Position numbers and translations under genes: made by a program. Positions 1 to 64,000 of a DNA stretch of 64,000 bases are shown here, in pieces. Every line of letters starts with the position of its first letter. Within the stretch, counting starts at the first letter, position 1. Source of the stretch: Mucilaginibacter tundrae (lineage in GTDB: Bacteria > Bacteroidota > Bacteroidia > Sphingobacteriales > Sphingobacteriaceae); NCBI RefSeq assembly GCF_013408825.1, contig NZ_JACCBZ010000003.1, positions 591,343 to 655,342 on the forward strand, in the 5' to 3' direction. Below the pieces are notes generated by a model. That model saw nothing but the letters and a program-made list of their open reading frames with translations. It was not told where the DNA came from and searched no databases.

Positions 1-329
1 TTGATTTGCCTGCCAACACATGGGACACCTATAGCGGAACGGGAAGAGGATATATTCAAGGCCGTTTCCGGGGGGCACAAATGGTGTACGCGGAATCGGA
101 ATATAGATTTAAACTTACCAATAATGGCCTTTTGGGCGGCGTTATATTTGTAAACGCACAATCTTTTTCTGCAGCACAAGGAACAAGCCTCCAATCTATT
201 CAACCTGCTTTTGGCCCAGGAATACGCCTTAAATTGAATAAAGTATCTCGTACCAATATAGCTATTGACTATGGTTTCGGCCGTGAAGGATCAAGAGGTA
301 TGTTTATAAATGTTGGCGAAATATTTTAA
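1..329 (+). CDS. C-terminal fragment of a BamA/TamA-like outer membrane protein
   Basis: The reading frame is open from the left window edge and stops at 327-329, so only about 108 C-terminal residues are present. The segment alternates polar and hydrophobic residues like transmembrane beta strands. It ends in a typical outer-membrane C-terminus: the R-L-K-L-N-K strand, then D-Y-G-F-G, and a last strand closing with phenylalanine. This pattern matches the bacterial surface antigen (D15/Omp85) barrel seen in BamA-like proteins of Bacteroidota. The protein would sit in the outer membrane. A role in outer-membrane protein assembly is only a family inference, because the POTRA region lies outside the window. 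It converges on the DyP peroxidase gene across a perfect hairpin. Confidence 0.6.
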   Translation, partial: DLPANTWDTYSGTGRGYIQGRFRGAQMVYAESEYRFKLTNNGLLGGVIFVNAQSFSAAQGTSLQSIQPAFGPGIRLKLNKVSRTNIAIDYGFGREGSRGMFINVGEIF

Positions 330-352
330 TTTAGAATTAAACTGATGCAACA

Positions 353-381
353 AAATCCCTTGGTCTTAAACCAAGGGATTT
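353..381. terminator. Hairpin terminator between convergent genes
   Basis: AAATCCCTTGG at 353-363 pairs perfectly with CCAAGGGATTT at 371-381 (11 bp, 7-nt loop; one further T-A pair possible). It lies 24 bp after the stop of the left gene and 21 bp before the end of the minus-strand peroxidase gene, where a bidirectional terminator is expected. There is no strong U tract on either side. Confidence 0.6.
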
Positions 382-402
382 AGATATAAATGCTTATTTG
401 CA

Positions 403-1932
403 TTAAGAAGGTAAAGCACCTGCCGCAATAGCCTTTAAAGCGTTTATACCGGGTATAAATAAATACAAGCTACCGTCGGTGCGTATAAAACGTGTCATAT
501 TAGGCACATCTACTTTTGCTCCCTCCTCCGTTATATACTCCAGGTATTTGTGCATTGGATCCCCATCCTGCGCATGGCTTCCAAAAAGTGGATCAATTCC
601 GCTTCTATTATTGGTAGCATCAGGGTTTCTAAACTTTCCCTTAGATATCCAATTTTTCATTATAAACTGAAACTGATTAAATAAATGGCATCCAATAAAT
701 AATCCTATTAGGCCTCTTTGTATACCGTCTGGCTCACCCTCTACATATTTAGGGCCATACGGCGAAGCACGGCGCATTACCCTGTTTATACCAGCATAAT
801 TTACATTACCTGTTACGTTATAATCATCTCGAGGATTAGCCCTGCGGATGTGTGCCGCATATGGGCATATTTCGCCTAAAGTATCATTGTGTTTCGGTCC
901 TTTTTGATGATCGGTTGGGGTAATGTAATTAAAATTGGTATAATCAAATCCTTTTAACTCAGGATTAGGTGCAGTGGGCGATATTACCAACGGAGTACCA
1001 TCAGCCCATCGTCCGCACATTTTAGCAGCAATCAAATCAGGGTCTTCGCCTTGAGCTATAAATGCTTTAAATGCTTTTACATCCTGATAAAGAAATCTAA
1101 ACGCTGCAAACCCGCCATTATATAACAATTTATGTGCTTTATAAGGACTTTGGTTATTATAGGCGAAATTATACGATGGAACCACAGGCCTATCATCATA
1201 AGTAAGCTCGCCGTCCCTAACATTCATTAATTTATTATTCCAGGGCACATCACCAATTCTTGGTTGCGATAAGCTGTCCTTATAATCAAAGTGAATATAA
1301 TCAATCTTGTCCCCTTCATCAATCGGTTCTGAATCTTTGATGAAAGCTGGCATTAAAGCGGGTTTGCCATTAACAACGGGAATCATTTTCATCAATTTAT
1401 CATAATAAACTTCACGGTCACTTTCTATCTGCGTAAAAAGCGTTATCTGAAGGTGCAAATCGTTACCGCTTGGATCTGGTGGGTTTGGTAACAGCCAATC
1501 ATTTTTACCTCTTGTCCACCAATTAGCCGGTGCACTATCATCCGTATCGCCAATATTAAGGCAGTTATCACTGTCTGTAGCACCTTTTTTAAATACACTA
1601 AATAACTCACGGCTATTATCGGCTACGGTTTTACAATTAACATCGCCTATCATTTGCAAAAGCCCGGCATAAGTAAAAGCGATATTAAGACAATAAGGAG
1701 GTTTATAGCCACGATCCCAGGGCTTGGCCGTGGTAATATTAAGTTCGGCGTTACTCCCTGATGCCAAATTTTTGCAGAACAATTGCGCACCTGGAATATC
1801 CTGGATATTAAGAATAATATATTTAATATAATTAAATCTATACCCTCTTAGTATAAGTCCCTGAATATCGTCCAACGCCGGATTTGGTAAGATCGCCGGT
1901 TTTTCTAATTTGTTGTTTGTTAGTTCTTCCAT
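403..1932 (-). CDS. DyP-type (dye-decolorizing) heme peroxidase family protein
   Basis: About 509 residues. The C-terminal half carries DyP-family signatures: C-G-R-W-A-D-G-T-P-L, then near residues 356-368 the segment C-P-Y-A-A-H-I-R-R-A-N-P-R, where H361 is the predicted proximal heme ligand and the following arginines line the pocket. DyP enzymes use peroxide to oxidise varied organic substrates; the substrate here is unknown. No signal peptide is visible. I chose ATG at 1932 over the upstream TTG (1947) because it sits 5 nt after the stop of the preceding gene, implying translational coupling. The N-terminal 200 residues are divergent, so the subclass is uncertain. The gene forms an operon with the 233-residue protein upstream. 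Confidence 0.75.
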   Translation of the reverse strand: MEELTNNKLEKPAILPNPALDDIQGLILRGYRFNYIKYIILNIQDIPGAQLFCKNLASGSNAELNITTAKPWDRGYKPPYCLNIAFTYAGLLQMIGDVNCKTVADNSRELFSVFKKGATDSDNCLNIGDTDDSAPANWWTRGKNDWLLPNPPDPSGNDLHLQITLFTQIESDREVYYDKLMKMIPVVNGKPALMPAFIKDSEPIDEGDKIDYIHFDYKDSLSQPRIGDVPWNNKLMNVRDGELTYDDRPVVPSYNFAYNNQSPYKAHKLLYNGGFAAFRFLYQDVKAFKAFIAQGEDPDLIAAKMCGRWADGTPLVISPTAPNPELKGFDYTNFNYITPTDHQKGPKHNDTLGEICPYAAHIRRANPRDDYNVTGNVNYAGINRVMRRASPYGPKYVEGEPDGIQRGLIGLFIGCHLFNQFQFIMKNWISKGKFRNPDATNNRSGIDPLFGSHAQDGDPMHKYLEYITEEGAKVDVPNMTRFIRTDGSLYLFIPGINALKAIAAGALPS

Positions 1933-1937
1933 GATAC

Positions 1938-2639
1938 TTAGCTGCAATCTGGTTTAGTTGATTGAGCGAACTCCACATCAGTTAAAGGTGGGTAAGGCCA
2001 TAATTCAACGCCAGTTACACCATTAACAGCGTAATTAGTTAAAATATTACTTACGCTCAGGCCAGGGAAGGTAGCCCCAAAAAGTGGGTTCGTGAGATCA
2101 GCAGGGGCAACATATGCTTTACCCGCGGCAGTGGGATCAGCAAAATTGTAAGCCATTAATAAACAGTTAAAAGCATCCGGATTTGACACTACCCCACCGT
2201 TCTCTTTAATATAATTTGCAGAGTTAGGTCCGTTAGGATCTATACCCGGTATATTGCTCTCATCCATTATGCTAATTATAGCATTTAAGCCTTTTGCAAT
2301 AGATGGCTGCTGCACAAATGCACCAATATAATCAGCAAACTCAGCATCATAGATAGCTTGTACAACTAACAGATCTTTATCTGGCATAGACTGAAAAGTA
2401 GTTACCGGGAGTTTAGATTTGGAACCTGCCGGCACAGCATAAAACATAAAAAAATGGACTCCTGTTTGGGCACGCATATCTGGCCCCGGATCGTCCGTAG
2501 CTGTTTTAGAAGCATGGTGAAGCAAGTGAGCGGCTTCGAGCGCTTGCTTAAATAATCCTTTTTTTACGGGTAGAAACAGAAACAACATGTGCTGTTGATC
2601 TGGAGTGCCCACATAAGTGATAGCATTTGAATTAGACAT
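1938..2639 (-). CDS. Uncharacterised 233-residue protein encoded upstream of the DyP peroxidase
   Basis: I do not recognise a named family with confidence. There is no signal peptide or membrane segment. Around residues 60-110 the pattern G-V-H-F-F-M-F, then F-Q-S-M-P-D-K-D-L-L-V-V-Q-A-I-Y-D, then D-Y-I-G-A-F resembles the ferredoxin-like first half of DyP-type or chlorite-dismutase-fold proteins. It may therefore be a degenerate relative or partner of the peroxidase encoded 5 nt downstream. The two genes are almost certainly co-transcribed. The leaderless region upstream (2640-2780) shows no recognisable regulatory site. A shared oxidative role is inference. Confidence 0.5.
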   Translation of the reverse strand: MSNSNAITYVGTPDQQHMLFLFLPVKKGLFKQALEAAHLLHHASKTATDDPGPDMRAQTGVHFFMFYAVPAGSKSKLPVTTFQSMPDKDLLVVQAIYDAEFADYIGAFVQQPSIAKGLNAIISIMDESNIPGIDPNGPNSANYIKENGGVVSNPDAFNCLLMAYNFADPTAAGKAYVAPADLTNPLFGATFPGLSVSNILTNYAVNGVTGVELWPYPPLTDVEFAQSTKPDCS

Positions 2640-2782
2640 TTTGTGATAAGGTTAAGTTTTCCTACTCTATTCAGGCTTTTCGGATACGCCTCTTTAGTTC
2701 AAATATAGTTTATAAAATTTACATTGTCCACAACAAAACTGTCGCGACTAAAAAGTTTAATTTAGTTTTCAAGTATCCGTGC

Positions 2783-2822
2783 AAAAAAAATACCCGCTCC
2801 TGAACATGCAGTCACGGGTATT
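2783..2822 (-). terminator. Rho-independent terminator of the SusC/SusD operon
   Basis: Read on the minus strand, AATACCCG pairs with CGGGTATT around an 18-nt loop and is followed immediately by a run of T. It lies about 20 bp after the stop of the surface glycan-binding protein gene, so it ends the SusC-SusD-SGBP transcript. Confidence 0.8.
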
Positions 2823-2840
2823 CATCAATTAACCAATCAA

Positions 2841-4085
2841 TTAATATTTTTCAACTCTGATATTATCAATAGCCACTGTGAAATTATTAACCACAGTTGT
2901 TCCAGCATTTATAAACATAATACTGATAGACCCATTACCTGTTGGGCCAAGTAAATCGGTAAGTGATGGTAACGGCGAACCTGAACCATCAGCACCTCCG
3001 CTAGGAGTTGTTTTAAAATTAGATAAAGGAATTACTACAGTTTGCCAACCATTTGTAACGAAAGGGGTTGTTGTACCGTCGCTATTTTTCCATGGTTCAT
3101 AAGCGGCCAGGTAAGTCCAGGTGTAGTTATTCACAATATAAATTGAGCCATTTACCCAAGGTGTAGCTGCCGGAACATCAATTTCAAATTTTAAAGCCCA
3201 ATTGGCCGGGTTATCTGAAAGATCCGCAACCGGAACCCATTGCGTTGGATTGAGGTTTATTGATCGCCCACCATCATACCATGCAAAATCGTTCGCAGGA
3301 ATAGAAGATGCATTTAGTACAGCGTAATAGCCGGTATTGCCAGGATAAGCTGTAGAGCTATTTGTAGGATTTGAACTTAACCCCCATGAATAATTATTTA
3401 TCGCATCAAAATTTGTTGCTACACCTGTAACAAAATCATCAAATAATAAAACAGAAGTACCTGTACCATAGCGGTTAACTACTTGAATAGGTCCGCCTGT
3501 TGTAGCGCCTTGCGGCACAGTAAAAGCTAACGTTGTACCCAAATCATTAGTTACAATGCCGGATGATACTGTTATCCCGCCTGGTAAAATAACTTTATCG
3601 ATATAAAAGAAGTTAGAGCCATAAACAGTAACTGTTTCTCCTGGCAGGGCATCTTCATTTGACATTGATGTAATGACTGTTGCAAGAGGAACTACGGGAA
3701 AGCTATAAGTAACCTGGCCGGTTGCTGTTACTACCGTTATTGTATTTAGTTTTGCCTGATTAAGCGTAGCAAAAGGGATAGCAGGCACCTTTACAGGTAA
3801 ACTGTTATCAGAACCTAAAGCATTGTTTAAGGAGGCTGCTACGCCATCAAAATACACCTGTTTTACACCAGTAAAATGACTGCCCTGTAACACCACATAA
3901 TTACCCGGATTCGCGGCTTTAAGCACACTATCATTTGGAGAGGCGGCGTATGCCCTTACCTGGGTAATCACTGGATTACCAGAACCTACATTGGCATCCT
4001 TTTTACAGGACGACTGTATAAATGCTGCCATTGCTAAAGCCAGCAAAATAGGTGCATTTATAATATATGATGAAGTCTTTTTCAT
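2841..4085 (-). CDS. Surface glycan-binding lipoprotein (IPT/TIG plus C-terminal glycan-binding domain)
   Basis: About 414 residues from the ATG at 4085, chosen because it gives a clean lipoprotein signal (M-K-K-T-S-S, hydrophobic core, then S-S-C-K-K); an upstream in-frame start at 4115 would add an unlikely extension. After the lipobox cysteine come two IPT/TIG-like immunoglobulin folds (roughly residues 35-210). The C-terminal domain ends in the A-I-D-N-I-R-V pattern seen in SusE-position glycan-binding proteins such as SGBP-B of xyloglucan loci. It should sit on the cell surface and capture polysaccharide for the SusC/SusD transporter encoded immediately upstream in the same operon. Xyloglucan specificity is inferred from the neighbouring enzymes, not from binding residues. 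Confidence 0.8.
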   Translation of the reverse strand: MKKTSSYIINAPILLALAMAAFIQSSCKKDANVGSGNPVITQVRAYAASPNDSVLKAANPGNYVVLQGSHFTGVKQVYFDGVAASLNNALGSDNSLPVKVPAIPFATLNQAKLNTITVVTATGQVTYSFPVVPLATVITSMSNEDALPGETVTVYGSNFFYIDKVILPGGITVSSGIVTNDLGTTLAFTVPQGATTGGPIQVVNRYGTGTSVLLFDDFVTGVATNFDAINNYSWGLSSNPTNSSTAYPGNTGYYAVLNASSIPANDFAWYDGGRSINLNPTQWVPVADLSDNPANWALKFEIDVPAATPWVNGSIYIVNNYTWTYLAAYEPWKNSDGTTTPFVTNGWQTVVIPLSNFKTTPSGGADGSGSPLPSLTDLLGPTGNGSISIMFINAGTTVVNNFTVAIDNIRVEKY

Positions 4086-4131
4086 ATTTAAAACTTTAAA
4101 TTGTTTAATAATCATTTTCAGTTTATTACTG

Positions 4132-5718
4132 TTAATAATAAGGCACAGGTGTTTTGGTTAACAATGGATCTGAAGAAACCTCAGCTGCAGGGTAAGGCAG
4201 ATAATATACCGGGTTAACACCCGTCAGAACAGTAGGCTCGGTCACAGCGCCCGATGTATAAGTAAATGTATTACGGTGCTGCGCTTTTATAAAGGCATCG
4301 GCTGCCGTTGGGTTGTAATCATGCCACCTTTTTAGATCAAACCAAAATTGGTATTCCAATGCCAGCTCAAGCCTCCGCTCATTAAATATATCCTGCCATG
4401 TTAATGAGGTTTTGGTTGGTACGCCAGCCCTGGTACGTATTAAATTAAAATATTTTAAAGCATCGGGATCTGTAGTACTTGCATTGGTACCTAAAATAGC
4501 CTCGGCATATATCAGATACACGTCTGATAAACGTAACAGGTAGTTAGGACTTGCGTCATGCATCAGTGTTATATTCATATTATTATTTGCCAATGGACCG
4601 CCATCAACGTATTTTTTAACATAGGCACTGGTTGCATTGGTCATGCTATAGCCATTCGGGTTTGCCGCTGTTACTAATTCAGGGTAAGTATCACCGTTAA
4701 GCATAAAAGTTGCTTTGCGTCGCAAATCGCCGGGAGAAGCGGCAAAAGCATCATACAAGTCTTTACTAATAGCCATGCCGTCCCAGCCACCACCACCTAC
4801 ACCATCAATATTATCATCACCTTCAATACATGTTTCCCTAACATCATTAGTACCCCAACCGGCCGTTGGTGCAACAGTAAATTGAAGCCCGAAAAGCATC
4901 TCGGCGTTATTATTGTTTTGAGTCAAAAAGGCACTGTAATAGTTTGGAAATAAGCTTAATCCGCTGTTATTAGCCACATCGCCCGCCCAAAATTTGGCGC
5001 TATCCAAATCAGCTTGTACACGTGTACCGGTGATGCCAGATCTTGTTAAAAATACTTTAGCCAATAAACCTTCGGCAGACCATTTATTAACCCGGCCAGC
5101 CTGTGGATCTGTTGAAGGCAAATTTTGGGCCGCGTAATGCAGGTCATTTATGATAAACTTGTAAACGTCGCTTTGTATATTACTATGTAACAAAGGCGTA
5201 GTTACCACACTGGTACTATTGTCAACAATTGGTACCGCGCCCCACAATTGTGTAAGATAAAAATAGGCTGCTGCACGCATAAATCTTGCTTCGCCAATAG
5301 CCTGTGTTCTAGCCGTTCCTAATGATGCTGGGCTATAGCTTTGAATATTAAGCATAGTGGTATTTGATTGTGCTATTACATCGTATAATGATTGCCAGCC
5401 GAAATCAAGCCCTACAAAACCAGTGTTTATACTAAAATTTGTGAATTGAGGACCATAAGCATTGCCTGCAACCGCGTTACCCGAAAGAAGTTCGCCCACA
5501 AATACTATAAAATCACCTTGAGAATTTTCATTAAATGACCACCATGGAGTGGTATATAAATTTGCGGTAGCGGCTCTAAGTTCTGCCGCATTTTGATAAT
5601 AAGTACTTGCAACCAGTTTATTGGTTGGAATACCTTTGCTCTCAAATTGTTTATTGCATGCACTTAATCCAAGTGCTCCAGATAAAAACAAGATGAATGT
5701 TTTTTTAATATTTTTCAT
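4132..5718 (-). CDS. susD-like: SusD/RagB-family outer membrane glycan-binding lipoprotein
   Basis: 528 residues, the usual SusD length. The N-terminus is a lipoprotein signal with the cysteine in S-A-C-N-K-Q. The body has the helical TPR-type SusD fold: A-E-L-R-A-A-T-A-N-L-Y near the start, then A-I-G-E-A-R-F-M-R-A-A-A-Y-F-Y-L, and the C-terminal I-F-N-E-R-R-L-E-L-A-L-E block followed by W-F-D-L-K-R-W. SusD proteins cap the SusC barrel and bind the oligosaccharide at the surface. The gene lies 22 bp after susC and 46 bp before the surface glycan-binding protein gene, a standard three-gene uptake operon. Substrate assignment rests on the linked GH74/GH31/GH29 genes. Confidence 0.93.
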   Translation of the reverse strand: MKNIKKTFILFLSGALGLSACNKQFESKGIPTNKLVASTYYQNAAELRAATANLYTTPWWSFNENSQGDFIVFVGELLSGNAVAGNAYGPQFTNFSINTGFVGLDFGWQSLYDVIAQSNTTMLNIQSYSPASLGTARTQAIGEARFMRAAAYFYLTQLWGAVPIVDNSTSVVTTPLLHSNIQSDVYKFIINDLHYAAQNLPSTDPQAGRVNKWSAEGLLAKVFLTRSGITGTRVQADLDSAKFWAGDVANNSGLSLFPNYYSAFLTQNNNNAEMLFGLQFTVAPTAGWGTNDVRETCIEGDDNIDGVGGGGWDGMAISKDLYDAFAASPGDLRRKATFMLNGDTYPELVTAANPNGYSMTNATSAYVKKYVDGGPLANNNMNITLMHDASPNYLLRLSDVYLIYAEAILGTNASTTDPDALKYFNLIRTRAGVPTKTSLTWQDIFNERRLELALEYQFWFDLKRWHDYNPTAADAFIKAQHRNTFTYTSGAVTEPTVLTGVNPVYYLPYPAAEVSSDPLLTKTPVPYY

Positions 5719-5740
5719 ACTCTATACTTTTAAATAATAG

Positions 5741-8700
5741 TTATAGTCCCAAATTAATTCCGAATGTATAAATACGCGGTGTGGGGTATCTACCCCAATC
5801 AACCCCTTGTGTTAATGCATTGCTGCCATATCCTGATTCGTTTGGAACATTGGAGCCTATTTCGGGATCATACCCGTCATATTTTGTTATTGTAAATACA
5901 TTTGCAATGTTGGTATACACTTTTAATGAATGAATGTGCAGTTTGGCAACTATGTTTTTAGGAATATTATAGCCTAAAGACAAGTTATTTAAGCGTAAAT
6001 ATGAGCCACTTTGTATAAAGCGTGAAGAAATACGCGTATTATCATTAGGATCTCCCGACTCACGGAAACCAGGGATTGTTGTATTGGGATTAGTAACATA
6101 CACATCGTTTATATTACTAAGTGATCCGGTATTATTAATTAAGGCAACATGTGCATAATTTGTAAGGCTTTCAAATTCACCGGTTATCTGGCTATTTGGG
6201 TCCTCATGTAAAACCTCGTTGTAGTTTAATATTTTATTACCATAGCTACCGGTAAAGAAAACCGCCAGGTCAAAGGCTTTATAGCTGAAGGTATTATTAA
6301 TACCATAGGTAAACTTAGGCAATGGCGAACCCAGGTCGGTTTCATCACTTGCGTCAATTACCCCATCGTGGTTTAGGTCTTTATATTTAATATCTCCAAC
6401 CCATACCCCATTAGCGTAGCCAATAGCTCCTTGCGAAGGTGATGATAACAATTCAGCTCCATTTTTAAAGACGCCTTCGGCAACATAGCCATAAAAATCA
6501 CCTATAGAACTTCCAACAGCGGTACGGCTAACTACAACACCATCGTTGTTAATTCTACCGTACAAGGCGTTATTATCATTAACTAGTGATAATACTTTAT
6601 TACGATTTAAAGAAAATACAAGCCCTGTGTTCCATGTAAAATTCTTACCCTGAATATTATGCGTATTTAATGATAGTTCAAACCCCCTGTTATCTACAGC
6701 ACCTGCGTTAACCCAAGGAGCTGCCAAATATTCCCCGGCTGTACCGGCACCACTACCACTTGTACCAGCATAGGCATTTAGGGGATCTTGTAATAACAAA
6801 TTATTTGTTTTACGATCATAAACATCCGCGGTAAATTGAATGCGGCTTTTAAACAAACTCAAGTCGATACCTGCATCTAAACTTTTTGAGCTTTCCCATT
6901 TTACATTACTATTAGGAATGTTTGAAGGATAAGCACCCTGCCCAAGCCCTACAGTACTTAAACCAATAGCCGAGCCATAAGTGTATGGCGGTAGATTGGC
7001 ATTATTGGTAAGGCCATAACTCAACCTGAATTTTAACTGATCAATGGATTTAACATTTTTCAAAAAATCTTCTTTCTCTACATTCCATGATGCGCCAAAA
7101 GCATAGGTACCAATCCATCTGTTATCTGGTTGGCCATCTTCACCACCCGGATTAAAATTCGAGCTGTAATCATAACGGTAAGTTGCTGTAAGATTATACT
7201 TATACATATACCCTACATTTGCACGTGCCATGTACGACTCAGTTGCATAAGTACTTTGTCCACCGCCATTTGTTGCAGTGGTAGCAGTACCTAAATCCAA
7301 ATCCTGCGGGTTATTAGCAAAAAAACCAGTACGGCCTCCATTCAAATAAGTATAAGTACCATTACTTGCCTCATGACCGGCAATTGCATTAACATTAAAG
7401 TTAGATGCATAATTATCGTAGCTTAAATAGTTACGAACAGTAAAGCTTTTATTATTGGTTGCAGAAACCGCGGCACTATTTATTGGTTGTAATACTCCGT
7501 CAACTACAAAGGTAGGGTAAAACTGATTTACGTTACCATAATCAAAATTACCCGTTACTTCATTATGTAGTTTCAGGTCTTTTGTAAAAAGGACATCTGC
7601 ATAAACATTACCATAAGCTTGGGAACGTTGCACCTCGTTAGTATTAAGTGAAGCAGCAGCAACCGGGTTAGGATTATAGCTATTAGGTGTGCCTGCTTGT
7701 GGAATAGCACCTATACTTCCATCTGAATTCGTGACAGGTATATCTGGTGTAAGCCCAAGGGTAGCGTTTATAAGGCTATATACGCTCGCATTTACATTTT
7801 CTTTTATACCAGAGAACGATAAATTTGTCCCAATTGTTAGCCAATTGGTAGTTTTATTATCCAGGTTAATTTTAAGTGTGGTACGTTTAAAATTTGAACC
7901 TGCAACAGTACCATCCTGACTTAAATAGCCTCCGGCTATAAAATAGGTTGTCCTGTCATCGCCTCCGCTAATTGATAAATTATTATTAGTCATACCGGCA
8001 TTCCTAAATATGGCTTGTTGCCAGTTGGTACCGGTACCTAAATATTTGGGGTTAGCAAAATCAGCATCAGGTGTTGCACCTGTAACCGCATCTTTTGCAT
8101 TTATATAGGCCGCATATTGCTGTAAATTCATCATCGGTAAATCTTTTGGAACTTGCTGAATGCCATAATAGGTGTCAAAAGATAGTTTAGGCTGGCCCTT
8201 TTTACCCCGCTTGGTAGTAACTATAACAACACCATTACTACCTTGTGAACCATAAATGGCAATAGCCGAAGCATCTTTCAATACATCTATTGAAGCGATA
8301 TCATTTGGATCAATGGTTGATAGTGGATTATCGTCAGTACCCGCATTACCCATATAAACACCACTTGTTGATGATGGCTGGCCTGGCTGAATAATAACTC
8401 CGTCAATAACATATAATGGATCGGTACCGGAATTTAATGAACCTAGCCCGCGTACTTGTATAGTAACACCACCGCCCGGCTGACCCGAATTTTGCGTTAC
8501 AGTAACGCCTGCTATCTTTCCTTGCAAAGCTTGATCGAACGTGGTAGATACCGTGCTGGCAATATCACTTGCTGATACTGACCCTATAGAACCGGTCAAA
8601 TCCTTACGCTTTGAAGTACCATAACCAATTACAACTACCTCATCAAGCGAACTATTGGTTACTGATAGTTTAACATTAATTGTATTATTTTTCCCAACGG

Positions 8701-8971
8701 GTATTTGTTGAGTAACATACCCCAAAGAACTAATAACCAGAACGTCACTAGGCTGCACCATTATTGAGAAACTACCATCAACACCCGATACTGTTCCTCT
8801 TGATGCGCCTTTAACGGTAATAGTTACTCCAGATATTGCTTGTGAATCGTCGGCATTGGTTATTTTACCATTAACCCTGAGTGTTTGTGCATAACTTGAA
8901 AGCCCCAATAACATGCATGCTATAAATAGTACAATGCTGTATCTCGTTTTTTTTCGTAAAATTTTTTCCAT
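5741..8971 (-). CDS. susC-like: SusC/RagA-family TonB-linked outer membrane transporter
   Basis: 1076 residues. A signal peptide (about 1-28, ending S-Y-A-Q) is followed by a CarboxypepD-regulatory-like beta-sandwich (about 30-110: V-N-G-K-I-T-N-A-D-D, G-V-T-I-T-V-K-G). Next come the TonB-box/plug start D-E-V-V-V-I-G-Y-G-T, the plug domain with V-R-G-L-G-S-L-N-S-G-T-D-P-L-Y-V-I-D-G-V, and a 22-strand-type barrel ending in F-G-I-N-L-G-L. It imports oligosaccharides across the outer membrane using TonB energy and pairs with the SusD protein encoded downstream. There is no FecR-interacting secretin/STN domain, so control by an ECF sigma/anti-sigma pair is unlikely. Regulation by the HTCS at 15971-20125 fits better. 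Confidence 0.95.
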   Translation of the reverse strand: MEKILRKKTRYSIVLFIACMLLGLSSYAQTLRVNGKITNADDSQAISGVTITVKGASRGTVSGVDGSFSIMVQPSDVLVISSLGYVTQQIPVGKNNTINVKLSVTNSSLDEVVVIGYGTSKRKDLTGSIGSVSASDIASTVSTTFDQALQGKIAGVTVTQNSGQPGGGVTIQVRGLGSLNSGTDPLYVIDGVIIQPGQPSSTSGVYMGNAGTDDNPLSTIDPNDIASIDVLKDASAIAIYGSQGSNGVVIVTTKRGKKGQPKLSFDTYYGIQQVPKDLPMMNLQQYAAYINAKDAVTGATPDADFANPKYLGTGTNWQQAIFRNAGMTNNNLSISGGDDRTTYFIAGGYLSQDGTVAGSNFKRTTLKINLDNKTTNWLTIGTNLSFSGIKENVNASVYSLINATLGLTPDIPVTNSDGSIGAIPQAGTPNSYNPNPVAAASLNTNEVQRSQAYGNVYADVLFTKDLKLHNEVTGNFDYGNVNQFYPTFVVDGVLQPINSAAVSATNNKSFTVRNYLSYDNYASNFNVNAIAGHEASNGTYTYLNGGRTGFFANNPQDLDLGTATTATNGGGQSTYATESYMARANVGYMYKYNLTATYRYDYSSNFNPGGEDGQPDNRWIGTYAFGASWNVEKEDFLKNVKSIDQLKFRLSYGLTNNANLPPYTYGSAIGLSTVGLGQGAYPSNIPNSNVKWESSKSLDAGIDLSLFKSRIQFTADVYDRKTNNLLLQDPLNAYAGTSGSGAGTAGEYLAAPWVNAGAVDNRGFELSLNTHNIQGKNFTWNTGLVFSLNRNKVLSLVNDNNALYGRINNDGVVVSRTAVGSSIGDFYGYVAEGVFKNGAELLSSPSQGAIGYANGVWVGDIKYKDLNHDGVIDASDETDLGSPLPKFTYGINNTFSYKAFDLAVFFTGSYGNKILNYNEVLHEDPNSQITGEFESLTNYAHVALINNTGSLSNINDVYVTNPNTTIPGFRESGDPNDNTRISSRFIQSGSYLRLNNLSLGYNIPKNIVAKLHIHSLKVYTNIANVFTITKYDGYDPEIGSNVPNESGYGSNALTQGVDWGRYPTPRIYTFGINLGL

Positions 8972-9291
8972 CTGTGTACAGAAATTTTAAAAGTTAGTTA
9001 ATAATTGGTTCATAATTTTTAGGTATTGATTGTTTTAGGTTAGTTTTTATTTCATAATTTATAGGTTAAGTATAGTAAAGCATCGCTTTTATAGCTTGTT
9101 AAACAGTATTAGATCATTAGCATTACATATACAATCGATTGCCGAAAGCATAACACACTACTTCTATCTACTAAATCTTAAAAAAAATAGCCGGGTTAAG
9201 GACTAATTACAATTGGTTACTAATTAATATGATTGCCAAATAATGCATCATATTACTGGAATGAAGATATTAATGAACATTTTATAAGAAT

Positions 9292-9327
9292 GTAACATTT
9301 GTAACTATTGATGTAACTAATGTTTAT
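9292..9327. promoter_or_regulatory. 36-bp element upstream of the SusC operon; candidate HTCS operator, copy A
   Basis: This element in the 429-bp gap 8972-9400 matches the element at 15874-15909 at 30 of 36 positions with no gaps. Both begin GTAACATTTGTAA and both contain a second TGTAAC that starts 20-21 bp after the first, followed by AATGTTTA. The direct-repeat spacing of about two helical turns suits binding by an AraC-type dimer, as at the end of an HTCS protein. It lies about 320 bp upstream of the SusC start. I saw no other structure in this gap and no good Bacteroidota -7 box (TAnnTTTG). Confidence 0.55.
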
Positions 9328-9400
9328 ATTTATATAATAACTTGATTTGCAATATATTATATTCATATCAATATCCTTAATCGTGTTATTTCAATATTAT

Positions 9401-11047
9401 TTAAGCCGGAAATATCTTAAAACTATAAGCTGGCTGCTCTAGCAGGTTATCAGGTAGTTTAATGATCAAAGCATCGGTACTTCGTTCAAAATATAATTGC
9501 TGACCTGTGCCCAGTAATCTTACCGATGCGATGCCGCCAGGATAATGCATACTGTTTAGTTTTAATGATTTCAGCGTGGCCTTCCTGTCAGGTGGTAATC
9601 CTAAAGCGATCGCGTAAAGCAAATTTCCTTTGGTCGTAAACCGATAGTCGTTGCCGGAAAATGGTTTGTTTTTTCCCTCCGAAAAATTTTGCGGGTTGGC
9701 GTCATCCACAACTTCGGCAGACGGGCCTTCACCGTAGATACCCCATGGCCGCGTACCGAAAATACATTCGCCATTAATCTTATTCCAGGCAGTTATTCCT
9801 GCTACTATGGCTTGCTCTTCACTATCAATTGTGCCATCGCCTCTAACAGGCACGTTTAACAGTAAGTTGCCATTTTTACTTACCACATCAATCAAAGTGT
9901 GGATTACCGTTTTTGCGCTTTTGTATCCTTTATTATCAAATATCCGCCTGTCGTAGTGCCAGTTTCCCAAACAGGTATCAGCCTGCCATGGCAGCGGCTG
10001 GATAGTATTGCTTTTACCACGCTCCAAATCCCAAACCATACATTTTCTCTGCTGCTCGGTAAGGATTTTGCCTGTCAACACAGCTTCCAGCTTGCCTTTA
10101 TGGCGTTTAATGCTGCTGTTATACAAATGAGCTGCGAGCTGCAAGCCTACATCACTTATGCCATAAAAAGGCAATACTACATCGTCAAAATAAATGATAT
10201 CAGGGTTGTACTTATTGATGAGATCGACGGTGCGGTTAAAATACTTTTGCAAATATTTTTGATCAGGCACGCTGGCGCCGTGTGTCCAATCCCACTGATC
10301 GCCGCCGGATAATCCCGGCGTATGACGTTGCGCATATAATTCCTGCGGATCATAATCCTCCCACCAGGTACTTTTGCCGCTTTGTTTGGTGATATTGCCA
10401 TCGTAAGGTACACCAGCCAAAGGCCCATTTTTATCAGCACCCTGCGCGGGTTCATAAAACATCCAGGTATGCGATGCGTGTACACTTACGCCGAATCTTA
10501 AATCGTTATTTTTTGCCGCTTTTGCCCATCCGCCGATAAGATCTTTTTTGGGGCCGATATTAGTAGCATTCCAACGCTGGTAAAGGCTATCATAATTGTC
10601 AAAATTATCATGATGGTTAGCCATCGCCATAAAATACTTTGCACCTGCGTTTTTATACAGGTTGACTAAATGTTCGGGGTCCCAATTCTCCGCTTTCCAT
10701 TCATTAATCACATCCTTAAAACCAAATTTTGAAGGGTGTCCGTATTTTTTAAGGTGATAGTTATAAAAATCGTCGCCTTCCACATACATCAAGCGTGCGT
10801 ACCAATCTCCATGTTCGGGTTGGCATTGCGGGCCCCAATGCGCCCAAATACCAAACTTCGCATCGCGGTACCATTCGGGTGTTTGATAGTTTTGCAAGGA
10901 ATCCCATTCCGGTTTAAACGGACCAGGCGCAATGCTTTCGCCATAAGTAAGATCACCAAACAAGCTGTTTGTTTTACCCAATGCCTGTGTAACAGCCAAA
11001 GCCGGTAATGCCGAAAGCGCCGATTTAATTAACGTTCGCCTTTTCAT
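9401..11047 (-). CDS. GH29 alpha-L-fucosidase, predicted exported
   Basis: 548 residues. The N-terminus K-R-R-T-L-I-K followed by an alanine/leucine-rich stretch resembles a Tat signal. The mature protein opens with the GH29 signature: Y-R-D-A-K-F-G-I-W-A-H-W-G-P, then a G-A-K-Y-F-M-A-M-A-N-H-H-D-N-F-D core. The predicted nucleophile is D288 in D-I-I-Y-F-D-D. The later N-G-N-L-L-L-N-V-P-V-R-G-D-G segment is also typical. The enzyme would release alpha-L-fucose. In this locus fucosyl side chains of xyloglucan are the obvious substrate, although other fucosides cannot be excluded. It is the last gene of the GH74-GH31-GH29 operon, 3 bp after the GH31 gene. Confidence 0.88.
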   Translation of the reverse strand: MKRRTLIKSALSALPALAVTQALGKTNSLFGDLTYGESIAPGPFKPEWDSLQNYQTPEWYRDAKFGIWAHWGPQCQPEHGDWYARLMYVEGDDFYNYHLKKYGHPSKFGFKDVINEWKAENWDPEHLVNLYKNAGAKYFMAMANHHDNFDNYDSLYQRWNATNIGPKKDLIGGWAKAAKNNDLRFGVSVHASHTWMFYEPAQGADKNGPLAGVPYDGNITKQSGKSTWWEDYDPQELYAQRHTPGLSGGDQWDWTHGASVPDQKYLQKYFNRTVDLINKYNPDIIYFDDVVLPFYGISDVGLQLAAHLYNSSIKRHKGKLEAVLTGKILTEQQRKCMVWDLERGKSNTIQPLPWQADTCLGNWHYDRRIFDNKGYKSAKTVIHTLIDVVSKNGNLLLNVPVRGDGTIDSEEQAIVAGITAWNKINGECIFGTRPWGIYGEGPSAEVVDDANPQNFSEGKNKPFSGNDYRFTTKGNLLYAIALGLPPDRKATLKSLKLNSMHYPGGIASVRLLGTGQQLYFERSTDALIIKLPDNLLEQPAYSFKIFPA

Positions 11048-11050
11048 AGG

Positions 11051-13462
11051 TTATAATTTAACCGACAACTGTTTACCGTAGTAGCTGATTGTTTTATCAG
11101 CATGATCAGTAACCCCGGGATCAGCACCATGAGAACCGTTCACCAATACAATATTAAACTTGCGCTTTGTCAACATGCCCGGGAATTTGCCTTTACTATC
11201 GGATATCGTTAGCACATGTTGTTTATCGTCCCATTTTAGTTTGAAAGTTGAATAACTGCCATGCTCGTAATTATAGTTATTGTTTTCATCGGTATAGTAA
11301 GTAAACTCGCCATCAGCGCCCGGATAAATTCTTAGCTCGATATTGTCATCCGGCTTTTCGGTTGAATATTGCATCACCGGGCCCATCGGAATAATTGATC
11401 CCGCTTTTACGTATAGCGGCATGGTTTCGATAGCAGCATTGGCGTCAATCGTTTGTCCGCCATTGTAGGTTTTACCTGTCCAGAAATCGTACCAGGTGGT
11501 TCCTGACGGCAGGTAAACATCGCGGGTGGTTTTCCCGGCCGACGCATTGCTGCCGGTATATAATTGTTCGGTTACCGGGTTCACCATAAAGGCCGGGCCA
11601 AACATATATTGATCGGGGATATTGTATACATTTTTGTCGTTCCTGAAATCGAAAGCCAGAGAACGCATAATGGTGTAATTATCGGTAGTTACTTTGCCTG
11701 CAAGCGAATAGATGTACGGCAATAAGCGGTAACGCAGCTTGTCGTATTTCACTAATATTGCCCGGGTTTTATCATCCCAGTTTTTGGAGAAGATGGCACG
11801 CTCACCTTTGCCATGGATGCGGAAGATCGGGCAGAAACTACCAAACTGGAACCAACGGGTGAACAGTTCACGATACTCCGGTTTCGACCAATCTGGCGCA
11901 CCCCAGTTAAGGTGGTAGCCACCGATATCGGATGTCCAGTATGGAATACCGGAAACACAGGAATTAATACCTTGTGGTACTTGCCTTTTGAAAGACTCAA
12001 AAGTACAGGTAATATCCGAAGACCATAAGGTAGCCGCGTTGCGTTGTTCTCCGGCAAATGATTGCCTGATCAGGAAGAATGCCCGTTTACCCGGAATATC
12101 CCTGCGCCAGCCCTGGTAGATGCCTTTTGAGTGTTCCAGCGAGAAAGTGTTGAAATAATCGATCCCTTTGCCTGGCCAAAAATCGGACCGGCGGCGGGCA
12201 TCCAGTAAAGTACCGTTATCCGGTTCGCATTGGTCAACCCACCAGGCATCCCAATCGTATCTTTTGATCAGGCTGTCCCTTGCCTGCTCCCAATATAATG
12301 CACGTGCAGCAGGGTTATGTGCATCGTAATAGCTATCATAAGTATGGGTTACCACATTATTCCAGGTAATATCGGTCATACCACCCATTTTTTTGAGTGC
12401 ATCATAGTTTGGAGTGCCCTTGCCAAATACCGGCCAGATAGATATCATTCCATGTATATGATCTTTATGTAACTCGTCCAGCATTTTTTTAGGGTTGGGA
12501 TATCTGTCAGGGTTCATAATATGTGAGCCGATTGGCAACGGATCCCAGTAATACCAGTCCTGCACAATTACATCAAGCGGGATATGGTTATTTCGGTAAT
12601 TATTTTTTACAGAGATGATCTCATCCTGGCTCATGTACCTATCCTGCGACTGAAACAAACCAAATGCCCATTTTGGGAACATCGGCGCTTTGCCGGTTGC
12701 GGTGCGATACAGATCGATGATATGATCGAAAGTTGGCCCATAGAAGAAATAGTAATCCACCTGTTTTCCGCTTTCTGACACGTATTTAAACTTAGTGTTG
12801 TTGGCCTCAGCACCATAAAAACTTGATGCGGAGTAATTATCCCACATCAACCCGTAACCTTTGGTTGATAGCAAAACAGGGATCGCGCCTGTCATATATT
12901 TAATCAACATATCTTGATTGCGGCCTTTATAGTTGATAGAAAGAGAATCAACCGGGTGACAGCCTAAACCGAATAAAGCTTCATCAGCCGGGGAATTAAA
13001 TTCTGTGGTGCAGTTATAAGTGTTTATGCCGGCTATAGTGGCGGCTTGCATAGTTTTATTGTCCGCTTTATCTTCAGCGGTTATTAACACCCCTTGTTTG
13101 GTGAGGTAGCTGATGGCGTTGGTTGCTTTGTTAACCACAATTTTTAGATGGGCGGTGCTGATCACAACATCATTACCCTCGTCTGCCACAGAAAAACTAA
13201 CCGGAGTGTTCCACTTGTTATTAACTACAAGTGATTCTTTGGTTTGAAAGGTATTGAACACCGTGTATTTTACTTCGACAATATCAGTGCTGCATATTTT
13301 TATTTTCATGAGGCCTTTATCCAGGTTAAAAAGAACACCGTCGGATTGCTTTTTAAAGTCGCGGATAACTGCGTGAACAGGCTGTACCATGATTATTCCT
13401 ATCAGCAACAATAAAGGCTTAAATAGCTTATTTAGTTTAAGATGTAAGTTTTTATATAACAT
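11051..13462 (-). CDS. GH31 family glycosidase, probable alpha-xylosidase
   Basis: 803 residues with a signal peptide (about 1-31). The N-terminal beta-sandwich (about 35-255) is followed by a TIM barrel beginning F-P-K-W-A-F-G-L-F-Q-S-Q-D-R-Y. The catalytic nucleophile is predicted at D410 in W-D-A-W-W-V-D-Q-C-E-P-D-N, and the acid/base at D483 in L-W-S-S-D-I. A C-terminal DUF5110-like sandwich contains L-Y-V-K-A-G-S-I-I-P-M-G-P. GH31 enzymes cleave alpha-glucosides or alpha-xylosides. Placement 21 bp after a GH74 xyloglucanase gene favours removal of alpha-1,6-xylose from xyloglucan oligosaccharides, as with GH31 enzymes of known xyloglucan loci. Substrate is inferred, not read from the active site. 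Confidence 0.85.
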   Translation of the reverse strand: MLYKNLHLKLNKLFKPLLLLIGIIMVQPVHAVIRDFKKQSDGVLFNLDKGLMKIKICSTDIVEVKYTVFNTFQTKESLVVNNKWNTPVSFSVADEGNDVVISTAHLKIVVNKATNAISYLTKQGVLITAEDKADNKTMQAATIAGINTYNCTTEFNSPADEALFGLGCHPVDSLSINYKGRNQDMLIKYMTGAIPVLLSTKGYGLMWDNYSASSFYGAEANNTKFKYVSESGKQVDYYFFYGPTFDHIIDLYRTATGKAPMFPKWAFGLFQSQDRYMSQDEIISVKNNYRNNHIPLDVIVQDWYYWDPLPIGSHIMNPDRYPNPKKMLDELHKDHIHGMISIWPVFGKGTPNYDALKKMGGMTDITWNNVVTHTYDSYYDAHNPAARALYWEQARDSLIKRYDWDAWWVDQCEPDNGTLLDARRRSDFWPGKGIDYFNTFSLEHSKGIYQGWRRDIPGKRAFFLIRQSFAGEQRNAATLWSSDITCTFESFKRQVPQGINSCVSGIPYWTSDIGGYHLNWGAPDWSKPEYRELFTRWFQFGSFCPIFRIHGKGERAIFSKNWDDKTRAILVKYDKLRYRLLPYIYSLAGKVTTDNYTIMRSLAFDFRNDKNVYNIPDQYMFGPAFMVNPVTEQLYTGSNASAGKTTRDVYLPSGTTWYDFWTGKTYNGGQTIDANAAIETMPLYVKAGSIIPMGPVMQYSTEKPDDNIELRIYPGADGEFTYYTDENNNYNYEHGSYSTFKLKWDDKQHVLTISDSKGKFPGMLTKRKFNIVLVNGSHGADPGVTDHADKTISYYGKQLSVKL

Positions 13463-13483
13463 AATTTTGATATACTTTTTAGT

Positions 13484-15727
13484 TTAATTAGATTGAACCA
13501 TATCGCCATAAAAAATACCTCTGCCATGCGTGCCGATGTATACACGCCCGTACTTTTTAGGATCGCCTGTTATTTGCAGGATGAGCCCCCATCGGTGCTG
13601 GTCATCATTGATTCTTCGCCAATTTTTGCCTTCATCATCTGAGCGAAAAACACCGTCCACTCCATCAATCGTTCCTGCAAGGTATAGTGCAGGGTATTTA
13701 CTTTGAGGCGCTGCTTTGCCTAAACCAAATGCATGAATTTCGGATACGTGCGCTATTTTTTGAAACTTGTTGATTTTGTCGGAATTTCGATACAAACCAT
13801 CAAAAGCGGCTATCCAGAGCTGGCCTTCTTTGCAGGGAACAGTGTAGAGCCTGTCCTGACCACCACGGTTATCACCGCGGTTACGGCTACGTTCAGGTAA
13901 ACCGCCTGCTAAATTTAAATTTTGTTGTTGGAAGGTTTTGCCGCTATCAATGCTGGTAAATAATTCGCCGTCAAATAACGCCATCGAGTAAAACTTTGCC
14001 GGGTTTATTGGATCTGCTACGATTCGGGTATTTACAGGTAGGCCGGATACAGGCCTCCAGTTATTACCTTTATCGCTTGTGACGTAAGGTATATTATTTT
14101 GCGGCGTCCAAATCCAGTTTTGTCCATCTGCGGATACACTGATGGAGCCGCTCCTGCTTCCAGAGAAAGGATTGCTTTGTGTGGGTTGCCATTGCTTGCC
14201 GCCATCTAAGGAATAGCCAATGTTTCCGCCGCCAACCTGGGTCGAACCTTCACCTACTCTAACTATGATGTCACTATTTTGCGCACCACAGCTTATGCCG
14301 GTCGTGTTGGAAAAGTGTGGATTTATAAAATTGCCCTCAGGTGCTGGTTCGTCCAAATTATTATGTACAAAGCCACCATAATCGCCAATGGCTGAGATTA
14401 ATTGGACGCCTGCATTCGGACTTAGCAAATCCAAGCCCACAGTTTCTTCAATACCGGTATTTTTCACAGTCCAAGTTGTGGGTTTATTAATATCCGCATT
14501 CGTCAGATCGTATGTTTCATGTAGGCCGTAGCCGGTAGTAAACATGGCGTGGTTGCTATTGGCCGGGTCAATCTTTAAATCAAATAACCAATGGATGCCT
14601 GTGTGTGACACATAAGGTGCGGAGCTGTAATCATATCTACCTTTAATTTCACCCGTAAATATGGGTTTCCAGCTGTTTCCCGCATCAGTACTCCGAAAAA
14701 TATCGTCACCACCAGCTTTTCCATAGCGATGGAAGGTGCTTACCATAATGGTTTGCGGATGCTCCGCATCTACAGTTACAGCGGCATAGCCAAAGCCCTT
14801 TCCTTTTTCAGGATCGGGCTTTATTGGGGTGATATTTTTCCATTGCCCGAAATTGGTATTGAACTGATAAACTGCGCCATCGGTCATAATACTCGGGCCG
14901 GGACTGTTACCATAAGTAAGATAAAGCGTCTCATCTGCCAGCAACACCGCGTGTGTAGGTATTAAATCAGTAGGCTGACCGGGCACCGGCGACCATTTAT
15001 TGCCACCATCGGTGCTTTTGTACAGATTTGCTTTTCCTTGCTGGGAGATGCCGATGTAAATAACTGCGCTTCTATTATCTATCTTAGTCTTCGCATCAAA
15101 CAAAACAAAGATGATCCCGCTGAGCCTTGACCAAAATCTAGTTGAAGTATCGGGAGAGAGCATAGCGGATGAAATGCCGTTTACCTGATACCAGTTTAAA
15201 CCATGGTCTTCACTTTTCCATAGACCATCCAAACGGGTTCCCATGTAAATAATGTTGCCATTGTTGGGGTCTACAGCCATGCGCTCACCATTGCCGCGGC
15301 CATTTTCGTTGCCGCCCATGCGGAAGGGAACATCAATTTGTTTAAAAGTTTTACCCTGATCAGCAGAAACCAAAATGGCATTATGGCCTTTCGAACCCGT
15401 ATAAGTGCCACAAGCCATATAAAGTCGATTAGTATCGTTAGGATCAAGTGCTATACTTTCAACACCCATCAGATTATTGTTTTTGTAGGACACCCAATCC
15501 AGCAGGGGGTTCCACGACTTAGTTGCATCATTCCATTTGTAAGCGCCGCCCATATCGGTACGGCAATAGAGCAGGCCTTTTTTTGTTGGATGATAAATAA
15601 TACCATCCACAAATCCGCCGCCTCTTATTTGGACGCTTTTCCAGTTATAGTTCTGCGTTACTTGCTGCGCCGGGGCTGACAGACTAAACAATACAGCCAT
15701 TGAAAACAAAAAGGTTAACCGGATCAT
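13484..15727 (-). CDS. GH74 xyloglucan-specific endoglucanase-type enzyme
   Basis: 747 residues with a signal peptide (1-21). The mature N-terminus matches GH74: Y-N-W-K-S-V-Q-I, G-G-G-F-V-D-G-I-I-Y-H-P, then L-L-Y-C-R-T-D-M-G-G-A-Y-K-W, where D58 is the predicted first catalytic acid. The second conserved acidic residue is predicted as D449 in I-G-D-Y-G-G-F-V-H. Repeated Asp-box/BNR-like motifs (S-x-D-x-G-x-x-W) show the two seven-bladed propellers of this family. GH74 enzymes cut the beta-1,4-glucan backbone of xyloglucan, so this is the best substrate indicator in the locus. First gene of the enzyme operon; a 36-bp element shared with the SusC promoter lies about 150 bp upstream. Confidence 0.9.
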   Translation of the reverse strand: MIRLTFLFSMAVLFSLSAPAQQVTQNYNWKSVQIRGGGFVDGIIYHPTKKGLLYCRTDMGGAYKWNDATKSWNPLLDWVSYKNNNLMGVESIALDPNDTNRLYMACGTYTGSKGHNAILVSADQGKTFKQIDVPFRMGGNENGRGNGERMAVDPNNGNIIYMGTRLDGLWKSEDHGLNWYQVNGISSAMLSPDTSTRFWSRLSGIIFVLFDAKTKIDNRSAVIYIGISQQGKANLYKSTDGGNKWSPVPGQPTDLIPTHAVLLADETLYLTYGNSPGPSIMTDGAVYQFNTNFGQWKNITPIKPDPEKGKGFGYAAVTVDAEHPQTIMVSTFHRYGKAGGDDIFRSTDAGNSWKPIFTGEIKGRYDYSSAPYVSHTGIHWLFDLKIDPANSNHAMFTTGYGLHETYDLTNADINKPTTWTVKNTGIEETVGLDLLSPNAGVQLISAIGDYGGFVHNNLDEPAPEGNFINPHFSNTTGISCGAQNSDIIVRVGEGSTQVGGGNIGYSLDGGKQWQPTQSNPFSGSRSGSISVSADGQNWIWTPQNNIPYVTSDKGNNWRPVSGLPVNTRIVADPINPAKFYSMALFDGELFTSIDSGKTFQQQNLNLAGGLPERSRNRGDNRGGQDRLYTVPCKEGQLWIAAFDGLYRNSDKINKFQKIAHVSEIHAFGLGKAAPQSKYPALYLAGTIDGVDGVFRSDDEGKNWRRINDDQHRWGLILQITGDPKKYGRVYIGTHGRGIFYGDMVQSN

Positions 15728-15873
15728 AACTTAGGTAAAATATTATAAGACCGCACAGTTAGCGCCCACGGAAATAATGCACACATCAATACCATTTAAT
15801 AAATAGCTTTTAGGTAACGGAATAATTGGTTTATAACAGAAAGTGAAGATATAGGGTAGCCCATAAAATGATA

Positions 15874-15909
15874 GTAACATTTGTAATTTTGAATGTAACA
15901 AATGTTTAC
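15874..15909. promoter_or_regulatory. 36-bp element upstream of the GH74 operon; candidate HTCS operator, copy B
   Basis: It contains GTAACATTTGTAA at 15874-15886 and ATGTAACAAATG starting at 15893, and is 30/36 identical to the element at 9292-9327. The right half GTAACAAATGTTTAC is itself nearly palindromic. It sits in the 243-bp gap between the HTCS gene and the GH74 gene, about 147 bp upstream of the GH74 start. Two near-identical copies in front of two co-functional operons suggest one shared regulator. Confidence 0.58.
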
Positions 15910-15970
15910 GCAGGACTAATTGACTGATATACAATAGATATAATCAGGAAATATCGCCATTGGGTAGGTA

Positions 15971-18900
15971 TTACGCACGCTTTTGCAGCACAAATTCCGA
16001 TGGCAGCATATTAAATTCATCCTTAAATGACCGGGCGAAATATTGAGGGGTATTAAAGCCTACTTCGTAGGATACTTCGGCAATGTTCATTTGGCTATGT
16101 TCTAATAAATGAGCAGCCTTTTTAAGGCGTTGCGACCTGATGTATTCTACCGGAGATTTGCCGGTGATAGTGAGCAATTTTTTATAAAGGGTATTTCGGT
16201 TCATGCCCATGTGCCTGCTGAGCTCATTAACAGATAGGGCCGGATTAAGCATATTGTCGCCGATGTATCTAATGATTTCCTTAACAAATTTTTCATCGGT
16301 TGACGGCAAAATTGGTTCTGCCGATTGCACATCTAATTGGCGGGTATAGGTTTTTTTGAAGGTAGCCTGTAAGCTCAACAAGTTCCTGATCTTGGAAATA
16401 AGTATCTCGAAATTAAATGGCTTGGTCATGTAATCATTGGCACCAATTTCAAGTCCTTTTAATTCCTCTTCTTCTCCAATAAGCGCTGTTAGCAGGATGA
16501 TGGGAATATGGGATGTGCGGCTATCATTTTTAATTTTGCGACATAGTTCTTTACCATTCATCTCAGGCATGCTGATATCGCTCACCATAATATCCGGGTG
16601 CAGGGCCAGGGCTTTTTGCCAGCCCTCTTTACCATTTACAGCTTCAATTACATGATAGTTATCTTTCAGATTGTCTTTTAAATAGAACCGGAAATCATCA
16701 TTATCCTCTACTAGCAACACACATTGTTTTTTATTTGATTTTAGGCGCGCGCCTGAATTTGTTTCAGGTTTGGCTTCGTCCTCCATCTGGGATGCCATAT
16801 TGTCTAAAGATTCATCCGGGTGTATATCATCCAAAGCTAAGACTGGCAGATGGATAATAAAACAACTACCATGATCTGGTTCGCTTTCCACTGAAATATC
16901 GCCGTGATGCATACTTACAAACTCCTTGGTAATCGCTAAACCTATACCGCTACCTTGATTTAACATGGAGCCGGGAAGGTTATTTTGGAAGAAACGTTCA
17001 AATATGCGGTCGTGTTTATCTTTAGCGATGCCTATACCAGTGTCAATCACCTTAATTTCAATCAATTCGGCATCTGTTTTTTTACGACAAAGATTAACTA
17101 ACACGCTCACATGGCCGCCTTTTGGCGTAAATTTAAACGCATTAGAAAGGAGGTTAAATAATATTCGTTCTATCTTATCATGGTCAAAATTTGTTTTGAG
17201 CGACTCTATGTCAGCATCAAACACAAAACCAATACCTTTCTCTTCAGCAATATCGCTAAACGAAAAACTTATCTCTTTGATAAACTTAATAATGTCGCCC
17301 GGCTTGGCATGCAACTTCAGTTCCTGCACTTCCATTTTACGGAAATCGAGCAATTGGTTCACCAGGTTTAGCAAACGTCGTGCGTTTTTACGGATCATAT
17401 TCAACTGCAGTTTTTGCTCGGTATCAATAGTATGATTATACATTTTGTCGACCGGCGCCATAATCAGAGAGAGCGGCGTTCTGAATTCATGGCTAACATT
17501 GGTCAGGAATTTGGTTTTCAGCTTATCAATATCGTGCATCCGTTCAATTTCCTGCCGTTCCTGCTCAATAATCAACTGGGTTTCCATCTTTTCCTGCCTC
17601 AAGGCAAACTCGCGTCTTATTTTTTGGATTCCCCGGTGGCGAATAAATAAAAGAATGCCTATGAGAATGAGCACATACAAAACATAGGCAATTGGTGATT
17701 CCAAAAACGGTGGATTTACGTGGATTTTCAGAGCGATCGTATCCTTATTAGCTATATCATCTGGATTTGTAGCCTTTACTTTAAAAATATAGTCGCCTGC
17801 ATCCAGATTTGTGTAGGTGGCCTTTCGATTGTTATTATCCGCCGTGATCCATCCCTTATCAAAACCCTGTAGCATGTACTGGTATTGCACCTTATTCGGA
17901 TTGAAAAAGTTGAGCGCCGCAAACTCTATGGTAAAAACGTTATCGCTGTGATTAAGGGTTATAGCCGATGTTTCTGTAATTGCTTTTTTGAGTATAACAT
18001 GGCCGTTTATAGCTTTATCAACGGTTACACTTTTGCCAAAAAGCTGAAAATCGGTAAAAATGAGATTAGGTTTATTTACATCGGGTTTTATGCTTGACGG
18101 GTCAAAAAGATTGAACCCATGCCCACCGCCAAATATTAATTCGCCTTTACTTGTTTTAAATGCAGCGTTTACGTTAAACTCCCGTCCCTGTAAACCATCG
18201 GCCTCATCAAAATTTTCAAACTGAAAATTATAACCATTTGTTGTAGTCGAAAGCGTAATTCGACAAAGGCCATTTGAGGTGCTGAGCCACATTTTGCCGC
18301 TATTATCTTCAAGTATATTAATTATAAAATTGTCAGGCAGTCCGTTTTCTTTTGTTAATGATATAAAGCGGTTAGTTCTTAAATTTAATATACTCAGCCC
18401 ATCGCGCGTACCTATCCACATCAGTCCCCTGCTATCCTGAGTAATGCTGTTTACATTATACGTTATCAGGCTATTTTTATCGTTATCCTTATGCGTATAA
18501 TGGCCTATGCGGCCATTGCTTTTCATAATTACGTCTATGCCTGCGTAACCACCAATCCACATATTGCCATCCCGATCTTCAAAAATAGAGGATATAAAAG
18601 GTGACGTTATTTGTCCCTTATCATAAGGGTGCAAGAATATCTTTTTTGAACGATCGAAAATATTTAGGCCACCTGCAAGTGTGCCCACCCATAAACGGTT
18701 TGATGAATCTTCGACTATGCTCCATACACGATCGTCTGAAATACTGGTTGCGATTTTGTCATCATGGCGATAATGGGTAAATGTTTTGCCGTCAAAACTA
18801 TCCAAACCTCCAAAATAAGTACCTATCCACAACGTTTGGTTATGATCGATACACAAGCTCACTATTATATCATTACTAAGGCTGCTTTTATTTTGCGGGT

Positions 18901-20125
18901 TGTTTTTATACTGCGTGTATTTGTTGGTTTTGCGGTTAAAGTAAATTAACCCACCTCCATTGGTTCCTATCCACAAATTCCCTTGCCTGTCCTCAACAAA
19001 TTTGTCAACATCCTCAAAACTCAGGCTTGATGGGTCGGATGTGAAATGCTTATAAAGCGGAAACCTTATAATATTTTTATGATAGTAACTTATACCCTCC
19101 TTAAAAGTACCAGCCCACATAACGCCTAAATCATCCTTATAAAGCACCACACTATTCTGACTTAATGATTTGGCATCATCTTCCCTATTCAATAAATACG
19201 TGACCTTAAATTCCTTTTTATTCAACAGGTTTATGCCACCATGATCCGTTGCTATCCATATAAGCCCATCATCAGCCTGGTAAACATTGTTGATGACATC
19301 CGCGTTTAACCTCGCCCCTGTGGATGACCTATTAATATGAGTAAGTATATTTTTTTTAGGGTTAAAGTAGTACACTCCCATATTTACATCCGACGCATAA
19401 AGCCAAAGGTCACCATCGCTATCTACCATTATTGAATAAAGCAATGGTTTTGCATTATTTATTTTGCTTAAAACATTGCTACTGAAATTTATTTGACTAC
19501 GCTCGATGTTTAGTTCTTCAATAACACCTGTGCTGTAAATAAACCACATATTGCCATTTGTATCTTCAGAAATATCCGCGACATTATTTGAAAATAGTGA
19601 CGGATTTGAATTTAGCCCATGACTGTAATGATAGGTTTTCTTGTCAACTGGATCGTAACGATAGGCGCCTGAATTAGGATATATGAACCAAAAATTACCT
19701 TTACTGTCTTTTTTAATTTTGGTAAAATCGCTACCTGGCAGGTTCAATGATTTAAGCCAGGGTGACAGATCACTGTTAAATTGCTCGGTAGCTAAATTAT
19801 ATATACAAGGCCCATTACGGGTTGTTATCCATAGATTTTGATTCGGGTCTTCGTAAATACTTTGAATATAATCATCGTTGATCGAACTTTTATTATTCGC
19901 GATATGCTTGAATACTTTAAAAGTGTACCCGTCATAACGATTGAGGCCTGCCATAGTGCCAAACCACATAAAACCCTTTGAATCTTTATAAATACAGTTT
20001 ACCTGATTGCGCGAAAGGCCATTGGTGATATCAAGATGTGAAAATTGGTATTTATTGTTTTGCGCAAGCGAAGTATAAAACCCACCAGAAATTAGGAATA
20101 GCACTAAAACTAACTTCAAACGCAT
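15971..20125 (-). CDS. Hybrid two-component system glycan sensor-regulator (HTCS)
   Basis: 1384 residues in one polypeptide. Signal peptide (1-21). Periplasmic sensor made of about fourteen Reg_prop propeller repeats (W-I-G-T and W-x-G-T motifs, about 25-730) and a Y_Y_Y domain (about 735-800). One membrane span (about 808-830). HisKA with H879 in N-V-S-H-E-F-R-T-P, HATPase with D-T-G-I-G-I-A and G-S-G-I-G-L-A. Receiver with phospho-acceptor D1183 in V-S-D-I-S-M-P-E-M-N-G. C-terminal AraC-type HTH (about 1280-1384). The family senses oligosaccharide in the periplasm and activates the adjacent utilisation locus. Here the target is most likely the SusC and GH74 operons, both preceded by the same 36-bp element. 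Confidence 0.95.
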   Translation of the reverse strand: MRLKLVLVLFLISGGFYTSLAQNNKYQFSHLDITNGLSRNQVNCIYKDSKGFMWFGTMAGLNRYDGYTFKVFKHIANNKSSINDDYIQSIYEDPNQNLWITTRNGPCIYNLATEQFNSDLSPWLKSLNLPGSDFTKIKKDSKGNFWFIYPNSGAYRYDPVDKKTYHYSHGLNSNPSLFSNNVADISEDTNGNMWFIYSTGVIEELNIERSQINFSSNVLSKINNAKPLLYSIMVDSDGDLWLYASDVNMGVYYFNPKKNILTHINRSSTGARLNADVINNVYQADDGLIWIATDHGGINLLNKKEFKVTYLLNREDDAKSLSQNSVVLYKDDLGVMWAGTFKEGISYYHKNIIRFPLYKHFTSDPSSLSFEDVDKFVEDRQGNLWIGTNGGGLIYFNRKTNKYTQYKNNPQNKSSLSNDIIVSLCIDHNQTLWIGTYFGGLDSFDGKTFTHYRHDDKIATSISDDRVWSIVEDSSNRLWVGTLAGGLNIFDRSKKIFLHPYDKGQITSPFISSIFEDRDGNMWIGGYAGIDVIMKSNGRIGHYTHKDNDKNSLITYNVNSITQDSRGLMWIGTRDGLSILNLRTNRFISLTKENGLPDNFIINILEDNSGKMWLSTSNGLCRITLSTTTNGYNFQFENFDEADGLQGREFNVNAAFKTSKGELIFGGGHGFNLFDPSSIKPDVNKPNLIFTDFQLFGKSVTVDKAINGHVILKKAITETSAITLNHSDNVFTIEFAALNFFNPNKVQYQYMLQGFDKGWITADNNNRKATYTNLDAGDYIFKVKATNPDDIANKDTIALKIHVNPPFLESPIAYVLYVLILIGILLFIRHRGIQKIRREFALRQEKMETQLIIEQERQEIERMHDIDKLKTKFLTNVSHEFRTPLSLIMAPVDKMYNHTIDTEQKLQLNMIRKNARRLLNLVNQLLDFRKMEVQELKLHAKPGDIIKFIKEISFSFSDIAEEKGIGFVFDADIESLKTNFDHDKIERILFNLLSNAFKFTPKGGHVSVLVNLCRKKTDAELIEIKVIDTGIGIAKDKHDRIFERFFQNNLPGSMLNQGSGIGLAITKEFVSMHHGDISVESEPDHGSCFIIHLPVLALDDIHPDESLDNMASQMEDEAKPETNSGARLKSNKKQCVLLVEDNDDFRFYLKDNLKDNYHVIEAVNGKEGWQKALALHPDIMVSDISMPEMNGKELCRKIKNDSRTSHIPIILLTALIGEEEELKGLEIGANDYMTKPFNFEILISKIRNLLSLQATFKKTYTRQLDVQSAEPILPSTDEKFVKEIIRYIGDNMLNPALSVNELSRHMGMNRNTLYKKLLTITGKSPVEYIRSQRLKKAAHLLEHSQMNIAEVSYEVGFNTPQYFARSFKDEFNMLPSEFVLQKRA

Positions 20126-20255
20126 AAAACTTATAATTGGCTGTCAAATCTACATTATAAATTTAGCAATCATTTATTCAATACCAATACCTGTGAAAGT
20201 TAATCAAAAACATCAGTATAAGTAATTAATTATAAGCATCTTATAATATTTTATA

Positions 20256-23135
20256 CTAATTATTTATAAAGCTTCCATCACCCCTGCGTTGCATTAATTT
20301 GCCATGCCGTTTTGCCGCGCCGCTCCATTTTTGAAGATTGATGCGAAAACTTACCATTACGTACCGGCTTAATGCGTTGGATTTAGTATCGGTATAACCC
20401 GTTGGCGTAGTTACACGGGTAACAAAGTTATTCTGATCAAACAGGTCGAAAAATTGCACGCTTAATATGCCATTTCGTTTTTTGAATAGTTCCTTTTCAA
20501 AATAAGCATTAACCACAAAGGGGTTTTTTGTTAGGTTGGAGCTGATACCCGTTACATAATTTTTACTTGCGCTGTAACCCACCAGCCAGGTTTCAAATAA
20601 ATATACTTTCCCGTCTACACTTAAAGCTGCGGTTCTAACATTATTATCTGGCGCGTCAGGCAGGGAATTACTGGATTTGGTAACATCATAAGAAACATAA
20701 GGATTTATCTCAAACCAATCGTTCGGGTCTATACGCGGACCCAGGCGTTCATTGAATGTCCACGAAGTGGAGAAATTCTCAACATTATTGGTCATGGCGA
20801 TATTATAGCCATAATTGATGGTTCCGTTTAATTCCAGGTTGTATTTCCGGTCATCATATTGTTTAGCGATATTATAATTACCTGCAACCGCATAAGCGCC
20901 GCTAAGGTTCAGGTAGCGGGTATCCGTTATAAAGCTTTTGGTGGTTTTACCCGCGTTGGTAATGTCTATCGGCACTAATATATTATTAGTAACCACTTGG
21001 TTATTAATAGTTGATGCATTTACATTGGCTGATAGATTCATTTGCGAATTGGCGATGTAGTTGTTGTACTGCGCTGTTACCGCATTGGTGAACGATGGCT
21101 TAAGATCAGGGTTACCTATTACCGGGTTTTGCGGGTTGGTTAGGTCTGTATAGGGTTGCAATTCATTAAACGTAGGCTCGGTGGGCGTGCCTGTATAGTA
21201 AATGGAGAATTTTTCCTGTCGTGACCATGAATACTGGTACCGAAAGATTGGGATCAGCGTGAAATCCGAATGATCGACTGTACCTGCATAGCCCTCCCTG
21301 GAGCCCTGCAAAAGCGTAGGGATTGCCGTAACGCCAAGCGATAAGTTATAGTTGGTCTTATTCAGCCGGTAATTTAAAGCAATACGTTCCTCAGTGAACG
21401 AATAGTGATAAACGTTGGTTAAACTATCAATCGGTGTACTGTGGCCCAGGCTATCAATATTATTGGTAAAGGCATTATTGTCGTATCCCCGGTAAATAAG
21501 CTGTGAATTAAATTCCAATTGGGAAACCAGGTTTAAAGGTTCAACATAAGTTAAACTCGCACGGAAGCTATTAGATATATTACCGCGCTCAACTACTCTA
21601 TGTACCAGTGAATCTAAAAAAGGCGTAGTTAAACTGGTGCTATCGTTGTAATACAAGATATGATTATCCTGTTGATTAGTTTGCTCCTGATTAGTATGGG
21701 TGTAACTTAATTGTAATGAAATATTTCTTCTCTTCTTTTTAAATATATGCTGGTAGAAAAGTGTCGCGCCATAACTAGGGGCCGTACTGCTTGCATCGGT
21801 ATTACCGAGTGATGTTTGATGAATAACCCCGGTTTGGTAGTATTGAGAAATATTGTCATTATTTGAGCCCGAAAAACTATAAGTAGGCGTAACCCGCATA
21901 TAGTTAGCACTATCTATGCTATATTCCATATCAAAGCTTGCAGTGTGAGATTTGGTGATATTATTTGCCACACTATTATTAGTAAAAGTTGTATTTGCCC
22001 CGGATGGATAGGGTTTACCGGTTTGCGGGTTGATGGTTCCCGGAGCATATAGCTGAACGCCATCACTACTGTTGATGGAATTGACATCTGTATAATTATA
22101 GCCGTAACTCATGTTAACCTCTATTTTCTTGCCCCAATCATCCCGGTAGCTAAAAGTAGGGGTAACTGTTTTTGTGGTACCACCGCTGCCGCCGCTACTG
22201 CTCGAGCTGCCATAGTTACCACCCGCGCCGCTATTGATGCCTGTGCTGGCTACACCGTTCACTGTATTCTTAAAACTTCCTATAAGACCTATTTGCTGAT
22301 TAGCATCTATGCGTTGTAAAAACAATCGCTCGTCGTATCTATCATCACTGCCAGCTCCCGCAGTTACGCGGCCAATGTCACCTACCGAGCGGTCTGCCCG
22401 GGTAGTTATATTCAATACCTTTTGTGGGGTGCCGTCCTTAACACCGGTTCTCGCAGCTTCATCGCCATAATCGTCAACGATTTGTATTTTTTCAACGATA
22501 TCAGCAGGTAAGTTTTGAATGGCCTGTGCCACATTTCCGCCAGCATAATCTTTCCCATTTAACCTTGCTTTCATTACCTGCTGCCCCTGGTGTGTTAAGG
22601 TACCGTCTGAGCCTACTTCCATACCTTCCATTTTCCGGAGCAATTCGTCAACGGTAGCATTTTCACGTACTTTATAATCGCTGGCTTTATATTCCACCGT
22701 ATCTGTTTTATAAGTGATACTTGGGGTACCATTTATTTTAACCTCTTTAAGCATATACGTGTCCGATTTAAGGATGATCGGATCCAACACTACCTTTTTT
22801 GACGCATCATTATTTAAGTATTTACGGGCTGACGAGACGTAGCCAATTTCGGTAATTGAAAGAATGAACGTGGCAGATTTTACATTTTTAAGAACGAATA
22901 TACCATCAGCATTTGTGGATGTTCTTAATGTATCGGTTTTAGAAGTTAATGTAATAATAGCACCAATAATCGGACTATCAGTTGTATCCTTTACAATACC
23001 GCTCACTTCCCTGAAAGGCAACGGCGGCGGAAGCGGAGCAGAGTTTCGGCTTTTTGACATCCCCCCGCGGCTAACTTGGGCAAACAATTTAGGGGCAATT
23101 AAGATCACAAATAACAATAGGTATAGTTTTTTCAT
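20256..23135 (-). CDS. TonB-dependent-receptor-like outer membrane beta-barrel protein
   Basis: About 959 residues. A signal peptide (M-K-K-L-Y-L-L-L-F, ending F-A-Q) is followed by a short proline-rich linker. Then comes a CarboxypepD-regulatory-like domain (V-S-G-I-V-K-D-T-T-D-S-P-I-I-G-A), a plug-like region (V-D-E-L-L-R-K-M-E-G-M-E-V-G-S-D-G, N-L-P-A-D-I-V-E-K-I-Q-I-V-D-D-Y-G-D) and a long barrel rich in aromatic, N and T residues. This matches the outer membrane beta-barrel protein family common in Bacteroidota. The ligand is unknown. I used the ATG at 23135 because the earlier start is a GTG with a poor signal sequence. It lies 11 bp after the glycine-rich secreted protein gene, probably one operon. 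Confidence 0.85.
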   Translation of the reverse strand: MKKLYLLLFVILIAPKLFAQVSRGGMSKSRNSAPLPPPLPFREVSGIVKDTTDSPIIGAIITLTSKTDTLRTSTNADGIFVLKNVKSATFILSITEIGYVSSARKYLNNDASKKVVLDPIILKSDTYMLKEVKINGTPSITYKTDTVEYKASDYKVRENATVDELLRKMEGMEVGSDGTLTHQGQQVMKARLNGKDYAGGNVAQAIQNLPADIVEKIQIVDDYGDEAARTGVKDGTPQKVLNITTRADRSVGDIGRVTAGAGSDDRYDERLFLQRIDANQQIGLIGSFKNTVNGVASTGINSGAGGNYGSSSSSGGSGGTTKTVTPTFSYRDDWGKKIEVNMSYGYNYTDVNSINSSDGVQLYAPGTINPQTGKPYPSGANTTFTNNSVANNITKSHTASFDMEYSIDSANYMRVTPTYSFSGSNNDNISQYYQTGVIHQTSLGNTDASSTAPSYGATLFYQHIFKKKRRNISLQLSYTHTNQEQTNQQDNHILYYNDSTSLTTPFLDSLVHRVVERGNISNSFRASLTYVEPLNLVSQLEFNSQLIYRGYDNNAFTNNIDSLGHSTPIDSLTNVYHYSFTEERIALNYRLNKTNYNLSLGVTAIPTLLQGSREGYAGTVDHSDFTLIPIFRYQYSWSRQEKFSIYYTGTPTEPTFNELQPYTDLTNPQNPVIGNPDLKPSFTNAVTAQYNNYIANSQMNLSANVNASTINNQVVTNNILVPIDITNAGKTTKSFITDTRYLNLSGAYAVAGNYNIAKQYDDRKYNLELNGTINYGYNIAMTNNVENFSTSWTFNERLGPRIDPNDWFEINPYVSYDVTKSSNSLPDAPDNNVRTAALSVDGKVYLFETWLVGYSASKNYVTGISSNLTKNPFVVNAYFEKELFKKRNGILSVQFFDLFDQNNFVTRVTTPTGYTDTKSNALSRYVMVSFRINLQKWSGAAKRHGKLMQRRGDGSFINN

Positions 23136-23146
23136 ACACACCCAGG

Positions 23147-24007
23147 TTATTGATTAGTAATTTTGGCAGCCAAAGTATATTTGCCCCAAAAATCAGTGGG
23201 GCTCATCATATCTGATACATCCGCACTTTTCCCACCACCAAAGCCGCCACCGAACCCTCCTCCTCCACCGCTTCCACCAGTACGGCCTCCTCCTCCAAAA
23301 CTGTTACCTCCGCCAAAACCACCACTCCCACTAAACGGTAAACCATTAATTTTAATATTATAGGCGAGTTCTTTTTGATTATCGGCTGTTATTTTAAGCA
23401 ACCTGAGTGGAATTGCTAATTCATAAACTAATATGCCTTTGTTGTCAATATTAGCTGCTGCTTTTATTCCATATTCGTTGTAAATAGAAATAAGAGTATC
23501 AGTAATATCTGCAAAACCTATCGCACTTATCTCTTTGCTAGTGGCCAATGTTTGATTTTGCTGGGTTACGATGGCCGCTGTGTCAGGGGCATCTTCTTGC
23601 TCGAACCCGCCTCTTCTGCCACCGCGTCCTACTCGCCCGCCAGTGCGTTTGATGATTGGAAAAGTGGTGGTAAATGCATTCTTTGTCTTTTTCTTCCCCT
23701 CTGTATTCAGGGTAAAGCTTATGCCTCCCGCCAAGATTTTATTATTATTATCCAGATCTGTTGATTTTATGGCGAGATAAATATTTTTATCATCATTTGC
23801 TATTGTATACCAAAGCTGTACATTTTTATTATAGGCCTTTAAGCTTTCGCCCCATTCGGTAAGCTTTCCATCAATTTTTACTGCTGCGGGGGCCCATATA
23901 TTACCTATTTGGGCATTTTGAACTTTCTGAGCCATAAGTGTTAGATGAACACTTAATAACATTAACGTAAGAATCGGTTTTCTTATACTATAAGATACTT
24001 TTTTCAT
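23147..24007 (-). CDS. Secreted glycine-rich protein with a CBM9/DOMON-like domain
   Basis: About 286 residues from the ATG at 24007, chosen because M-K-K-V-S-Y begins a normal signal peptide ending M-A-Q; the ORF extends upstream without one. Residues about 30-110 (I-W-A-P-A-A-V-K-I-D-G-K-L-T-E-W-G, then L-W-Y-T-I-A-N-D-D-K-N-I-Y-L-A-I-K) have the look of a carbohydrate-binding family 9-like/DOMON sandwich. An Arg/Gly patch lies in the middle. A Gly-rich stretch (G-G-F-G-G-G repeats) near the C-terminus is low complexity. It is co-transcribed with the TonB-linked barrel gene downstream, so a surface ligand-capture role is plausible but unproven. Confidence 0.65.
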   Translation of the reverse strand: MKKVSYSIRKPILTLMLLSVHLTLMAQKVQNAQIGNIWAPAAVKIDGKLTEWGESLKAYNKNVQLWYTIANDDKNIYLAIKSTDLDNNNKILAGGISFTLNTEGKKKTKNAFTTTFPIIKRTGGRVGRGGRRGGFEQEDAPDTAAIVTQQNQTLATSKEISAIGFADITDTLISIYNEYGIKAAANIDNKGILVYELAIPLRLLKITADNQKELAYNIKINGLPFSGSGGFGGGNSFGGGGRTGGSGGGGGFGGGFGGGKSADVSDMMSPTDFWGKYTLAAKITNQ

Positions 24008-24250
24008 ATCTGCTAAATCTATAAATTGGACTAGAAAAATAAAAAGGATAGTGCGGTTTTGATGTGGTTTAATCCAGTTTTCATTGGGGTATGAAGTTAC
24101 GACCAAAGTTTTAATGAAACTAGTTTGTCATAGAAATGTTGCTTAGCTATTATAAAATTGCTGCGCACTTAATTAGTAAATAACAATTTAACAAGGCTTG
24201 CCTTTATTGTTTTTTCCAGTCATTTTAATTACATTCCGAAAACACGACCA

Positions 24251-24268
24251 GGTAACAATTTGGTTACC
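24251..24268. promoter_or_regulatory. Short inverted repeat upstream of the TonB-C-like gene
   Basis: GGTAAC and GTTACC flank AATTTG, 38 bp before the start at 24306. The divergent gap 24008-24305 is otherwise AT-rich with no clear promoter box. It could be an operator, but six-base arms are weak evidence. Confidence 0.3.
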
Positions 24269-24305
24269 AATTGTTTTCGGGCGAAATTGAAGATATATTT
24301 ATCGA

Positions 24306-24710
24306 ATGAGAAAACCCCTACTTGTTCTTCTGTTGCTATCGTTCGTTATAACTGCAAAAGCACAACAGAATAATAAACCTACCGACGCCGTGCCTGGACA
24401 ATCACAAAATACAAACCAGGAAACCGAACCCGAACCACCGGGAGGAATCGATGTGTTTATGAAGTATATGAAAAAACTTGATAATCGCTTGTATAATGGC
24501 GCACAAACCGGCAAGGTAACTTTAAGTTTCGTTGTTGAAAAAGACGGCAGCTTAACAGGCTACAAAATAGCACATTCACTTAATAATGAGGCTGATGGGA
24601 TAGCTATCCAGGTTGTAAAAGACTATAACCAAAAGTGGAAACCGGCAATGAAAAACGGCCAGCCTGTAAGTGCGGAATACACTATTTCGGCACCATTTGG
24701 AATAGACTAA
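24306..24710 (+). CDS. Secreted TonB C-terminal-domain-like protein
   Basis: 134 residues. A signal peptide (1-19, ending A-K-A-Q) is followed by a Q/N/P/E-rich linker and a domain at about 55-134. That domain's pattern G-K-V-T-L-S-F-V-V-E-K-D-G-S-L-T-G-Y-K and K-W-K-P-A-M-K-N-G-Q-P-V matches the TonB C-terminal fold. Classical TonB has a membrane anchor and periplasmic proline-rich spacer; here the anchor is a cleavable-looking signal, so the protein is probably a free periplasmic TonB-C-like protein rather than the energy transducer. It is transcribed away from the TonB-linked barrel operon. A functional link to that operon is suggested only by proximity. Confidence 0.75.
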   Translation: MRKPLLVLLLLSFVITAKAQQNNKPTDAVPGQSQNTNQETEPEPPGGIDVFMKYMKKLDNRLYNGAQTGKVTLSFVVEKDGSLTGYKIAHSLNNEADGIAIQVVKDYNQKWKPAMKNGQPVSAEYTISAPFGID

Positions 24711-25362
24711 ATATACAGCATTGCAAAAGCCCCCCGTTTTTTACAAAAAATATTAGATGCTTTCATTTTTAGACATTACAGATCAATATGGTTGACATTA
24801 AAAAACTATAAAAATTCCGATAAGTGTTCGTTGTACAATAAATTTTGAAGATTAATAAAAAAGGATAAATGAGCAATAGGTGTTTGCCTGTAATCTAATT
24901 TTCTCTTTTCTTGCGACTGAAGTTCAAAAAAACTATATGTTGTACCGGTTAAATAGCGATGGAAGTATTTTCAAAATATAAATCTGTAACGATTGTAGAG
25001 ATAATGCTTTTACCGAAGATTTTTCTTCTTTGTTTCAGCACCGCAACACGATTAAAAACTCTCGAACTCAAGAAGTTGAATTGTAGTTTCTCTAATAGGT
25101 TAATACCTTCAAACATCCGTCTCCCTTTCCTATAATAATCGCATGAACCACAAAATTTATTCATCAATCACTCCAAACGCTGCAAGTTGTGAAATGTGCA
25201 ACCCAATGTTATATTTCCAAAGATTATGATGGCAACAAACGGTGAAAATGTTAAATTGTTTAACTTTTATTTAATAGTTTCGTAAAATTAAATAAATGGG
25301 AAGCCACATATCACCTGCTTACAACAGGATAATCTATAAACCTGTAATGGACTAGCAAGTAT
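24711..25362. other. Intergenic region, no gene supported
   Basis: AT-rich 652-bp gap. A 72-codon minus-strand frame at 24949-25167 contains paired cysteines and basic residues but has no recognisable family, signal or neighbour relation, so I do not call it. No clean terminator stem follows the TonB-C-like gene, although C- and T-rich runs at about 24726-24745 may contribute. Confidence 0.4.
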
Positions 25363-27375
25363 ATGAAAGTACTAAAAATTATCCTGCTAGGGTTAATCAT
25401 CTCCACGCAGGCTTCGGCACAAAATCAATTACCAAAACTACTTATCCGCCTGGAAAAAACAGGGCGAGACACCAACCGCGTATTGACCTTTAACGCAATT
25501 GCAAATTATTACAAAAACATCAACCCCGATTCAGCAGTTCATTTTGCACGGCGGGGTATTAGCTTATCCGGGCAACTGAATTATACTTATGGCTCGGCTA
25601 TGTTAAACCTGCTTTTAGGCGAACTGGATATGCGCCAAGGAAAAGTAACGGAAGCAAAATCCGAGTTCGAAATTTCACTTGACGAATTTGAGAAGATCAG
25701 AAACGAAAAAGGTATAGCAGCTGTGAATAATGGATTTGGTGTTTTAGCCGCAAGACAGGGGGACTATAACGGAGCTACCCCACATTTTTTAAAGGCTTTA
25801 TCAATTTTCGCGAAACTAAAAGACATCAATGGGATCGTTCAGTCCTATATCAAGTTGGGTACGGTTAACTTGCAGATCGGAAACCTGAATAAAGCACTTG
25901 ATTACTATACCGAAGGGATAGAAGAAGCTAAAAACCTCCCGGTATCCAATACAATAGGAACACTGTTAAATGATATTGCGCTCGTCTACATTAAAAAGAA
26001 CGATTACCCCGGAGCGCTGAAATATTTAAAGGACGGTCTGAAAAAAATTACTGATCCAGAATTGACAGATGTACGCGTTTTACTATTAATCAATGCAGGT
26101 GGTGTTTATCAAAAATTGGGCAATATTAAGACAGCGTTCCAGTATGAAAATGAAGCTTTACTCGTGGTTAAGAGGATGCACCTGCGGGAACTGGAGGCTA
26201 ATACGTTGGTGACCCTGGCCTCTTTATTGCAAAAAGAAAAACCTGATACCAGCGTGGTCCTTCTTCACCAGGCAATGTTCATAGCCAAAGAAATTAATCA
26301 AAATTACCTTATGCTCGATGTTTACCAAGGGATGGTAGACTTGCTTAAACAACAAGGTAATTATAAGGAAGCTGAACGAACGCTTGAAAAGAGAAATGTA
26401 TTACAAGACAGCTTGTTCACTTTACAGAAAGCTAAAGATATCGCAGACCTCCAATCCAGCTATGAGCTGGCCAATTCAGCTTTAAAAATGCAACAGTTAA
26501 AGCTAAATAACCAACAAATAAAATACAACCGAAATATTATCCTGGCAGTGGCGATCGGTATACTTATACTATTTATCGTCGTCCTTTTCTTTTATCAAAG
26601 GACACGGAAACTCAACACAGAACTGGTCAAACGAAGAAACGTCCTTAGCCAACAAAAAGAAACACTGGATCAACAAAACAATTTTAAAGATAAGATTTTT
26701 TCCATTATCGGTCATGACCTTAGAAGCCCCATAGCAACTATCGTCAACCTAATGGAAGTTGCAGAAGAAAACGATCTATCAGCAGAAGAATTCCACGAGC
26801 TGGTGCCGCAACTCAAGGCACAAAGCAATGCCACCTTGGATATTCTGGACAAATTACTGATCTGGGGCAGATCACAGCTTAAAGGAACCCGCTATAACAG
26901 GTCTATTTTTAATGCCAAGGGGCTCATTACTAAAAACACGGCCCTCTACAAGAACGCCGCGTTACAAAAAATGATCACCCTGACAGACTGCAGCCCCGAT
27001 GAATTACTGATGTATGCAGATAGCACTCAAGTTGATTTTATCATACGAAATTTGCTGGCTAATGCGATTAAATATACACATGCTGGAGGAGCGATTGAAA
27101 TAGCGGCTATAATAAATCAGCCAGCAGCATTCAACGCCATCGTGATAAAAGATAATGGGATTGGCATTGCAAAAGAATCACAACAGCTGATATTTGAACG
27201 GGAAAATCTGAGCATAGAGGGCACTGCAAAGGAACAGGGAAATAGCATCGGCTTAATGCTCTGTAAAGAATTTGTTGAGGAAAACAACGGAAGGATTGAA
27301 CTGGAGAGTGAGTTGGGGCGAGGATCTCGTTTTGTGGTATATTTTCCGTCGGATATAAGCGTCAAATATTTATAA
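25363..27375 (+). CDS. TPR-containing sensor histidine kinase
   Basis: 670 residues. Signal peptide (1-19), then tetratricopeptide repeats (about 35-370; A-L-D-Y-Y-T-E-G-I and A-L-K-Y-L-K-D-G-L repeats). A coiled segment leads to a single membrane span (about 391-412, I-I-L-A-V-A-I-G-I-L-I-L-F-I). HisKA follows with H451 in I-G-H-D-L-R-S-P, and HATPase with N-A-I-K-Y-T, D-N-G-I-G-I-A and N-S-I-G-L-M-L. The periplasmic TPR region is the likely sensor; the ligand is unknown. No response regulator gene is adjacent, so it is an orphan kinase. It converges tail to tail with the lasso cyclase gene, 10 bp apart. Confidence 0.9.
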   Translation: MKVLKIILLGLIISTQASAQNQLPKLLIRLEKTGRDTNRVLTFNAIANYYKNINPDSAVHFARRGISLSGQLNYTYGSAMLNLLLGELDMRQGKVTEAKSEFEISLDEFEKIRNEKGIAAVNNGFGVLAARQGDYNGATPHFLKALSIFAKLKDINGIVQSYIKLGTVNLQIGNLNKALDYYTEGIEEAKNLPVSNTIGTLLNDIALVYIKKNDYPGALKYLKDGLKKITDPELTDVRVLLLINAGGVYQKLGNIKTAFQYENEALLVVKRMHLRELEANTLVTLASLLQKEKPDTSVVLLHQAMFIAKEINQNYLMLDVYQGMVDLLKQQGNYKEAERTLEKRNVLQDSLFTLQKAKDIADLQSSYELANSALKMQQLKLNNQQIKYNRNIILAVAIGILILFIVVLFFYQRTRKLNTELVKRRNVLSQQKETLDQQNNFKDKIFSIIGHDLRSPIATIVNLMEVAEENDLSAEEFHELVPQLKAQSNATLDILDKLLIWGRSQLKGTRYNRSIFNAKGLITKNTALYKNAALQKMITLTDCSPDELLMYADSTQVDFIIRNLLANAIKYTHAGGAIEIAAIINQPAAFNAIVIKDNGIGIAKESQQLIFERENLSIEGTAKEQGNSIGLMLCKEFVEENNGRIELESELGRGSRFVVYFPSDISVKYL

Positions 27376-27385
27376 TATATTAGCT

Positions 27386-29308
27386 CTATCGGTTGATGCT
27401 AAATTCTTTAAATTGCCTTAAAAAACAAATGGTGTATATAGCTTTAGGTATATGCAGCATGGCCAGTTGGTTTTTAAATTTATCTGTTTCATTATCAGCA
27501 ATGGGTAAGTTAGCATATAACTTCATTTTTTCTACATCAACAACTTCACGCACAGGGTCGTTGCTTTTTATACTGTCAAAAAATCCCTTTGTCTGGCCTA
27601 CCTGCGAATTATAGCGGCGTAAATAATCAGGCGAAAAAGGGGATTTAGTGTTGCGCCACTGTATTTCGGGCGGTAAGATACCGTCAAGGCCTATGCGTAC
27701 CATGCTACGCTTATAACCATTTCGTATTTTGAAATGTGAGGGGGTATTAAGACAAAACTCCAATAGCCTTTTATCGCTAAATGGATACCTGAATTCGGCA
27801 GGACCCTGTATTGTATTTTCGATCCCTTTGTCATGCCGACCTTTAATATTGACAAGCTGATTTTCACGCTGATCAGGAGTTGTTTTGAAAATATCAATGT
27901 GTTTATCACGTTTCAAAGCGGTGGCCCTTTCCCTAAGCTCATTTGCAAATTCGGGCTTGAAAAAATTGTAGCCGTTGATATTAATATCCACTTTATCGCG
28001 CTCCCTGTATAGGACTTTCAAAAAGTCCGGCGCAAAAGGCTTAATTACCTGCGATCGTAATTGGAGAGCAATACTGTCTCCAACAACAGTCTTCCTGGCA
28101 TTTAACTCTTTCCATAATAGTTGCCATTTGAATTTGCTAAATAACTCCGCATAAAATCCATCGCCATAATTGGTGGCACTTAACTCGCCCAATAAACCAT
28201 CCAGGATAACCCTTGAGTTTAAGCCTGCTGCTTTTTCATAAAAATCCCTAACCAGGTAATGCCGTGAAGAAATACTGGGAGAAGATAAATTACTCAATTT
28301 ATCCATATAGCTTAAAAAGCCTTTATCCTGCGGCGTCGAATAGTGGATGGTTACATTAGGGAAAGATTTGAAAAGATCAATATAATAACGCTCGTCATTG
28401 AAAACGAGGTCATTTTCATCGGGCAAAACAACTGAAAAAACATGCAACTCCTTATTTTGCTTCTCCAATATTTTCGCAGCAACGCTCACTATCGAAGAGG
28501 AATCCAATCCGCCGCTCAGCAACGCGGTTACGGGGAACCCGCTTCTGAGTCGGCATGAAACCGATTCAAAGAAAACCTCTCGAAAAGCTTTCCTGTATTC
28601 TTCATCGTTTTTAAAATTGAGTTCTTCGCCTAATTCGGGCTGCCAGTACCTGCTAGTTTTTACGCCATTTGCACCTGCAGTAAGTATCGTTGCGGGCAAC
28701 AACTGGTAAATATTTGTAAACCAGCTTTCCTCTTGCGCCACGCGATACAGATCCGAATCAACCAGCTTGGCAAGCCTGTCATAATTTGGTGTAGTTTTAA
28801 TACCCGGAATGGTTTTTATAGCTTGTATATCAGATGAAAAAATTATTTTTTGCCCATCGTTGTAATAAAATAATGTACCATTGCCTATATGGTCATTACA
28901 ACAAAACAGCTCGCGCTTTTGCTGATCCCAAATGGTGAAAACATAATCGCCGAGTAAATGGTACACACAGTTATTCTGCCATCGAATGTAGGCGGCCAGT
29001 ATAAGTTGGGCATCGCCCATTATGGCACGTACAGTATGCGGAATTGCCAGTTTTGCGAAAAGTTCATCCCGGTTATCCAAACGGATATTGCCGGCAATTG
29101 TCATTCCTGATTCGGCGCAATATAGGGGCAATAGCTCATCATTTGATTCGGGTGTAACATGATAGCTGGCTTGAATGAAGGCAATGTGGGAATCATGCCA
29201 GCGATGCAGAATATCATGAGGGCTGTCTATACCCGACTGTAGTGCTGCAAGATCATTTTCACGATCATACGCGGTAGAAGTGGTTAGTATTCCGGAAAAA
29301 ACTGTCAA
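27386..29308 (-). CDS. Lasso peptide macrolactam synthetase (asparagine synthetase-like, C protein)
   Basis: 640 residues. N-terminal glutaminase-like half (about 1-215) without the catalytic Cys2, then an asparagine-synthetase domain with the ATP-binding PP-loop S-G-G-L-D-S-S at 265-271. Asparagine synthetase B relatives without active glutaminase, beside a PqqD-like protein and a lasso-type precursor, are the ATP-dependent cyclases that join the core N-terminus to an Asp/Glu side chain. The frame begins at a TTG (29308) directly after a stop; the next methionine (residue 69) would remove the N-terminal domain, so TTG initiation is likely. It lies 80 bp after the precursor gene. Confidence 0.85.
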   Translation of the reverse strand: MTVFSGILTTSTAYDRENDLAALQSGIDSPHDILHRWHDSHIAFIQASYHVTPESNDELLPLYCAESGMTIAGNIRLDNRDELFAKLAIPHTVRAIMGDAQLILAAYIRWQNNCVYHLLGDYVFTIWDQQKRELFCCNDHIGNGTLFYYNDGQKIIFSSDIQAIKTIPGIKTTPNYDRLAKLVDSDLYRVAQEESWFTNIYQLLPATILTAGANGVKTSRYWQPELGEELNFKNDEEYRKAFREVFFESVSCRLRSGFPVTALLSGGLDSSSIVSVAAKILEKQNKELHVFSVVLPDENDLVFNDERYYIDLFKSFPNVTIHYSTPQDKGFLSYMDKLSNLSSPSISSRHYLVRDFYEKAAGLNSRVILDGLLGELSATNYGDGFYAELFSKFKWQLLWKELNARKTVVGDSIALQLRSQVIKPFAPDFLKVLYRERDKVDININGYNFFKPEFANELRERATALKRDKHIDIFKTTPDQRENQLVNIKGRHDKGIENTIQGPAEFRYPFSDKRLLEFCLNTPSHFKIRNGYKRSMVRIGLDGILPPEIQWRNTKSPFSPDYLRRYNSQVGQTKGFFDSIKSNDPVREVVDVEKMKLYANLPIADNETDKFKNQLAMLHIPKAIYTICFLRQFKEFSINR

Positions 29309-29388
29309 TTATAAATATTTAGATCTCACAATACAGAGTTGTATTTTAGTTCTGTTATTTTGCACTGGTTTCTGCTTACATTGAACCA

Positions 29389-29562
29389 TCAACTTCCGGC
29401 AGCATCATCAGTTTCCCCACCGTCCGAGCCACCGGATCCGGTGGCTTTTACCAGATCATTAATGTTGCCATACACTTTTATTGAGGGTGTGCTGTAAATT
29501 TTTTTAGCGGTGTGTTCTGCCGGGATATCTGAAACCTGCATTTTTGGTTCGTTTATGTTCAT
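29389..29562 (-). CDS. Lasso peptide precursor (A peptide)
   Basis: 57 codons, too short for routine ORF calls: starts M-N-I-N-E-P-K-M-Q-V and ends D-D-A-A-G-S. The leader holds the lasso recognition motif Y-S-T-P-S-I-K-V-Y-G-N-I-N-D-L, i.e. Y-x-x-P-x-I-x-x-Y-G, which B1 proteins bind. It is followed by V-K-A-T, the conserved Thr near the cleavage point. If Thr is at -2, the core is SGGSDGGETDDAAGS with Glu8 able to form an 8-residue ring. If cleavage is directly after Thr, a Gly1-Glu9 ring forms. The core lacks bulky plug residues. The gene lies between the B2 remnant and the cyclase on the same strand, the expected place. Confidence 0.8.
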   Translation of the reverse strand: MNINEPKMQVSDIPAEHTAKKIYSTPSIKVYGNINDLVKATGSGGSDGGETDDAAGS

Positions 29563-29613
29563 AACTTTGTTTGTTTATATTTAGTTATTCTATCAATCCG
29601 TTTGAATCTTTAT

Positions 29614-30041
29614 TTATAAAATAGCTGTTTCAAAAGCGATGTAATTTTTATTTATACTCATATCTTTCGTAAAAGCTATTCCATTGTATTCCAGCCATGA
29701 GTGCGCGGCAAGTTTTTCATTCTGCTTTTTCATGCCAAATTTAAGTTGTACATATATCCCTCGTCTTTTCATCAACCACCAGTGTGCCGTAGATATAGCA
29801 AGACAATTGGTATAAGGGCAAAACAGTAGGAAAACTCTACTGATCTGCCATAGCTACTTGTGTCAAATAACTTGCTCCGGGTTTGAATTTTACGCTCAAA
29901 AACAGACAATAACCTTATGGTATTATTGAATCCCCCCAATTTAATGCAAACTCTGAGAAACACAGCCAGAAGCAAAGCGCTAAAAGCAAAAAACTTCTCT
30001 CCGGCAGGCAAACGCTCAGGCAGTATCATGCGTTTCTTCAT
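29614..30041 (-). pseudogene. Lasso leader peptidase B2 (transglutaminase-like), frameshifted
   Basis: The first frame starts at 30041 and runs into a stop at 29772 after 89 residues. From about 29860 a second frame continues with the family hallmark I-S-R-V-F-L-L-F-C-P-Y-T-N-C-L-A-I, then L-M-K-R-R-G-I and L-A-A-H-S-W-L-E-Y-N-G, stopping at 29614. These supply the predicted catalytic Cys and His of the B2 peptidase that removes the leader. The whole interval is 428 bp, one short of a multiple of three, consistent with a single-base loss near 29860-29870; joined, it would give about 142 residues, normal for B2. Start overlaps the B1 stop by 4 nt. A sequencing error is possible. Confidence 0.75.
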
Positions 30042-30322
30042 CTTTGCAAAGTAAGCAGTTGATAGTTTTCTAATGTTTTTAGCAGGGAATTCAAATCCCT
30101 CTCCAACGTTTCTTTATCAATATCATATTCAGCCATAAACCTATCTACCGCGGCAGGAATGTTTAATCCGTCAGCAAATAATTGCCAAAACATGGCGGCA
30201 ACGCTATCAAGACCAAAATACAGTTCTGTTTCTGTGTTGAGCAGTACATATTCTTCACCAAGGTTCTGAAAAAGTACATTATTTGAAATATTTACCCCGG
30301 CAGTAAGCGCTGACTCTGTCAT
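30038..30322 (-). CDS. Lasso leader-binding protein B1 (PqqD-like RRE domain)
   Basis: 94 residues covering a complete PqqD fold: V-L-F-Q-N-L-G-E-E-Y-V-L-L-N-T-E-T-E-L-Y-F-G-L-D, then A-A-M-F-W-Q-L-F-A-D-G, and a helical C-terminal half ending L-L-T-L. Such RiPP recognition elements bind the leader peptide and deliver it to the B2 peptidase and the cyclase. Its stop overlaps the B2 start by four bases (ATGA), indicating translational coupling. It is the first gene of the cluster as read on the minus strand. No ABC transporter gene for export is visible next to the cluster. Confidence 0.85.
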   Translation of the reverse strand: MTESALTAGVNISNNVLFQNLGEEYVLLNTETELYFGLDSVAAMFWQLFADGLNIPAAVDRFMAEYDIDKETLERDLNSLLKTLENYQLLTLQR

Positions 30323-30441
30323 TTGGCGGTTGCTTATTTATCAAATATAATGTTTTTAAAGAAATGAGGGAACGGGTTTTTATGTTTACTGTGTTAAATA
30401 ATAGGTTACGTGCCTGGCCATAAGCTCTTAACAAGCTTCAA

Positions 30442-30768
30442 TTATTTACATATGCTTCCTCCAATAACGCTACCATGGCCTATCATTGTTTTTCCGCCTA
30501 ATATTGTGCTTCGGGCATAAATAGTTACATTATCCTCTACCGTTGGATACCTTTTAACGTCAGATAAACCTTTGCTTACCTGGGCAGTTCCTAACGCTAC
30601 ACCTTACTAAATACAAACATTTTTGCCGATAACGATTGTGGCACCAATCGCGATATCGGCGCCATGATCAATAAAAAACGATACATCAATTTTCGCATTA
30701 GGATAAATATTAACACCTATTTTACCATGGGATGCTAACTTAATATTCCAACGTAACGTTTTTCCAGT
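30442..30768 (-). pseudogene. Serine O-acetyltransferase (CysE-like) remnant with tandem stop codons
   Basis: The minus strand reads L-A-S-H-G-K-I-G-V-N-I-Y-P-N-A, then F-F-I-D-H-G-A-D-I-A-I-G-A-T, then two stop codons in a row. In the same frame it continues G-V-A-L-G-T-A, Y-P-T-V-E-D-N-V-T-I-Y-A and I-L-G-G-K-T-M-I-G-H-G-S-V-I-G-G to a stop at 30442. This is the left-handed beta-helix hexapeptide domain of serine acetyltransferase (active-site D-H-G-x-x-I and G-G-K-T). The two stops fall where the family has Tyr-Gln before G-V. The N-terminal helical domain is missing. It is non-functional and lies between the lasso cluster and the kinase genes. Confidence 0.8.
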
Positions 30769-30797
30769 CCGTTAAGATTACATTAATCATATACGTA

Positions 30798-32006
30798 TTA
30801 CCTAACAGCTGGAATGGTGAAATTGAAACAGGCACCTTTATCGGGTTCACTTTCCACTCTAATCGCGCCTCCATGTTGGACAATAAAATCTTTTACTAAC
30901 AGCAAACCCAAGCCATTTCCTATTTCCTGATTAGTACCCCCTGATGAAGGAAGATTAATCCTGCCAAACAAGGAATCTTTAATTTCTTTTGACATCCCTA
31001 CTCCAAAATCCTGAATACAAACCTCTATCATATCTTCAGATGCCTTCGCAGTAATAATAATATCCCCACCCGAAATCGGCGTGAACTTGATGGCATTGGT
31101 GATCAGGTTTTGCAAAATAGAGCGTAACATTAAGGCATCTGCATTTACAAAAATACCCTCCGGAATATTATTCGCCAATTTTATATTTTTCTGCGAAGCA
31201 CTCGCTTTCAGCAATTCCAGCGATTCATTGATCCGCTGCCGCAGATCAAGCTTTTCAGGGTTGAAATTTGTTTTTTCACGTTGGCTTTTGGCCCATTCAA
31301 CCAGCTCGTTGAGTTGGTTTAATATTTTTTTGGATGTTCTGTTAATAATACCGGAAAACATTTTCACCTGATCCGGATGTAACTTTTCTGCATCGCGGCT
31401 GAGATTTTCCGAAGATGCCAGGAGCGAGGTCAGCGGGTTACGTAAATCATGTGAAATGACTGATAAAAATTTATCTTTCGATAAATTCAATGCCTTTAAT
31501 TCCTGATTTAAACTTTCTAATTCCATAGTCCGCTCAAGTACCCGCTTTTCGAGCTCCAGGTTAAACTGCATCAAATCGTTATTAATTATTTTCAATCGTT
31601 CTTCCTGTTGCTGTAATAATTGATTCTTTTGGTACAGCTCGGCAAAAATGGCGACTTTTGATTTTAATATTTCGGGGTTAAATGGTTTTCGGATAAAGTC
31701 AACGGCACCTGCCTTGTACCCTTTAAACATGGCCGCTTCTTCATAATCATGCGCCGTGATGAAGATGATTGGGATTTGTTTCAGTTTATCCCGCTGATAG
31801 ATTAGTTCAGCTGTTTCATATCCGTCCATGATCGGCATTTTCACATCCAGCAGGATAAGCGAAAAATCCTCTTCTTTTAATAAGATTCGTAGCGCTTCCC
31901 GTCCGGAAGTAGCCCTGAAAAAAATGTATTTTTCCTTTTCAAGGACTACTTCTATAGAAAGTAGATTATTCTCATTATCATCAACCAATAATATTTTTAA
32001 GGGCAT
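30798..32006 (-). CDS. Receiver-histidine kinase hybrid protein
   Basis: 402 residues, soluble. An N-terminal receiver (about 3-120) has acidic pocket V-D-D-N-E-N-N and phospho-acceptor D54 in L-L-D-V-K-M-P. Next come a coiled coil (about 125-175), HisKA with H186 in V-I-S-H-D-L-R-N-P, and HATPase with N-A-I-K-F-T, D-F-G-V-G-M and G-N-G-L-G-L-L. Receiver-first kinases act inside phosphorelays, taking phosphate or output control from another kinase. The gene lies 53 bp after the giant poly-HAMP kinase gene on the same strand, so the two probably form one relay. No DNA-binding output protein is encoded nearby. Confidence 0.9.
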   Translation of the reverse strand: MPLKILLVDDNENNLLSIEVVLEKEKYIFFRATSGREALRILLKEEDFSLILLDVKMPIMDGYETAELIYQRDKLKQIPIIFITAHDYEEAAMFKGYKAGAVDFIRKPFNPEILKSKVAIFAELYQKNQLLQQQEERLKIINNDLMQFNLELEKRVLERTMELESLNQELKALNLSKDKFLSVISHDLRNPLTSLLASSENLSRDAEKLHPDQVKMFSGIINRTSKKILNQLNELVEWAKSQREKTNFNPEKLDLRQRINESLELLKASASQKNIKLANNIPEGIFVNADALMLRSILQNLITNAIKFTPISGGDIIITAKASEDMIEVCIQDFGVGMSKEIKDSLFGRINLPSSGGTNQEIGNGLGLLLVKDFIVQHGGAIRVESEPDKGACFNFTIPAVR

Positions 32007-32059
32007 GTTAATGAGCTTTTGTAAGGTTTTCTTGCATGTGCAATTTAAGTAAATTCATT

Positions 32060-35000
32060 TTATTTAATCAACCATACCCTCATCAGGGATAAAAGCTGAT
32101 CGGTTTTGACCGGCTTGGTGATGTAGTCGGAAGCGCCTGAGGCGATACATTTTTGCCGATCACCGAGCATTGCTTTTGCTGTTACCGCAATGATTGGCAA
32201 AGCCTTGTTGCGCGGTTCCTTCCGGATGATCTGGATAGTTTCATAGCCATCCATTTCCGGCATCATAATATCCATCAGCACAATATCTATCGTTTTGTCT
32301 TTATTTAAAATCTCTAATGCTTCCCTGCCGCTTTCTGCCGTAACAACTTCGATCTTTGACCGTTCGAATACAGCGGTTAGCGCAAATAAATTACGTACAT
32401 CATCATCGACCACTAATACTTTTTTATTATCCAGTACATCAGTTTTGATACGCACCCCGTCGATCATCTTTAGCTTACTTTCGCTGATGTGTTTTTTATC
32501 GATGTGCAGCAAAACCAATATTTCTTCCAGTAGTTCAATGTGTGAAGTGGGCGTTTTGGTAATGATCTTATGATTCAAACGCTTTAGCAAAATCAATTCA
32601 TCTTGGGTAAAATCACGTGCAGAGTGTAAAATAATAGTGGACTGGGGATGTTTAAGCAAGTTTATTTTATTTAGCAGGTCTAATCCATTCGCATCAGGCA
32701 GAACAAAGTCGAGTATAATACAATCAAACATTTCCTTTTTCAGCGCTGAGAGGGCTTTTTTGGCAGTGGTAGCGCTGAATACATCAATCTTATCATTTGA
32801 TACAAGCTCTGTTAAACGTTGCAGCTCGGCTTCACTGTCTTCAATGATCAACACCTTACGTTTGGTGTACTCATGGAAATTTACAATACCAGTAATTAGT
32901 TCGTCCAAAGTTGTATTGGACAGCGGTTTCAGGCTAAACGATTTCGCACCAAATTTCATTGCTATCACTTTATTGTCCTCTCCAGAGATCACGTGTATCG
33001 GGATATGACGCAAATTAATATCTGTTTTCAGTAGTTTCAGTATTTTCCAGCCATTCGATTCCGGCATATTTACATCAAGCGTAATGGCAATCGGATTATA
33101 TTTAAGTATGCTTTCAAATATTTCAAGGTAACTAATGGCAACCACCACTTTTAAATTAAGGTCATGTGCTTTGTCGATCAAGATCTTGGTAAAACGTAGA
33201 TCATCTTCAACCACCAGTAATACTTTATCTTCATTGGCAATGTTATGGCGGTCATCATCCATGACCATTTCCGCGCTGTCGATCAAGTTGCTGCGTGAAT
33301 GTTGAACCGGGTAGTTTTCCTTAGGCGGGTTAGCTGATGATTTTTCCTCCTTGTATTTGAGCGGCAAAAACAAGGTAAATACGCTTCCTTTACCCAATTC
33401 ACTTCCAACGGTGATCGTACCGCCTAATAACTCTGCAAAGCCCTTGCTGATCGAAAGCCCGAGACCGGTTCCACCGTATTTACGGCTGGTCGATCCTTCG
33501 GCCTGTTGGAAAGCTTCAAAAATAATGCCTTGGGTATTTTTAGAAATTCCGATGCCTGAATCTTCAATGGAAAATGCAATAACCGAATCAGCGCTTCTTA
33601 ACGGATTATCCTGGCCTTGGGTAGGTTTGAAAATATGCAATTTCACACTTCCTTTTTCGGTAAATTTAAATGCATTGGATAACAGATTTTTTAAGATCTG
33701 GTTGAGCCGCTGCATGTCCGTCTCCATCATTTCAGGTAAGCCTTCTTGCAGGTCTATTTCAAATCTTAGATTCTTGGCTTCTGAAATAGGCTTGAAGGTC
33801 GATTCTGCAAATGAGGCGATCTCTTTAAAACTAACTGGCATCACATCGGCCGCAATAACGCCTGATTCTATCTTAGAAAGATCCAGGATGTCATTAATGA
33901 GTTGGATGAGGTCATCACCGCAGGAGTGGATCGTTTTCGCAAACATTCGCTGCTTCTCAGTTAAATTCCCTTCCGGATTTTCAAAAAGCTGTTGTGCAAG
34001 AATCAATAAGCTGTTTAACGGTGTCCGTAACTCGTGCGACATATTGGCCAGGAATTCTGATTTATATTTCGAGGTCAAGGTGAGTTGTTCGGCTTTTTCT
34101 TCCAGCGACCGTCCTTTATCATGCAGCTCATCATTCGCACGTCTTAACTCTTCCTGTTGTGCAGAAAGTTCGCCCGCCAATGATTGTGACTGGGAGAGGA
34201 GTTCTTCTGTACGCGTATTGGTTTCGATGTTATTTAACACAATACCAATACTTTCTGTCAGCTGATCTAAAAAGTCAATATGCGTGTCGCTGAAATTCTC
34301 AAATGACGCAAGTTCGATCACCGCTTTTACGTTATTTTCAAACAGTACGGGCAATATCACCAGGTCGATAGGCGCAGCATTGCCTATTCCTGAGCTGATC
34401 TGCAAATATTCGTTAGGCACATTAGCTAGTCTGATGCGTTCCTTATCAGTTGCGCACTGGCCAATCAATCCCTCACTCAACGAAAATTCCTGGTTGATCG
34501 ATTTCCGGCTCTTATGCGCATACCCTGCAAATAACTTTAATTTTACTTCATCTTCCGCCTCTGTTTGTTCCAATATGTAAAACGCTCCATAACGTGCATT
34601 TACCAATTCAGCCAACTCTGATAACACTTTATTTGCCACTGCATTACGGTCGCGTTGGCCCTGAAGCATCTGGGCAAATTTGGCGAGGTTTGATTTTAGC
34701 CAATCCTGCTCATGGTTCCTTAGGGTGGTACCTTTAAGGTTGGCGATCATTTGATTGATCGTATCTTTCAGCGCTTCCAACTCGCCTTTAGCGTCCACCC
34801 GAATGGTACGGGTAAGGTCACCTTTGGTCACGGCGGAAGCCACTTCCGAAATAGACCGCACCTGAACGGTAAGGTTTTGTGCCAATTGGTTCACGTTCTC
34901 GGTTAAGTCCTTCCAGGTACCTGAAGCTCCCGGTACACTTGCCTGGCCACCCAGACGTCCCTGTACACCCACCTCGCGCGCCACGGTCGTTACCTCATCC

Positions 35001-37708
35001 GCAAATACGGCGAGGGTATCAATCATTTCGTTAATTGTATCGGTAAGTTGAGCCACCTCACCTAATGCGTTAATAGACAAGCGTTGCTTTAAGTTCCCTT
35101 TCGCAATACCGGTAGCCACTTTCGCGATACCGCGTATTTGCCCGGTTAAGTTGGACGCCATTTGATTTACAGAGTCAGTTAAATCTTTCCAAGTACCGCC
35201 TACACCCTTTACGTGCGCCTGGCCGCCCAATTTACCCTCTGTACCCACTTCACGCGCAACACGTGTAACTTCCGATGCGAATGAGTTCAGCTGATCAACC
35301 ATCGTATTAATGGTATTCTTCAAATCCATGATCTCTCCCTTTACGTCGATGATTACCGTTTTGGAAAGGTCACCGCTGGCTACCGCTTTGGTTACCTCGG
35401 CTATATTACGTACCTGTGAAGTTAAGTTACTCGACATCTGGTTCACTGAATCCGTTAAATCCTTCCAGGTACCTGCAACACCCGGTACAAATGCCTGCCC
35501 GCCAAGGTTCCCGTCCGTACCAACCTCACGTGCCACCCGCGTTACTTCGGAAGCGAAACCACGCAACTGATCCACCATCGTATTGATGGTTTCTTTTAAC
35601 TGAAGGATTTCGCCCCTCACGTCAACCGTAATCTTTTTGGATAAGTCGCCATTTGCAATCGCGATGGATACATCTGCTATATTTCTTAATTGGGCGGTCA
35701 AATTGCCCGCCATCTTATTTACAGAGTCTGTTAAATCTTTCCAGGTACCATCCACACCGGGCACATTTGCCTGACCACCTAACTGGCCTTCAGAACCTAC
35801 CTCACGTGCCACACGCGTTACTTCGGACGCGAAACCACGCAGCTGATCCACCATGGTATTGATCGTATCTTTCAATTCCAATAACTCACCTTTTGCGTTT
35901 ACCGTGATCTTTCTGGAAAGGTCACCTTTGGCTACCGCTGTGGTTACTTCGGCTATATTACGTACCTGCGATGTCAAGTTATCTGCCATTTTATTAACAG
36001 AATCCGTCAAATCCTTCCAGGTACCACCTACGCCCGGCACATTTGCCTGCCCTCCTAATTGCCCTTCTGAACCCACCTCACGTGCCACACGTGTTACTTC
36101 AGAGCCAAATGAATTCAACTGATCCACCATCGTATTGATCGTGATCTTCAGCTCCAGCATTTCTCCCTGAACATCCACCGTGATCTTCTTGGATAAATCG
36201 CCTTTTGCCACCGCCGTGGTTACTTCAGCTATGTTTCTTACCTGTCCGGTCAGGTTACCTGCCATCTGGTTTACCGAGTCTGTTAAATCCTTCCAGGTAC
36301 CACCTACCCCCGGCACATTTGCCTGGCCGCCTAACTGGCCTTCCGAACCCACCTCACGTGCCACACGAGTCACCTCAAAAGAGAAGGAGTTGAGCTGATC
36401 CACCATGGTATTGATGGTGTTTTTCAGCTCTAATAATTCGCCTTTGGCATCTACCGTGATCTTCCGGGAGAGGTCACCCTTGGCTACTGCTGTGGTTACC
36501 CAGGCAATATTACGCACCTGGTCGGTAAGGTTACTTCCCATCTGGTTTACCGAGTCCGTCAGGTCTGCCCATACCCCACCTACACCTTTTACCTTGGCTT
36601 GTCCTCCTAGTTTACCTTCCGTACCTACCTCCAAAGCCACCCGGGTTACCTCGGAGGCAAATGAGTTCAGCTGATCCACCATCGTATTAATGGTTTTCTT
36701 TAATTCGAGCATTTCCCCTTTAACGTCAACCGTTATCTTTTTGGACAAATCGCCATTTGCTACGGCCGTTGTCACACCTGCTATATTACGTACCTGCGAG
36801 GTTAAGTTACCTGCCATACGGTTCACTGAGTCCGTTAAATCTTTCCATGTACCAGCCACACCCGGTACTTTCGCCTGGCCGCCCAGCTTTCCCTCCGTAC
36901 CTACTTCCAGCGCCACGCGGGTTACTTCAGATGAGAAGGAGTTGAGCTGATCCACCATGGTATTGATGGTGTTTTTTAGTTCTAATATTTCGCCCTTAGC
37001 CTCTACCGTGATCTTCCGGGAAAGGTCGCCTTTAGCTACCGCGGTAGTCACTGCCGCAACGTTACGTACCTGAGCGGTAAGGTTACCAGCCATTTGGTTC
37101 ACCGAATCAGTGAGTTCAGCCCATACACCGGCCACACCTTTGATCTTCGCCTGCTCGCCCAGTTTACCTTCTGATCCTACCTGCCGTGCTACCCGGGTTA
37201 CTTCCATTGAGAATAATCTTAGCTTGGAAAGCATTTGATTGGATTCTTTCGCTATGCGCAGGAATTCACCTTTTAAGGGATGGCCACTGATTTCCAATGG
37301 AATTTGTTTGGACAAATCACCGTTGGCTACAGAATTGATCATCCCGGCAATTTCCAGCGTAGGCGAAGTCAAATCAGAGATCAAATTATTCAGTGAGTTT
37401 ACTCCGCCAGCCCATTCACCCTTGGCATCTGGCAGCTCTATTCTTTTCGACAGATTGCCACGTTTACCGATCGTCATTTCCGCCGATGAGATTTCTGTAA
37501 CCAGCCGCTGGTTCATTTCGATAATGTCGTTTAACACCTCGCATATCCGGCCATTAATACCGGCTTGCGTGACCGGCATGCGGACATCCAGTTTTCCGTT
37601 TTTAACTAAAGAAAGAACCTTTAAGAGTTCTTTTACATCAAGGGAATCGTCTTTGCCATTTGCGTGTGACGATGACTTTACTGGAATTTTAATAATTTCC
37701 TGTTCCAT
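32060..37708 (-). CDS. Giant poly-HAMP hybrid histidine kinase with GAF and three receivers
   Basis: 1882 residues, no signal peptide or membrane span, so cytoplasmic. About ten tandem 92-residue HAMP units (about 110-990) each carry G-D-L-S-x-K-I-T-V and E-V-G-x-E-G-x-L-G-G-Q-A. Then come a GAF domain (about 1030-1170), a coiled coil, HisKA with H1225 in N-M-S-H-E-L-R-T-P, HATPase with G-G-T-G-L-G-L-S, and three receivers with D in L-D-V-N-M-P, L-D-F-V-L-P and M-D-I-M-M-P. The layout resembles the poly-HAMP group III kinases of fungi (Nik1/Os-1), which respond to osmotic stress; that function is not shown here. It is followed at 53 bp by a receiver-kinase gene, probably its partner. Confidence 0.92.
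34740..37370 (-). repeat. Tandem 276-bp HAMP-encoding repeats
   Basis: About ten in-frame units of 276 bp (92 codons) inside the giant kinase gene. Neighbouring units are very similar in DNA, for example GTACCTGGAAGGA-type segments recurring once per unit. Unit number could change by recombination, and assembly of this stretch is error-prone. The units also create a series of spurious open frames on the opposite strand. Confidence 0.85.
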
Positions 37709-38609
37709 AGGGGTATGCGTTCAAATTGCTATAAGTGGTAGATTACCTTAAACAAGAGCACAACATTCAGCATTGAGATTCGTTTAATGGCCAAGTAAAT
37801 ATATAGAATAAATAATTTCCTATAAATAGAATCAATCAAAAAAAACTGCAATAGTTGCCCCTACAGCACACAATCCACTAGTATAACACAGGGTCAATAA
37901 TCGATTTCATGAACAAACACTATAATACACGGCCTGACAGGTTTTATTGTATTTTGAGCAACTCAAAAAGCGTATTGCAGCATATTTAATGATACCAGCT
38001 TAGTGCCAGTCTTTTTTTATTTTACGATTGTTAAAGAGGTCCTAAACATCGTAGAACAAACTTTCAGCGATCAACGGTTCACGCAAGCCCTTAATCAAAT
38101 AAATATCATTAAAAAAGATTATTTCATTAGAATAAGAATCGTTTTTTTTACAATGCACACATCTTCTTTGAATCATGAAGTTTGAACTCATATATATTAA
38201 ATTTTCAAAATCTAATCAGAATTGAACATTTAACATATGAAAATTATGTATTGGACATCCCCTGTTATTTGCCGATACAGAAAGTAAAACTGTGTTATAT
38301 ATCAATCACTTAGACTACTCTAGTTACAAACTAGTAACAACACTGTTTACTTGTATACTTCAGTATCGATATATTTTAACACAATTATATAGTTGGCAGT
38401 AAAATCTACTGATAGAAAGTTCTTATTAATTTTTTGCGAAGTCGCTTTATTTTACTTTATAATTTATGGTTTATCTCAATATATGTAAATCTATTACTAT
38501 ATTTAATATCTTTCCTACAACAAAATCAACCATATAAGTTTTCAACATTAAATTCTTCGATTTAAATGATTAATATTAATTTAGATTATTAATCTTTATC
38601 ACTAAACTT
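37709..38609. other. 901-bp AT-rich intergenic region at the island's left side
   Basis: No gene is supported. A 60-codon frame at 38003-38185 has no family resemblance. From about 38100 the sequence becomes clearly more AT-rich than the kinase genes to the left, with many A and T runs, which fits the start of transferred DNA. No clear promoter box, hairpin terminator or RNA gene was seen. Confidence 0.4.
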
Positions 38610-39008
38610 ATGGACGTCAGTAGTGTACATGCTTTGGCGACAGGTGCAAATGTAAGAATCACTTGGAGTATTGCTTTAATTGGTGGAAGTTTAGCAACTA
38701 TTTTTAGCACTTCTTATGTTAAACCGTTCAACAAGTGGCTTAAATTAATTTATTTAATTTTTCTACCAGCATGGCTTTACCTTGCCGATGCAATAAGAAC
38801 CGGGGATATTATTTCTAGACTTGATATTGGTGCTATTTTAAATCCAAATCGAATACCAATGATTTTTGGAGAAATTAATAAAGAATATAATGATCAACTA
38901 GTTAGTTTTAACATCGCATTAGTCCTTTTGGGGATCTGGTTAATTGTGTTTCTATTATCTTGGGTTTTCAACGATTTTTTCTCAAAAAACAAACTGTATG
39001 AAAAATAG
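38610..39008 (+). CDS. Small hypothetical membrane protein
   Basis: 132 residues, not recognised. Hydropathy suggests three membrane spans: about 18-34 (W-S-I-A-L-I-G-G-S-L-A-T-I), 43-62 (L-K-L-I-Y-L-I-F-L-P-A-W-L-Y-L-A) and 100-122 (F-N-I-A-L-V-L-L-G-I-W-L-I-V-F-L-L). A loop of about 35 residues lies between the second and third. The gene overlaps the next start by 11 bp, so the two are translated together. Codon use is AT-rich compared with the kinase genes. No function can be assigned. Confidence 0.6.
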   Translation: MDVSSVHALATGANVRITWSIALIGGSLATIFSTSYVKPFNKWLKLIYLIFLPAWLYLADAIRTGDIISRLDIGAILNPNRIPMIFGEINKEYNDQLVSFNIALVLLGIWLIVFLLSWVFNDFFSKNKLYEK

Positions 39009-39825
39009 ACTATTGATTTTTGTATTACTGTTGATTACCAAGATATGTTTTGGACAAGACTGTAATTGTGATTTGCCTCCCTTTAATAACGACTGTTATA
39101 ATGTCTGCAAGGTTAAAATACTACAATCAGGATCAAAAAGTCAACTAATAAACACTTTTCATATTAATTCTAAAACAGCTGAAAAAATAGAAAAAATCCC
39201 GAATAGAAAAAAGTTAAATTCAATTACCAATCTTAAACAATATCTTTCAAGAAATTCATATAACACTTTCATAACTAATGTTACTAAGTATTATATAATT
39301 GATTCGCAAACTCAATCTGGGCCTATTCAAACCCAGAAACAAGATCCACCAAAACCTCAAATTTCAAAGGATTTTAGTGATTTTGTGGCTTTGATGCCTA
39401 GAACGTTACACTGTAAAATTGATTATTCTAGTAATGCCCCCTTTGTAAATGATGGAATTATAAACCTTGATTATAAAAATGGTGAATTAATAGTTAAAGG
39501 AAATTTAGACTACGAAACAACTGATAAGTTTAATTTTAAAACATCGATTCGAGGTACATTTGAAGGAAATTATTTTTTTAAATCCGATGAAATGCTTTTT
39601 GAATTTAGTGGTCCTGGAGAACCGTTACCTGATCGACTAAAATGTAAAATTATTATACACGGTACATTTAATTTCGTTGAAAATTCAAGTGAGCCTAAGC
39701 AATTCGCCTTTAATTATCTTTACTTATATATCACTGATTTAAACAGAATTCGTTGCGAATTTGATGATAGAACATATTACGATGATAGAATGACAAGCTA
39801 TTTACAACGGATTAATTATCAATGA
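38998..39825 (+). CDS. Hypothetical secreted protein
   Basis: About 275 residues from the ATG at 38998, which gives a signal peptide (M-K-N-R-L-L-I-F-V-L-L-L, ending F-G-Q); the frame extends 18 codons upstream without a signal. The mature N-terminus is cysteine-rich (D-C-N-C-D-L, N-D-C-Y-N-V-C). The C-terminal two thirds alternate in beta-strand fashion, with no family I can name. It is coupled to the small membrane protein gene by an 11-bp overlap. The pair lies at the left of the defence-type island. Periplasmic or surface location is predicted; function is unknown. Confidence 0.6.
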   Translation: MKNRLLIFVLLLITKICFGQDCNCDLPPFNNDCYNVCKVKILQSGSKSQLINTFHINSKTAEKIEKIPNRKKLNSITNLKQYLSRNSYNTFITNVTKYYIIDSQTQSGPIQTQKQDPPKPQISKDFSDFVALMPRTLHCKIDYSSNAPFVNDGIINLDYKNGELIVKGNLDYETTDKFNFKTSIRGTFEGNYFFKSDEMLFEFSGPGEPLPDRLKCKIIIHGTFNFVENSSEPKQFAFNYLYLYITDLNRIRCEFDDRTYYDDRMTSYLQRINYQ

Positions 39826-39898
39826 TTTTTACTTTGTAAAAAATCTATTTATATTAACTGTTAAAGCCAATTTAATTTTAAGCCGGTTACCTATAAAT

Positions 39899-39918
39899 TA
39901 AGTACCTCCGGCTCCACA
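39899..39918. other. tmRNA/tRNA 3'-end-like sequence, possible attachment site
   Basis: CCTCCGGCTCCACA in this stretch resembles the T-stem plus acceptor 3' strand of a tmRNA or tRNA gene. No matching 5' acceptor or T-loop is present, so it is not a gene. Genomic islands often leave such a duplicated 3' end as an att site, and this one sits at the edge of the CBASS island beside a strong hairpin. Weak, single-copy evidence. Confidence 0.25.
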
Positions 39919-39930
39919 ATCATTTAAATA

Positions 39931-39971
39931 AAAAATGCTCTTATATCTTATTATATAATAAGAGCATTTTT
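39931..39971. terminator. Bidirectional hairpin terminator
   Basis: AAAAATGCTCTTAT (39931-39944) pairs perfectly with ATAAGAGCATTTTT (39958-39971), giving a 14-bp stem with a 13-nt loop and T runs on both strands. It lies between the plus-strand secreted-protein gene and the minus-strand channel gene, and can terminate both. Confidence 0.8.
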
Positions 39972-40086
39972 TATGCATTTAAGGAATTATGGGGTGTAAA
40001 AAGGGGTGCATATTATAATCCTAAAATCCACACTATTTCAATATCTAACTTAAGGCCAGAATATTATTATTTATATTCCTATTTAT

Positions 40087-41208
40087 TTAAAACCGAAGAA
40101 TACGACGTAAAAACAAAGCCACGGCTGCACTAGATATACTAAAACCCATTAACTGTAACAGCATAACCACACTTTTGGCCCCTGGACTCTTAGGGAAAAG
40201 GTCACCATACCCTACGGTTAGCATAGTTGTATGATTAAAATATAGAAAATTACCAATTCGGGGCCAGACACCCATAGTCTTACTTATGCCATTGAACTCA
40301 AATGGTAGAAATGTAAACAACAGCGCAAATATAAAATTGGTCAATAATAAAAGCCACACTAAACGCCAAGGTCGTTCACCATAACCAGTAAAAAACCAAT
40401 ATGCCCAGTTGGCGATTGGCTTTTTTCTCAATTTAATTTTATAATATTCAGAAAGCTGCTGTTCGTAACTATCGAAAAAACCAGCATCACGTGATACCAG
40501 GACTGACTGCAGCGCTAAGAACTGAATGAAATACGTAAATTTTTCTTTATATTCCGGCTGCAGTGCCTTGTAGGCATTTTTAGTTACACTAACAAAGTCA
40601 ACGTAGGTAGCTGCGGAGAACTGTTTGATAGTTTCAAACTGTTCCGAATATTGTTCATAAATAATTTTAAGTTGCCCCATTTGCGCATATGAATTTCCCA
40701 CCTGCAGATATGCCAAGTATTCCATTTCCTTTTGCAGCCAATAGTTAAGGCTTTTAATGACTTGAACTGGATCATCACCTTGCTCTAATTGCTGAGTTGT
40801 TTTTGAAATCATCACATTTTCAAGTTTATTCATGATCTTCTCCCTATATTCTTGTTCAAAACTTGCTTCGCCTGTAATTGACAATAAAGGGAAGAAATAT
40901 ATACTATCAGCTGAAATAACGTCCTCATCAAGTGGTAACAAACTATCAAAAACTAGCTGCCATAACGATTCTATCTCCGATCGCTTTGTAGATAGGTCAA
41001 CCACTGTATCGATGAGGTATTGAATTCGACCCTGAAACTCATTGAAAAGTTGGTCGTCACCAATAAATGCAAACGGAAATTTTGCTTTATAAAGTGGCAA
41101 GTATTGGTCGTAAGTTACATTAATCCACGCTTTGTTCACCTCCCTTTTTAACAGTGGCGTAAAAGGTTGATTCCTATTTTTTTTAAAAATATTTAACATC
41201 TTCAGCAA
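40087..41208 (-). CDS. Two-TM potassium-channel-like protein in the CBASS operon
   Basis: 373 residues. The first 280 are soluble, acidic and helical, with no family I recognise. Then follow TM1 (about 282-303), a pore loop with the exact K+ selectivity filter T-V-G-Y-G-D at 331-336, and TM2 (about 344-367), ending in a basic R-R-I-L-R-F tail. This is the Ion_trans_2-type pore of two-TM potassium channels. The gene starts 24 bp after the TIR-STING stop, same strand, so it is very likely co-transcribed with the CBASS genes. It might be an added pore-forming effector or an ion-flux partner triggered by the system. Both are inference; it could also be an unrelated passenger. Confidence 0.8.
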   Translation of the reverse strand: MLKMLNIFKKNRNQPFTPLLKREVNKAWINVTYDQYLPLYKAKFPFAFIGDDQLFNEFQGRIQYLIDTVVDLSTKRSEIESLWQLVFDSLLPLDEDVISADSIYFFPLLSITGEASFEQEYREKIMNKLENVMISKTTQQLEQGDDPVQVIKSLNYWLQKEMEYLAYLQVGNSYAQMGQLKIIYEQYSEQFETIKQFSAATYVDFVSVTKNAYKALQPEYKEKFTYFIQFLALQSVLVSRDAGFFDSYEQQLSEYYKIKLRKKPIANWAYWFFTGYGERPWRLVWLLLLTNFIFALLFTFLPFEFNGISKTMGVWPRIGNFLYFNHTTMLTVGYGDLFPKSPGAKSVVMLLQLMGFSISSAAVALFLRRILRF

Positions 41209-41232
41209 TTAAAGAAATAAGATATCTATGTA

Positions 41233-42198
41233 TTAGATATCAACTATTTCAGTTTCAACAATATTCTTGGTTATAGAGCTTTTTTTAATTAAGTAATCCA
41301 ACGTTTTTTTAAAGTTTCTGATCTCACGATATTCAAGTAGGGTTTCTCTTTCGGATTTACCTAAATGATGTTTAGAAGAGTAAAGCTCAATTGCCATATT
41401 AAGCGCGTTAAGAGTGTAAGGTATATCTACAAGGTGTAATTCACCGTTTGTAGCCTTTGATACATCTATAGAAAAATCATAATCACGAACATGCTTTGGA
41501 TCTACCTTCAACTTTTGCCAGCCGTCCTGTAATCGTTTACTAACAACCTTTTTAAACATATCATCGCTTAGGTCATTAGGAAGTAGAATAGTAAACTTCA
41601 AACTTTTTATAACAAATTGCTGATCGTTTTGAATGGTAAATTCTTTTAATTCCGCTTTATCCTCTAATAGCCGCTCAACAGTTTTTTCAACAAAATTGTT
41701 AAAATACCCATATGCCAAAACGGTAGATGGAAGAAAACCAAGATCAAAGGTGGTTTCCTTATCAAGGATATGTTTCTTGATATCATCAATGCAGCTATCC
41801 AAAGATGACGCAAAATCAGCGCTAACATATTTTGATACAGTTGGAAATGTGATGCCCAACAAATCGCTCGGTATTTTAATTCCCTTTTCAAGAACATATA
41901 AAGCCCGGTCACGCCCTAGCCCACCAGCGAACATGCCAAATTCGAATAAAACATTATCCCGTACGCCTTTAACTGTTTTCTTTCTCGAAGTAACAATGTC
42001 ATCGGCGGTAGCAATCATAACAGCATAATCGTACAATGCAATTTGAGTTATCAAATTTTCATAATTGCTTTTTCCAATATCAAATGCTCTTGTCCACAAT
42101 TTGATTTCTGCGATATCTTTTAGGCCATTTCTAATGCCCTCAGCTATTGGTAGTCCCTCTTTGGAAGATCCAATAAATATGTGTGGTTTCAGTTCCAT
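41233..42198 (-). CDS. TIR-STING fusion, CBASS effector
   Basis: 321 residues. Residues 1-150 form a CAP12/TIR-like NAD-hydrolase domain: H-I-F-I-G-S-S-K-E-G, then D-N-V-L-F-E-F-G-M-F with predicted catalytic E86. Residues 155-321 have the size and motifs of a prokaryotic STING domain: L-A-Y-G-Y-F-N-N-F-V, and V-D-I-P-Y-T-L with D258 and T262, the D-x-x-x-T spacing used by bacterial STING to contact cyclic di-GMP. In known TIR-STING systems nucleotide binding drives filament formation and NAD+ depletion, killing the infected cell. The start is 1 nt after the E2-like gene stop. A SAVED sensor is less likely given the short C-terminal domain. STING is assigned from motif and size, without alignment. 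Confidence 0.78.
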   Translation of the reverse strand: MELKPHIFIGSSKEGLPIAEGIRNGLKDIAEIKLWTRAFDIGKSNYENLITQIALYDYAVMIATADDIVTSRKKTVKGVRDNVLFEFGMFAGGLGRDRALYVLEKGIKIPSDLLGITFPTVSKYVSADFASSLDSCIDDIKKHILDKETTFDLGFLPSTVLAYGYFNNFVEKTVERLLEDKAELKEFTIQNDQQFVIKSLKFTILLPNDLSDDMFKKVVSKRLQDGWQKLKVDPKHVRDYDFSIDVSKATNGELHLVDIPYTLNALNMAIELYSSKHHLGKSERETLLEYREIRNFKKTLDYLIKKSSITKNIVETEIVDI

Positions 42199-42199
42199 G

Positions 42200-42631
42200 T
42201 TATATTTTTTTATGGTCTACATAAGGATGCAGCCATTTTCCTTTTAATAAATAAAGCTCATAATAAAGGTACCATTCGTGAGTCCACGGTATTATAGTAT
42301 TGAACAAATGCAGTCTATCCGTAAAACTAAAATCCTTAGGATAATAAAGGCAGAGGCTATTATCACTACTATACATATGTATATCGTCATGGTACTCTAT
42401 TTTGGGTTTTTTAGTAAATACCTTTGGTTTCATACCGGGACTAAACCGAAGCTCATATTCATAAATTTGAGAATATTCACTTGGTTGACAGTATCCTTTA
42501 ACAAACAGGGTATTTTCTTGGATAGTGATCGTCAAAAAATCATAAGCTTTTTCAAGTAAATGTCTTTCCTGATATAAAACTTTTATCGGATTAATCCCTT
42601 TCTTAGGCATAAAGTAGTTTTTAGCCGCCAT
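42200..42631 (-). CDS. E2-like conjugating protein of short type II CBASS
   Basis: 143 residues matching the small bacterial E2-like family of CBASS: H-M-Y-S-S-D-N-S-L-C-L-Y-Y-P with predicted catalytic C94, then T-I-I-P-W-T-H-E-W-Y-L-Y-Y-E and G-K-W at the C-terminus. No E1 or JAB-peptidase gene is present, which defines the short type II layout. In such systems the E2 acts on the glycine-ended C-terminus of the CD-NTase and controls its activity. Here the CD-NTase does end in Gly-Gly, and its GGC GGC codons overlap the E2 start codon. Both flanking genes are coupled to it (11-bp overlap upstream, 1-nt gap downstream). Confidence 0.78.
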   Translation of the reverse strand: MAAKNYFMPKKGINPIKVLYQERHLLEKAYDFLTITIQENTLFVKGYCQPSEYSQIYEYELRFSPGMKPKVFTKKPKIEYHDDIHMYSSDNSLCLYYPKDFSFTDRLHLFNTIIPWTHEWYLYYELYLLKGKWLHPYVDHKKI

Positions 42632-43634
42632 AATTTCGATGCCCTAAATGTGGAGTTCCCGAAATAGAATTAATGCTACCGCTCCTACCTAAGTAGGCAC
42701 CACTGGCAACTGTACTGGCTGAAGCTAAAAGTTTTTCAGCACGTTTTTCATCTTCTTCATTCAAGCCTTCAGGAAACCTATCACCAAGATATTTACGCCA
42801 TATTTTAGATGCTTTTAGTTGATCGGTTTCATCTATTGCTTTTTGGGCGTGATCACAAAACATTTTAAGTTCTTCTATGAAATTATCCTTCTGAACCTTG
42901 GTTAGCTTAGCTGTTAAATCATCAAATGGCTCCACCGGCGCATAACAAGTGACAGAATATTGTACTGCGGATTTGATGGCATTTAACAATTTCAATAAAC
43001 ATTTGTCATCATTTTCAGCGTCAATGGAAAAATGCCTTGCTGTCCATACTGCAAGGGCTATTCCGCTTGGCATTTTACCATTAGCTTTACGTTTTGATGT
43101 CCACCCTTTAAGATATTTAATCATCCTGATATACTGCCCGTTACTATCTTTATATTTCTCTAACCAAGTAATCATATGCCAAGGGTCATCCTTCGTCCAA
43201 TCCTGGCCTTTTACTGCCATATAAGCAAAGTCTTCATCGGCAATTTCGTAGTAAGCAGGAAAATCAATATTATACTCACACTGAAATATAACCCGGACAC
43301 ATTTCTTTCGATGTTGGGCGCCTTCTTTTGTATGATCTTTTACCGCATCGCGAATGTACCCTTGCACCGTTTCTCCGCTCACACTTGGCTTGCTTAGCAA
43401 ATACACTCCCCTGTCCGAATCGAAGGATCCATCTTCTTTAATAATGATCGTCTTCATTTTGTGTGCATCAGAACCCTGAGTGTAAAATGTAACGCGCATC
43501 CCCAATTTCTCAAACAGTGTGTTTGCTATTTTCACTTCAAGTAGTTGGCGAGAAGTTTTCATTTTTTGGCGTTGAGTTGCTGTCGGGGTAATCTCCTTGT
43601 TATAGTCTAAAAATAGTTTGTGACAGTTTGCCAT
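42621..43634 (-). CDS. CD-NTase (cGAS/DncV-like cyclic oligonucleotide synthase), CBASS
   Basis: 337 residues from the ATG at 43634 (M-A-N-C-H-K-L-F); the 12-codon upstream extension lacks family features. Nucleotidyltransferase core: Q-G-S at 53-55, F-D-S-D-R-G-V-Y-L with D72 and D74 as metal ligands, and I-D-F-P-A-Y-Y with D124 as the third acid. The helical C-terminal region ends in a flexible Ser/Gly-rich tail finishing N-Y-G-G. Enzymes of this type make a cyclic nucleotide after phage sensing. With a STING receptor downstream, cyclic di-GMP is the likely product, though the sequence alone does not prove it. First gene of the operon, reading away from a strong palindrome. Confidence 0.85.
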   Translation of the reverse strand: MANCHKLFLDYNKEITPTATQRQKMKTSRQLLEVKIANTLFEKLGMRVTFYTQGSDAHKMKTIIIKEDGSFDSDRGVYLLSKPSVSGETVQGYIRDAVKDHTKEGAQHRKKCVRVIFQCEYNIDFPAYYEIADEDFAYMAVKGQDWTKDDPWHMITWLEKYKDSNGQYIRMIKYLKGWTSKRKANGKMPSGIALAVWTARHFSIDAENDDKCLLKLLNAIKSAVQYSVTCYAPVEPFDDLTAKLTKVQKDNFIEELKMFCDHAQKAIDETDQLKASKIWRKYLGDRFPEGLNEEDEKRAEKLLASASTVASGAYLGRSGSINSISGTPHLGHRNYGG

Positions 43635-43687
43635 AGTTTTAGTATTAGTTGTTAGTGATTGATAAAACAAAGTAACATATTTTTTAT

Positions 43688-43713
43688 TTATACAAACAAG
43701 TTTGTTTGTATAA
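43688..43713. promoter_or_regulatory. Strong palindrome in the CBASS/STAND divergent promoter region
   Basis: Perfect 12-bp arms TTATACAAACAA and TTGTTTGTATAA flank a 2-nt centre. The right half is echoed by a further half-site (TTTGTTTATATAAATTT, 43717-43733). It sits 54 bp upstream of the CD-NTase start and 64 bp upstream of the STAND ATPase start, so one dimeric regulator could control both. No regulator gene is adjacent. Confidence 0.65.
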
Positions 43714-43777
43714 ATTTTTGTTTATATAAATTTCTGTAATAGTAAAATAGGCTTTATATTTGAATAACTCTAAGCTT

Positions 43778-46700
43778 ATGAATCAGAATGAAAACGTTGC
43801 TGTTAACAGCCTTTATTACTTTAACGCCCATACAAAAAATGACGAGGATGTAGTAAACACCTTTATAGCTCGGAAACCCTTATTGAAAAGCCTTGAAGAT
43901 AGTATAGATAAGGAAAGAGGAAATACTGTACCGAAGCACCTTATGATAATTGGTAGCCGAGGAATGGGCAAAAGCACCTTACTTAGGCGTTTGGAAATTT
44001 CAATCAGAAAAGGGGATTTAAATAAAAGATTCATACCAATTCTATTTCCAGAAGAGCAATATAATATTGACCGGCTATCAAAATTTTGGTTGAACAGCTT
44101 AGATTCCCTTGCTGATAATTTTGAGGAAGAAAAAAACTTTGCAGAAACAGATTATTTAGACGATCTAATTAAGGAGTTAACATCTCTTAAAGGCGAAAAA
44201 GAAATATCTGAAAAAGCCTATTTCGCACTATTGGAAATATGTAAAAAATACAATCGTAAACCAGTGTTTCTTATTGACAATTTTGATATTCTATTTGATG
44301 GAATTTCAAAAGAACAACAAACTACATTATACGGTATCATAACATCTAACCAGTCACCAATTTTTATAGGAGCATGTTCATATAATCCAATCGAAGACGT
44401 AAGTTATGATAGCATGTTTTATGATGTATTTGAAAACATCATTTTAGATCGGCTTACTCAAACAGAAATGCGAGAATTATTGCTGCTATTGGCTGATAAA
44501 ACCGGAAAGGGCGATGTATTTGAAGATATATATAATAAGACTGCTCAACTTGATGCTTTACATAGTCTTACTGGCGGAAACCCACGAATAGCAGTTTTTA
44601 TATTTCAACTTCTTGCTAACGGTTTATCAGAAAAAATTTTTGAAAATTTAAATGCATTATTGGATTTAATAACCCCCTTATATAAAAGTAATTTCGAACA
44701 ACTTTCCAAACAATCGCAAGTAATTGTTGACGCACTTGCACTAAATTGGGATCCTTGTGATCTCGATCAATTACATTTTATTACCAAACTTGAAAACAAT
44801 CAGCTATCGGCCCAACTTGACCGATTAATTAAGGCTGGTTGGATTGACCGATCAAATCGTTATTCCGAAGAAAAAAACAAAATAGTTTTAAAAATAAAAA
44901 ACTATAGCATTCGCGAACGTTTTTTTAACATTTGGTACATAATGAGGCGGGCAAGTCGACGACAAAGAGGTGATTTAAAAAGTTTGACTTGCTTTTTAGA
45001 AACCTTTTACACACCGCAACATTTAGCAATAGAAAAGTTGAGAATAATCAAGTTACTGAAAGAAAAACTTGATCCTGATAAAATCACTTATGGATTAGCA
45101 CTTTCTCGTGCCTACAATCGTGACGGTAGTAGTGATCTTGAAAACAATATTTATCTTGAAATATTAGAACAAACAGAAGGCAATTTGTCCGAGGTTGCGA
45201 AATATATGAACCCGGATAATATACCAGACAATATATTTAATGATTTTTTTAATGCAGAAGGAAAACGCTGGAGAGATCACATTCAGCGCCTATTTAGTCA
45301 AAAAGAATTTCAAAAAGCCCGTCAATTTATCACGTCAGTATTAAATAAGCGTCCTAATAATGGTTTTGCACTACGAAAAATGGCGGATGCTTATTTTCGA
45401 GAAGGACTTTATTCTGAAGCAACTCTAGCATACAGAAACGCTTTAAAAATAAATCCTAATGATAGTATGAGTTGGATTGGGATTGCATCAATTCAAGAGC
45501 TCAATAATGATGATATTAGTGCAGAAGAAGCCTATAAACATGCATTGGATCAAGGCAATGATGTTACGTACTTTAAATATCGTTACGCTTCTTTTTTAAG
45601 AAAGAACATGCGTTATGATGAAGCTGAAAATATAGTTCTTGAAGCGTTAGAGACGAGTCCTGGCGATAACTTCGGTGAATTTTTACTTATAGCAATTTAT
45701 ATTGACCAGAAACGAATTGATGAGGCTGAAAAATTAGCTGATGAGTGTTTTCATTCTAAAAAGGAAGATAAAGAACACATCAACTTAATCCATTTTTTAA
45801 TGGCTATCGCATATAAAGATACCGACCGGGTCCAACGAGCAATTGAAGAATTTCAACAAATACTTGGTGGTCAACTTTATGAAAATCCCAGTTTTTGGTT
45901 TTATTACGGTGAAGCATTAAAACTGACAAACCAGAATGAAGAAGCAGAAGATGCCTATAGACAGGTTATCAAGTTTGCTCCTGATAATGTTAATTACTTA
46001 TTTACGATTGCAAATTTTTTAAAAGAAAAACGTTTCAAATATGGTGAAGCCGAAACCATATTTAAACGTCTATCCATATTAGACCCGAAAAATCCTGATG
46101 TTTGGATAGCTCTTGGTGATAGCTATACACATCGTGGCATTTATAAAAAAGCTGGAGTGGCATTCAAAAAAGCAACACAAGTTGCACCTGAATATGGCAA
46201 ATCATGGGGGGTGTTAGGAATATCCTATCAATATTTAAATGACGAACCGCAAAAGGCTTCCGAAGCGTATATTCAATGCTTAAAGATTAACCCCAATATA
46301 GAATCCATTTGGGAAGCCTTAGCAGACTTAAATCATTTTAGTCTTAAATCTTTTAAAAATGCCGAAAATGCTTATGTAAAAGCTTTGGAAATTAATCCTA
46401 CAAACAATAACGTATTATCAAAGTATTTGATGATGCTTATCAGAAGTGATGATAATAATTCTGCAATATCCGTTTTTGAGAAATATCGTGAAAGTATTAA
46501 ATTAAACCCATTCATTTTCGCGTTGCAAGAAGCATTATTTGCAATTAACAAAGATAACAATGGTGATGCTTCTAATTCATGGCTTGCTGCAATAACAAAT
46601 ATAAACCTGACAGAGGAGTCTTTAGATCTTATCAAATATGCGGCCGCTATTAGTGTTATGAAAGGCTTCGGAAACAGATTATTAGATGTATTTAAAAAAT

Positions 46701-46846
46701 CGCAAGGAAAGCAGCATTTGAGACCTTTATTTGAAGCCATCAAAACATTAGTTCTTTCCAATCCAGAATATTTAAATAATATTGCGGAAGAAATTCGCGA
46801 AACGGCACAGACAATTTATAAGGACATGACTTTGTATATAAGTTAA
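43778..46846 (+). CDS. STAND-like P-loop ATPase with C-terminal TPR array
   Basis: 1022 residues from the ATG at 43778; a TTG 18 bp earlier is less likely. Walker A G-S-R-G-M-G-K-S at 59-66, Walker B V-F-L-I-D-N-F-D at 163-170. A helical lid and winged-helix-like region (about 290-420) follow, then about a dozen TPR units (about 515-940; A-L-K-I-N-P-N and A-L-E-I-N-P-T repeats). This is the signal-transducing ATPase layout used by many phage sensors, with TPRs as ligand detector. Unlike Avs-type proteins it has no N-terminal nuclease, TIR or other effector domain, so it may need a partner. Divergent from the CBASS operon across the palindrome at 43688-43713. Confidence 0.75.
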   Translation: MNQNENVAVNSLYYFNAHTKNDEDVVNTFIARKPLLKSLEDSIDKERGNTVPKHLMIIGSRGMGKSTLLRRLEISIRKGDLNKRFIPILFPEEQYNIDRLSKFWLNSLDSLADNFEEEKNFAETDYLDDLIKELTSLKGEKEISEKAYFALLEICKKYNRKPVFLIDNFDILFDGISKEQQTTLYGIITSNQSPIFIGACSYNPIEDVSYDSMFYDVFENIILDRLTQTEMRELLLLLADKTGKGDVFEDIYNKTAQLDALHSLTGGNPRIAVFIFQLLANGLSEKIFENLNALLDLITPLYKSNFEQLSKQSQVIVDALALNWDPCDLDQLHFITKLENNQLSAQLDRLIKAGWIDRSNRYSEEKNKIVLKIKNYSIRERFFNIWYIMRRASRRQRGDLKSLTCFLETFYTPQHLAIEKLRIIKLLKEKLDPDKITYGLALSRAYNRDGSSDLENNIYLEILEQTEGNLSEVAKYMNPDNIPDNIFNDFFNAEGKRWRDHIQRLFSQKEFQKARQFITSVLNKRPNNGFALRKMADAYFREGLYSEATLAYRNALKINPNDSMSWIGIASIQELNNDDISAEEAYKHALDQGNDVTYFKYRYASFLRKNMRYDEAENIVLEALETSPGDNFGEFLLIAIYIDQKRIDEAEKLADECFHSKKEDKEHINLIHFLMAIAYKDTDRVQRAIEEFQQILGGQLYENPSFWFYYGEALKLTNQNEEAEDAYRQVIKFAPDNVNYLFTIANFLKEKRFKYGEAETIFKRLSILDPKNPDVWIALGDSYTHRGIYKKAGVAFKKATQVAPEYGKSWGVLGISYQYLNDEPQKASEAYIQCLKINPNIESIWEALADLNHFSLKSFKNAENAYVKALEINPTNNNVLSKYLMMLIRSDDNNSAISVFEKYRESIKLNPFIFALQEALFAINKDNNGDASNSWLAAITNINLTEESLDLIKYAAAISVMKGFGNRLLDVFKKSQGKQHLRPLFEAIKTLVLSNPEYLNNIAEEIRETAQTIYKDMTLYIS

Positions 46847-46878
46847 ACAAACCAGTGCTTATAAATATTGTGGAGATA

Positions 46879-47475
46879 CTAAATTTTAAGTTTTTTAACT
46901 TTCATTACAGTTGTTGAAGACACTCCAACAATTTTGCCTATTTCCCTAACTGTTAAACCTTTATCCAAACATTTGCTAATTTGTTTGGATAAAGGTTTGT
47001 TTAGAAAGTCAAAGATTTGTTCATTCGTTCCTTTAGGTCGACCTAATATTCCCCCATTTTGAACATAAACTATTCTACCTACCGTCGTGCGTTCCTTAAT
47101 ATTCTGAAGCTCCATTTCATATAAAGATGACATAATAGAAGATATCATTTTCCAAATTGGGTTTTTTATTCCGTTAGGCCGGGATTGTAAGCCTACGTTT
47201 CTAACAGTCACATTAATATTCATTTGGTCTAACCAATCAAGGGTATTAATTACATCGCCAGTGTTACGACCTAATCGTGAAAACTCTTCAACTACTAAAT
47301 CATTTACTTTACCAGCTTCGATAAGCTTTATTAACTGTAAACTTTGTGGTCTTTCTTTAAAAGCTACGTTGCCTGAAATTTTATCAAGCAAAATTAGGTC
47401 GTATTTGTCCGTATCATTTATAAACCTATTACCTGACTGTCCAATGGTGCTTACTCGGTTATATTTTACTCGCAT
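46879..47475 (-). CDS. Serine site-specific recombinase (resolvase/invertase family)
   Basis: 198 residues, typical of small Pin/Hin-type invertases and resolvases. N-terminal catalytic domain with nucleophile S9 in Y-N-R-V-S-T-I-G-Q-S, then V-V-E-E-F-S-R-L-G-R-N and E-L-Q-N-I-K-E-R-T. A C-terminal HTH (L-T-V-R-E-I-G-K-I-V-G-V-S-S-T-T-V) binds the recombination site. Such enzymes invert or excise DNA between short inverted or direct repeats. A pair of perfect 14-bp inverted repeats lies directly upstream (47519-47638), so an invertible segment is the obvious target. It faces away from the DprA-like gene. Otherwise it could serve as the resolvase of a mobile element. Confidence 0.9.
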   Translation of the reverse strand: MRVKYNRVSTIGQSGNRFINDTDKYDLILLDKISGNVAFKERPQSLQLIKLIEAGKVNDLVVEEFSRLGRNTGDVINTLDWLDQMNINVTVRNVGLQSRPNGIKNPIWKMISSIMSSLYEMELQNIKERTTVGRIVYVQNGGILGRPKGTNEQIFDFLNKPLSKQISKCLDKGLTVREIGKIVGVSSTTVMKVKKLKI

Positions 47476-47518
47476 TTTGTGTTAGTTTTTGTCTGTGATT
47501 AAATCTAATACATAAGTG

Positions 47519-47638
47519 CGATTCTTGGAACGGGCAAGCGCAGGCTATTGGCAATAAGGCTGTGTTAGTTTTAATTATAATTAATTGTAATACAAGTTAT
47601 TATATTTAAAAAAGTAAAAATAGGCGTTCCAAGAATCG
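47519..47638. repeat. 14-bp inverted repeats bounding a 92-bp segment; candidate invertible switch
   Basis: CGATTCTTGGAACG (47519-47532) and CGTTCCAAGAATCG (47625-47638) are perfect reverse complements. The 92 bp between them lie in the promoter space between the divergent recombinase and DprA-like genes, and are AT-rich on the DprA side and more GC-rich on the recombinase side. Inversion by the neighbouring serine recombinase would swap any promoter between the two genes. The arms are too far apart for a simple terminator. Confidence 0.65.
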
Positions 47639-47654
47639 GTTATTATGGATAGAT

Positions 47655-47684
47655 TAATAACAGGAATTATAACTCCTGTTATTA
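47655..47684 (+). promoter_or_regulatory. Hairpin/palindrome ending on the DprA-like start codon
   Basis: TAATAACAGGA (47655-47665) pairs with TCCTGTTATTA (47674-47684) as an 11-bp perfect stem with an 8-nt loop. The last base is the A of the preferred ATG at 47684. It may act as an operator or as mRNA structure that limits translation. It also argues against the upstream ATG (47645), whose codons would run through the stem. Confidence 0.55.
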
Positions 47685-48601
47685 TGAAATTTAAAATCGA
47701 AAAGCAATTTATCATCGCATTACTTCACCTGCCGGGAATCAAAAGAAAAACGGCTTATAAACTACTTGTAAATTTAGATAGGGATATTCTTTCACTCGGT
47801 GAATTAATTGAATACCTATCTGACAAAGGGGATATAAAATTAAAATCAACCCTCTCAATTGATGATTTTGACAACGCATTAAAAGTCGCCTGGCAGATTC
47901 TTCAACAATCGGCCACCTATAATATTAAAATGGTATCTGTTTTAGATGATGACTACCCTAAGTTATTAAGGCAATCTAATGATCCACCTGTAATATTAAA
48001 CTATATAGGCGACATTACTTTATTGGGCAGTAAACCAACAATTGCAATAATAGGCACCCGTGATCCTTCACCTTATGGTGAAAGATATGCAAAATTTGTA
48101 TCAGACTTTTTTGTAGGAAAGGGCTTTAATATAGTAAGCGGATTAGCTAAGGGTTGTGATACTGCTGCACACTTAGGTGCTATCGCCGCTAATGGCGTTA
48201 CGAGCGCAGTGTTAGCGCATGGCTTAGATAAAGTATACCCAAAAGAAAATAAGGCCTTAGCAGATCAAATAAAACAATGTGGTGTACTTGTTTCGGAATA
48301 CTTTATTGGCACACAAATGTCAAAGAAAAATTTTATTGAACGGGATAGAATACAGGCAGGTTTAAGCTTAGGAACTTTTATAGTTGAATGCACGATTGGC
48401 AGCGGTACAATGCATACCGCAAAATATACAAAAGATTATGAGCGTGTATTGGCTGTGATGAAACCACCTCTTAGGGATTATAATGAAACAAGGGTTAGCG
48501 GCAATCAAATGTTAAGTCAAACCGGAAAGGCTGTTGCAATTTGTGATAACTACGAATTAAAAAATTTAAGCATAGTTTTATTATCGAATCAAGCAAATTA
48601 G
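47684..48601 (+). CDS. dprA-like: DprA/Smf-like Rossmann-fold protein
   Basis: 305 residues from ATG 47684. The N-terminal helical part (about 1-75) is followed by the DprA Rossmann domain: I-A-I-I-G-T-R, S-G-L-A-K-G-C-D-T-A-A-H-L-G-A-I, A-H-G-L-D-K-V-Y-P-K-E-N. Then comes F-I-E-R-D-R-I-Q-A-G-L-S where DprA has R-N-R-I-I-A-G-L-S, and G-S-G-T-M-H-T-A. DprA binds single-stranded DNA and loads RecA during transformation. This copy lacks the usual C-terminal winged helix and lies beside a recombinase and a CBASS locus, so it is probably an accessory, defence-linked paralogue rather than the housekeeping DprA. Expression may be switched by the inverted-repeat segment upstream. Confidence 0.85.
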   Translation: MKFKIEKQFIIALLHLPGIKRKTAYKLLVNLDRDILSLGELIEYLSDKGDIKLKSTLSIDDFDNALKVAWQILQQSATYNIKMVSVLDDDYPKLLRQSNDPPVILNYIGDITLLGSKPTIAIIGTRDPSPYGERYAKFVSDFFVGKGFNIVSGLAKGCDTAAHLGAIAANGVTSAVLAHGLDKVYPKENKALADQIKQCGVLVSEYFIGTQMSKKNFIERDRIQAGLSLGTFIVECTIGSGTMHTAKYTKDYERVLAVMKPPLRDYNETRVSGNQMLSQTGKAVAICDNYELKNLSIVLLSNQAN

Positions 48602-48639
48602 ATAATTTTTAAGTATAGTAGAATTAATTTAAGGTGACC

Positions 48640-48925
48640 ATCTATGTGATTTTTCAGCCAATGGGTCAACGGTTGTCCATCTCGTAATCACCGGATCATA
48701 GGCCTTGCGCAATAATCGTATTGCGTCAACTCACTCTGTAATTCTTTTTTATTGTAAAGACAAAGATTTGAACTTTGAATTGTAAGGTAATCTAATCCAA
48801 AGGGATAATAATCATCTTCACTAGTTTTGCCATTTATCACGTCAAAAGTCGCCCAGTTATTACCTAGGTGATCCGTTAAAGCATATTCATAATTATAAGT
48901 ACCACCGGAGTAGCTTTAAATAAAC
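48640..48925 (-). pseudogene. Degraded fragment of an RHS core (C-terminal tip)
   Basis: The minus strand reads G-G-T-Y-N-Y-E-Y-A-L-T-D-H-L-G-N-N, then E-D-D-Y-Y-P-F-G-L-D-Y, L-Y-N-K-K-E-L-Q-S-E-L-T-Q-Y-D-Y. A small deletion shifts the frame before Y-D-P-V-I-T-R-W-T-T-V-D-P-L-A-E-K. The same order occurs in the intact RHS gene at about 50095-50385, to which the DNA is clearly related. It is a displaced RHS tip, as left when toxin tips are exchanged by recombination. The rest of the gap 48602-49096 shows no gene. Confidence 0.8.
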
Positions 48926-49096
48926 GGTGATTAATCAAAGTCTCGGTAAAATCTGAAGTGTACTGAGAAATCTTGAAAATTAACAAAATTTCAACCTTCA
49001 TAGCTGATTGTAAACAGAAAGAGTCTAAACATTACTTTGAGTCCCATCGAAAAGACAATTGGACTCGTACAAAATCAAGTTTTACTATTAATCTAA

Positions 49097-49348
49097 TTAT
49101 CTATAAAGTAAATCAATTAAATTTTCCAATATCTTCCCTGAATCATTTAATTCGTATTCGATATCAAAACCAACTTTAATCTGCATTTCAATACACCATT
49201 CTCGTAGTTCTTCAATAAAGTCTTCGTCAAGATCAAAGATTAATTGTTCAATATAACCTTTCTGTAAAATTTCCCAATAATCAACCCTGTCTTTTGAAAG
49301 AACGGTTTGTAAATATTGATATTGATCTTGTTTAAATATTATTTTCAT
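49097..49348 (-). CDS. Small acidic protein, candidate immunity to the RHS toxin
   Basis: 83 residues, acidic, no signal peptide, no family I recognise. Its ATG overlaps the RHS stop by four bases (ATGA), so it is translated together with the toxin gene. Small acidic cytosolic proteins encoded directly after the variable tip of RHS or contact-dependent toxins usually neutralise that toxin. The assignment rests on position, size and charge only. Predicted mostly helical (I-L-Q-K-G-Y-I-E-Q-L and F-I-E-E-L-R-E-W-C stretches). Confidence 0.55.
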   Translation of the reverse strand: MKIIFKQDQYQYLQTVLSKDRVDYWEILQKGYIEQLIFDLDEDFIEELREWCIEMQIKVGFDIEYELNDSGKILENLIDLLYR

Positions 49349-52300
49349 TTAGTTAATGCATTAATCAGCCTTGCAGCTTTCTTTGTACTTGTAGGGTTTA
49401 CAGAAATGATTTTTCCTGTTTCCGGATTTATAACTACTTCAGCTAATCTTCCTATAACTCTTTGGCTTGGTCTACCTAAATCATCAATTTTTGTCCCCAA
49501 TATCTTTAATGGGTTTTGAAGGGCATCACTTATCGCCTCTTCTGTAACTCCTCGTTCAATAGCACGTTCTACTCCATGTAACCCCATAGCGCCTTCAGTT
49601 ATTTCACCTCCAATTGCATCTGTTACAACTGAGCCAAAACCGAACACAATTGCAGAGTTTTTATGCTGAATCATTCCTAAAGATAATTTATAGATACCTC
49701 CTAAAAATGGGACATACCCAACTGAATTATTTATCTTTTCTTGTTGTTTTTGAGCGTTGTCTGAAATTTGTCTCAATCTATCTTGGCCGTTAGCTTTATC
49801 CTCCGCTTGTGCAACAGTAGCAGGTTGAGAGGTTCCTATTCCAAAATAAGCTAATAATTGTTTCCACCAATCGGGTGGGGATATTTCATCATTAGGAATA
49901 GAATTATCTGGTCCATTTTTAAAAAAGGCATTAGCGGCAAACGCATCATTACTGGCCTTTATCGCAAACGCATGATTATCAGATTGGTCCCTTAATGCGG
50001 TAAATGCTGCAACAGCTGCGTCTCCATTTAAATCAACTTCAGCCATACCATCCGGGTCGATATTTCTTATGGGATTGTTTTCTCCATAATTATATGGAGA
50101 CCATCTTCTATCTTTCTCCGCAAGCGGGTCCACTGTCGTCCACCTTGCTACTACCGGATCATAGAACCTCGCGCCATAGTCGTACTGCGTCAACTCGCTC
50201 TGTAATTCCTTTTTATTGTAAAGATAAAGATTTGAACTCGGAACGGTAGGATAGTCCATCCCAAAAGGGTAATAGTCATCTTCACTTGTTTTACCATTTA
50301 CCATGTCAAAGGTGGCCCTGTTATTGCCCAAGTGGTCTGTTAAGGTATATTCATAGTTATAAGTACCACCGGAATTTATTGCCCTGCCTTCTTCTGTTTG
50401 AATAAAATCTATTACGCCTCCCGTTTTATATTGTATACCGTCAATATAATCTGTGTTACCCATTGTGCTGCTTACTTTTCTTAGCTTTGTTCCATCGGCG
50501 TCATAATAATATGTGATGCTCAATCCGGTTGCGGTAACAGTTTGCGGAAGGTTAAGCATGTTATATGTAAAGCTATTAGTGCCATCATTATATACATTGC
50601 CATTAGCATCATAAGTATAGCTCCTTACGGCAGCATTATTAATTGTATTGGTTACGGATTGTAATAAATTGCCGGTTGGATTATTGTTTATATCTGTATA
50701 TTTATAACCTAGGTTAGTTGCACTTGCACCTGCCCTTGACAATACCTGAATATTGCCGTTATAATCATAGCTTATACCAGTTTCACTAAGCCCCACGCTG
50801 GAAGTTCCTGACAACAACCTATTTATCTGGTCATATGCATATGTAGTATGTTGAACAGTAGTAGTTGCTGCTGTTTTATTATAATTTGCATAATCAACTT
50901 CTGAGATATTCCCATTATACTGTGAGGATGCGCCATATTGGGTTTGCGGGTTATTATAATCAATCTGTTCAGCAAAAAGGTTTGTGGTTGAAAGTGCTTG
51001 GGTAGGGTCATTGATTTTACTGAGCCATCCCCTTTCATTGTAGGCATAATTTAAGGTTTGCAAAAAGTTAATTCCATCCGTGGAATGTAATTGTTTACTG
51101 GCTACCTGGCCAATTTCGTTATAAATAGTTTGTGACAGCAAAAAATTGGTACCTGGGGTATTGCTACCGCTTGTCAGCTGTTCATAGGTATGTGTTTTTC
51201 TTCCGGTCTGATCATAAGTGTAGGTATTACCTATGGTCACTACGGGGCTGGTACTTTGCGAATTATTAGTGGTATTATAGTGAGACCTCGTGCTGCTGAT
51301 TACTTCGTTTGTAAAGTCATAAGTGTTCGTGATAACATCATAATTATAATTACTAAGATTACTTGTACCACCAAAATAGTGCTGTTTATAAATTTGCTTA
51401 ACCCTGCCTAAATCATCATAGTATTGTACAGTCCACAACATGTCAGGCGTAGTGTTTCCAATAGTATTCAGAACTGTAGTTTTGCTTGCCGTCAACAGGC
51501 CGTCTGTCATTTTACTAGGTGATGCAGGTGGTGTTGTCGATATAGTCGCCAAGTAGTTGCTTGGTAAACCGGGTGCGGTGTAATCGTCATAATAATTGAT
51601 TGTCAATACGGTATTTAGCGTCTGAGGAAAGCTAGTGATTGTATAACCTATTGCTGTTGAATTGGCAGGATCTCGCGAATCCCATTGCGCTGCCGCATAA
51701 ACACTTGTTTTTAGAGCAGCCGGTGTTATTGCTGTATTCCCATTATTCCATAAACCGGTAATAATTTCCCTCCCCAGTGCGTCATATTTTGTAATAGTCC
51801 ATTGGTTGTTTCCGCGCTGTACTGCATCTTGTGTTGCAACCAGTTGGTCTGCGTTATTATAAACCATGTATTCCCAGCCTTTTCCCGGTAGTTTTTTTGC
51901 GGTCATTCGGTTGCGTTCATCAAATTGATACTGGTAACATAAATTATCAAGCGTCGTCTGCGCTATTGCCATAGTGCCGTCAGCACCTGAAAGGGGCGTT
52001 AGCACAAAAGCAAGGTTATTATTTATATCATATACATAATAAGTAGAAAGAATCTGGATGGTGCCGTTGCTGTTATTATAAGTGCGCTTAAGCACAACCT
52101 GTCCTGTCAAATCTTTATACGTTTCCGTTGTACCGGCCCGGCCTGACGTCCAGTTCTCATCACTTGTTACGGTGACCTGTAGTCGATTTGTATTGTATGT
52201 TGCGCTATTGTTTGCTCTGACTAGTGTGCGTGAACCATCACTATTTATCATAGCCGTATATAGGGCGACCTGCATACTGGTTGTGGAATTACTATTGCTC

Positions 52301-53028
52301 CAGGCGGTGTTGTTATTAAACAAGTAATTGGTTTTAATCGTTTTGCCGCCACCAGTAACACTGCTGGTACTTAATTGCCATGCTGTACCCGGCGCGCCCT
52401 GCTCTATTGTTCGACTTAATGGCGAAACTTCAAAATTAGTTTGTGAATAAGGGTAAGCAGTGCCTTCATAACTTTGCCCGCTTTGATTATAAAAATTATT
52501 TTGTTCGCTTCCGGAATAATTCCCTGAATTATTGATTGCATTAGGCCTATAGGCTCCGGGAGTACTGCTATAAATTGTATAGGGCAAATAATGGGTAGCT
52601 TCTCTTCCCAAAGCATCATAAGCTACTGGTTCCACTACGTCATAACCTGCAGTGCTGGCCTCCGGATTTATCGTTTGAATTAACCTACCGAGACCATCAA
52701 AATATTGTATGCTCTGCATAATTTGGCAATTGGTGTTTGCCGGGTTGGCTGGACTTGTCAGACCTGCTATACGGGGAACATAAGTAATAATGTAGTTTTG
52801 GCTAGTACTGGGGGTAACTGTCATGGTGCTACAGCCATTGCTTGTGATGTAGGCATTAAAAGTACCGCCTGCTTGGGTTGAAAACCCCGGCGATAGTGTA
52901 ATACTAATAGGATTATAATAGCGACCCGTCATTCCACTTTGGGACAAGGGGATCGTCGTTAACGTTTGTGAAAACGAATAACCTGACAAAACAATGAGAA
53001 AAAGAACGGTAAAGTATATTTTTCGCAT
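49345..53028 (-). CDS. RHS-repeat secreted protein with C-terminal toxin-like domain
   Basis: About 1227 residues from the ATG at 53028, chosen for its signal peptide (M-R-K-I-Y-F-T-V, ending Y-S-F-S-Q). The body holds many YD/RHS repeats (Y-D-x-x-G-R, Y-Y-D-A-D-G-T-K-L). The RHS core follows: Y-T-L-T-D-H-L-G-N-N-R, D-Y-G-A-R-F-Y-D-P-V, W-T-T-V-D-P-L-A-E-K, and N-I-D-P-D-G-M at about residue 1045. The last 180 residues are variable-tip sequence ending in H-G-V-E-R-A-I-E-R-G-V-T and V-V-I-N-P-E-T-G-K-I-I-S-V, which resembles DUF4258/RelE-like RNase folds. Such proteins deliver a C-terminal toxin to neighbours. Toxin activity is inferred. Confidence 0.85.
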   Translation of the reverse strand: MRKIYFTVLFLIVLSGYSFSQTLTTIPLSQSGMTGRYYNPISITLSPGFSTQAGGTFNAYITSNGCSTMTVTPSTSQNYIITYVPRIAGLTSPANPANTNCQIMQSIQYFDGLGRLIQTINPEASTAGYDVVEPVAYDALGREATHYLPYTIYSSTPGAYRPNAINNSGNYSGSEQNNFYNQSGQSYEGTAYPYSQTNFEVSPLSRTIEQGAPGTAWQLSTSSVTGGGKTIKTNYLFNNNTAWSNSNSTTSMQVALYTAMINSDGSRTLVRANNSATYNTNRLQVTVTSDENWTSGRAGTTETYKDLTGQVVLKRTYNNSNGTIQILSTYYVYDINNNLAFVLTPLSGADGTMAIAQTTLDNLCYQYQFDERNRMTAKKLPGKGWEYMVYNNADQLVATQDAVQRGNNQWTITKYDALGREIITGLWNNGNTAITPAALKTSVYAAAQWDSRDPANSTAIGYTITSFPQTLNTVLTINYYDDYTAPGLPSNYLATISTTPPASPSKMTDGLLTASKTTVLNTIGNTTPDMLWTVQYYDDLGRVKQIYKQHYFGGTSNLSNYNYDVITNTYDFTNEVISSTRSHYNTTNNSQSTSPVVTIGNTYTYDQTGRKTHTYEQLTSGSNTPGTNFLLSQTIYNEIGQVASKQLHSTDGINFLQTLNYAYNERGWLSKINDPTQALSTTNLFAEQIDYNNPQTQYGASSQYNGNISEVDYANYNKTAATTTVQHTTYAYDQINRLLSGTSSVGLSETGISYDYNGNIQVLSRAGASATNLGYKYTDINNNPTGNLLQSVTNTINNAAVRSYTYDANGNVYNDGTNSFTYNMLNLPQTVTATGLSITYYYDADGTKLRKVSSTMGNTDYIDGIQYKTGGVIDFIQTEEGRAINSGGTYNYEYTLTDHLGNNRATFDMVNGKTSEDDYYPFGMDYPTVPSSNLYLYNKKELQSELTQYDYGARFYDPVVARWTTVDPLAEKDRRWSPYNYGENNPIRNIDPDGMAEVDLNGDAAVAAFTALRDQSDNHAFAIKASNDAFAANAFFKNGPDNSIPNDEISPPDWWKQLLAYFGIGTSQPATVAQAEDKANGQDRLRQISDNAQKQQEKINNSVGYVPFLGGIYKLSLGMIQHKNSAIVFGFGSVVTDAIGGEITEGAMGLHGVERAIERGVTEEAISDALQNPLKILGTKIDDLGRPSQRVIGRLAEVVINPETGKIISVNPTSTKKAARLINALTK

Positions 53029-53078
53029 AAAATTGCAGTTTCTTTTATGTTTTTTTTGCATGACTTCAACTTTTATTA

Positions 53079-56000
53079 TTAGGGTACAGCGATGGTTGCC
53101 GGTGCTGATGTAGATGTAATAGAACTGCTATTACATGTTATCGTGACAGCATAAGTATCCCCGGAATTAGGAACGCTAATTATTAAACTCCCCCCACATC
53201 CCCCTGCGTTTGTGCCCGTTTGACCTGTGTTTGTATCTACAAAATTTACTAATGTAGTGGTACAGTTACTTATAGGAGTATAATTAACGGTTATAGTTTT
53301 GGGCGCAGTAATAGATAAACTATTAATTACAGGATGGACACTTGGAGTATAATTATAAGTATATGCCTTATTCATATTACCGTATTGATCACTAATCGAA
53401 CTTAAGCGTTCAAAATTATCATACTGAAAACTTGATATTTCTTTTTTAGAATCTACAATATTTTTAAGCCCTACAAGTGGCTCATAAGTATATGTGGACA
53501 TCTGACTTCCAGATGGATATAATTGCAATTCGTCAATGTTTCCGGTACCAGTGATGCTAACTAATGATGTGCCGGTAACGATATGTTTATAATTGGTCCA
53601 GCCGGATGGTGTTGTAAGGCCTTGGCTCAAAGATTGCGATCCTGTTACTGTATAGGATCCGGTATTACTCCAATAATTAACTATATATGTTTTTGAGGGT
53701 GTTAGTGCCTGACTGCTCAAAGTGGATCCGGTAAGCGTATAGTAATTATGACCTGTTACAGCTACTCCGGTACTTACAATTTTACTGAGATTAACACCTG
53801 ACCAATTTCCTGTGCCATAGCTTAGTTCAGATGAATTATTGTACTCAAAGGAGGTGTAAGCTATATCATTTATACTGCTTGCGCCGGATGAATAATACTT
53901 ATAAGTTGGAAAAGTAAATGTATAGGTAAACCCATAGTAGTTTTGAAAACCAGTCATGCTGGAAAGTTGAATAATTAGCGTATAATTCCCTGCGGGTACA
54001 TTGGAGAAAGTGTAAGTAGAGGGCACCGAACTACAGGAGCTTGTTCCTCCCGGAAGCGCGAGGCACAAAGAACCATTTAAAAGCCCACTTGATACTAAAA
54101 GGCAGGTAGCTTCGGCAGAGTTGTTACCACTCATTGCTGAATTATTGTTATAAGCAAATGAAAATGTTGCGTTCCCCGTACGTGGGATCGTTATCGGAAT
54201 TTCAACCTGGTCGCCAATTACTCCAGGCGTTTTATTAAATATAAGCGTATCGATCGTAGGGAGATTATTAGCAGGGGTTATTCCGCTATAGGTGTTATTG
54301 GCATTGACCACTTTAGCAGAAAGCTGACTTCCATTGTAATCCCACAAAAAAGAATTAATGTGACCACTATTATCCACCGTAGAACTTGGATTGCCATTAT
54401 TATCATAATAAACAGTTTGCCGCAATACAAAATGACTATCCAAATTTAACTGGCCATTACTGGTATATCCAGCATATGTAGTCGGAGTAAATGTATTATA
54501 AGAAATTTGTCCATTCCCTTCAAAATCATACATGGCATCATTATGAATTATACCTGGCCCATATATCTGATAGGTATAAACTTTCCCCCCAGTTATGTAC
54601 TCAGCGCCATTAATTAGCCTAGTAGTAATAGTCTGAATGACTCGACTAGTCATATTTTGCTGTACCATCGCTGTGTAAGGATTATCGGCGTTACCGTTAG
54701 CAAAATTATAGGCGTAAAAATTATAAATACGGTTTGTTGAGCCATCGCTATTTACCATATTTTGCTGAATAACATTTTTATATTGATCATAAACTGTATT
54801 AACTACCGTGGATGTGTTATTTGTTCCTGTCAGATCAAAGGTATTTTTAGTTTCATTGATCGGTACAAATGGGGCATAATTCAAACTATAGGCTGTTCTA
54901 GACACTGCCCCAACACTATTGCTACTACAAACGCCAAGAAGTCCTGAATAAACTGCATTGACTGAGAATATTGGTGCTGGATTAACAGTACTGGTTACAC
55001 TATTGGAATAGGTAGTAATATCTTCAGTTATCAAAGTACCGCTATTGTTAAATTCTGTTTTATGGATCAGCTTTCCCCTTTCAAAATCTAAAGAAGTACA
55101 AGGATAATAATCCATTACATTAGGATTGAAAGTACTAAAAGATGGTATATCTGAATAGCCGTTATCGTGATTCGTAAATTGGTAATTTGTATAGCTACCA
55201 TCTGGTAAGAGTTCAGTTACATTAGTGTAACCAATATGGCTACCGCTACTATTTATCGTTAATGGTATGACAGGGCCTGAAGAAATGGAAGTAAAGGTAA
55301 AAGCATTATTACTAAGATCCTTTCCATTAATTGAAAAGGAATAAAATGGTTTGGCGTTTAGTACTCCACTGGAAGGCAGGGATGACAGATTTGCAGTAGG
55401 CGAATAACCAGTCACATACAGGTATTTTTTTATTAGACTATTATTGTTATTATCAATACTAGTAATTTGTTTAATCCTCAACCCACCGGCAATACCGGTT
55501 TCTGCGGTAGGCAATACACTATTATTTCTATAGATAACCGAAGCATAACTATTAGGCTCGTATGTAAAAATGGTTGTACCACCAGTTGGATAAGTTATTC
55601 CTGTCAATATCTCTGCCTGGGTTTGAACTCCTGTCGGATCCGGCGCTCTCACCTGAGCAAAGTTATTATTGGTCCCAAAAACAACCGGGGTCGTGTTATT
55701 ATTGTTAAACCCCCAATGATCTGTCAATGTAGTAAGATAGGCGGGTAATGGCGTGGAACTGTAGGTGAATATAGAATTTTGTATTGCGGTATTACTTCGG
55801 TCTGCAATATTTATATTATTGAGCTGTAGCCGTTTTGTTGAGATATTATTGTAATTAAAATTTACGGTCTTTTCTGTTATCCCGAGCGACGTGTTTTTTA
55901 TTGAAATCGCATCTAACTTTAACCATATAAATCTGCTTCCATAGCCAATATTTGGATCGACATTAGGCAATGAGTTGCTCGCAAAATAAGGAATTAAAGT

Positions 56001-57245
56001 GGGTGAAGTGATATCTTCAGGATAGGCGCTTGGGAATCCGTCCTCAGAGCCACTAATTGGTGTGTTCGCATCAGAAAAAACTCTTTGATAGGCATTTTGA
56101 GCGCTTCCTCCTCCTGCATAAATAGTACCTGTGCCACTTGGATAGGCCAACTCGTTACTGGCTGATTTACTAAAATCAATTTCCAAATCCTGAGTCGGCA
56201 TCGTTATTGACTTAAGATAAACTGGAAATACTACATCTCCGTTTAACCCGGAGATTTGGCTTGACTGACTACAGGGCACTGCTCCATGAAATGAGCCAGC
56301 CGAAGGAATTGTGCCCGTGCTCAGGTTAGCTGAATAGTTAAAGCCAATATAACTGGTAAATGGCCCTCTTTCGTAATTGAGATTGATGGTTTCTGATTGA
56401 TCTGCTGAAATTATTTCTGATAAATACCAGGAAGTAGCATAAAGAGAGGTTGTCAACGTGCCATTTGGTATCATTGCATCACTATACTCAATAGCTGTAT
56501 TTATTCTGTCTGTAGATGGATTTAAGCAGCCAAATATATATTGGTTTCCTTCATCATCCGTTAATGTAAACTTGCCGAAGGTCTTAGACATATCTGCCCC
56601 GCCCATTCCCGATAGGTAATAAACAAATGGATACATTAGATCTGCAGATTGAAAAGTAACCTTAAGATTTTTATCGCATTGAACCTGCCAGGCACCCGTT
56701 TGATCCAAAAAGAATTTGCCGGAATACCCCAAAAAATTAAAGTCGAATTCATCGGGCTGTTCATCAGCATCAGTTCCCACAGGTTCAGGATCATTTATTG
56801 GCTGATATAAAGGGAAGCTATTAGCTGTGGCGTCAGATTGCCAGGTAGAGGTATTTAAATGTGCATGTGTAAAATAATAACCATATTCACCAGTTGAGTT
56901 TCTATTATATTCATCAATAAGTCCGTTGGCTTTTCGTGTTATCACCCCTCCCGCGGAAAGGCTCCATCCATTACCCACCCAACCGGGATGTACTTCGGGT
57001 CTTAAGCCTGAAGCATTATAATTTAATGCGATGGGTAGGCTTATTTTTTTTCCTTTTACTTCATATAGAGGAATCGAAATATCAGGAACACCCGTAAAAT
57101 AAGATACAGGCATTTCGCTATATAATCCTAGACTGGCTGCATTGGCACTTGGTATTGTTGGGCTTATTCCTTGAGATTGTGCAAATGACTGATTTCCCAA
57201 TAGGATAACTAATACTGATAAGATAAAACACTTTTGTATATTCAT
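53079..57245 (-). CDS. Very large secreted RHS/YD-like protein without toxin tip
   Basis: 1388 residues with a signal peptide (M-N-I-Q-K-C-F-I-L-S, ending F-A-Q). The N-terminal segment (D-I-S-I-P-L-Y-E-V, L-P-I-A-L-N-Y-N-A-S-G-L-R, G-W-V-G-N-G-W-S-L) is the beta-rich start common to Bacteroidota RHS-type proteins. Occasional YD-like motifs follow (Y-D-N-N-G-N-P-S, F-Q-Y-D-N-F-E-R-L). The C-terminus is an Ig-like, Thr/Ser-rich region with no RHS core signature. It ends 51 bp before the toxin-bearing RHS gene and the two are probably co-transcribed and may assemble together. Exact function unknown. Confidence 0.75.
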   Translation of the reverse strand: MNIQKCFILSVLVILLGNQSFAQSQGISPTIPSANAASLGLYSEMPVSYFTGVPDISIPLYEVKGKKISLPIALNYNASGLRPEVHPGWVGNGWSLSAGGVITRKANGLIDEYNRNSTGEYGYYFTHAHLNTSTWQSDATANSFPLYQPINDPEPVGTDADEQPDEFDFNFLGYSGKFFLDQTGAWQVQCDKNLKVTFQSADLMYPFVYYLSGMGGADMSKTFGKFTLTDDEGNQYIFGCLNPSTDRINTAIEYSDAMIPNGTLTTSLYATSWYLSEIISADQSETINLNYERGPFTSYIGFNYSANLSTGTIPSAGSFHGAVPCSQSSQISGLNGDVVFPVYLKSITMPTQDLEIDFSKSASNELAYPSGTGTIYAGGGSAQNAYQRVFSDANTPISGSEDGFPSAYPEDITSPTLIPYFASNSLPNVDPNIGYGSRFIWLKLDAISIKNTSLGITEKTVNFNYNNISTKRLQLNNINIADRSNTAIQNSIFTYSSTPLPAYLTTLTDHWGFNNNNTTPVVFGTNNNFAQVRAPDPTGVQTQAEILTGITYPTGGTTIFTYEPNSYASVIYRNNSVLPTAETGIAGGLRIKQITSIDNNNNSLIKKYLYVTGYSPTANLSSLPSSGVLNAKPFYSFSINGKDLSNNAFTFTSISSGPVIPLTINSSGSHIGYTNVTELLPDGSYTNYQFTNHDNGYSDIPSFSTFNPNVMDYYPCTSLDFERGKLIHKTEFNNSGTLITEDITTYSNSVTSTVNPAPIFSVNAVYSGLLGVCSSNSVGAVSRTAYSLNYAPFVPINETKNTFDLTGTNNTSTVVNTVYDQYKNVIQQNMVNSDGSTNRIYNFYAYNFANGNADNPYTAMVQQNMTSRVIQTITTRLINGAEYITGGKVYTYQIYGPGIIHNDAMYDFEGNGQISYNTFTPTTYAGYTSNGQLNLDSHFVLRQTVYYDNNGNPSSTVDNSGHINSFLWDYNGSQLSAKVVNANNTYSGITPANNLPTIDTLIFNKTPGVIGDQVEIPITIPRTGNATFSFAYNNNSAMSGNNSAEATCLLVSSGLLNGSLCLALPGGTSSCSSVPSTYTFSNVPAGNYTLIIQLSSMTGFQNYYGFTYTFTFPTYKYYSSGASSINDIAYTSFEYNNSSELSYGTGNWSGVNLSKIVSTGVAVTGHNYYTLTGSTLSSQALTPSKTYIVNYWSNTGSYTVTGSQSLSQGLTTPSGWTNYKHIVTGTSLVSITGTGNIDELQLYPSGSQMSTYTYEPLVGLKNIVDSKKEISSFQYDNFERLSSISDQYGNMNKAYTYNYTPSVHPVINSLSITAPKTITVNYTPISNCTTTLVNFVDTNTGQTGTNAGGCGGSLIISVPNSGDTYAVTITCNSSSITSTSAPATIAVP

Positions 57246-57269
57246 GGATACTGCTCTTTATACAATATA

Positions 57270-58013
57270 TTATTGAACTTTTTTGGTTGATTGGATTAAT
57301 TGAGCTGTCTCGTCTTCTAATTTTCGAATACGCTCTTCCCGTAGTTTTATCTTTTCTTGAAGGTCCTTTACTTGGCTATCTTTATCAATCAGATAAAGGG
57401 TACGTTCTTCTATCTTTTTAGTGAACACATTGTCTATTTCACCAAGATTAATCCCGTCTTTGGCAACCTGATCTGCTGAAGGTATATCAGGTAAATGGTG
57501 GTTTTGATCTATATAGGTTTTGACCTGATCAAGAGAGCGTAATTTGTAATCGGTATTAAATACATAATCAGGCCAATTGGCGTAGGATTGAACCGTAAAT
57601 GATGTGGCTATTCCGCTTCCGTTTATGGCAAGCATGAACCCAGGAGGGATATTAGATGTCCCTATGGTCACGCTACCAGCAGCAGGCTGTAAAACAATAT
57701 TTCCACCATGAACCACATTATATTCTGTAGTCTGTAAAGCCACGTAACGATTAGCTGTTGTAGCCCCGCCTACAACTAAGTTCCATCCGACTCCCGCTGT
57801 ACCTTCAACGTCATCTATCCTCAAACCTGTAGCGCTGTAAGAAAGGCTTATTGGCAGAGACACATGGGCCGCGTTTAATGTATATAATGGTATGGTCACA
57901 TTTGCTGCACCGGTTGCCTGATTTACAGTTACAATATTATTTTGTGCTAATGATAACGAAGTATTTATCAGGAACAATGAGCAATAAAAAAATAAATAGC
58001 GCCTCAATTTCAT
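57270..58013 (-). CDS. Chimeric secreted protein: RHS-type N-terminus joined to a fibre-type C-terminal module
   Basis: 247 residues with a signal peptide (ending S-L-A-Q). Residues 30-90 (V-T-I-P-L-Y-T-L, L-P-I-S-L-S-Y-S-A-T-G-L-R, G-V-G-W-N-L) parallel the N-terminus of the 1388-residue RHS-like protein downstream. The C-terminal 110 residues (W-P-D-Y-V-F, L-D-Q-V, N-H-H-L-P-D-I-P-S-A, G-I-N-L-G-E-I-D, then a coiled coil) match the module that ends the two secreted proteins encoded upstream. It looks like a recombination product of the two gene types. It lies 24 bp from the downstream gene. It is intact, so it may still be made. Confidence 0.7.
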   Translation of the reverse strand: MKLRRYLFFYCSLFLINTSLSLAQNNIVTVNQATGAANVTIPLYTLNAAHVSLPISLSYSATGLRIDDVEGTAGVGWNLVVGGATTANRYVALQTTEYNVVHGGNIVLQPAAGSVTIGTSNIPPGFMLAINGSGIATSFTVQSYANWPDYVFNTDYKLRSLDQVKTYIDQNHHLPDIPSADQVAKDGINLGEIDNVFTKKIEERTLYLIDKDSQVKDLQEKIKLREERIRKLEDETAQLIQSTKKVQ

Positions 58014-58080
58014 ATTGTTTTCTACTGGTGTAATTAATATTTTGTGTAGGCTAACTCGTTTTAATTTGACTTAATTAGTC

Positions 58081-59100
58081 CTACTGCCGTTTAAGTTGGT
58101 CAACCTCTCGTTGTAGATTCTTAATAGCATCAGCCTGTTCTTGTAACTGTTTATCTTTTTCGATTAAATAAAGCGTCAGTTCTTCAACCTTTTGCAAAAG
58201 CTAAGTTTGATTATCGCCTAAATTCACACCATCCGCTTGCATCTGTTTAGCTGAAGCAATCCCTGGTAAATGATGATTGGCATTTAAATACTTCGATAAG
58301 TCAACGAGCGGCATTAATTTATAAACCGGATCAAACACAAAATCTGCACCGGAGGTATTTACCGTAATTGCATTGGCCCTAACGTTTCCGCCAACATCTA
58401 ATTTGTAAGCAGAATTGGTTTGCGGAACAGTTTTACCTATCAATAAGTTGCCGTTGGCCAGCAGCCACATTAATTGCGTTTCTTTATTACTATTATCGTG
58501 ATTATAGAAAGCGAATCCACCATTGCCCCCTCCTGCCTGATTACTGATAAAGTCTGCCTCGCCAGCTCCTCCGCTTGTATTCCACCCAATAACCATCTGA
58601 CCTGTATTGGCCAGATATGGTAATGTTCCTGGAGGATCACGTGGGTCAAGATTTCCCGTTGTCCCTCCAATGCTTAAATATCCTCGGATATCTATAGTAG
58701 AATTTGGGCTTGTAGTTCCAATGCCTAGATTCTTCCCGATGTATGTATTCGCGGAAATATTAGTATTTCCCAGTGGATCAATTGTTAATACCGGTGATGC
58801 GTAAGTACTCCCATTTACGGGTATAAATCTCCAACCATTATTCCATCCCACAAAATCAAGTGTGGATGTAGAATTATTAGTAAAGATCGAAGTATTAGAT
58901 GATGAGGAAGGCTGTAGGGCTGGAATATTAAATCCATAATAAGAACCTTGGATTTGAACATTGGACGAGAGGGTAAGGTTACCTGATAAAGTGCCTCCGG
59001 TTAGCGGTAAATATTGTGCATGACTTTGAACGCTCAGCATTACCAAAACAGCAGTTATTATTTTAGTTACTGGTTTTTCGTAAAATGATTTTGGTAGCAT
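58081..59100 (-). CDS. Secreted fibre-like protein interrupted by an in-frame amber codon
   Basis: The frame opens with a signal peptide (V-Q-S-H-A-Q) and a beta-rich, tail-fibre-like body (L-P-L-T-G-G-T-L-S-G-N-L-T-L). It stops at a TAG (58201-58203) after 299 residues, within the shared C-terminal module, just after G-V-N-L-G-D-N-Q-T. The same frame then continues L-L-Q-K-V-E-E-L-T-L-Y-L-I-E-K-D-K-Q-L, the coiled coil present in both paralogues, to a natural stop at 58081. The paralogues have a lysine-type residue near this point, so a single AAG-to-TAG change could explain the stop. Either a recent nonsense mutation or read-through. Its neighbour upstream is 7 bp away. Confidence 0.7.
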
Positions 59101-59107
59101 ATATGTC

Positions 59108-60013
59108 TTAGTTATTTTGAGATTTTAATAATGCATTTAACTTAATCTCCATTTTTTCTAACTGTACATTTTGCTTATTAATCTCGTTTTGCTGTTCGTG
59201 TAATTGCTGAGCCTGTTGCGCAATACTTTGCTCTTGATTCTCAATCTTTATTTGTTGAGACTTCACTTGCTCATCTTTCTCCAGCAGGTACATAGTCAAC
59301 TCCTCCACTTTTTTTGTAAGAAGCTTATCTATATCACCTAGATTAATGCCATTTTTTGCAACCTCCTTTTCAGAGGGCATATCCGGTAAGCGATGGTATT
59401 GATTCACAAATGCTTGCAGTTGATCTAAAGGCTGCAAGTGGTATTCTTTTTTGAAAACATAATCAGGCCAGTTCGCATTGAGTTTTACAGTCATTGCGGT
59501 AGCAATTATGCTTCCATTTACAGCTAATTTATAAGTAGAAGATGCAAGCTGCCAGTTGGAATTATCTACTGTCCCTATACCGACATTACCGTTATTTATT
59601 GATAAATAAGTACTATTACCATTACCCCAAGACTGTAAATTCTTACCGGGATCCCGCTCCCACCATGTTAAGGTATTAACCTGTGGATTTTGAAAACTCG
59701 CATCAATGGAAATCCCATCGTGTATCCCGGTGCTATACCAATCACTTCCTATTGAACTTCTTACGAGCCAAATATTATTTTCAAACATATTTGTTCCTGC
59801 TTCACCACTTATTGTACTTAACAAAGAAAAGTTTTGAGCCGCCGTGCCTAACGCAATACTTTGAAAGACGTTAAATTTGGCTGGTAAATTCGTCGTTCCA
59901 ATTCCCACATTGCCTGTATTGCTATTGTAAATATTGTTTCCATTGGTCGTCCATTGAGCAAACGAAAGTTTAGCAATAAAAACAAATGATAATAAGAAAT
60001 AGATTTTTTTCAT
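59108..60013 (-). CDS. Secreted protein with fibre-type C-terminal module and coiled coil
   Basis: About 301 residues from the ATG at 60013 (M-K-K-I-Y-F-L-L, signal ending S-F-A-Q); the frame's upstream 22 codons lack a signal. N-terminal repeats N-V-G-I-G-T-T and N-V-G-I-G-T-V are typical of fibre or adhesin shafts. The C-terminal part has the shared module W-P-D-Y-V-F-K-K-E-Y-H-L, H-R-L-P-D-M-P-S, G-I-N-L-G-D-I-D-K-L-L-T-K-K-V-E-E-L. A long Gln-rich coiled coil (about 240-300) suggests trimerisation. First gene of the run leading to the RHS toxin gene. Role as a surface scaffold or carrier is inference. Confidence 0.7.
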   Translation of the reverse strand: MKKIYFLLSFVFIAKLSFAQWTTNGNNIYNSNTGNVGIGTTNLPAKFNVFQSIALGTAAQNFSLLSTISGEAGTNMFENNIWLVRSSIGSDWYSTGIHDGISIDASFQNPQVNTLTWWERDPGKNLQSWGNGNSTYLSINNGNVGIGTVDNSNWQLASSTYKLAVNGSIIATAMTVKLNANWPDYVFKKEYHLQPLDQLQAFVNQYHRLPDMPSEKEVAKNGINLGDIDKLLTKKVEELTMYLLEKDEQVKSQQIKIENQEQSIAQQAQQLHEQQNEINKQNVQLEKMEIKLNALLKSQNN

Positions 60014-60238
60014 ATAAAGATTAGATATTGATAAGGGAAAAGACACAGTTGTACTCTCATCAGGAAATCCTGAAGTCAAGGGATAGTAATGGGCTTAATT
60101 AATTGTTGATAATGTATTGATAGGTGTTCATTTTGTGAAAGGCTCAATTTGTGATACAACTAAAGTAATCAAAACAAATAATCCAGCAAAATCAACGATT
60201 GTAATATATCCGTTACAATACAATAACACTTATCATTC

Positions 60239-60877
60239 TTAACCAATCAAATATTTCCACACAAATCCATTCCACTGCTTGTGTTTCCCTTTGGCGACTT
60301 GTATGATTGCTTTCTCATCCAAATTCAATTCCCGAGAAGCAGCCCTGATACTCGGGAATTCCTTAATTAGGTTTCCTTCACGATCATATTGAGCCACAGC
60401 CTTGCTGGTTGAATAATTTTTTTCCATTGCGAATGGTCCGCGGTTTGCAGATATGGAAATAAGCGATTACGCGATGAGGCTCGCTTTTGCTTTTCGCTTT
60501 TGGTAACTAATAACATACAAGCCATTCTTTTTGTAATTAAGTTTACTATCAATAAAAGTTTGATAAACCAGCCTGCGGGTATTAAAGTAACAGGCCTTAT
60601 TTTCTATTGTTAGTGTTACCCTTAAGTCAACCATCGGTTCCCCGGTTACAATATTGTTATTATTATGGACAGACTGGGTTAAAATGCGACCTTTCACAAA
60701 CTGGATCTTTAGGCGGGGATGTGGAATTGTTCGGTCAAGTGATTTTACCCTTCCCAGATTGGACGCTTGGTAAGAGCCTTCAAAACCGGGCACATCTTTC
60801 CAATGCTCGCCGGATAAGTCTGACAATGATTTGTTAAGATGAATAGATTCAGGTTCGGTCGCTTGCTCTTTATCCAT
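60239..60877 (-). pseudogene. NUMOD4/HNH-type endonuclease gene, HNH core deleted
   Basis: Three pieces in two frames. From 60877 the NUMOD4 signature (W-K-D-V-P-G-F-E-G-S-Y-Q-A-S-N-L-G-R-V-K-S) and R-R-L-V-Y-Q-T-F-I are intact. After G-L-Y-V-I the HNH core (H-x-N-G-D-x-x-N-N-x-x-x-N-L) is missing and the sequence jumps into another frame at L-V-T-K-S-E-K-Q-K-R. From 60427 it returns to the first frame with a NUMOD1-like end (V-A-Q-Y-D-R-E-G-N-L-I-K-E-F, A-A-S-R-E-L-N). Loss of the metal- and DNA-cutting core means no nuclease activity. Homing-type endonucleases of this family are mobile, so this is a transfer scar upstream of the RHS region. Confidence 0.75.
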
Positions 60878-61047
60878 AACCTCTTGCTAATGTTAATTAC
60901 AAAATTATGCATAGCTTGTTAGAATTGTTGTAAAAAGTTAGTGGTTGTAATGATTCACTTGTTATTAGTTTATCATAAAATTATATTAAATAAAACACAT
61001 ATACAGGTAGAGGTGATATAAATTTTATCAATGATTTTATTGCATTG

Positions 61048-61230
61048 ATGAATAACAAGCCTTTAAAATCCGATCTCGACCAGTTTGTAATTAGCAAAGT
61101 GCGAGATAAACGTATTGAGGCTAAGCTATCTCAAAAACACCTTGCTAATGAATTAAATGTTGCAATAGGATTCATGAGTATGTCTGCCTGGTTATTACCA
61201 AAACACAATATACTTTATTGGCCGTATTAA
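61048..61230 (+). pseudogene. Truncated Xre-type helix-turn-helix protein
   Basis: About 60 residues. F-V-I-S-K-V-R-D-K-R-I-E-A-K-L-S-Q-K-H-L-A-N-E-L-N-V-A-I-G-F matches the first helices of Xre-like regulators, but the sequence then diverges and stops before helix 4 and the usual C-terminal part. It is probably broken. The adjacent TTG at 61045 would add only one residue. Confidence 0.5.
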
Positions 61231-61275
61231 TACTGATTTTAATAAAATAAATTGGTTTCCTGAATAGGTAAACTG

Positions 61276-61611
61276 TTAAGGTTGTTGATCTGCATTATAT
61301 GCTGCAATTATTTTGTACTGCCATTTTGTGCCTACACCATCTACAATTGGTCCTAAAACCTGTTGTTCTTGTGGGCTCACAGTAGTTTCTTCCTTAAAAG
61401 TATGCATGCCAGCACTATCAGGGCCAGGTGTGCGCTCACAGTTTTCTTCTATTACAAAAGTTATCTTTTTATCCGTTGAAGTATTAAATAGGACGACATT
61501 ATCCTGATCCTGATGATAATCGATTGTTCCATAACCAGCGAGGCCATGACAGGATGAGATAATCATGGTAACAGCGCCGAAAATTATTGCAGTTGATGAG
61601 TTAAGGTTCAT
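61276..61611 (-). CDS. Hypothetical lipoprotein
   Basis: About 111 residues from the ATG at 61611; a TTG 6 bp earlier is also in frame. The signal sequence ends in a lipobox-like I-S-S-C-H-G, predicting a lipid anchor. The rest is a small beta-rich domain (V-V-L-F-N-T-S-T-D-K-K-I-T-F-V) with no recognised family. It follows the 223-residue membrane-anchored protein gene by 29 bp on the same strand, so the two probably form an operon of unknown role. Confidence 0.6.
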   Translation of the reverse strand: MNLNSSTAIIFGAVTMIISSCHGLAGYGTIDYHQDQDNVVLFNTSTDKKITFVIEENCERTPGPDSAGMHTFKEETTVSPQEQQVLGPIVDGVGTKWQYKIIAAYNADQQP

Positions 61612-61640
61612 AATCAATATTTGTATAGGGTTAGTTAATA

Positions 61641-62312
61641 TTAAAATAGTTTGTCAATATTGACTTTAGATGGTCTTTCCTTATAAAGACTCCCAGTCAT
61701 TTTTAATTTATAAGGTTTATCAACTACTTCTTGTGGAGATAATGTTGGGTATAAAAAGGCATTTCTTTGTAAGGCGTTTTCGGAAGCTAATTTTGATCCT
61801 GCAACATTATAACTCCAAACTCTAAAAAGCTCCTTTCCGGATGTATCCCTTAAAACAAAGTAATTGGTATTGGCTAAAAGTGAATCAATAACATAAGTAA
61901 CCTTTTTACCTACCATTGGATCATTGAATGTTAAGTTGAGTTTTTGGATGTTATATTTCCGGCTAAGGACCACATTTCCGACACTTCGATTAATCACTAT
62001 ATTACAATAGTTTGAATCAATTACATTTAAGGTGATTTCCCCGCTTACAGAGGCTAATTTTAATGCAACTGGACGGTTTACAGGCTGTAAAAACCATGCA
62101 CCCGAAATGTTGATACCAGCTACAGTGTCTGAGGAACGAATTGCAAAATTGTTATCGCCTCCTTTGAAATGCACACAGCAATAAATAATCAAGCATGTAA
62201 TCGGTACCGATGCACCAATCAAAATGTATTTTATAGCGGATTTTTTAGTATTTGTCACTGGTGCTCGTGCATCTTTAGTTTGTTCAACTGGCGGGTTATT
62301 TGTATCTAACAT
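61641..62312 (-). CDS. Hypothetical single-span membrane-anchored protein
   Basis: 223 residues. A short cytoplasmic N-terminus rich in polar residues is followed by one membrane span (about 28-50, I-L-I-G-A-S-V-P-I-T-C-L-I-I-Y-C-C-V) and a beta-rich outer domain (I-S-G-A-W-F-L-Q-P-V-N, V-V-L-S-R-K-Y-N-I). The W-F-L-Q-P start recalls lipocalin-like secreted domains, but I would not name a family. A 16-bp palindrome lies 146 bp upstream, matching the one before the Xre gene, so the pair of genes here may be under its control. Confidence 0.55.
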   Translation of the reverse strand: MLDTNNPPVEQTKDARAPVTNTKKSAIKYILIGASVPITCLIIYCCVHFKGGDNNFAIRSSDTVAGINISGAWFLQPVNRPVALKLASVSGEITLNVIDSNYCNIVINRSVGNVVLSRKYNIQKLNLTFNDPMVGKKVTYVIDSLLANTNYFVLRDTSGKELFRVWSYNVAGSKLASENALQRNAFLYPTLSPQEVVDKPYKLKMTGSLYKERPSKVNIDKLF

Positions 62313-62457
62313 GATTTAGCACAATTGATGTTCATGTGTTTGGTCAATTTGTACCAGTATCGTTGGGTCGCTTACGTAGGTTTTAAATTCACCAAGGTAT
62401 AATCAATATTTTAGTTTGTTAAATTGTGATATACAAATCTATCAATTTATACTTAAT

Positions 62458-62473
62458 ATAGGATATATCCTAT
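62458..62473. promoter_or_regulatory. Palindrome ATAGGATATATCCTAT, copy 1
   Basis: Perfect 16-bp palindrome in the 259-bp gap upstream of the membrane-anchored protein gene. The 40 bp after it also resemble the leader after copy 2, as if the Xre promoter region had been duplicated. A small CGCGAG/CTCGCG hairpin follows at 62515-62532, a possible terminator for the zinc-ribbon gene. Confidence 0.6.
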
Positions 62474-62571
62474 GTTTAAAAATTTAAGTTAGGCCAATTT
62501 GTACGGGTCAATACCGCGAGGAAAAACTCGCGATTGTAAGCAAACTTGATTGATGCCTTGTAGTCTTGTAC

Positions 62572-62934
62572 TTATTGATAAAACTGTATACCCATTCCCC
62601 AACCTCCGTGTGATGCGCCGATAAATGAAAAAATCAGTGCTAAAATGATAATAAGTATACCATGACCTATTCTATTGTATCCTATACTAAAACAACCACA
62701 GATTATACTAACTGGTAAAAAAATGATTGGAAGAATAAGTAGACAAGTTACCGAAAGACAATAACCTGCTATCATTACTGGCCGGCCTTGAGGTTCAATA
62801 TAAGGAAGACCTTCGCTGGGAGCAAACCTATTCCAACATTTGCAGCAAATAGCTTCTATTTCGCCAATATCATTATTGTAAGTTGATATTGATTTACAAT
62901 AACATTTCGGACAGACGATCTTAGGTTGTTCCAT
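62572..62934 (-). CDS. Zinc-ribbon membrane protein, hypothetical
   Basis: 120 residues. The N-terminus has two cysteine pairs (C-P-K-C at 9-12 and C-C-K-C at 30-33) forming a zinc ribbon. Two or three membrane spans follow (about 52-82 and 88-108, I-L-I-I-I-L-A-L-I-F-S-F-I). Such small zinc-ribbon membrane proteins are common next to accessory genes, but no function is known. It diverges from the Xre gene across 75 bp holding palindrome copy 2, so both may be controlled by that regulator. Confidence 0.6.
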   Translation of the reverse strand: MEQPKIVCPKCYCKSISTYNNDIGEIEAICCKCWNRFAPSEGLPYIEPQGRPVMIAGYCLSVTCLLILPIIFLPVSIICGCFSIGYNRIGHGILIIILALIFSFIGASHGGWGMGIQFYQ

Positions 62935-62977
62935 GAAAAGGGTTTGCAGTAGACAAATATATCAACTTAAACCAAAT

Positions 62978-62993
62978 ATGGGATATATCCTAT
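62978..62993. promoter_or_regulatory. Palindrome ATGGGATATATCCTAT, copy 2
   Basis: One mismatch from the palindrome at 62458-62473. It lies 16 bp before the Xre frame and 43 bp before the divergent zinc-ribbon gene, the usual spot for an autoregulated operator. Confidence 0.6.
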
Positions 62994-63009
62994 AACATAA
63001 AATTTTAAC

Positions 63010-63252
63010 TTGAACCAACTTGCAGGAGTGAATAACATTAGAAATAATGACTACATTTCTGCCTTTGGAAAGCATTTAAGAAGTATTAGGAATGCTAAGG
63101 GCTTAACAATGGAAAAGCTTGCGCAAACTGCTGGAATGGAGTATTCACAAATTTCCGATATAGAATTGGGTAAGATAAACACCACCATCTCAACGATACA
63201 TGCTTTAGCCAAAGCACTTGAAGTAAAACCGAAAGACTTGTTTGATTTTTAA
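63010..63252 (+). CDS. Xre-family helix-turn-helix regulator
   Basis: Up to 80 residues, a single HTH_3 domain: L-R-S-I-R-N-A-K-G-L-T-M-E-K-L-A-Q-T-A-G-M, then Y-S-Q-I-S-D-I-E-L-G-K-I-N-T-T-I and A-K-A-L-E-V-K-P-K-D-L-F. No ATG start exists in frame before the domain. Candidates are TTG (63010) and GTG (63028); the GTG follows an AGGAG-like stretch. The gene probably represses its own promoter and the divergent zinc-ribbon gene through the adjacent palindrome. Confidence 0.8.
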   Translation: MNQLAGVNNIRNNDYISAFGKHLRSIRNAKGLTMEKLAQTAGMEYSQISDIELGKINTTISTIHALAKALEVKPKDLFDF

Positions 63253-63502
63253 GGGGCAGAAATCCTTCAGTTTAAGCCACTCTGTACTTTCATAAATAAT
63301 TACATCATAAAACTTATATAATTCTGCTGGAGAGCTCGATTTGCTGCTTAGACCAGGCGATTGGTTGATTGGTAAATATCAATCTTGCATGTATAAAATT
63401 TTTCGTTGTTTAGTTGGTATGATTAGCGTACACTAAATTTGCAATTGTCAACAAATCATGATGATTATTGGATGTAAAAATTAGCTAACACATCAAAGGG
63501 CA

Positions 63503-63725
63503 ATGTACAATATCACTTTAATTTCGACAGCACATTCTGAATATAGCAAATGCAATTCTAATGAATTGTACAAAATCATTGAAGACATTAACCCACAAAC
63601 AAGCAGTATTTTTATTAGGTGCAGGCCATAGAAATTCTATCATGCAAAAAATAAAGGAATACAATAGTAATATCGACTTTAAGTTGAACTGGAAGTTTTA
63701 CAATCCCGAGGATAGTATTAAATAG
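63503..63725 (+). pseudogene. TraB/GumN-like protein remnant, internally deleted
   Basis: The first frame gives M-Y-N-I-T-L-I-S-T-A-H-S-E-Y-S-K-C-N-S-N-E-L-Y-K-I-I-E and stops at 63631. A second frame continues V-F-L-L-G-A-G-H-R-N-S-I-M-Q-K-I to a stop at 63725. These look like the start and end of one larger family protein, with the centre lost and the frame shifted. Family name is tentative. Confidence 0.5.
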
Positions 63726-63862
63726 CTTATATTAAAAAACAACCTAAAAAGATGAAGTTTAAGAGCATTTGTAGCCAAACTGAATATTATATCAGTCATG
63801 TAACCTTATTCAGCCTAACAACTTAAAAAGCGGCGTGGTTCATGCATAACGCTTATACAAAC

Positions 63863-63895
63863 AAAGCCCCCTTGCAATCTCTGCTTGGGGGCTTT
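63863..63895. terminator. Strong hairpin terminator
   Basis: AAAGCCCCC (63863-63871) pairs with GGGGGCTTT (63887-63895) around a 15-nt loop. It works in either direction and lies 10 bp before the insertion sequence end. The stretch 63253-63502 shows no gene. Confidence 0.75.
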
Positions 63896-63905
63896 AATCT
63901 AAGCC

Positions 63906-64000
63906 TGTCTCGTCCTAAGAAAAGTTGACTAAAACCAAGTCAACGAATGGAAACAAAGACGATTAAATCAGAAAAACGAACCCCTCGTAAGCAGTTCAGT
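63906..64000 (+). mobile_element. Left end of an IS3-like insertion sequence, truncated by the window
   Basis: TGTCTCGTCCTAAGAAAAG starts here and is followed by TTGAC, like the terminal inverted repeats of IS3-family elements in Bacteroidota. A transposase-like start codon follows 41 bp later. The other end lies beyond the window. Confidence 0.55.
63947..64000 (+). CDS. Transposase N-terminus (partial)
   Basis: 18 codons, open to the window edge: M-E-T-K-T-I-K-S-E-K-R-T-P-R-K-Q-F-S. This basic N-terminus resembles the OrfA start of IS3-family transposases. It lies directly inside the putative left inverted repeat. Too short for firm assignment. Confidence 0.5.
   Translation, partial: METKTIKSEKRTPRKQFS

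Follow-up and report, generated by a model that had tools for sequence, protein, structure and literature searches.

A predicted K+ channel gene at the end of a TIR-STING-containing type II-short CBASS operon in Mucilaginibacter tundrae

The CBASS operon and its surroundings

The stretch of DNA analysed (the window) comprises 64,000 nucleotides of Mucilaginibacter tundrae contig NZ_JACCBZ010000003.1. On its minus strand, genes for a CdnB-like cyclase, an E2-like protein, a TIR-STING effector and, last, a channel-like protein follow one another closely: the cyclase and E2 genes overlap by 11 nt, E2 and STING are separated by 1 nt, and STING and the channel by 33 nt. The CD-NTase (42621..43634; 337 aa from ATG) matched a PADLOC cyclase model (3.6e-97), and its nearest solved relative is CdnB from B. 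fragilis (BfCdnB; 7LJO, 2.3e-52), to whose DLD motif its DSD motif aligns; we take this Asp pair to be the active site. PMC10442399, which is also the source of the clade name, reports 3'3'-cGA (3'3'-cGAMP) as the main product of BfCdnB and locates Asp238 in lid 3. Counting along the 7LJO alignment, this residue appears to be kept in the window enzyme as FDDL. The E2-like protein (42200..42631; 143 aa) matched a PADLOC E2 model (1e-48) and aligns to the E2 chain of 8hsb (3.4e-9), with conservation of the Cys in LCLYYP; neither E1 nor JAB was matched among the other operon ORFs and the flanking ORFs scanned. The TIR-STING protein (41233..42198; 321 aa) contains a prok_STING domain (2.9e-31) and a CAP12 TIR domain (8.3e-26), which place it among cyclic-nucleotide-sensing effectors. 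It is closest to the Cap12 entries 9lmq (5.3e-57) and 7un8 (1.9e-46), and R238, D258, and T262 are invariant in an alignment of seven STINGs. Because a CdnB-like cyclase, an E2, and a Cap12-like TIR-STING were all matched, the operon is assigned by these matches to type II-short CBASS with a TIR-STING effector.

Beyond the 3' end of the channel gene, a perfect 17-bp hairpin with a 13-nt loop and T-rich arms (39928..39974, minus strand; -17.6 kcal/mol, z -5.4) is likely to act as a bidirectional terminator; it was missed by a consensus terminator scan because that scan considers loops of ≤8 nt. A weaker hairpin, which has no U-tract, is found at the STING/channel junction (41214..41250, minus strand; -12 kcal/mol and z -2.0 in a 66-nt stretch) and could reduce read-through from STING into the channel. 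Between the CD-NTase gene and a divergently transcribed ATPase gene lies a perfect 14+14 bp inverted repeat with 2 nt between its arms (43686..43715), one arm of which is copied at 43718-43731 with 93% identity; this repeat is a candidate operator for shared control of the divergent genes. Judged from sequence, the channel is most likely co-expressed with the CBASS operon.

The divergent gene (43760-46846, plus strand) encodes a 1028-aa AAA/STAND-like ATPase with TPR repeats; its PADLOC matches are weak (PDC-S27, 3e-5; mad8, 8e-5), and it may act as a sensor or be a defence gene in its own right. The region from 37709 to 49300 is low in GC (0.331, against 0.400, 0.454, and 0.376 in its surroundings) and also holds a recombinase gene of the resolvase family (46879-47475) and a gene of the DprA family (47645-48601). 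A minus-strand gene (32060-37708) encodes an 1882-aa protein in which many repeats of ~92 residues, followed by kinase and receiver-like parts, were recognized by eye; we take it to be a HAMP-type hybrid histidine kinase.

The channel protein and its family

The channel gene (40087..41199, minus strand) encodes 370 aa from a probable ATG at 41199, and an alternative TTG start at 41208 would give 373 aa (frame 40087-41208). A helical N-terminal domain (residues ~1-270) is followed by TM1 (residues 277-297), a pore helix (residues 311-327), the filter TVGYGD (residues 328-333, between the two TM helices), and TM2 (residues 339-369), with the chain ending in ...LFLRRILRF. The structural model is confident; its N-terminal domain is all-helical with zero strands, and its pore fold resembles those of solved K+ channels in structure comparison, as is characteristic of a 2TM K+ channel (Ion_trans_2). 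By pore sequence and model, the gene is thus predicted to encode a two-helix K+ channel with a canonical pore. Together with the operon position, these features confirm the preliminary description of a TVGYGD channel-like gene in line with a STING-CBASS operon. The soluble N terminus, which had been called unrecognized, indeed gave no family match over ~270 residues, every model in the family and PADLOC scans falling below the cut-off, and a fold search with the model returned no informative or convincing match for the helical domain. Tetramerization and K+ selectivity would be expected of such a sequence, and K+ efflux is a prediction from the filter alone.

The channel family is very rare: 11 distinct proteins were found in a set of 5.8 billion, a number that includes the window protein and a fragment of 202 aa. 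A profile scan of genome contigs (genome_contigs; 84,980 species), seeded from two short conserved patterns, yielded 41 loci, 15 of which were read. Among these were one full-length relative (L003; 37% identity to the window channel) and one distant relative (L004; 24% identity, alignment A2); at the remaining 26 loci, the match is confined to residues 275-370. In whole-genome searches, the channel was found once among 199 relatives and once among 395 class genomes, in both cases in the window's own genome, and in the order of L003 it was found in 1 of 298 genomes, that of L003 itself. Conservation across the family includes the terminal pore, a GYGE(x)P motif ahead of TM1, and several N-terminal positions. 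One distant member, P0011 (423 aa), carries additional hydrophobic sequence at its N terminus, and its filter is degenerate, with ISNLYGN instead of TVGYGD, so that it may not be K+ selective. Another soluble-domain-first channel design was seen in two Salinivirgaceae proteins (L021 4172-5932 and L033 8549-10366), in which a long repeat-like N-terminal part precedes a terminal pore domain and the chain likewise stops just past the last helix.

Gene neighbourhoods of channel relatives, STING and CdnB

Gene neighbours were read for the window, L003, and the distant L004, leaving out 9 of the 11 family proteins (P0002, P0003, and P0005-P0011). Defence genes adjoin the channel at all three readable loci, STING at the window only, and for the window and these two relatives, the channel family is defence-associated. 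The channels of L003 and L004 adjoin restriction-type genes, not CBASS. In L003, the channel lies mid-operon: ahead of it are an SNF2 helicase (DrmD-like, 330 bits) and a type IIG R-M gene (1754 bits), and behind it come TmtA (1047 bits), a DruE-like helicase (343 bits for the portion covered), and a UvrD-type helicase (GajB-like, 114 bits). The channel is 30 nt from the type IIG gene and 16 nt from TmtA, which is the Tiamat protein. The large operon with these components was read at L003 2245-21068 and L132. At its start, the L004 channel gene shares 4 nt with a type-IIG-like nuclease-coupler gene, whose 321-aa product matches a type IIG enzyme in the N-terminal third of the latter and has an ISP coupler domain.

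These neighbourhoods bear on whether the gene is an ordinary ion-homeostasis channel that came to lie beside the CBASS operon by chance within the island. Ion_trans_2 channels are common (11 of 14 control genomes), the other STING operons examined do not have a channel gene, and the gene lies in a low-GC island that encodes a recombinase; nevertheless, a family so rare and patchy is not housekeeping-like, and the close relative in L003 is embedded mid-operon among defence genes. We regard a chance neighbour as distinctly unlikely.

Of 395 phylum genomes, 16 carry prok_STING, at 17 places with that of the window; of 305 class genomes, 12 carry it, at 12 places that add 8 to the set. All 24 places other than the window were examined, some being shortened by contig ends. 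An ORF matching the window TIR-STING at E < 1e-3 was present in 15 of these (weakly in L149) and missing from nine. None of the 24 carried a pore-motif ORF, in line or otherwise, with the limits that the motif would not detect a channel whose filter differs and that some stretches end at a contig edge; on this count, a STING-dedicated CBASS component is not supported. A CdnB-like cyclase is present in 24 of 395 genomes, at 26 places in all, and the analysis covered 19 of the 25 outside the window, leaving out the six weakest (E 2e-24 to 1.4e-16). No in-line pore-motif ORF was found at any of these 19, where a channel with a different filter would again escape the motif; L125 contained a single TVGYGH ORF, 6.4 kb off and on the opposite strand. 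In the 17 of these 19 in which the cyclase was located with that of the window, STING was absent among the genes listed beside it.

Two loci combine TIR-STING with a CdnB-like cyclase matching PADLOC PDLC00774: L148 (5832-8318; 364 bits), with an E2 that belongs to another PADLOC E2 model, and L146 (6688-8551; 307 bits). Neither has a channel. TIR-STING may pair with clade-B-like cyclases more often than described. Because the control places, L148, and L146 have no channel, the channel is best read as an addition to a core that also occurs on its own. The count of in-line pore-motif genes came to zero in both control sets. Of the gated K+ pore suggested in the preliminary description, the tie to defence is supported by the operon position, the hairpin terminator, the canonical pore, and the two relatives beside defence genes, whereas a link to STING or NAD+ depletion in particular is not supported, given these zero counts, L148, and the restriction-type neighbours of the two relatives.

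STING, SAVED, CARF, SLOG, and macro sensors differ from a strandless, all-helical domain such as that modelled for the channel N terminus. This difference argues against a dedicated second CBASS effector, that is, a channel opened by the cyclic dinucleotide, by a product of NAD+ breakdown by TIR-STING, or by contact with the STING filament, as do both control sets and the relatives, which accompany restriction-type genes with no known cyclic dinucleotide product. Adjacency to STING in the same operon is in its favour, as are the CBASS membrane effectors Cap13, Cap14, and Cap16 (PMC10419184), and we consider a dedicated effector unlikely, with a small but real chance. Alternatively, the channel may be a brake or repair module, with K+ flux limiting CBASS toxicity or retuning the membrane potential after partial activation. 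A channel gene placed behind the effector suits an optional regulator, and PMC12421889 describes the accessory Cap proteins in type II-IV CBASS as possible regulators, but no sequence feature suggests protection and the family is also found with unrelated systems; we think a brake very doubtful.

Proposed role and comparison with known systems

The explanation to which we give about even chances is a portable defence K+ channel that is gated via its N terminus and has been added to a type II-short CBASS as a membrane-directed abortive arm. The channel would form a tetrameric-type, K+-selective 2TM pore, with the tetramer and selectivity presumed from the pore sequence and model, and its sole regulatory part would be the cytosolic all-helical domain joined to TM1. 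Its family, which is very rare, would accompany phage-defence genes, as at the window and in the two readable relatives, and the channel would have joined a CdnB-type, E2-containing CBASS operon with a TIR-STING effector as its last gene, probably being expressed together with it. An infection cue would be sensed by the helical domain, probably through a protein partner, and would open the channel; the resulting K+ outflow would cause loss of membrane potential and turgor, providing a second, membrane-directed abortive arm alongside NAD+ loss. A stand-alone sensor-plus-pore is favoured over gating by a CBASS signal because the channel is partnered with restriction systems too, not just with CBASS, and it would accordingly be a portable defence add-on and not a dedicated STING partner. 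More tentatively, and with somewhat less than even chances, a K+-selective channel is proposed as an immune effector, a stand-alone sensor-plus-pore mobile between CBASS-STING and type IIG R-M/TmtA/Druantia-like operons, whose controlled K+ efflux would stop infection.

If true, selective K+ conductance would join the effectors of bacterial immunity, and a small, testable system would be at hand for the opening of a K+ pore by a soluble sensor of infection. K+ efflux takes part in animal inflammasome signalling, which would be one parallel. Another would be the proton-channel activity of human STING, noted in PMC12421889.

The window holds a CBASS operon that unites a clade-B-like cyclase, an E2, a TIR-STING, and a channel. 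The titles and abstract starts of the literature matches listed mention no K+ channel encoded within CBASS or STING operons, in agreement with the earlier statement that no described STING system with such a channel was known, and the channel family added to this CBASS operon was not found described among them. Operons of CdnE and TIR-STING (Cap12) likewise have TIR-STING beside a CD-NTase, with the same three invariant STING residues, whereas the window has a CdnB-like cyclase, an E2 gene, and the predicted K+ channel after them; CdnE is the cyclase of the described TIR-STING operons according to PMC12421889. A CdnB-like cyclase and an E2 are likewise found in type II-short CBASS with the arrangement CapV-like (patatin-type), CdnB-like, E2 (L114, L115, L117, and L118). 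In these, the upstream gene was named by eye from its DGGGIKG/DGGGIRG motif and is presumably patatin-type; the window effector is a TIR-STING plus the channel instead of a patatin phospholipase. Cap13, Cap14, Cap15, and Cap16 are likewise membrane proteins encoded in CBASS operons. These Cap effectors combine TM segments with STING, SAVED, or NUDIX parts, as described in part in PMC10419184, whereas the window channel pairs its K+ selectivity filter with a helical domain unrelated to those parts. Its pore fold and filter are shared with the prokaryotic 2TM K+ channels KirBac, KcsA, MthK, and the SthK pore, but unlike these it has no C-terminal gating domain: its soluble domain is N-terminal, and the chain stops after TM2.
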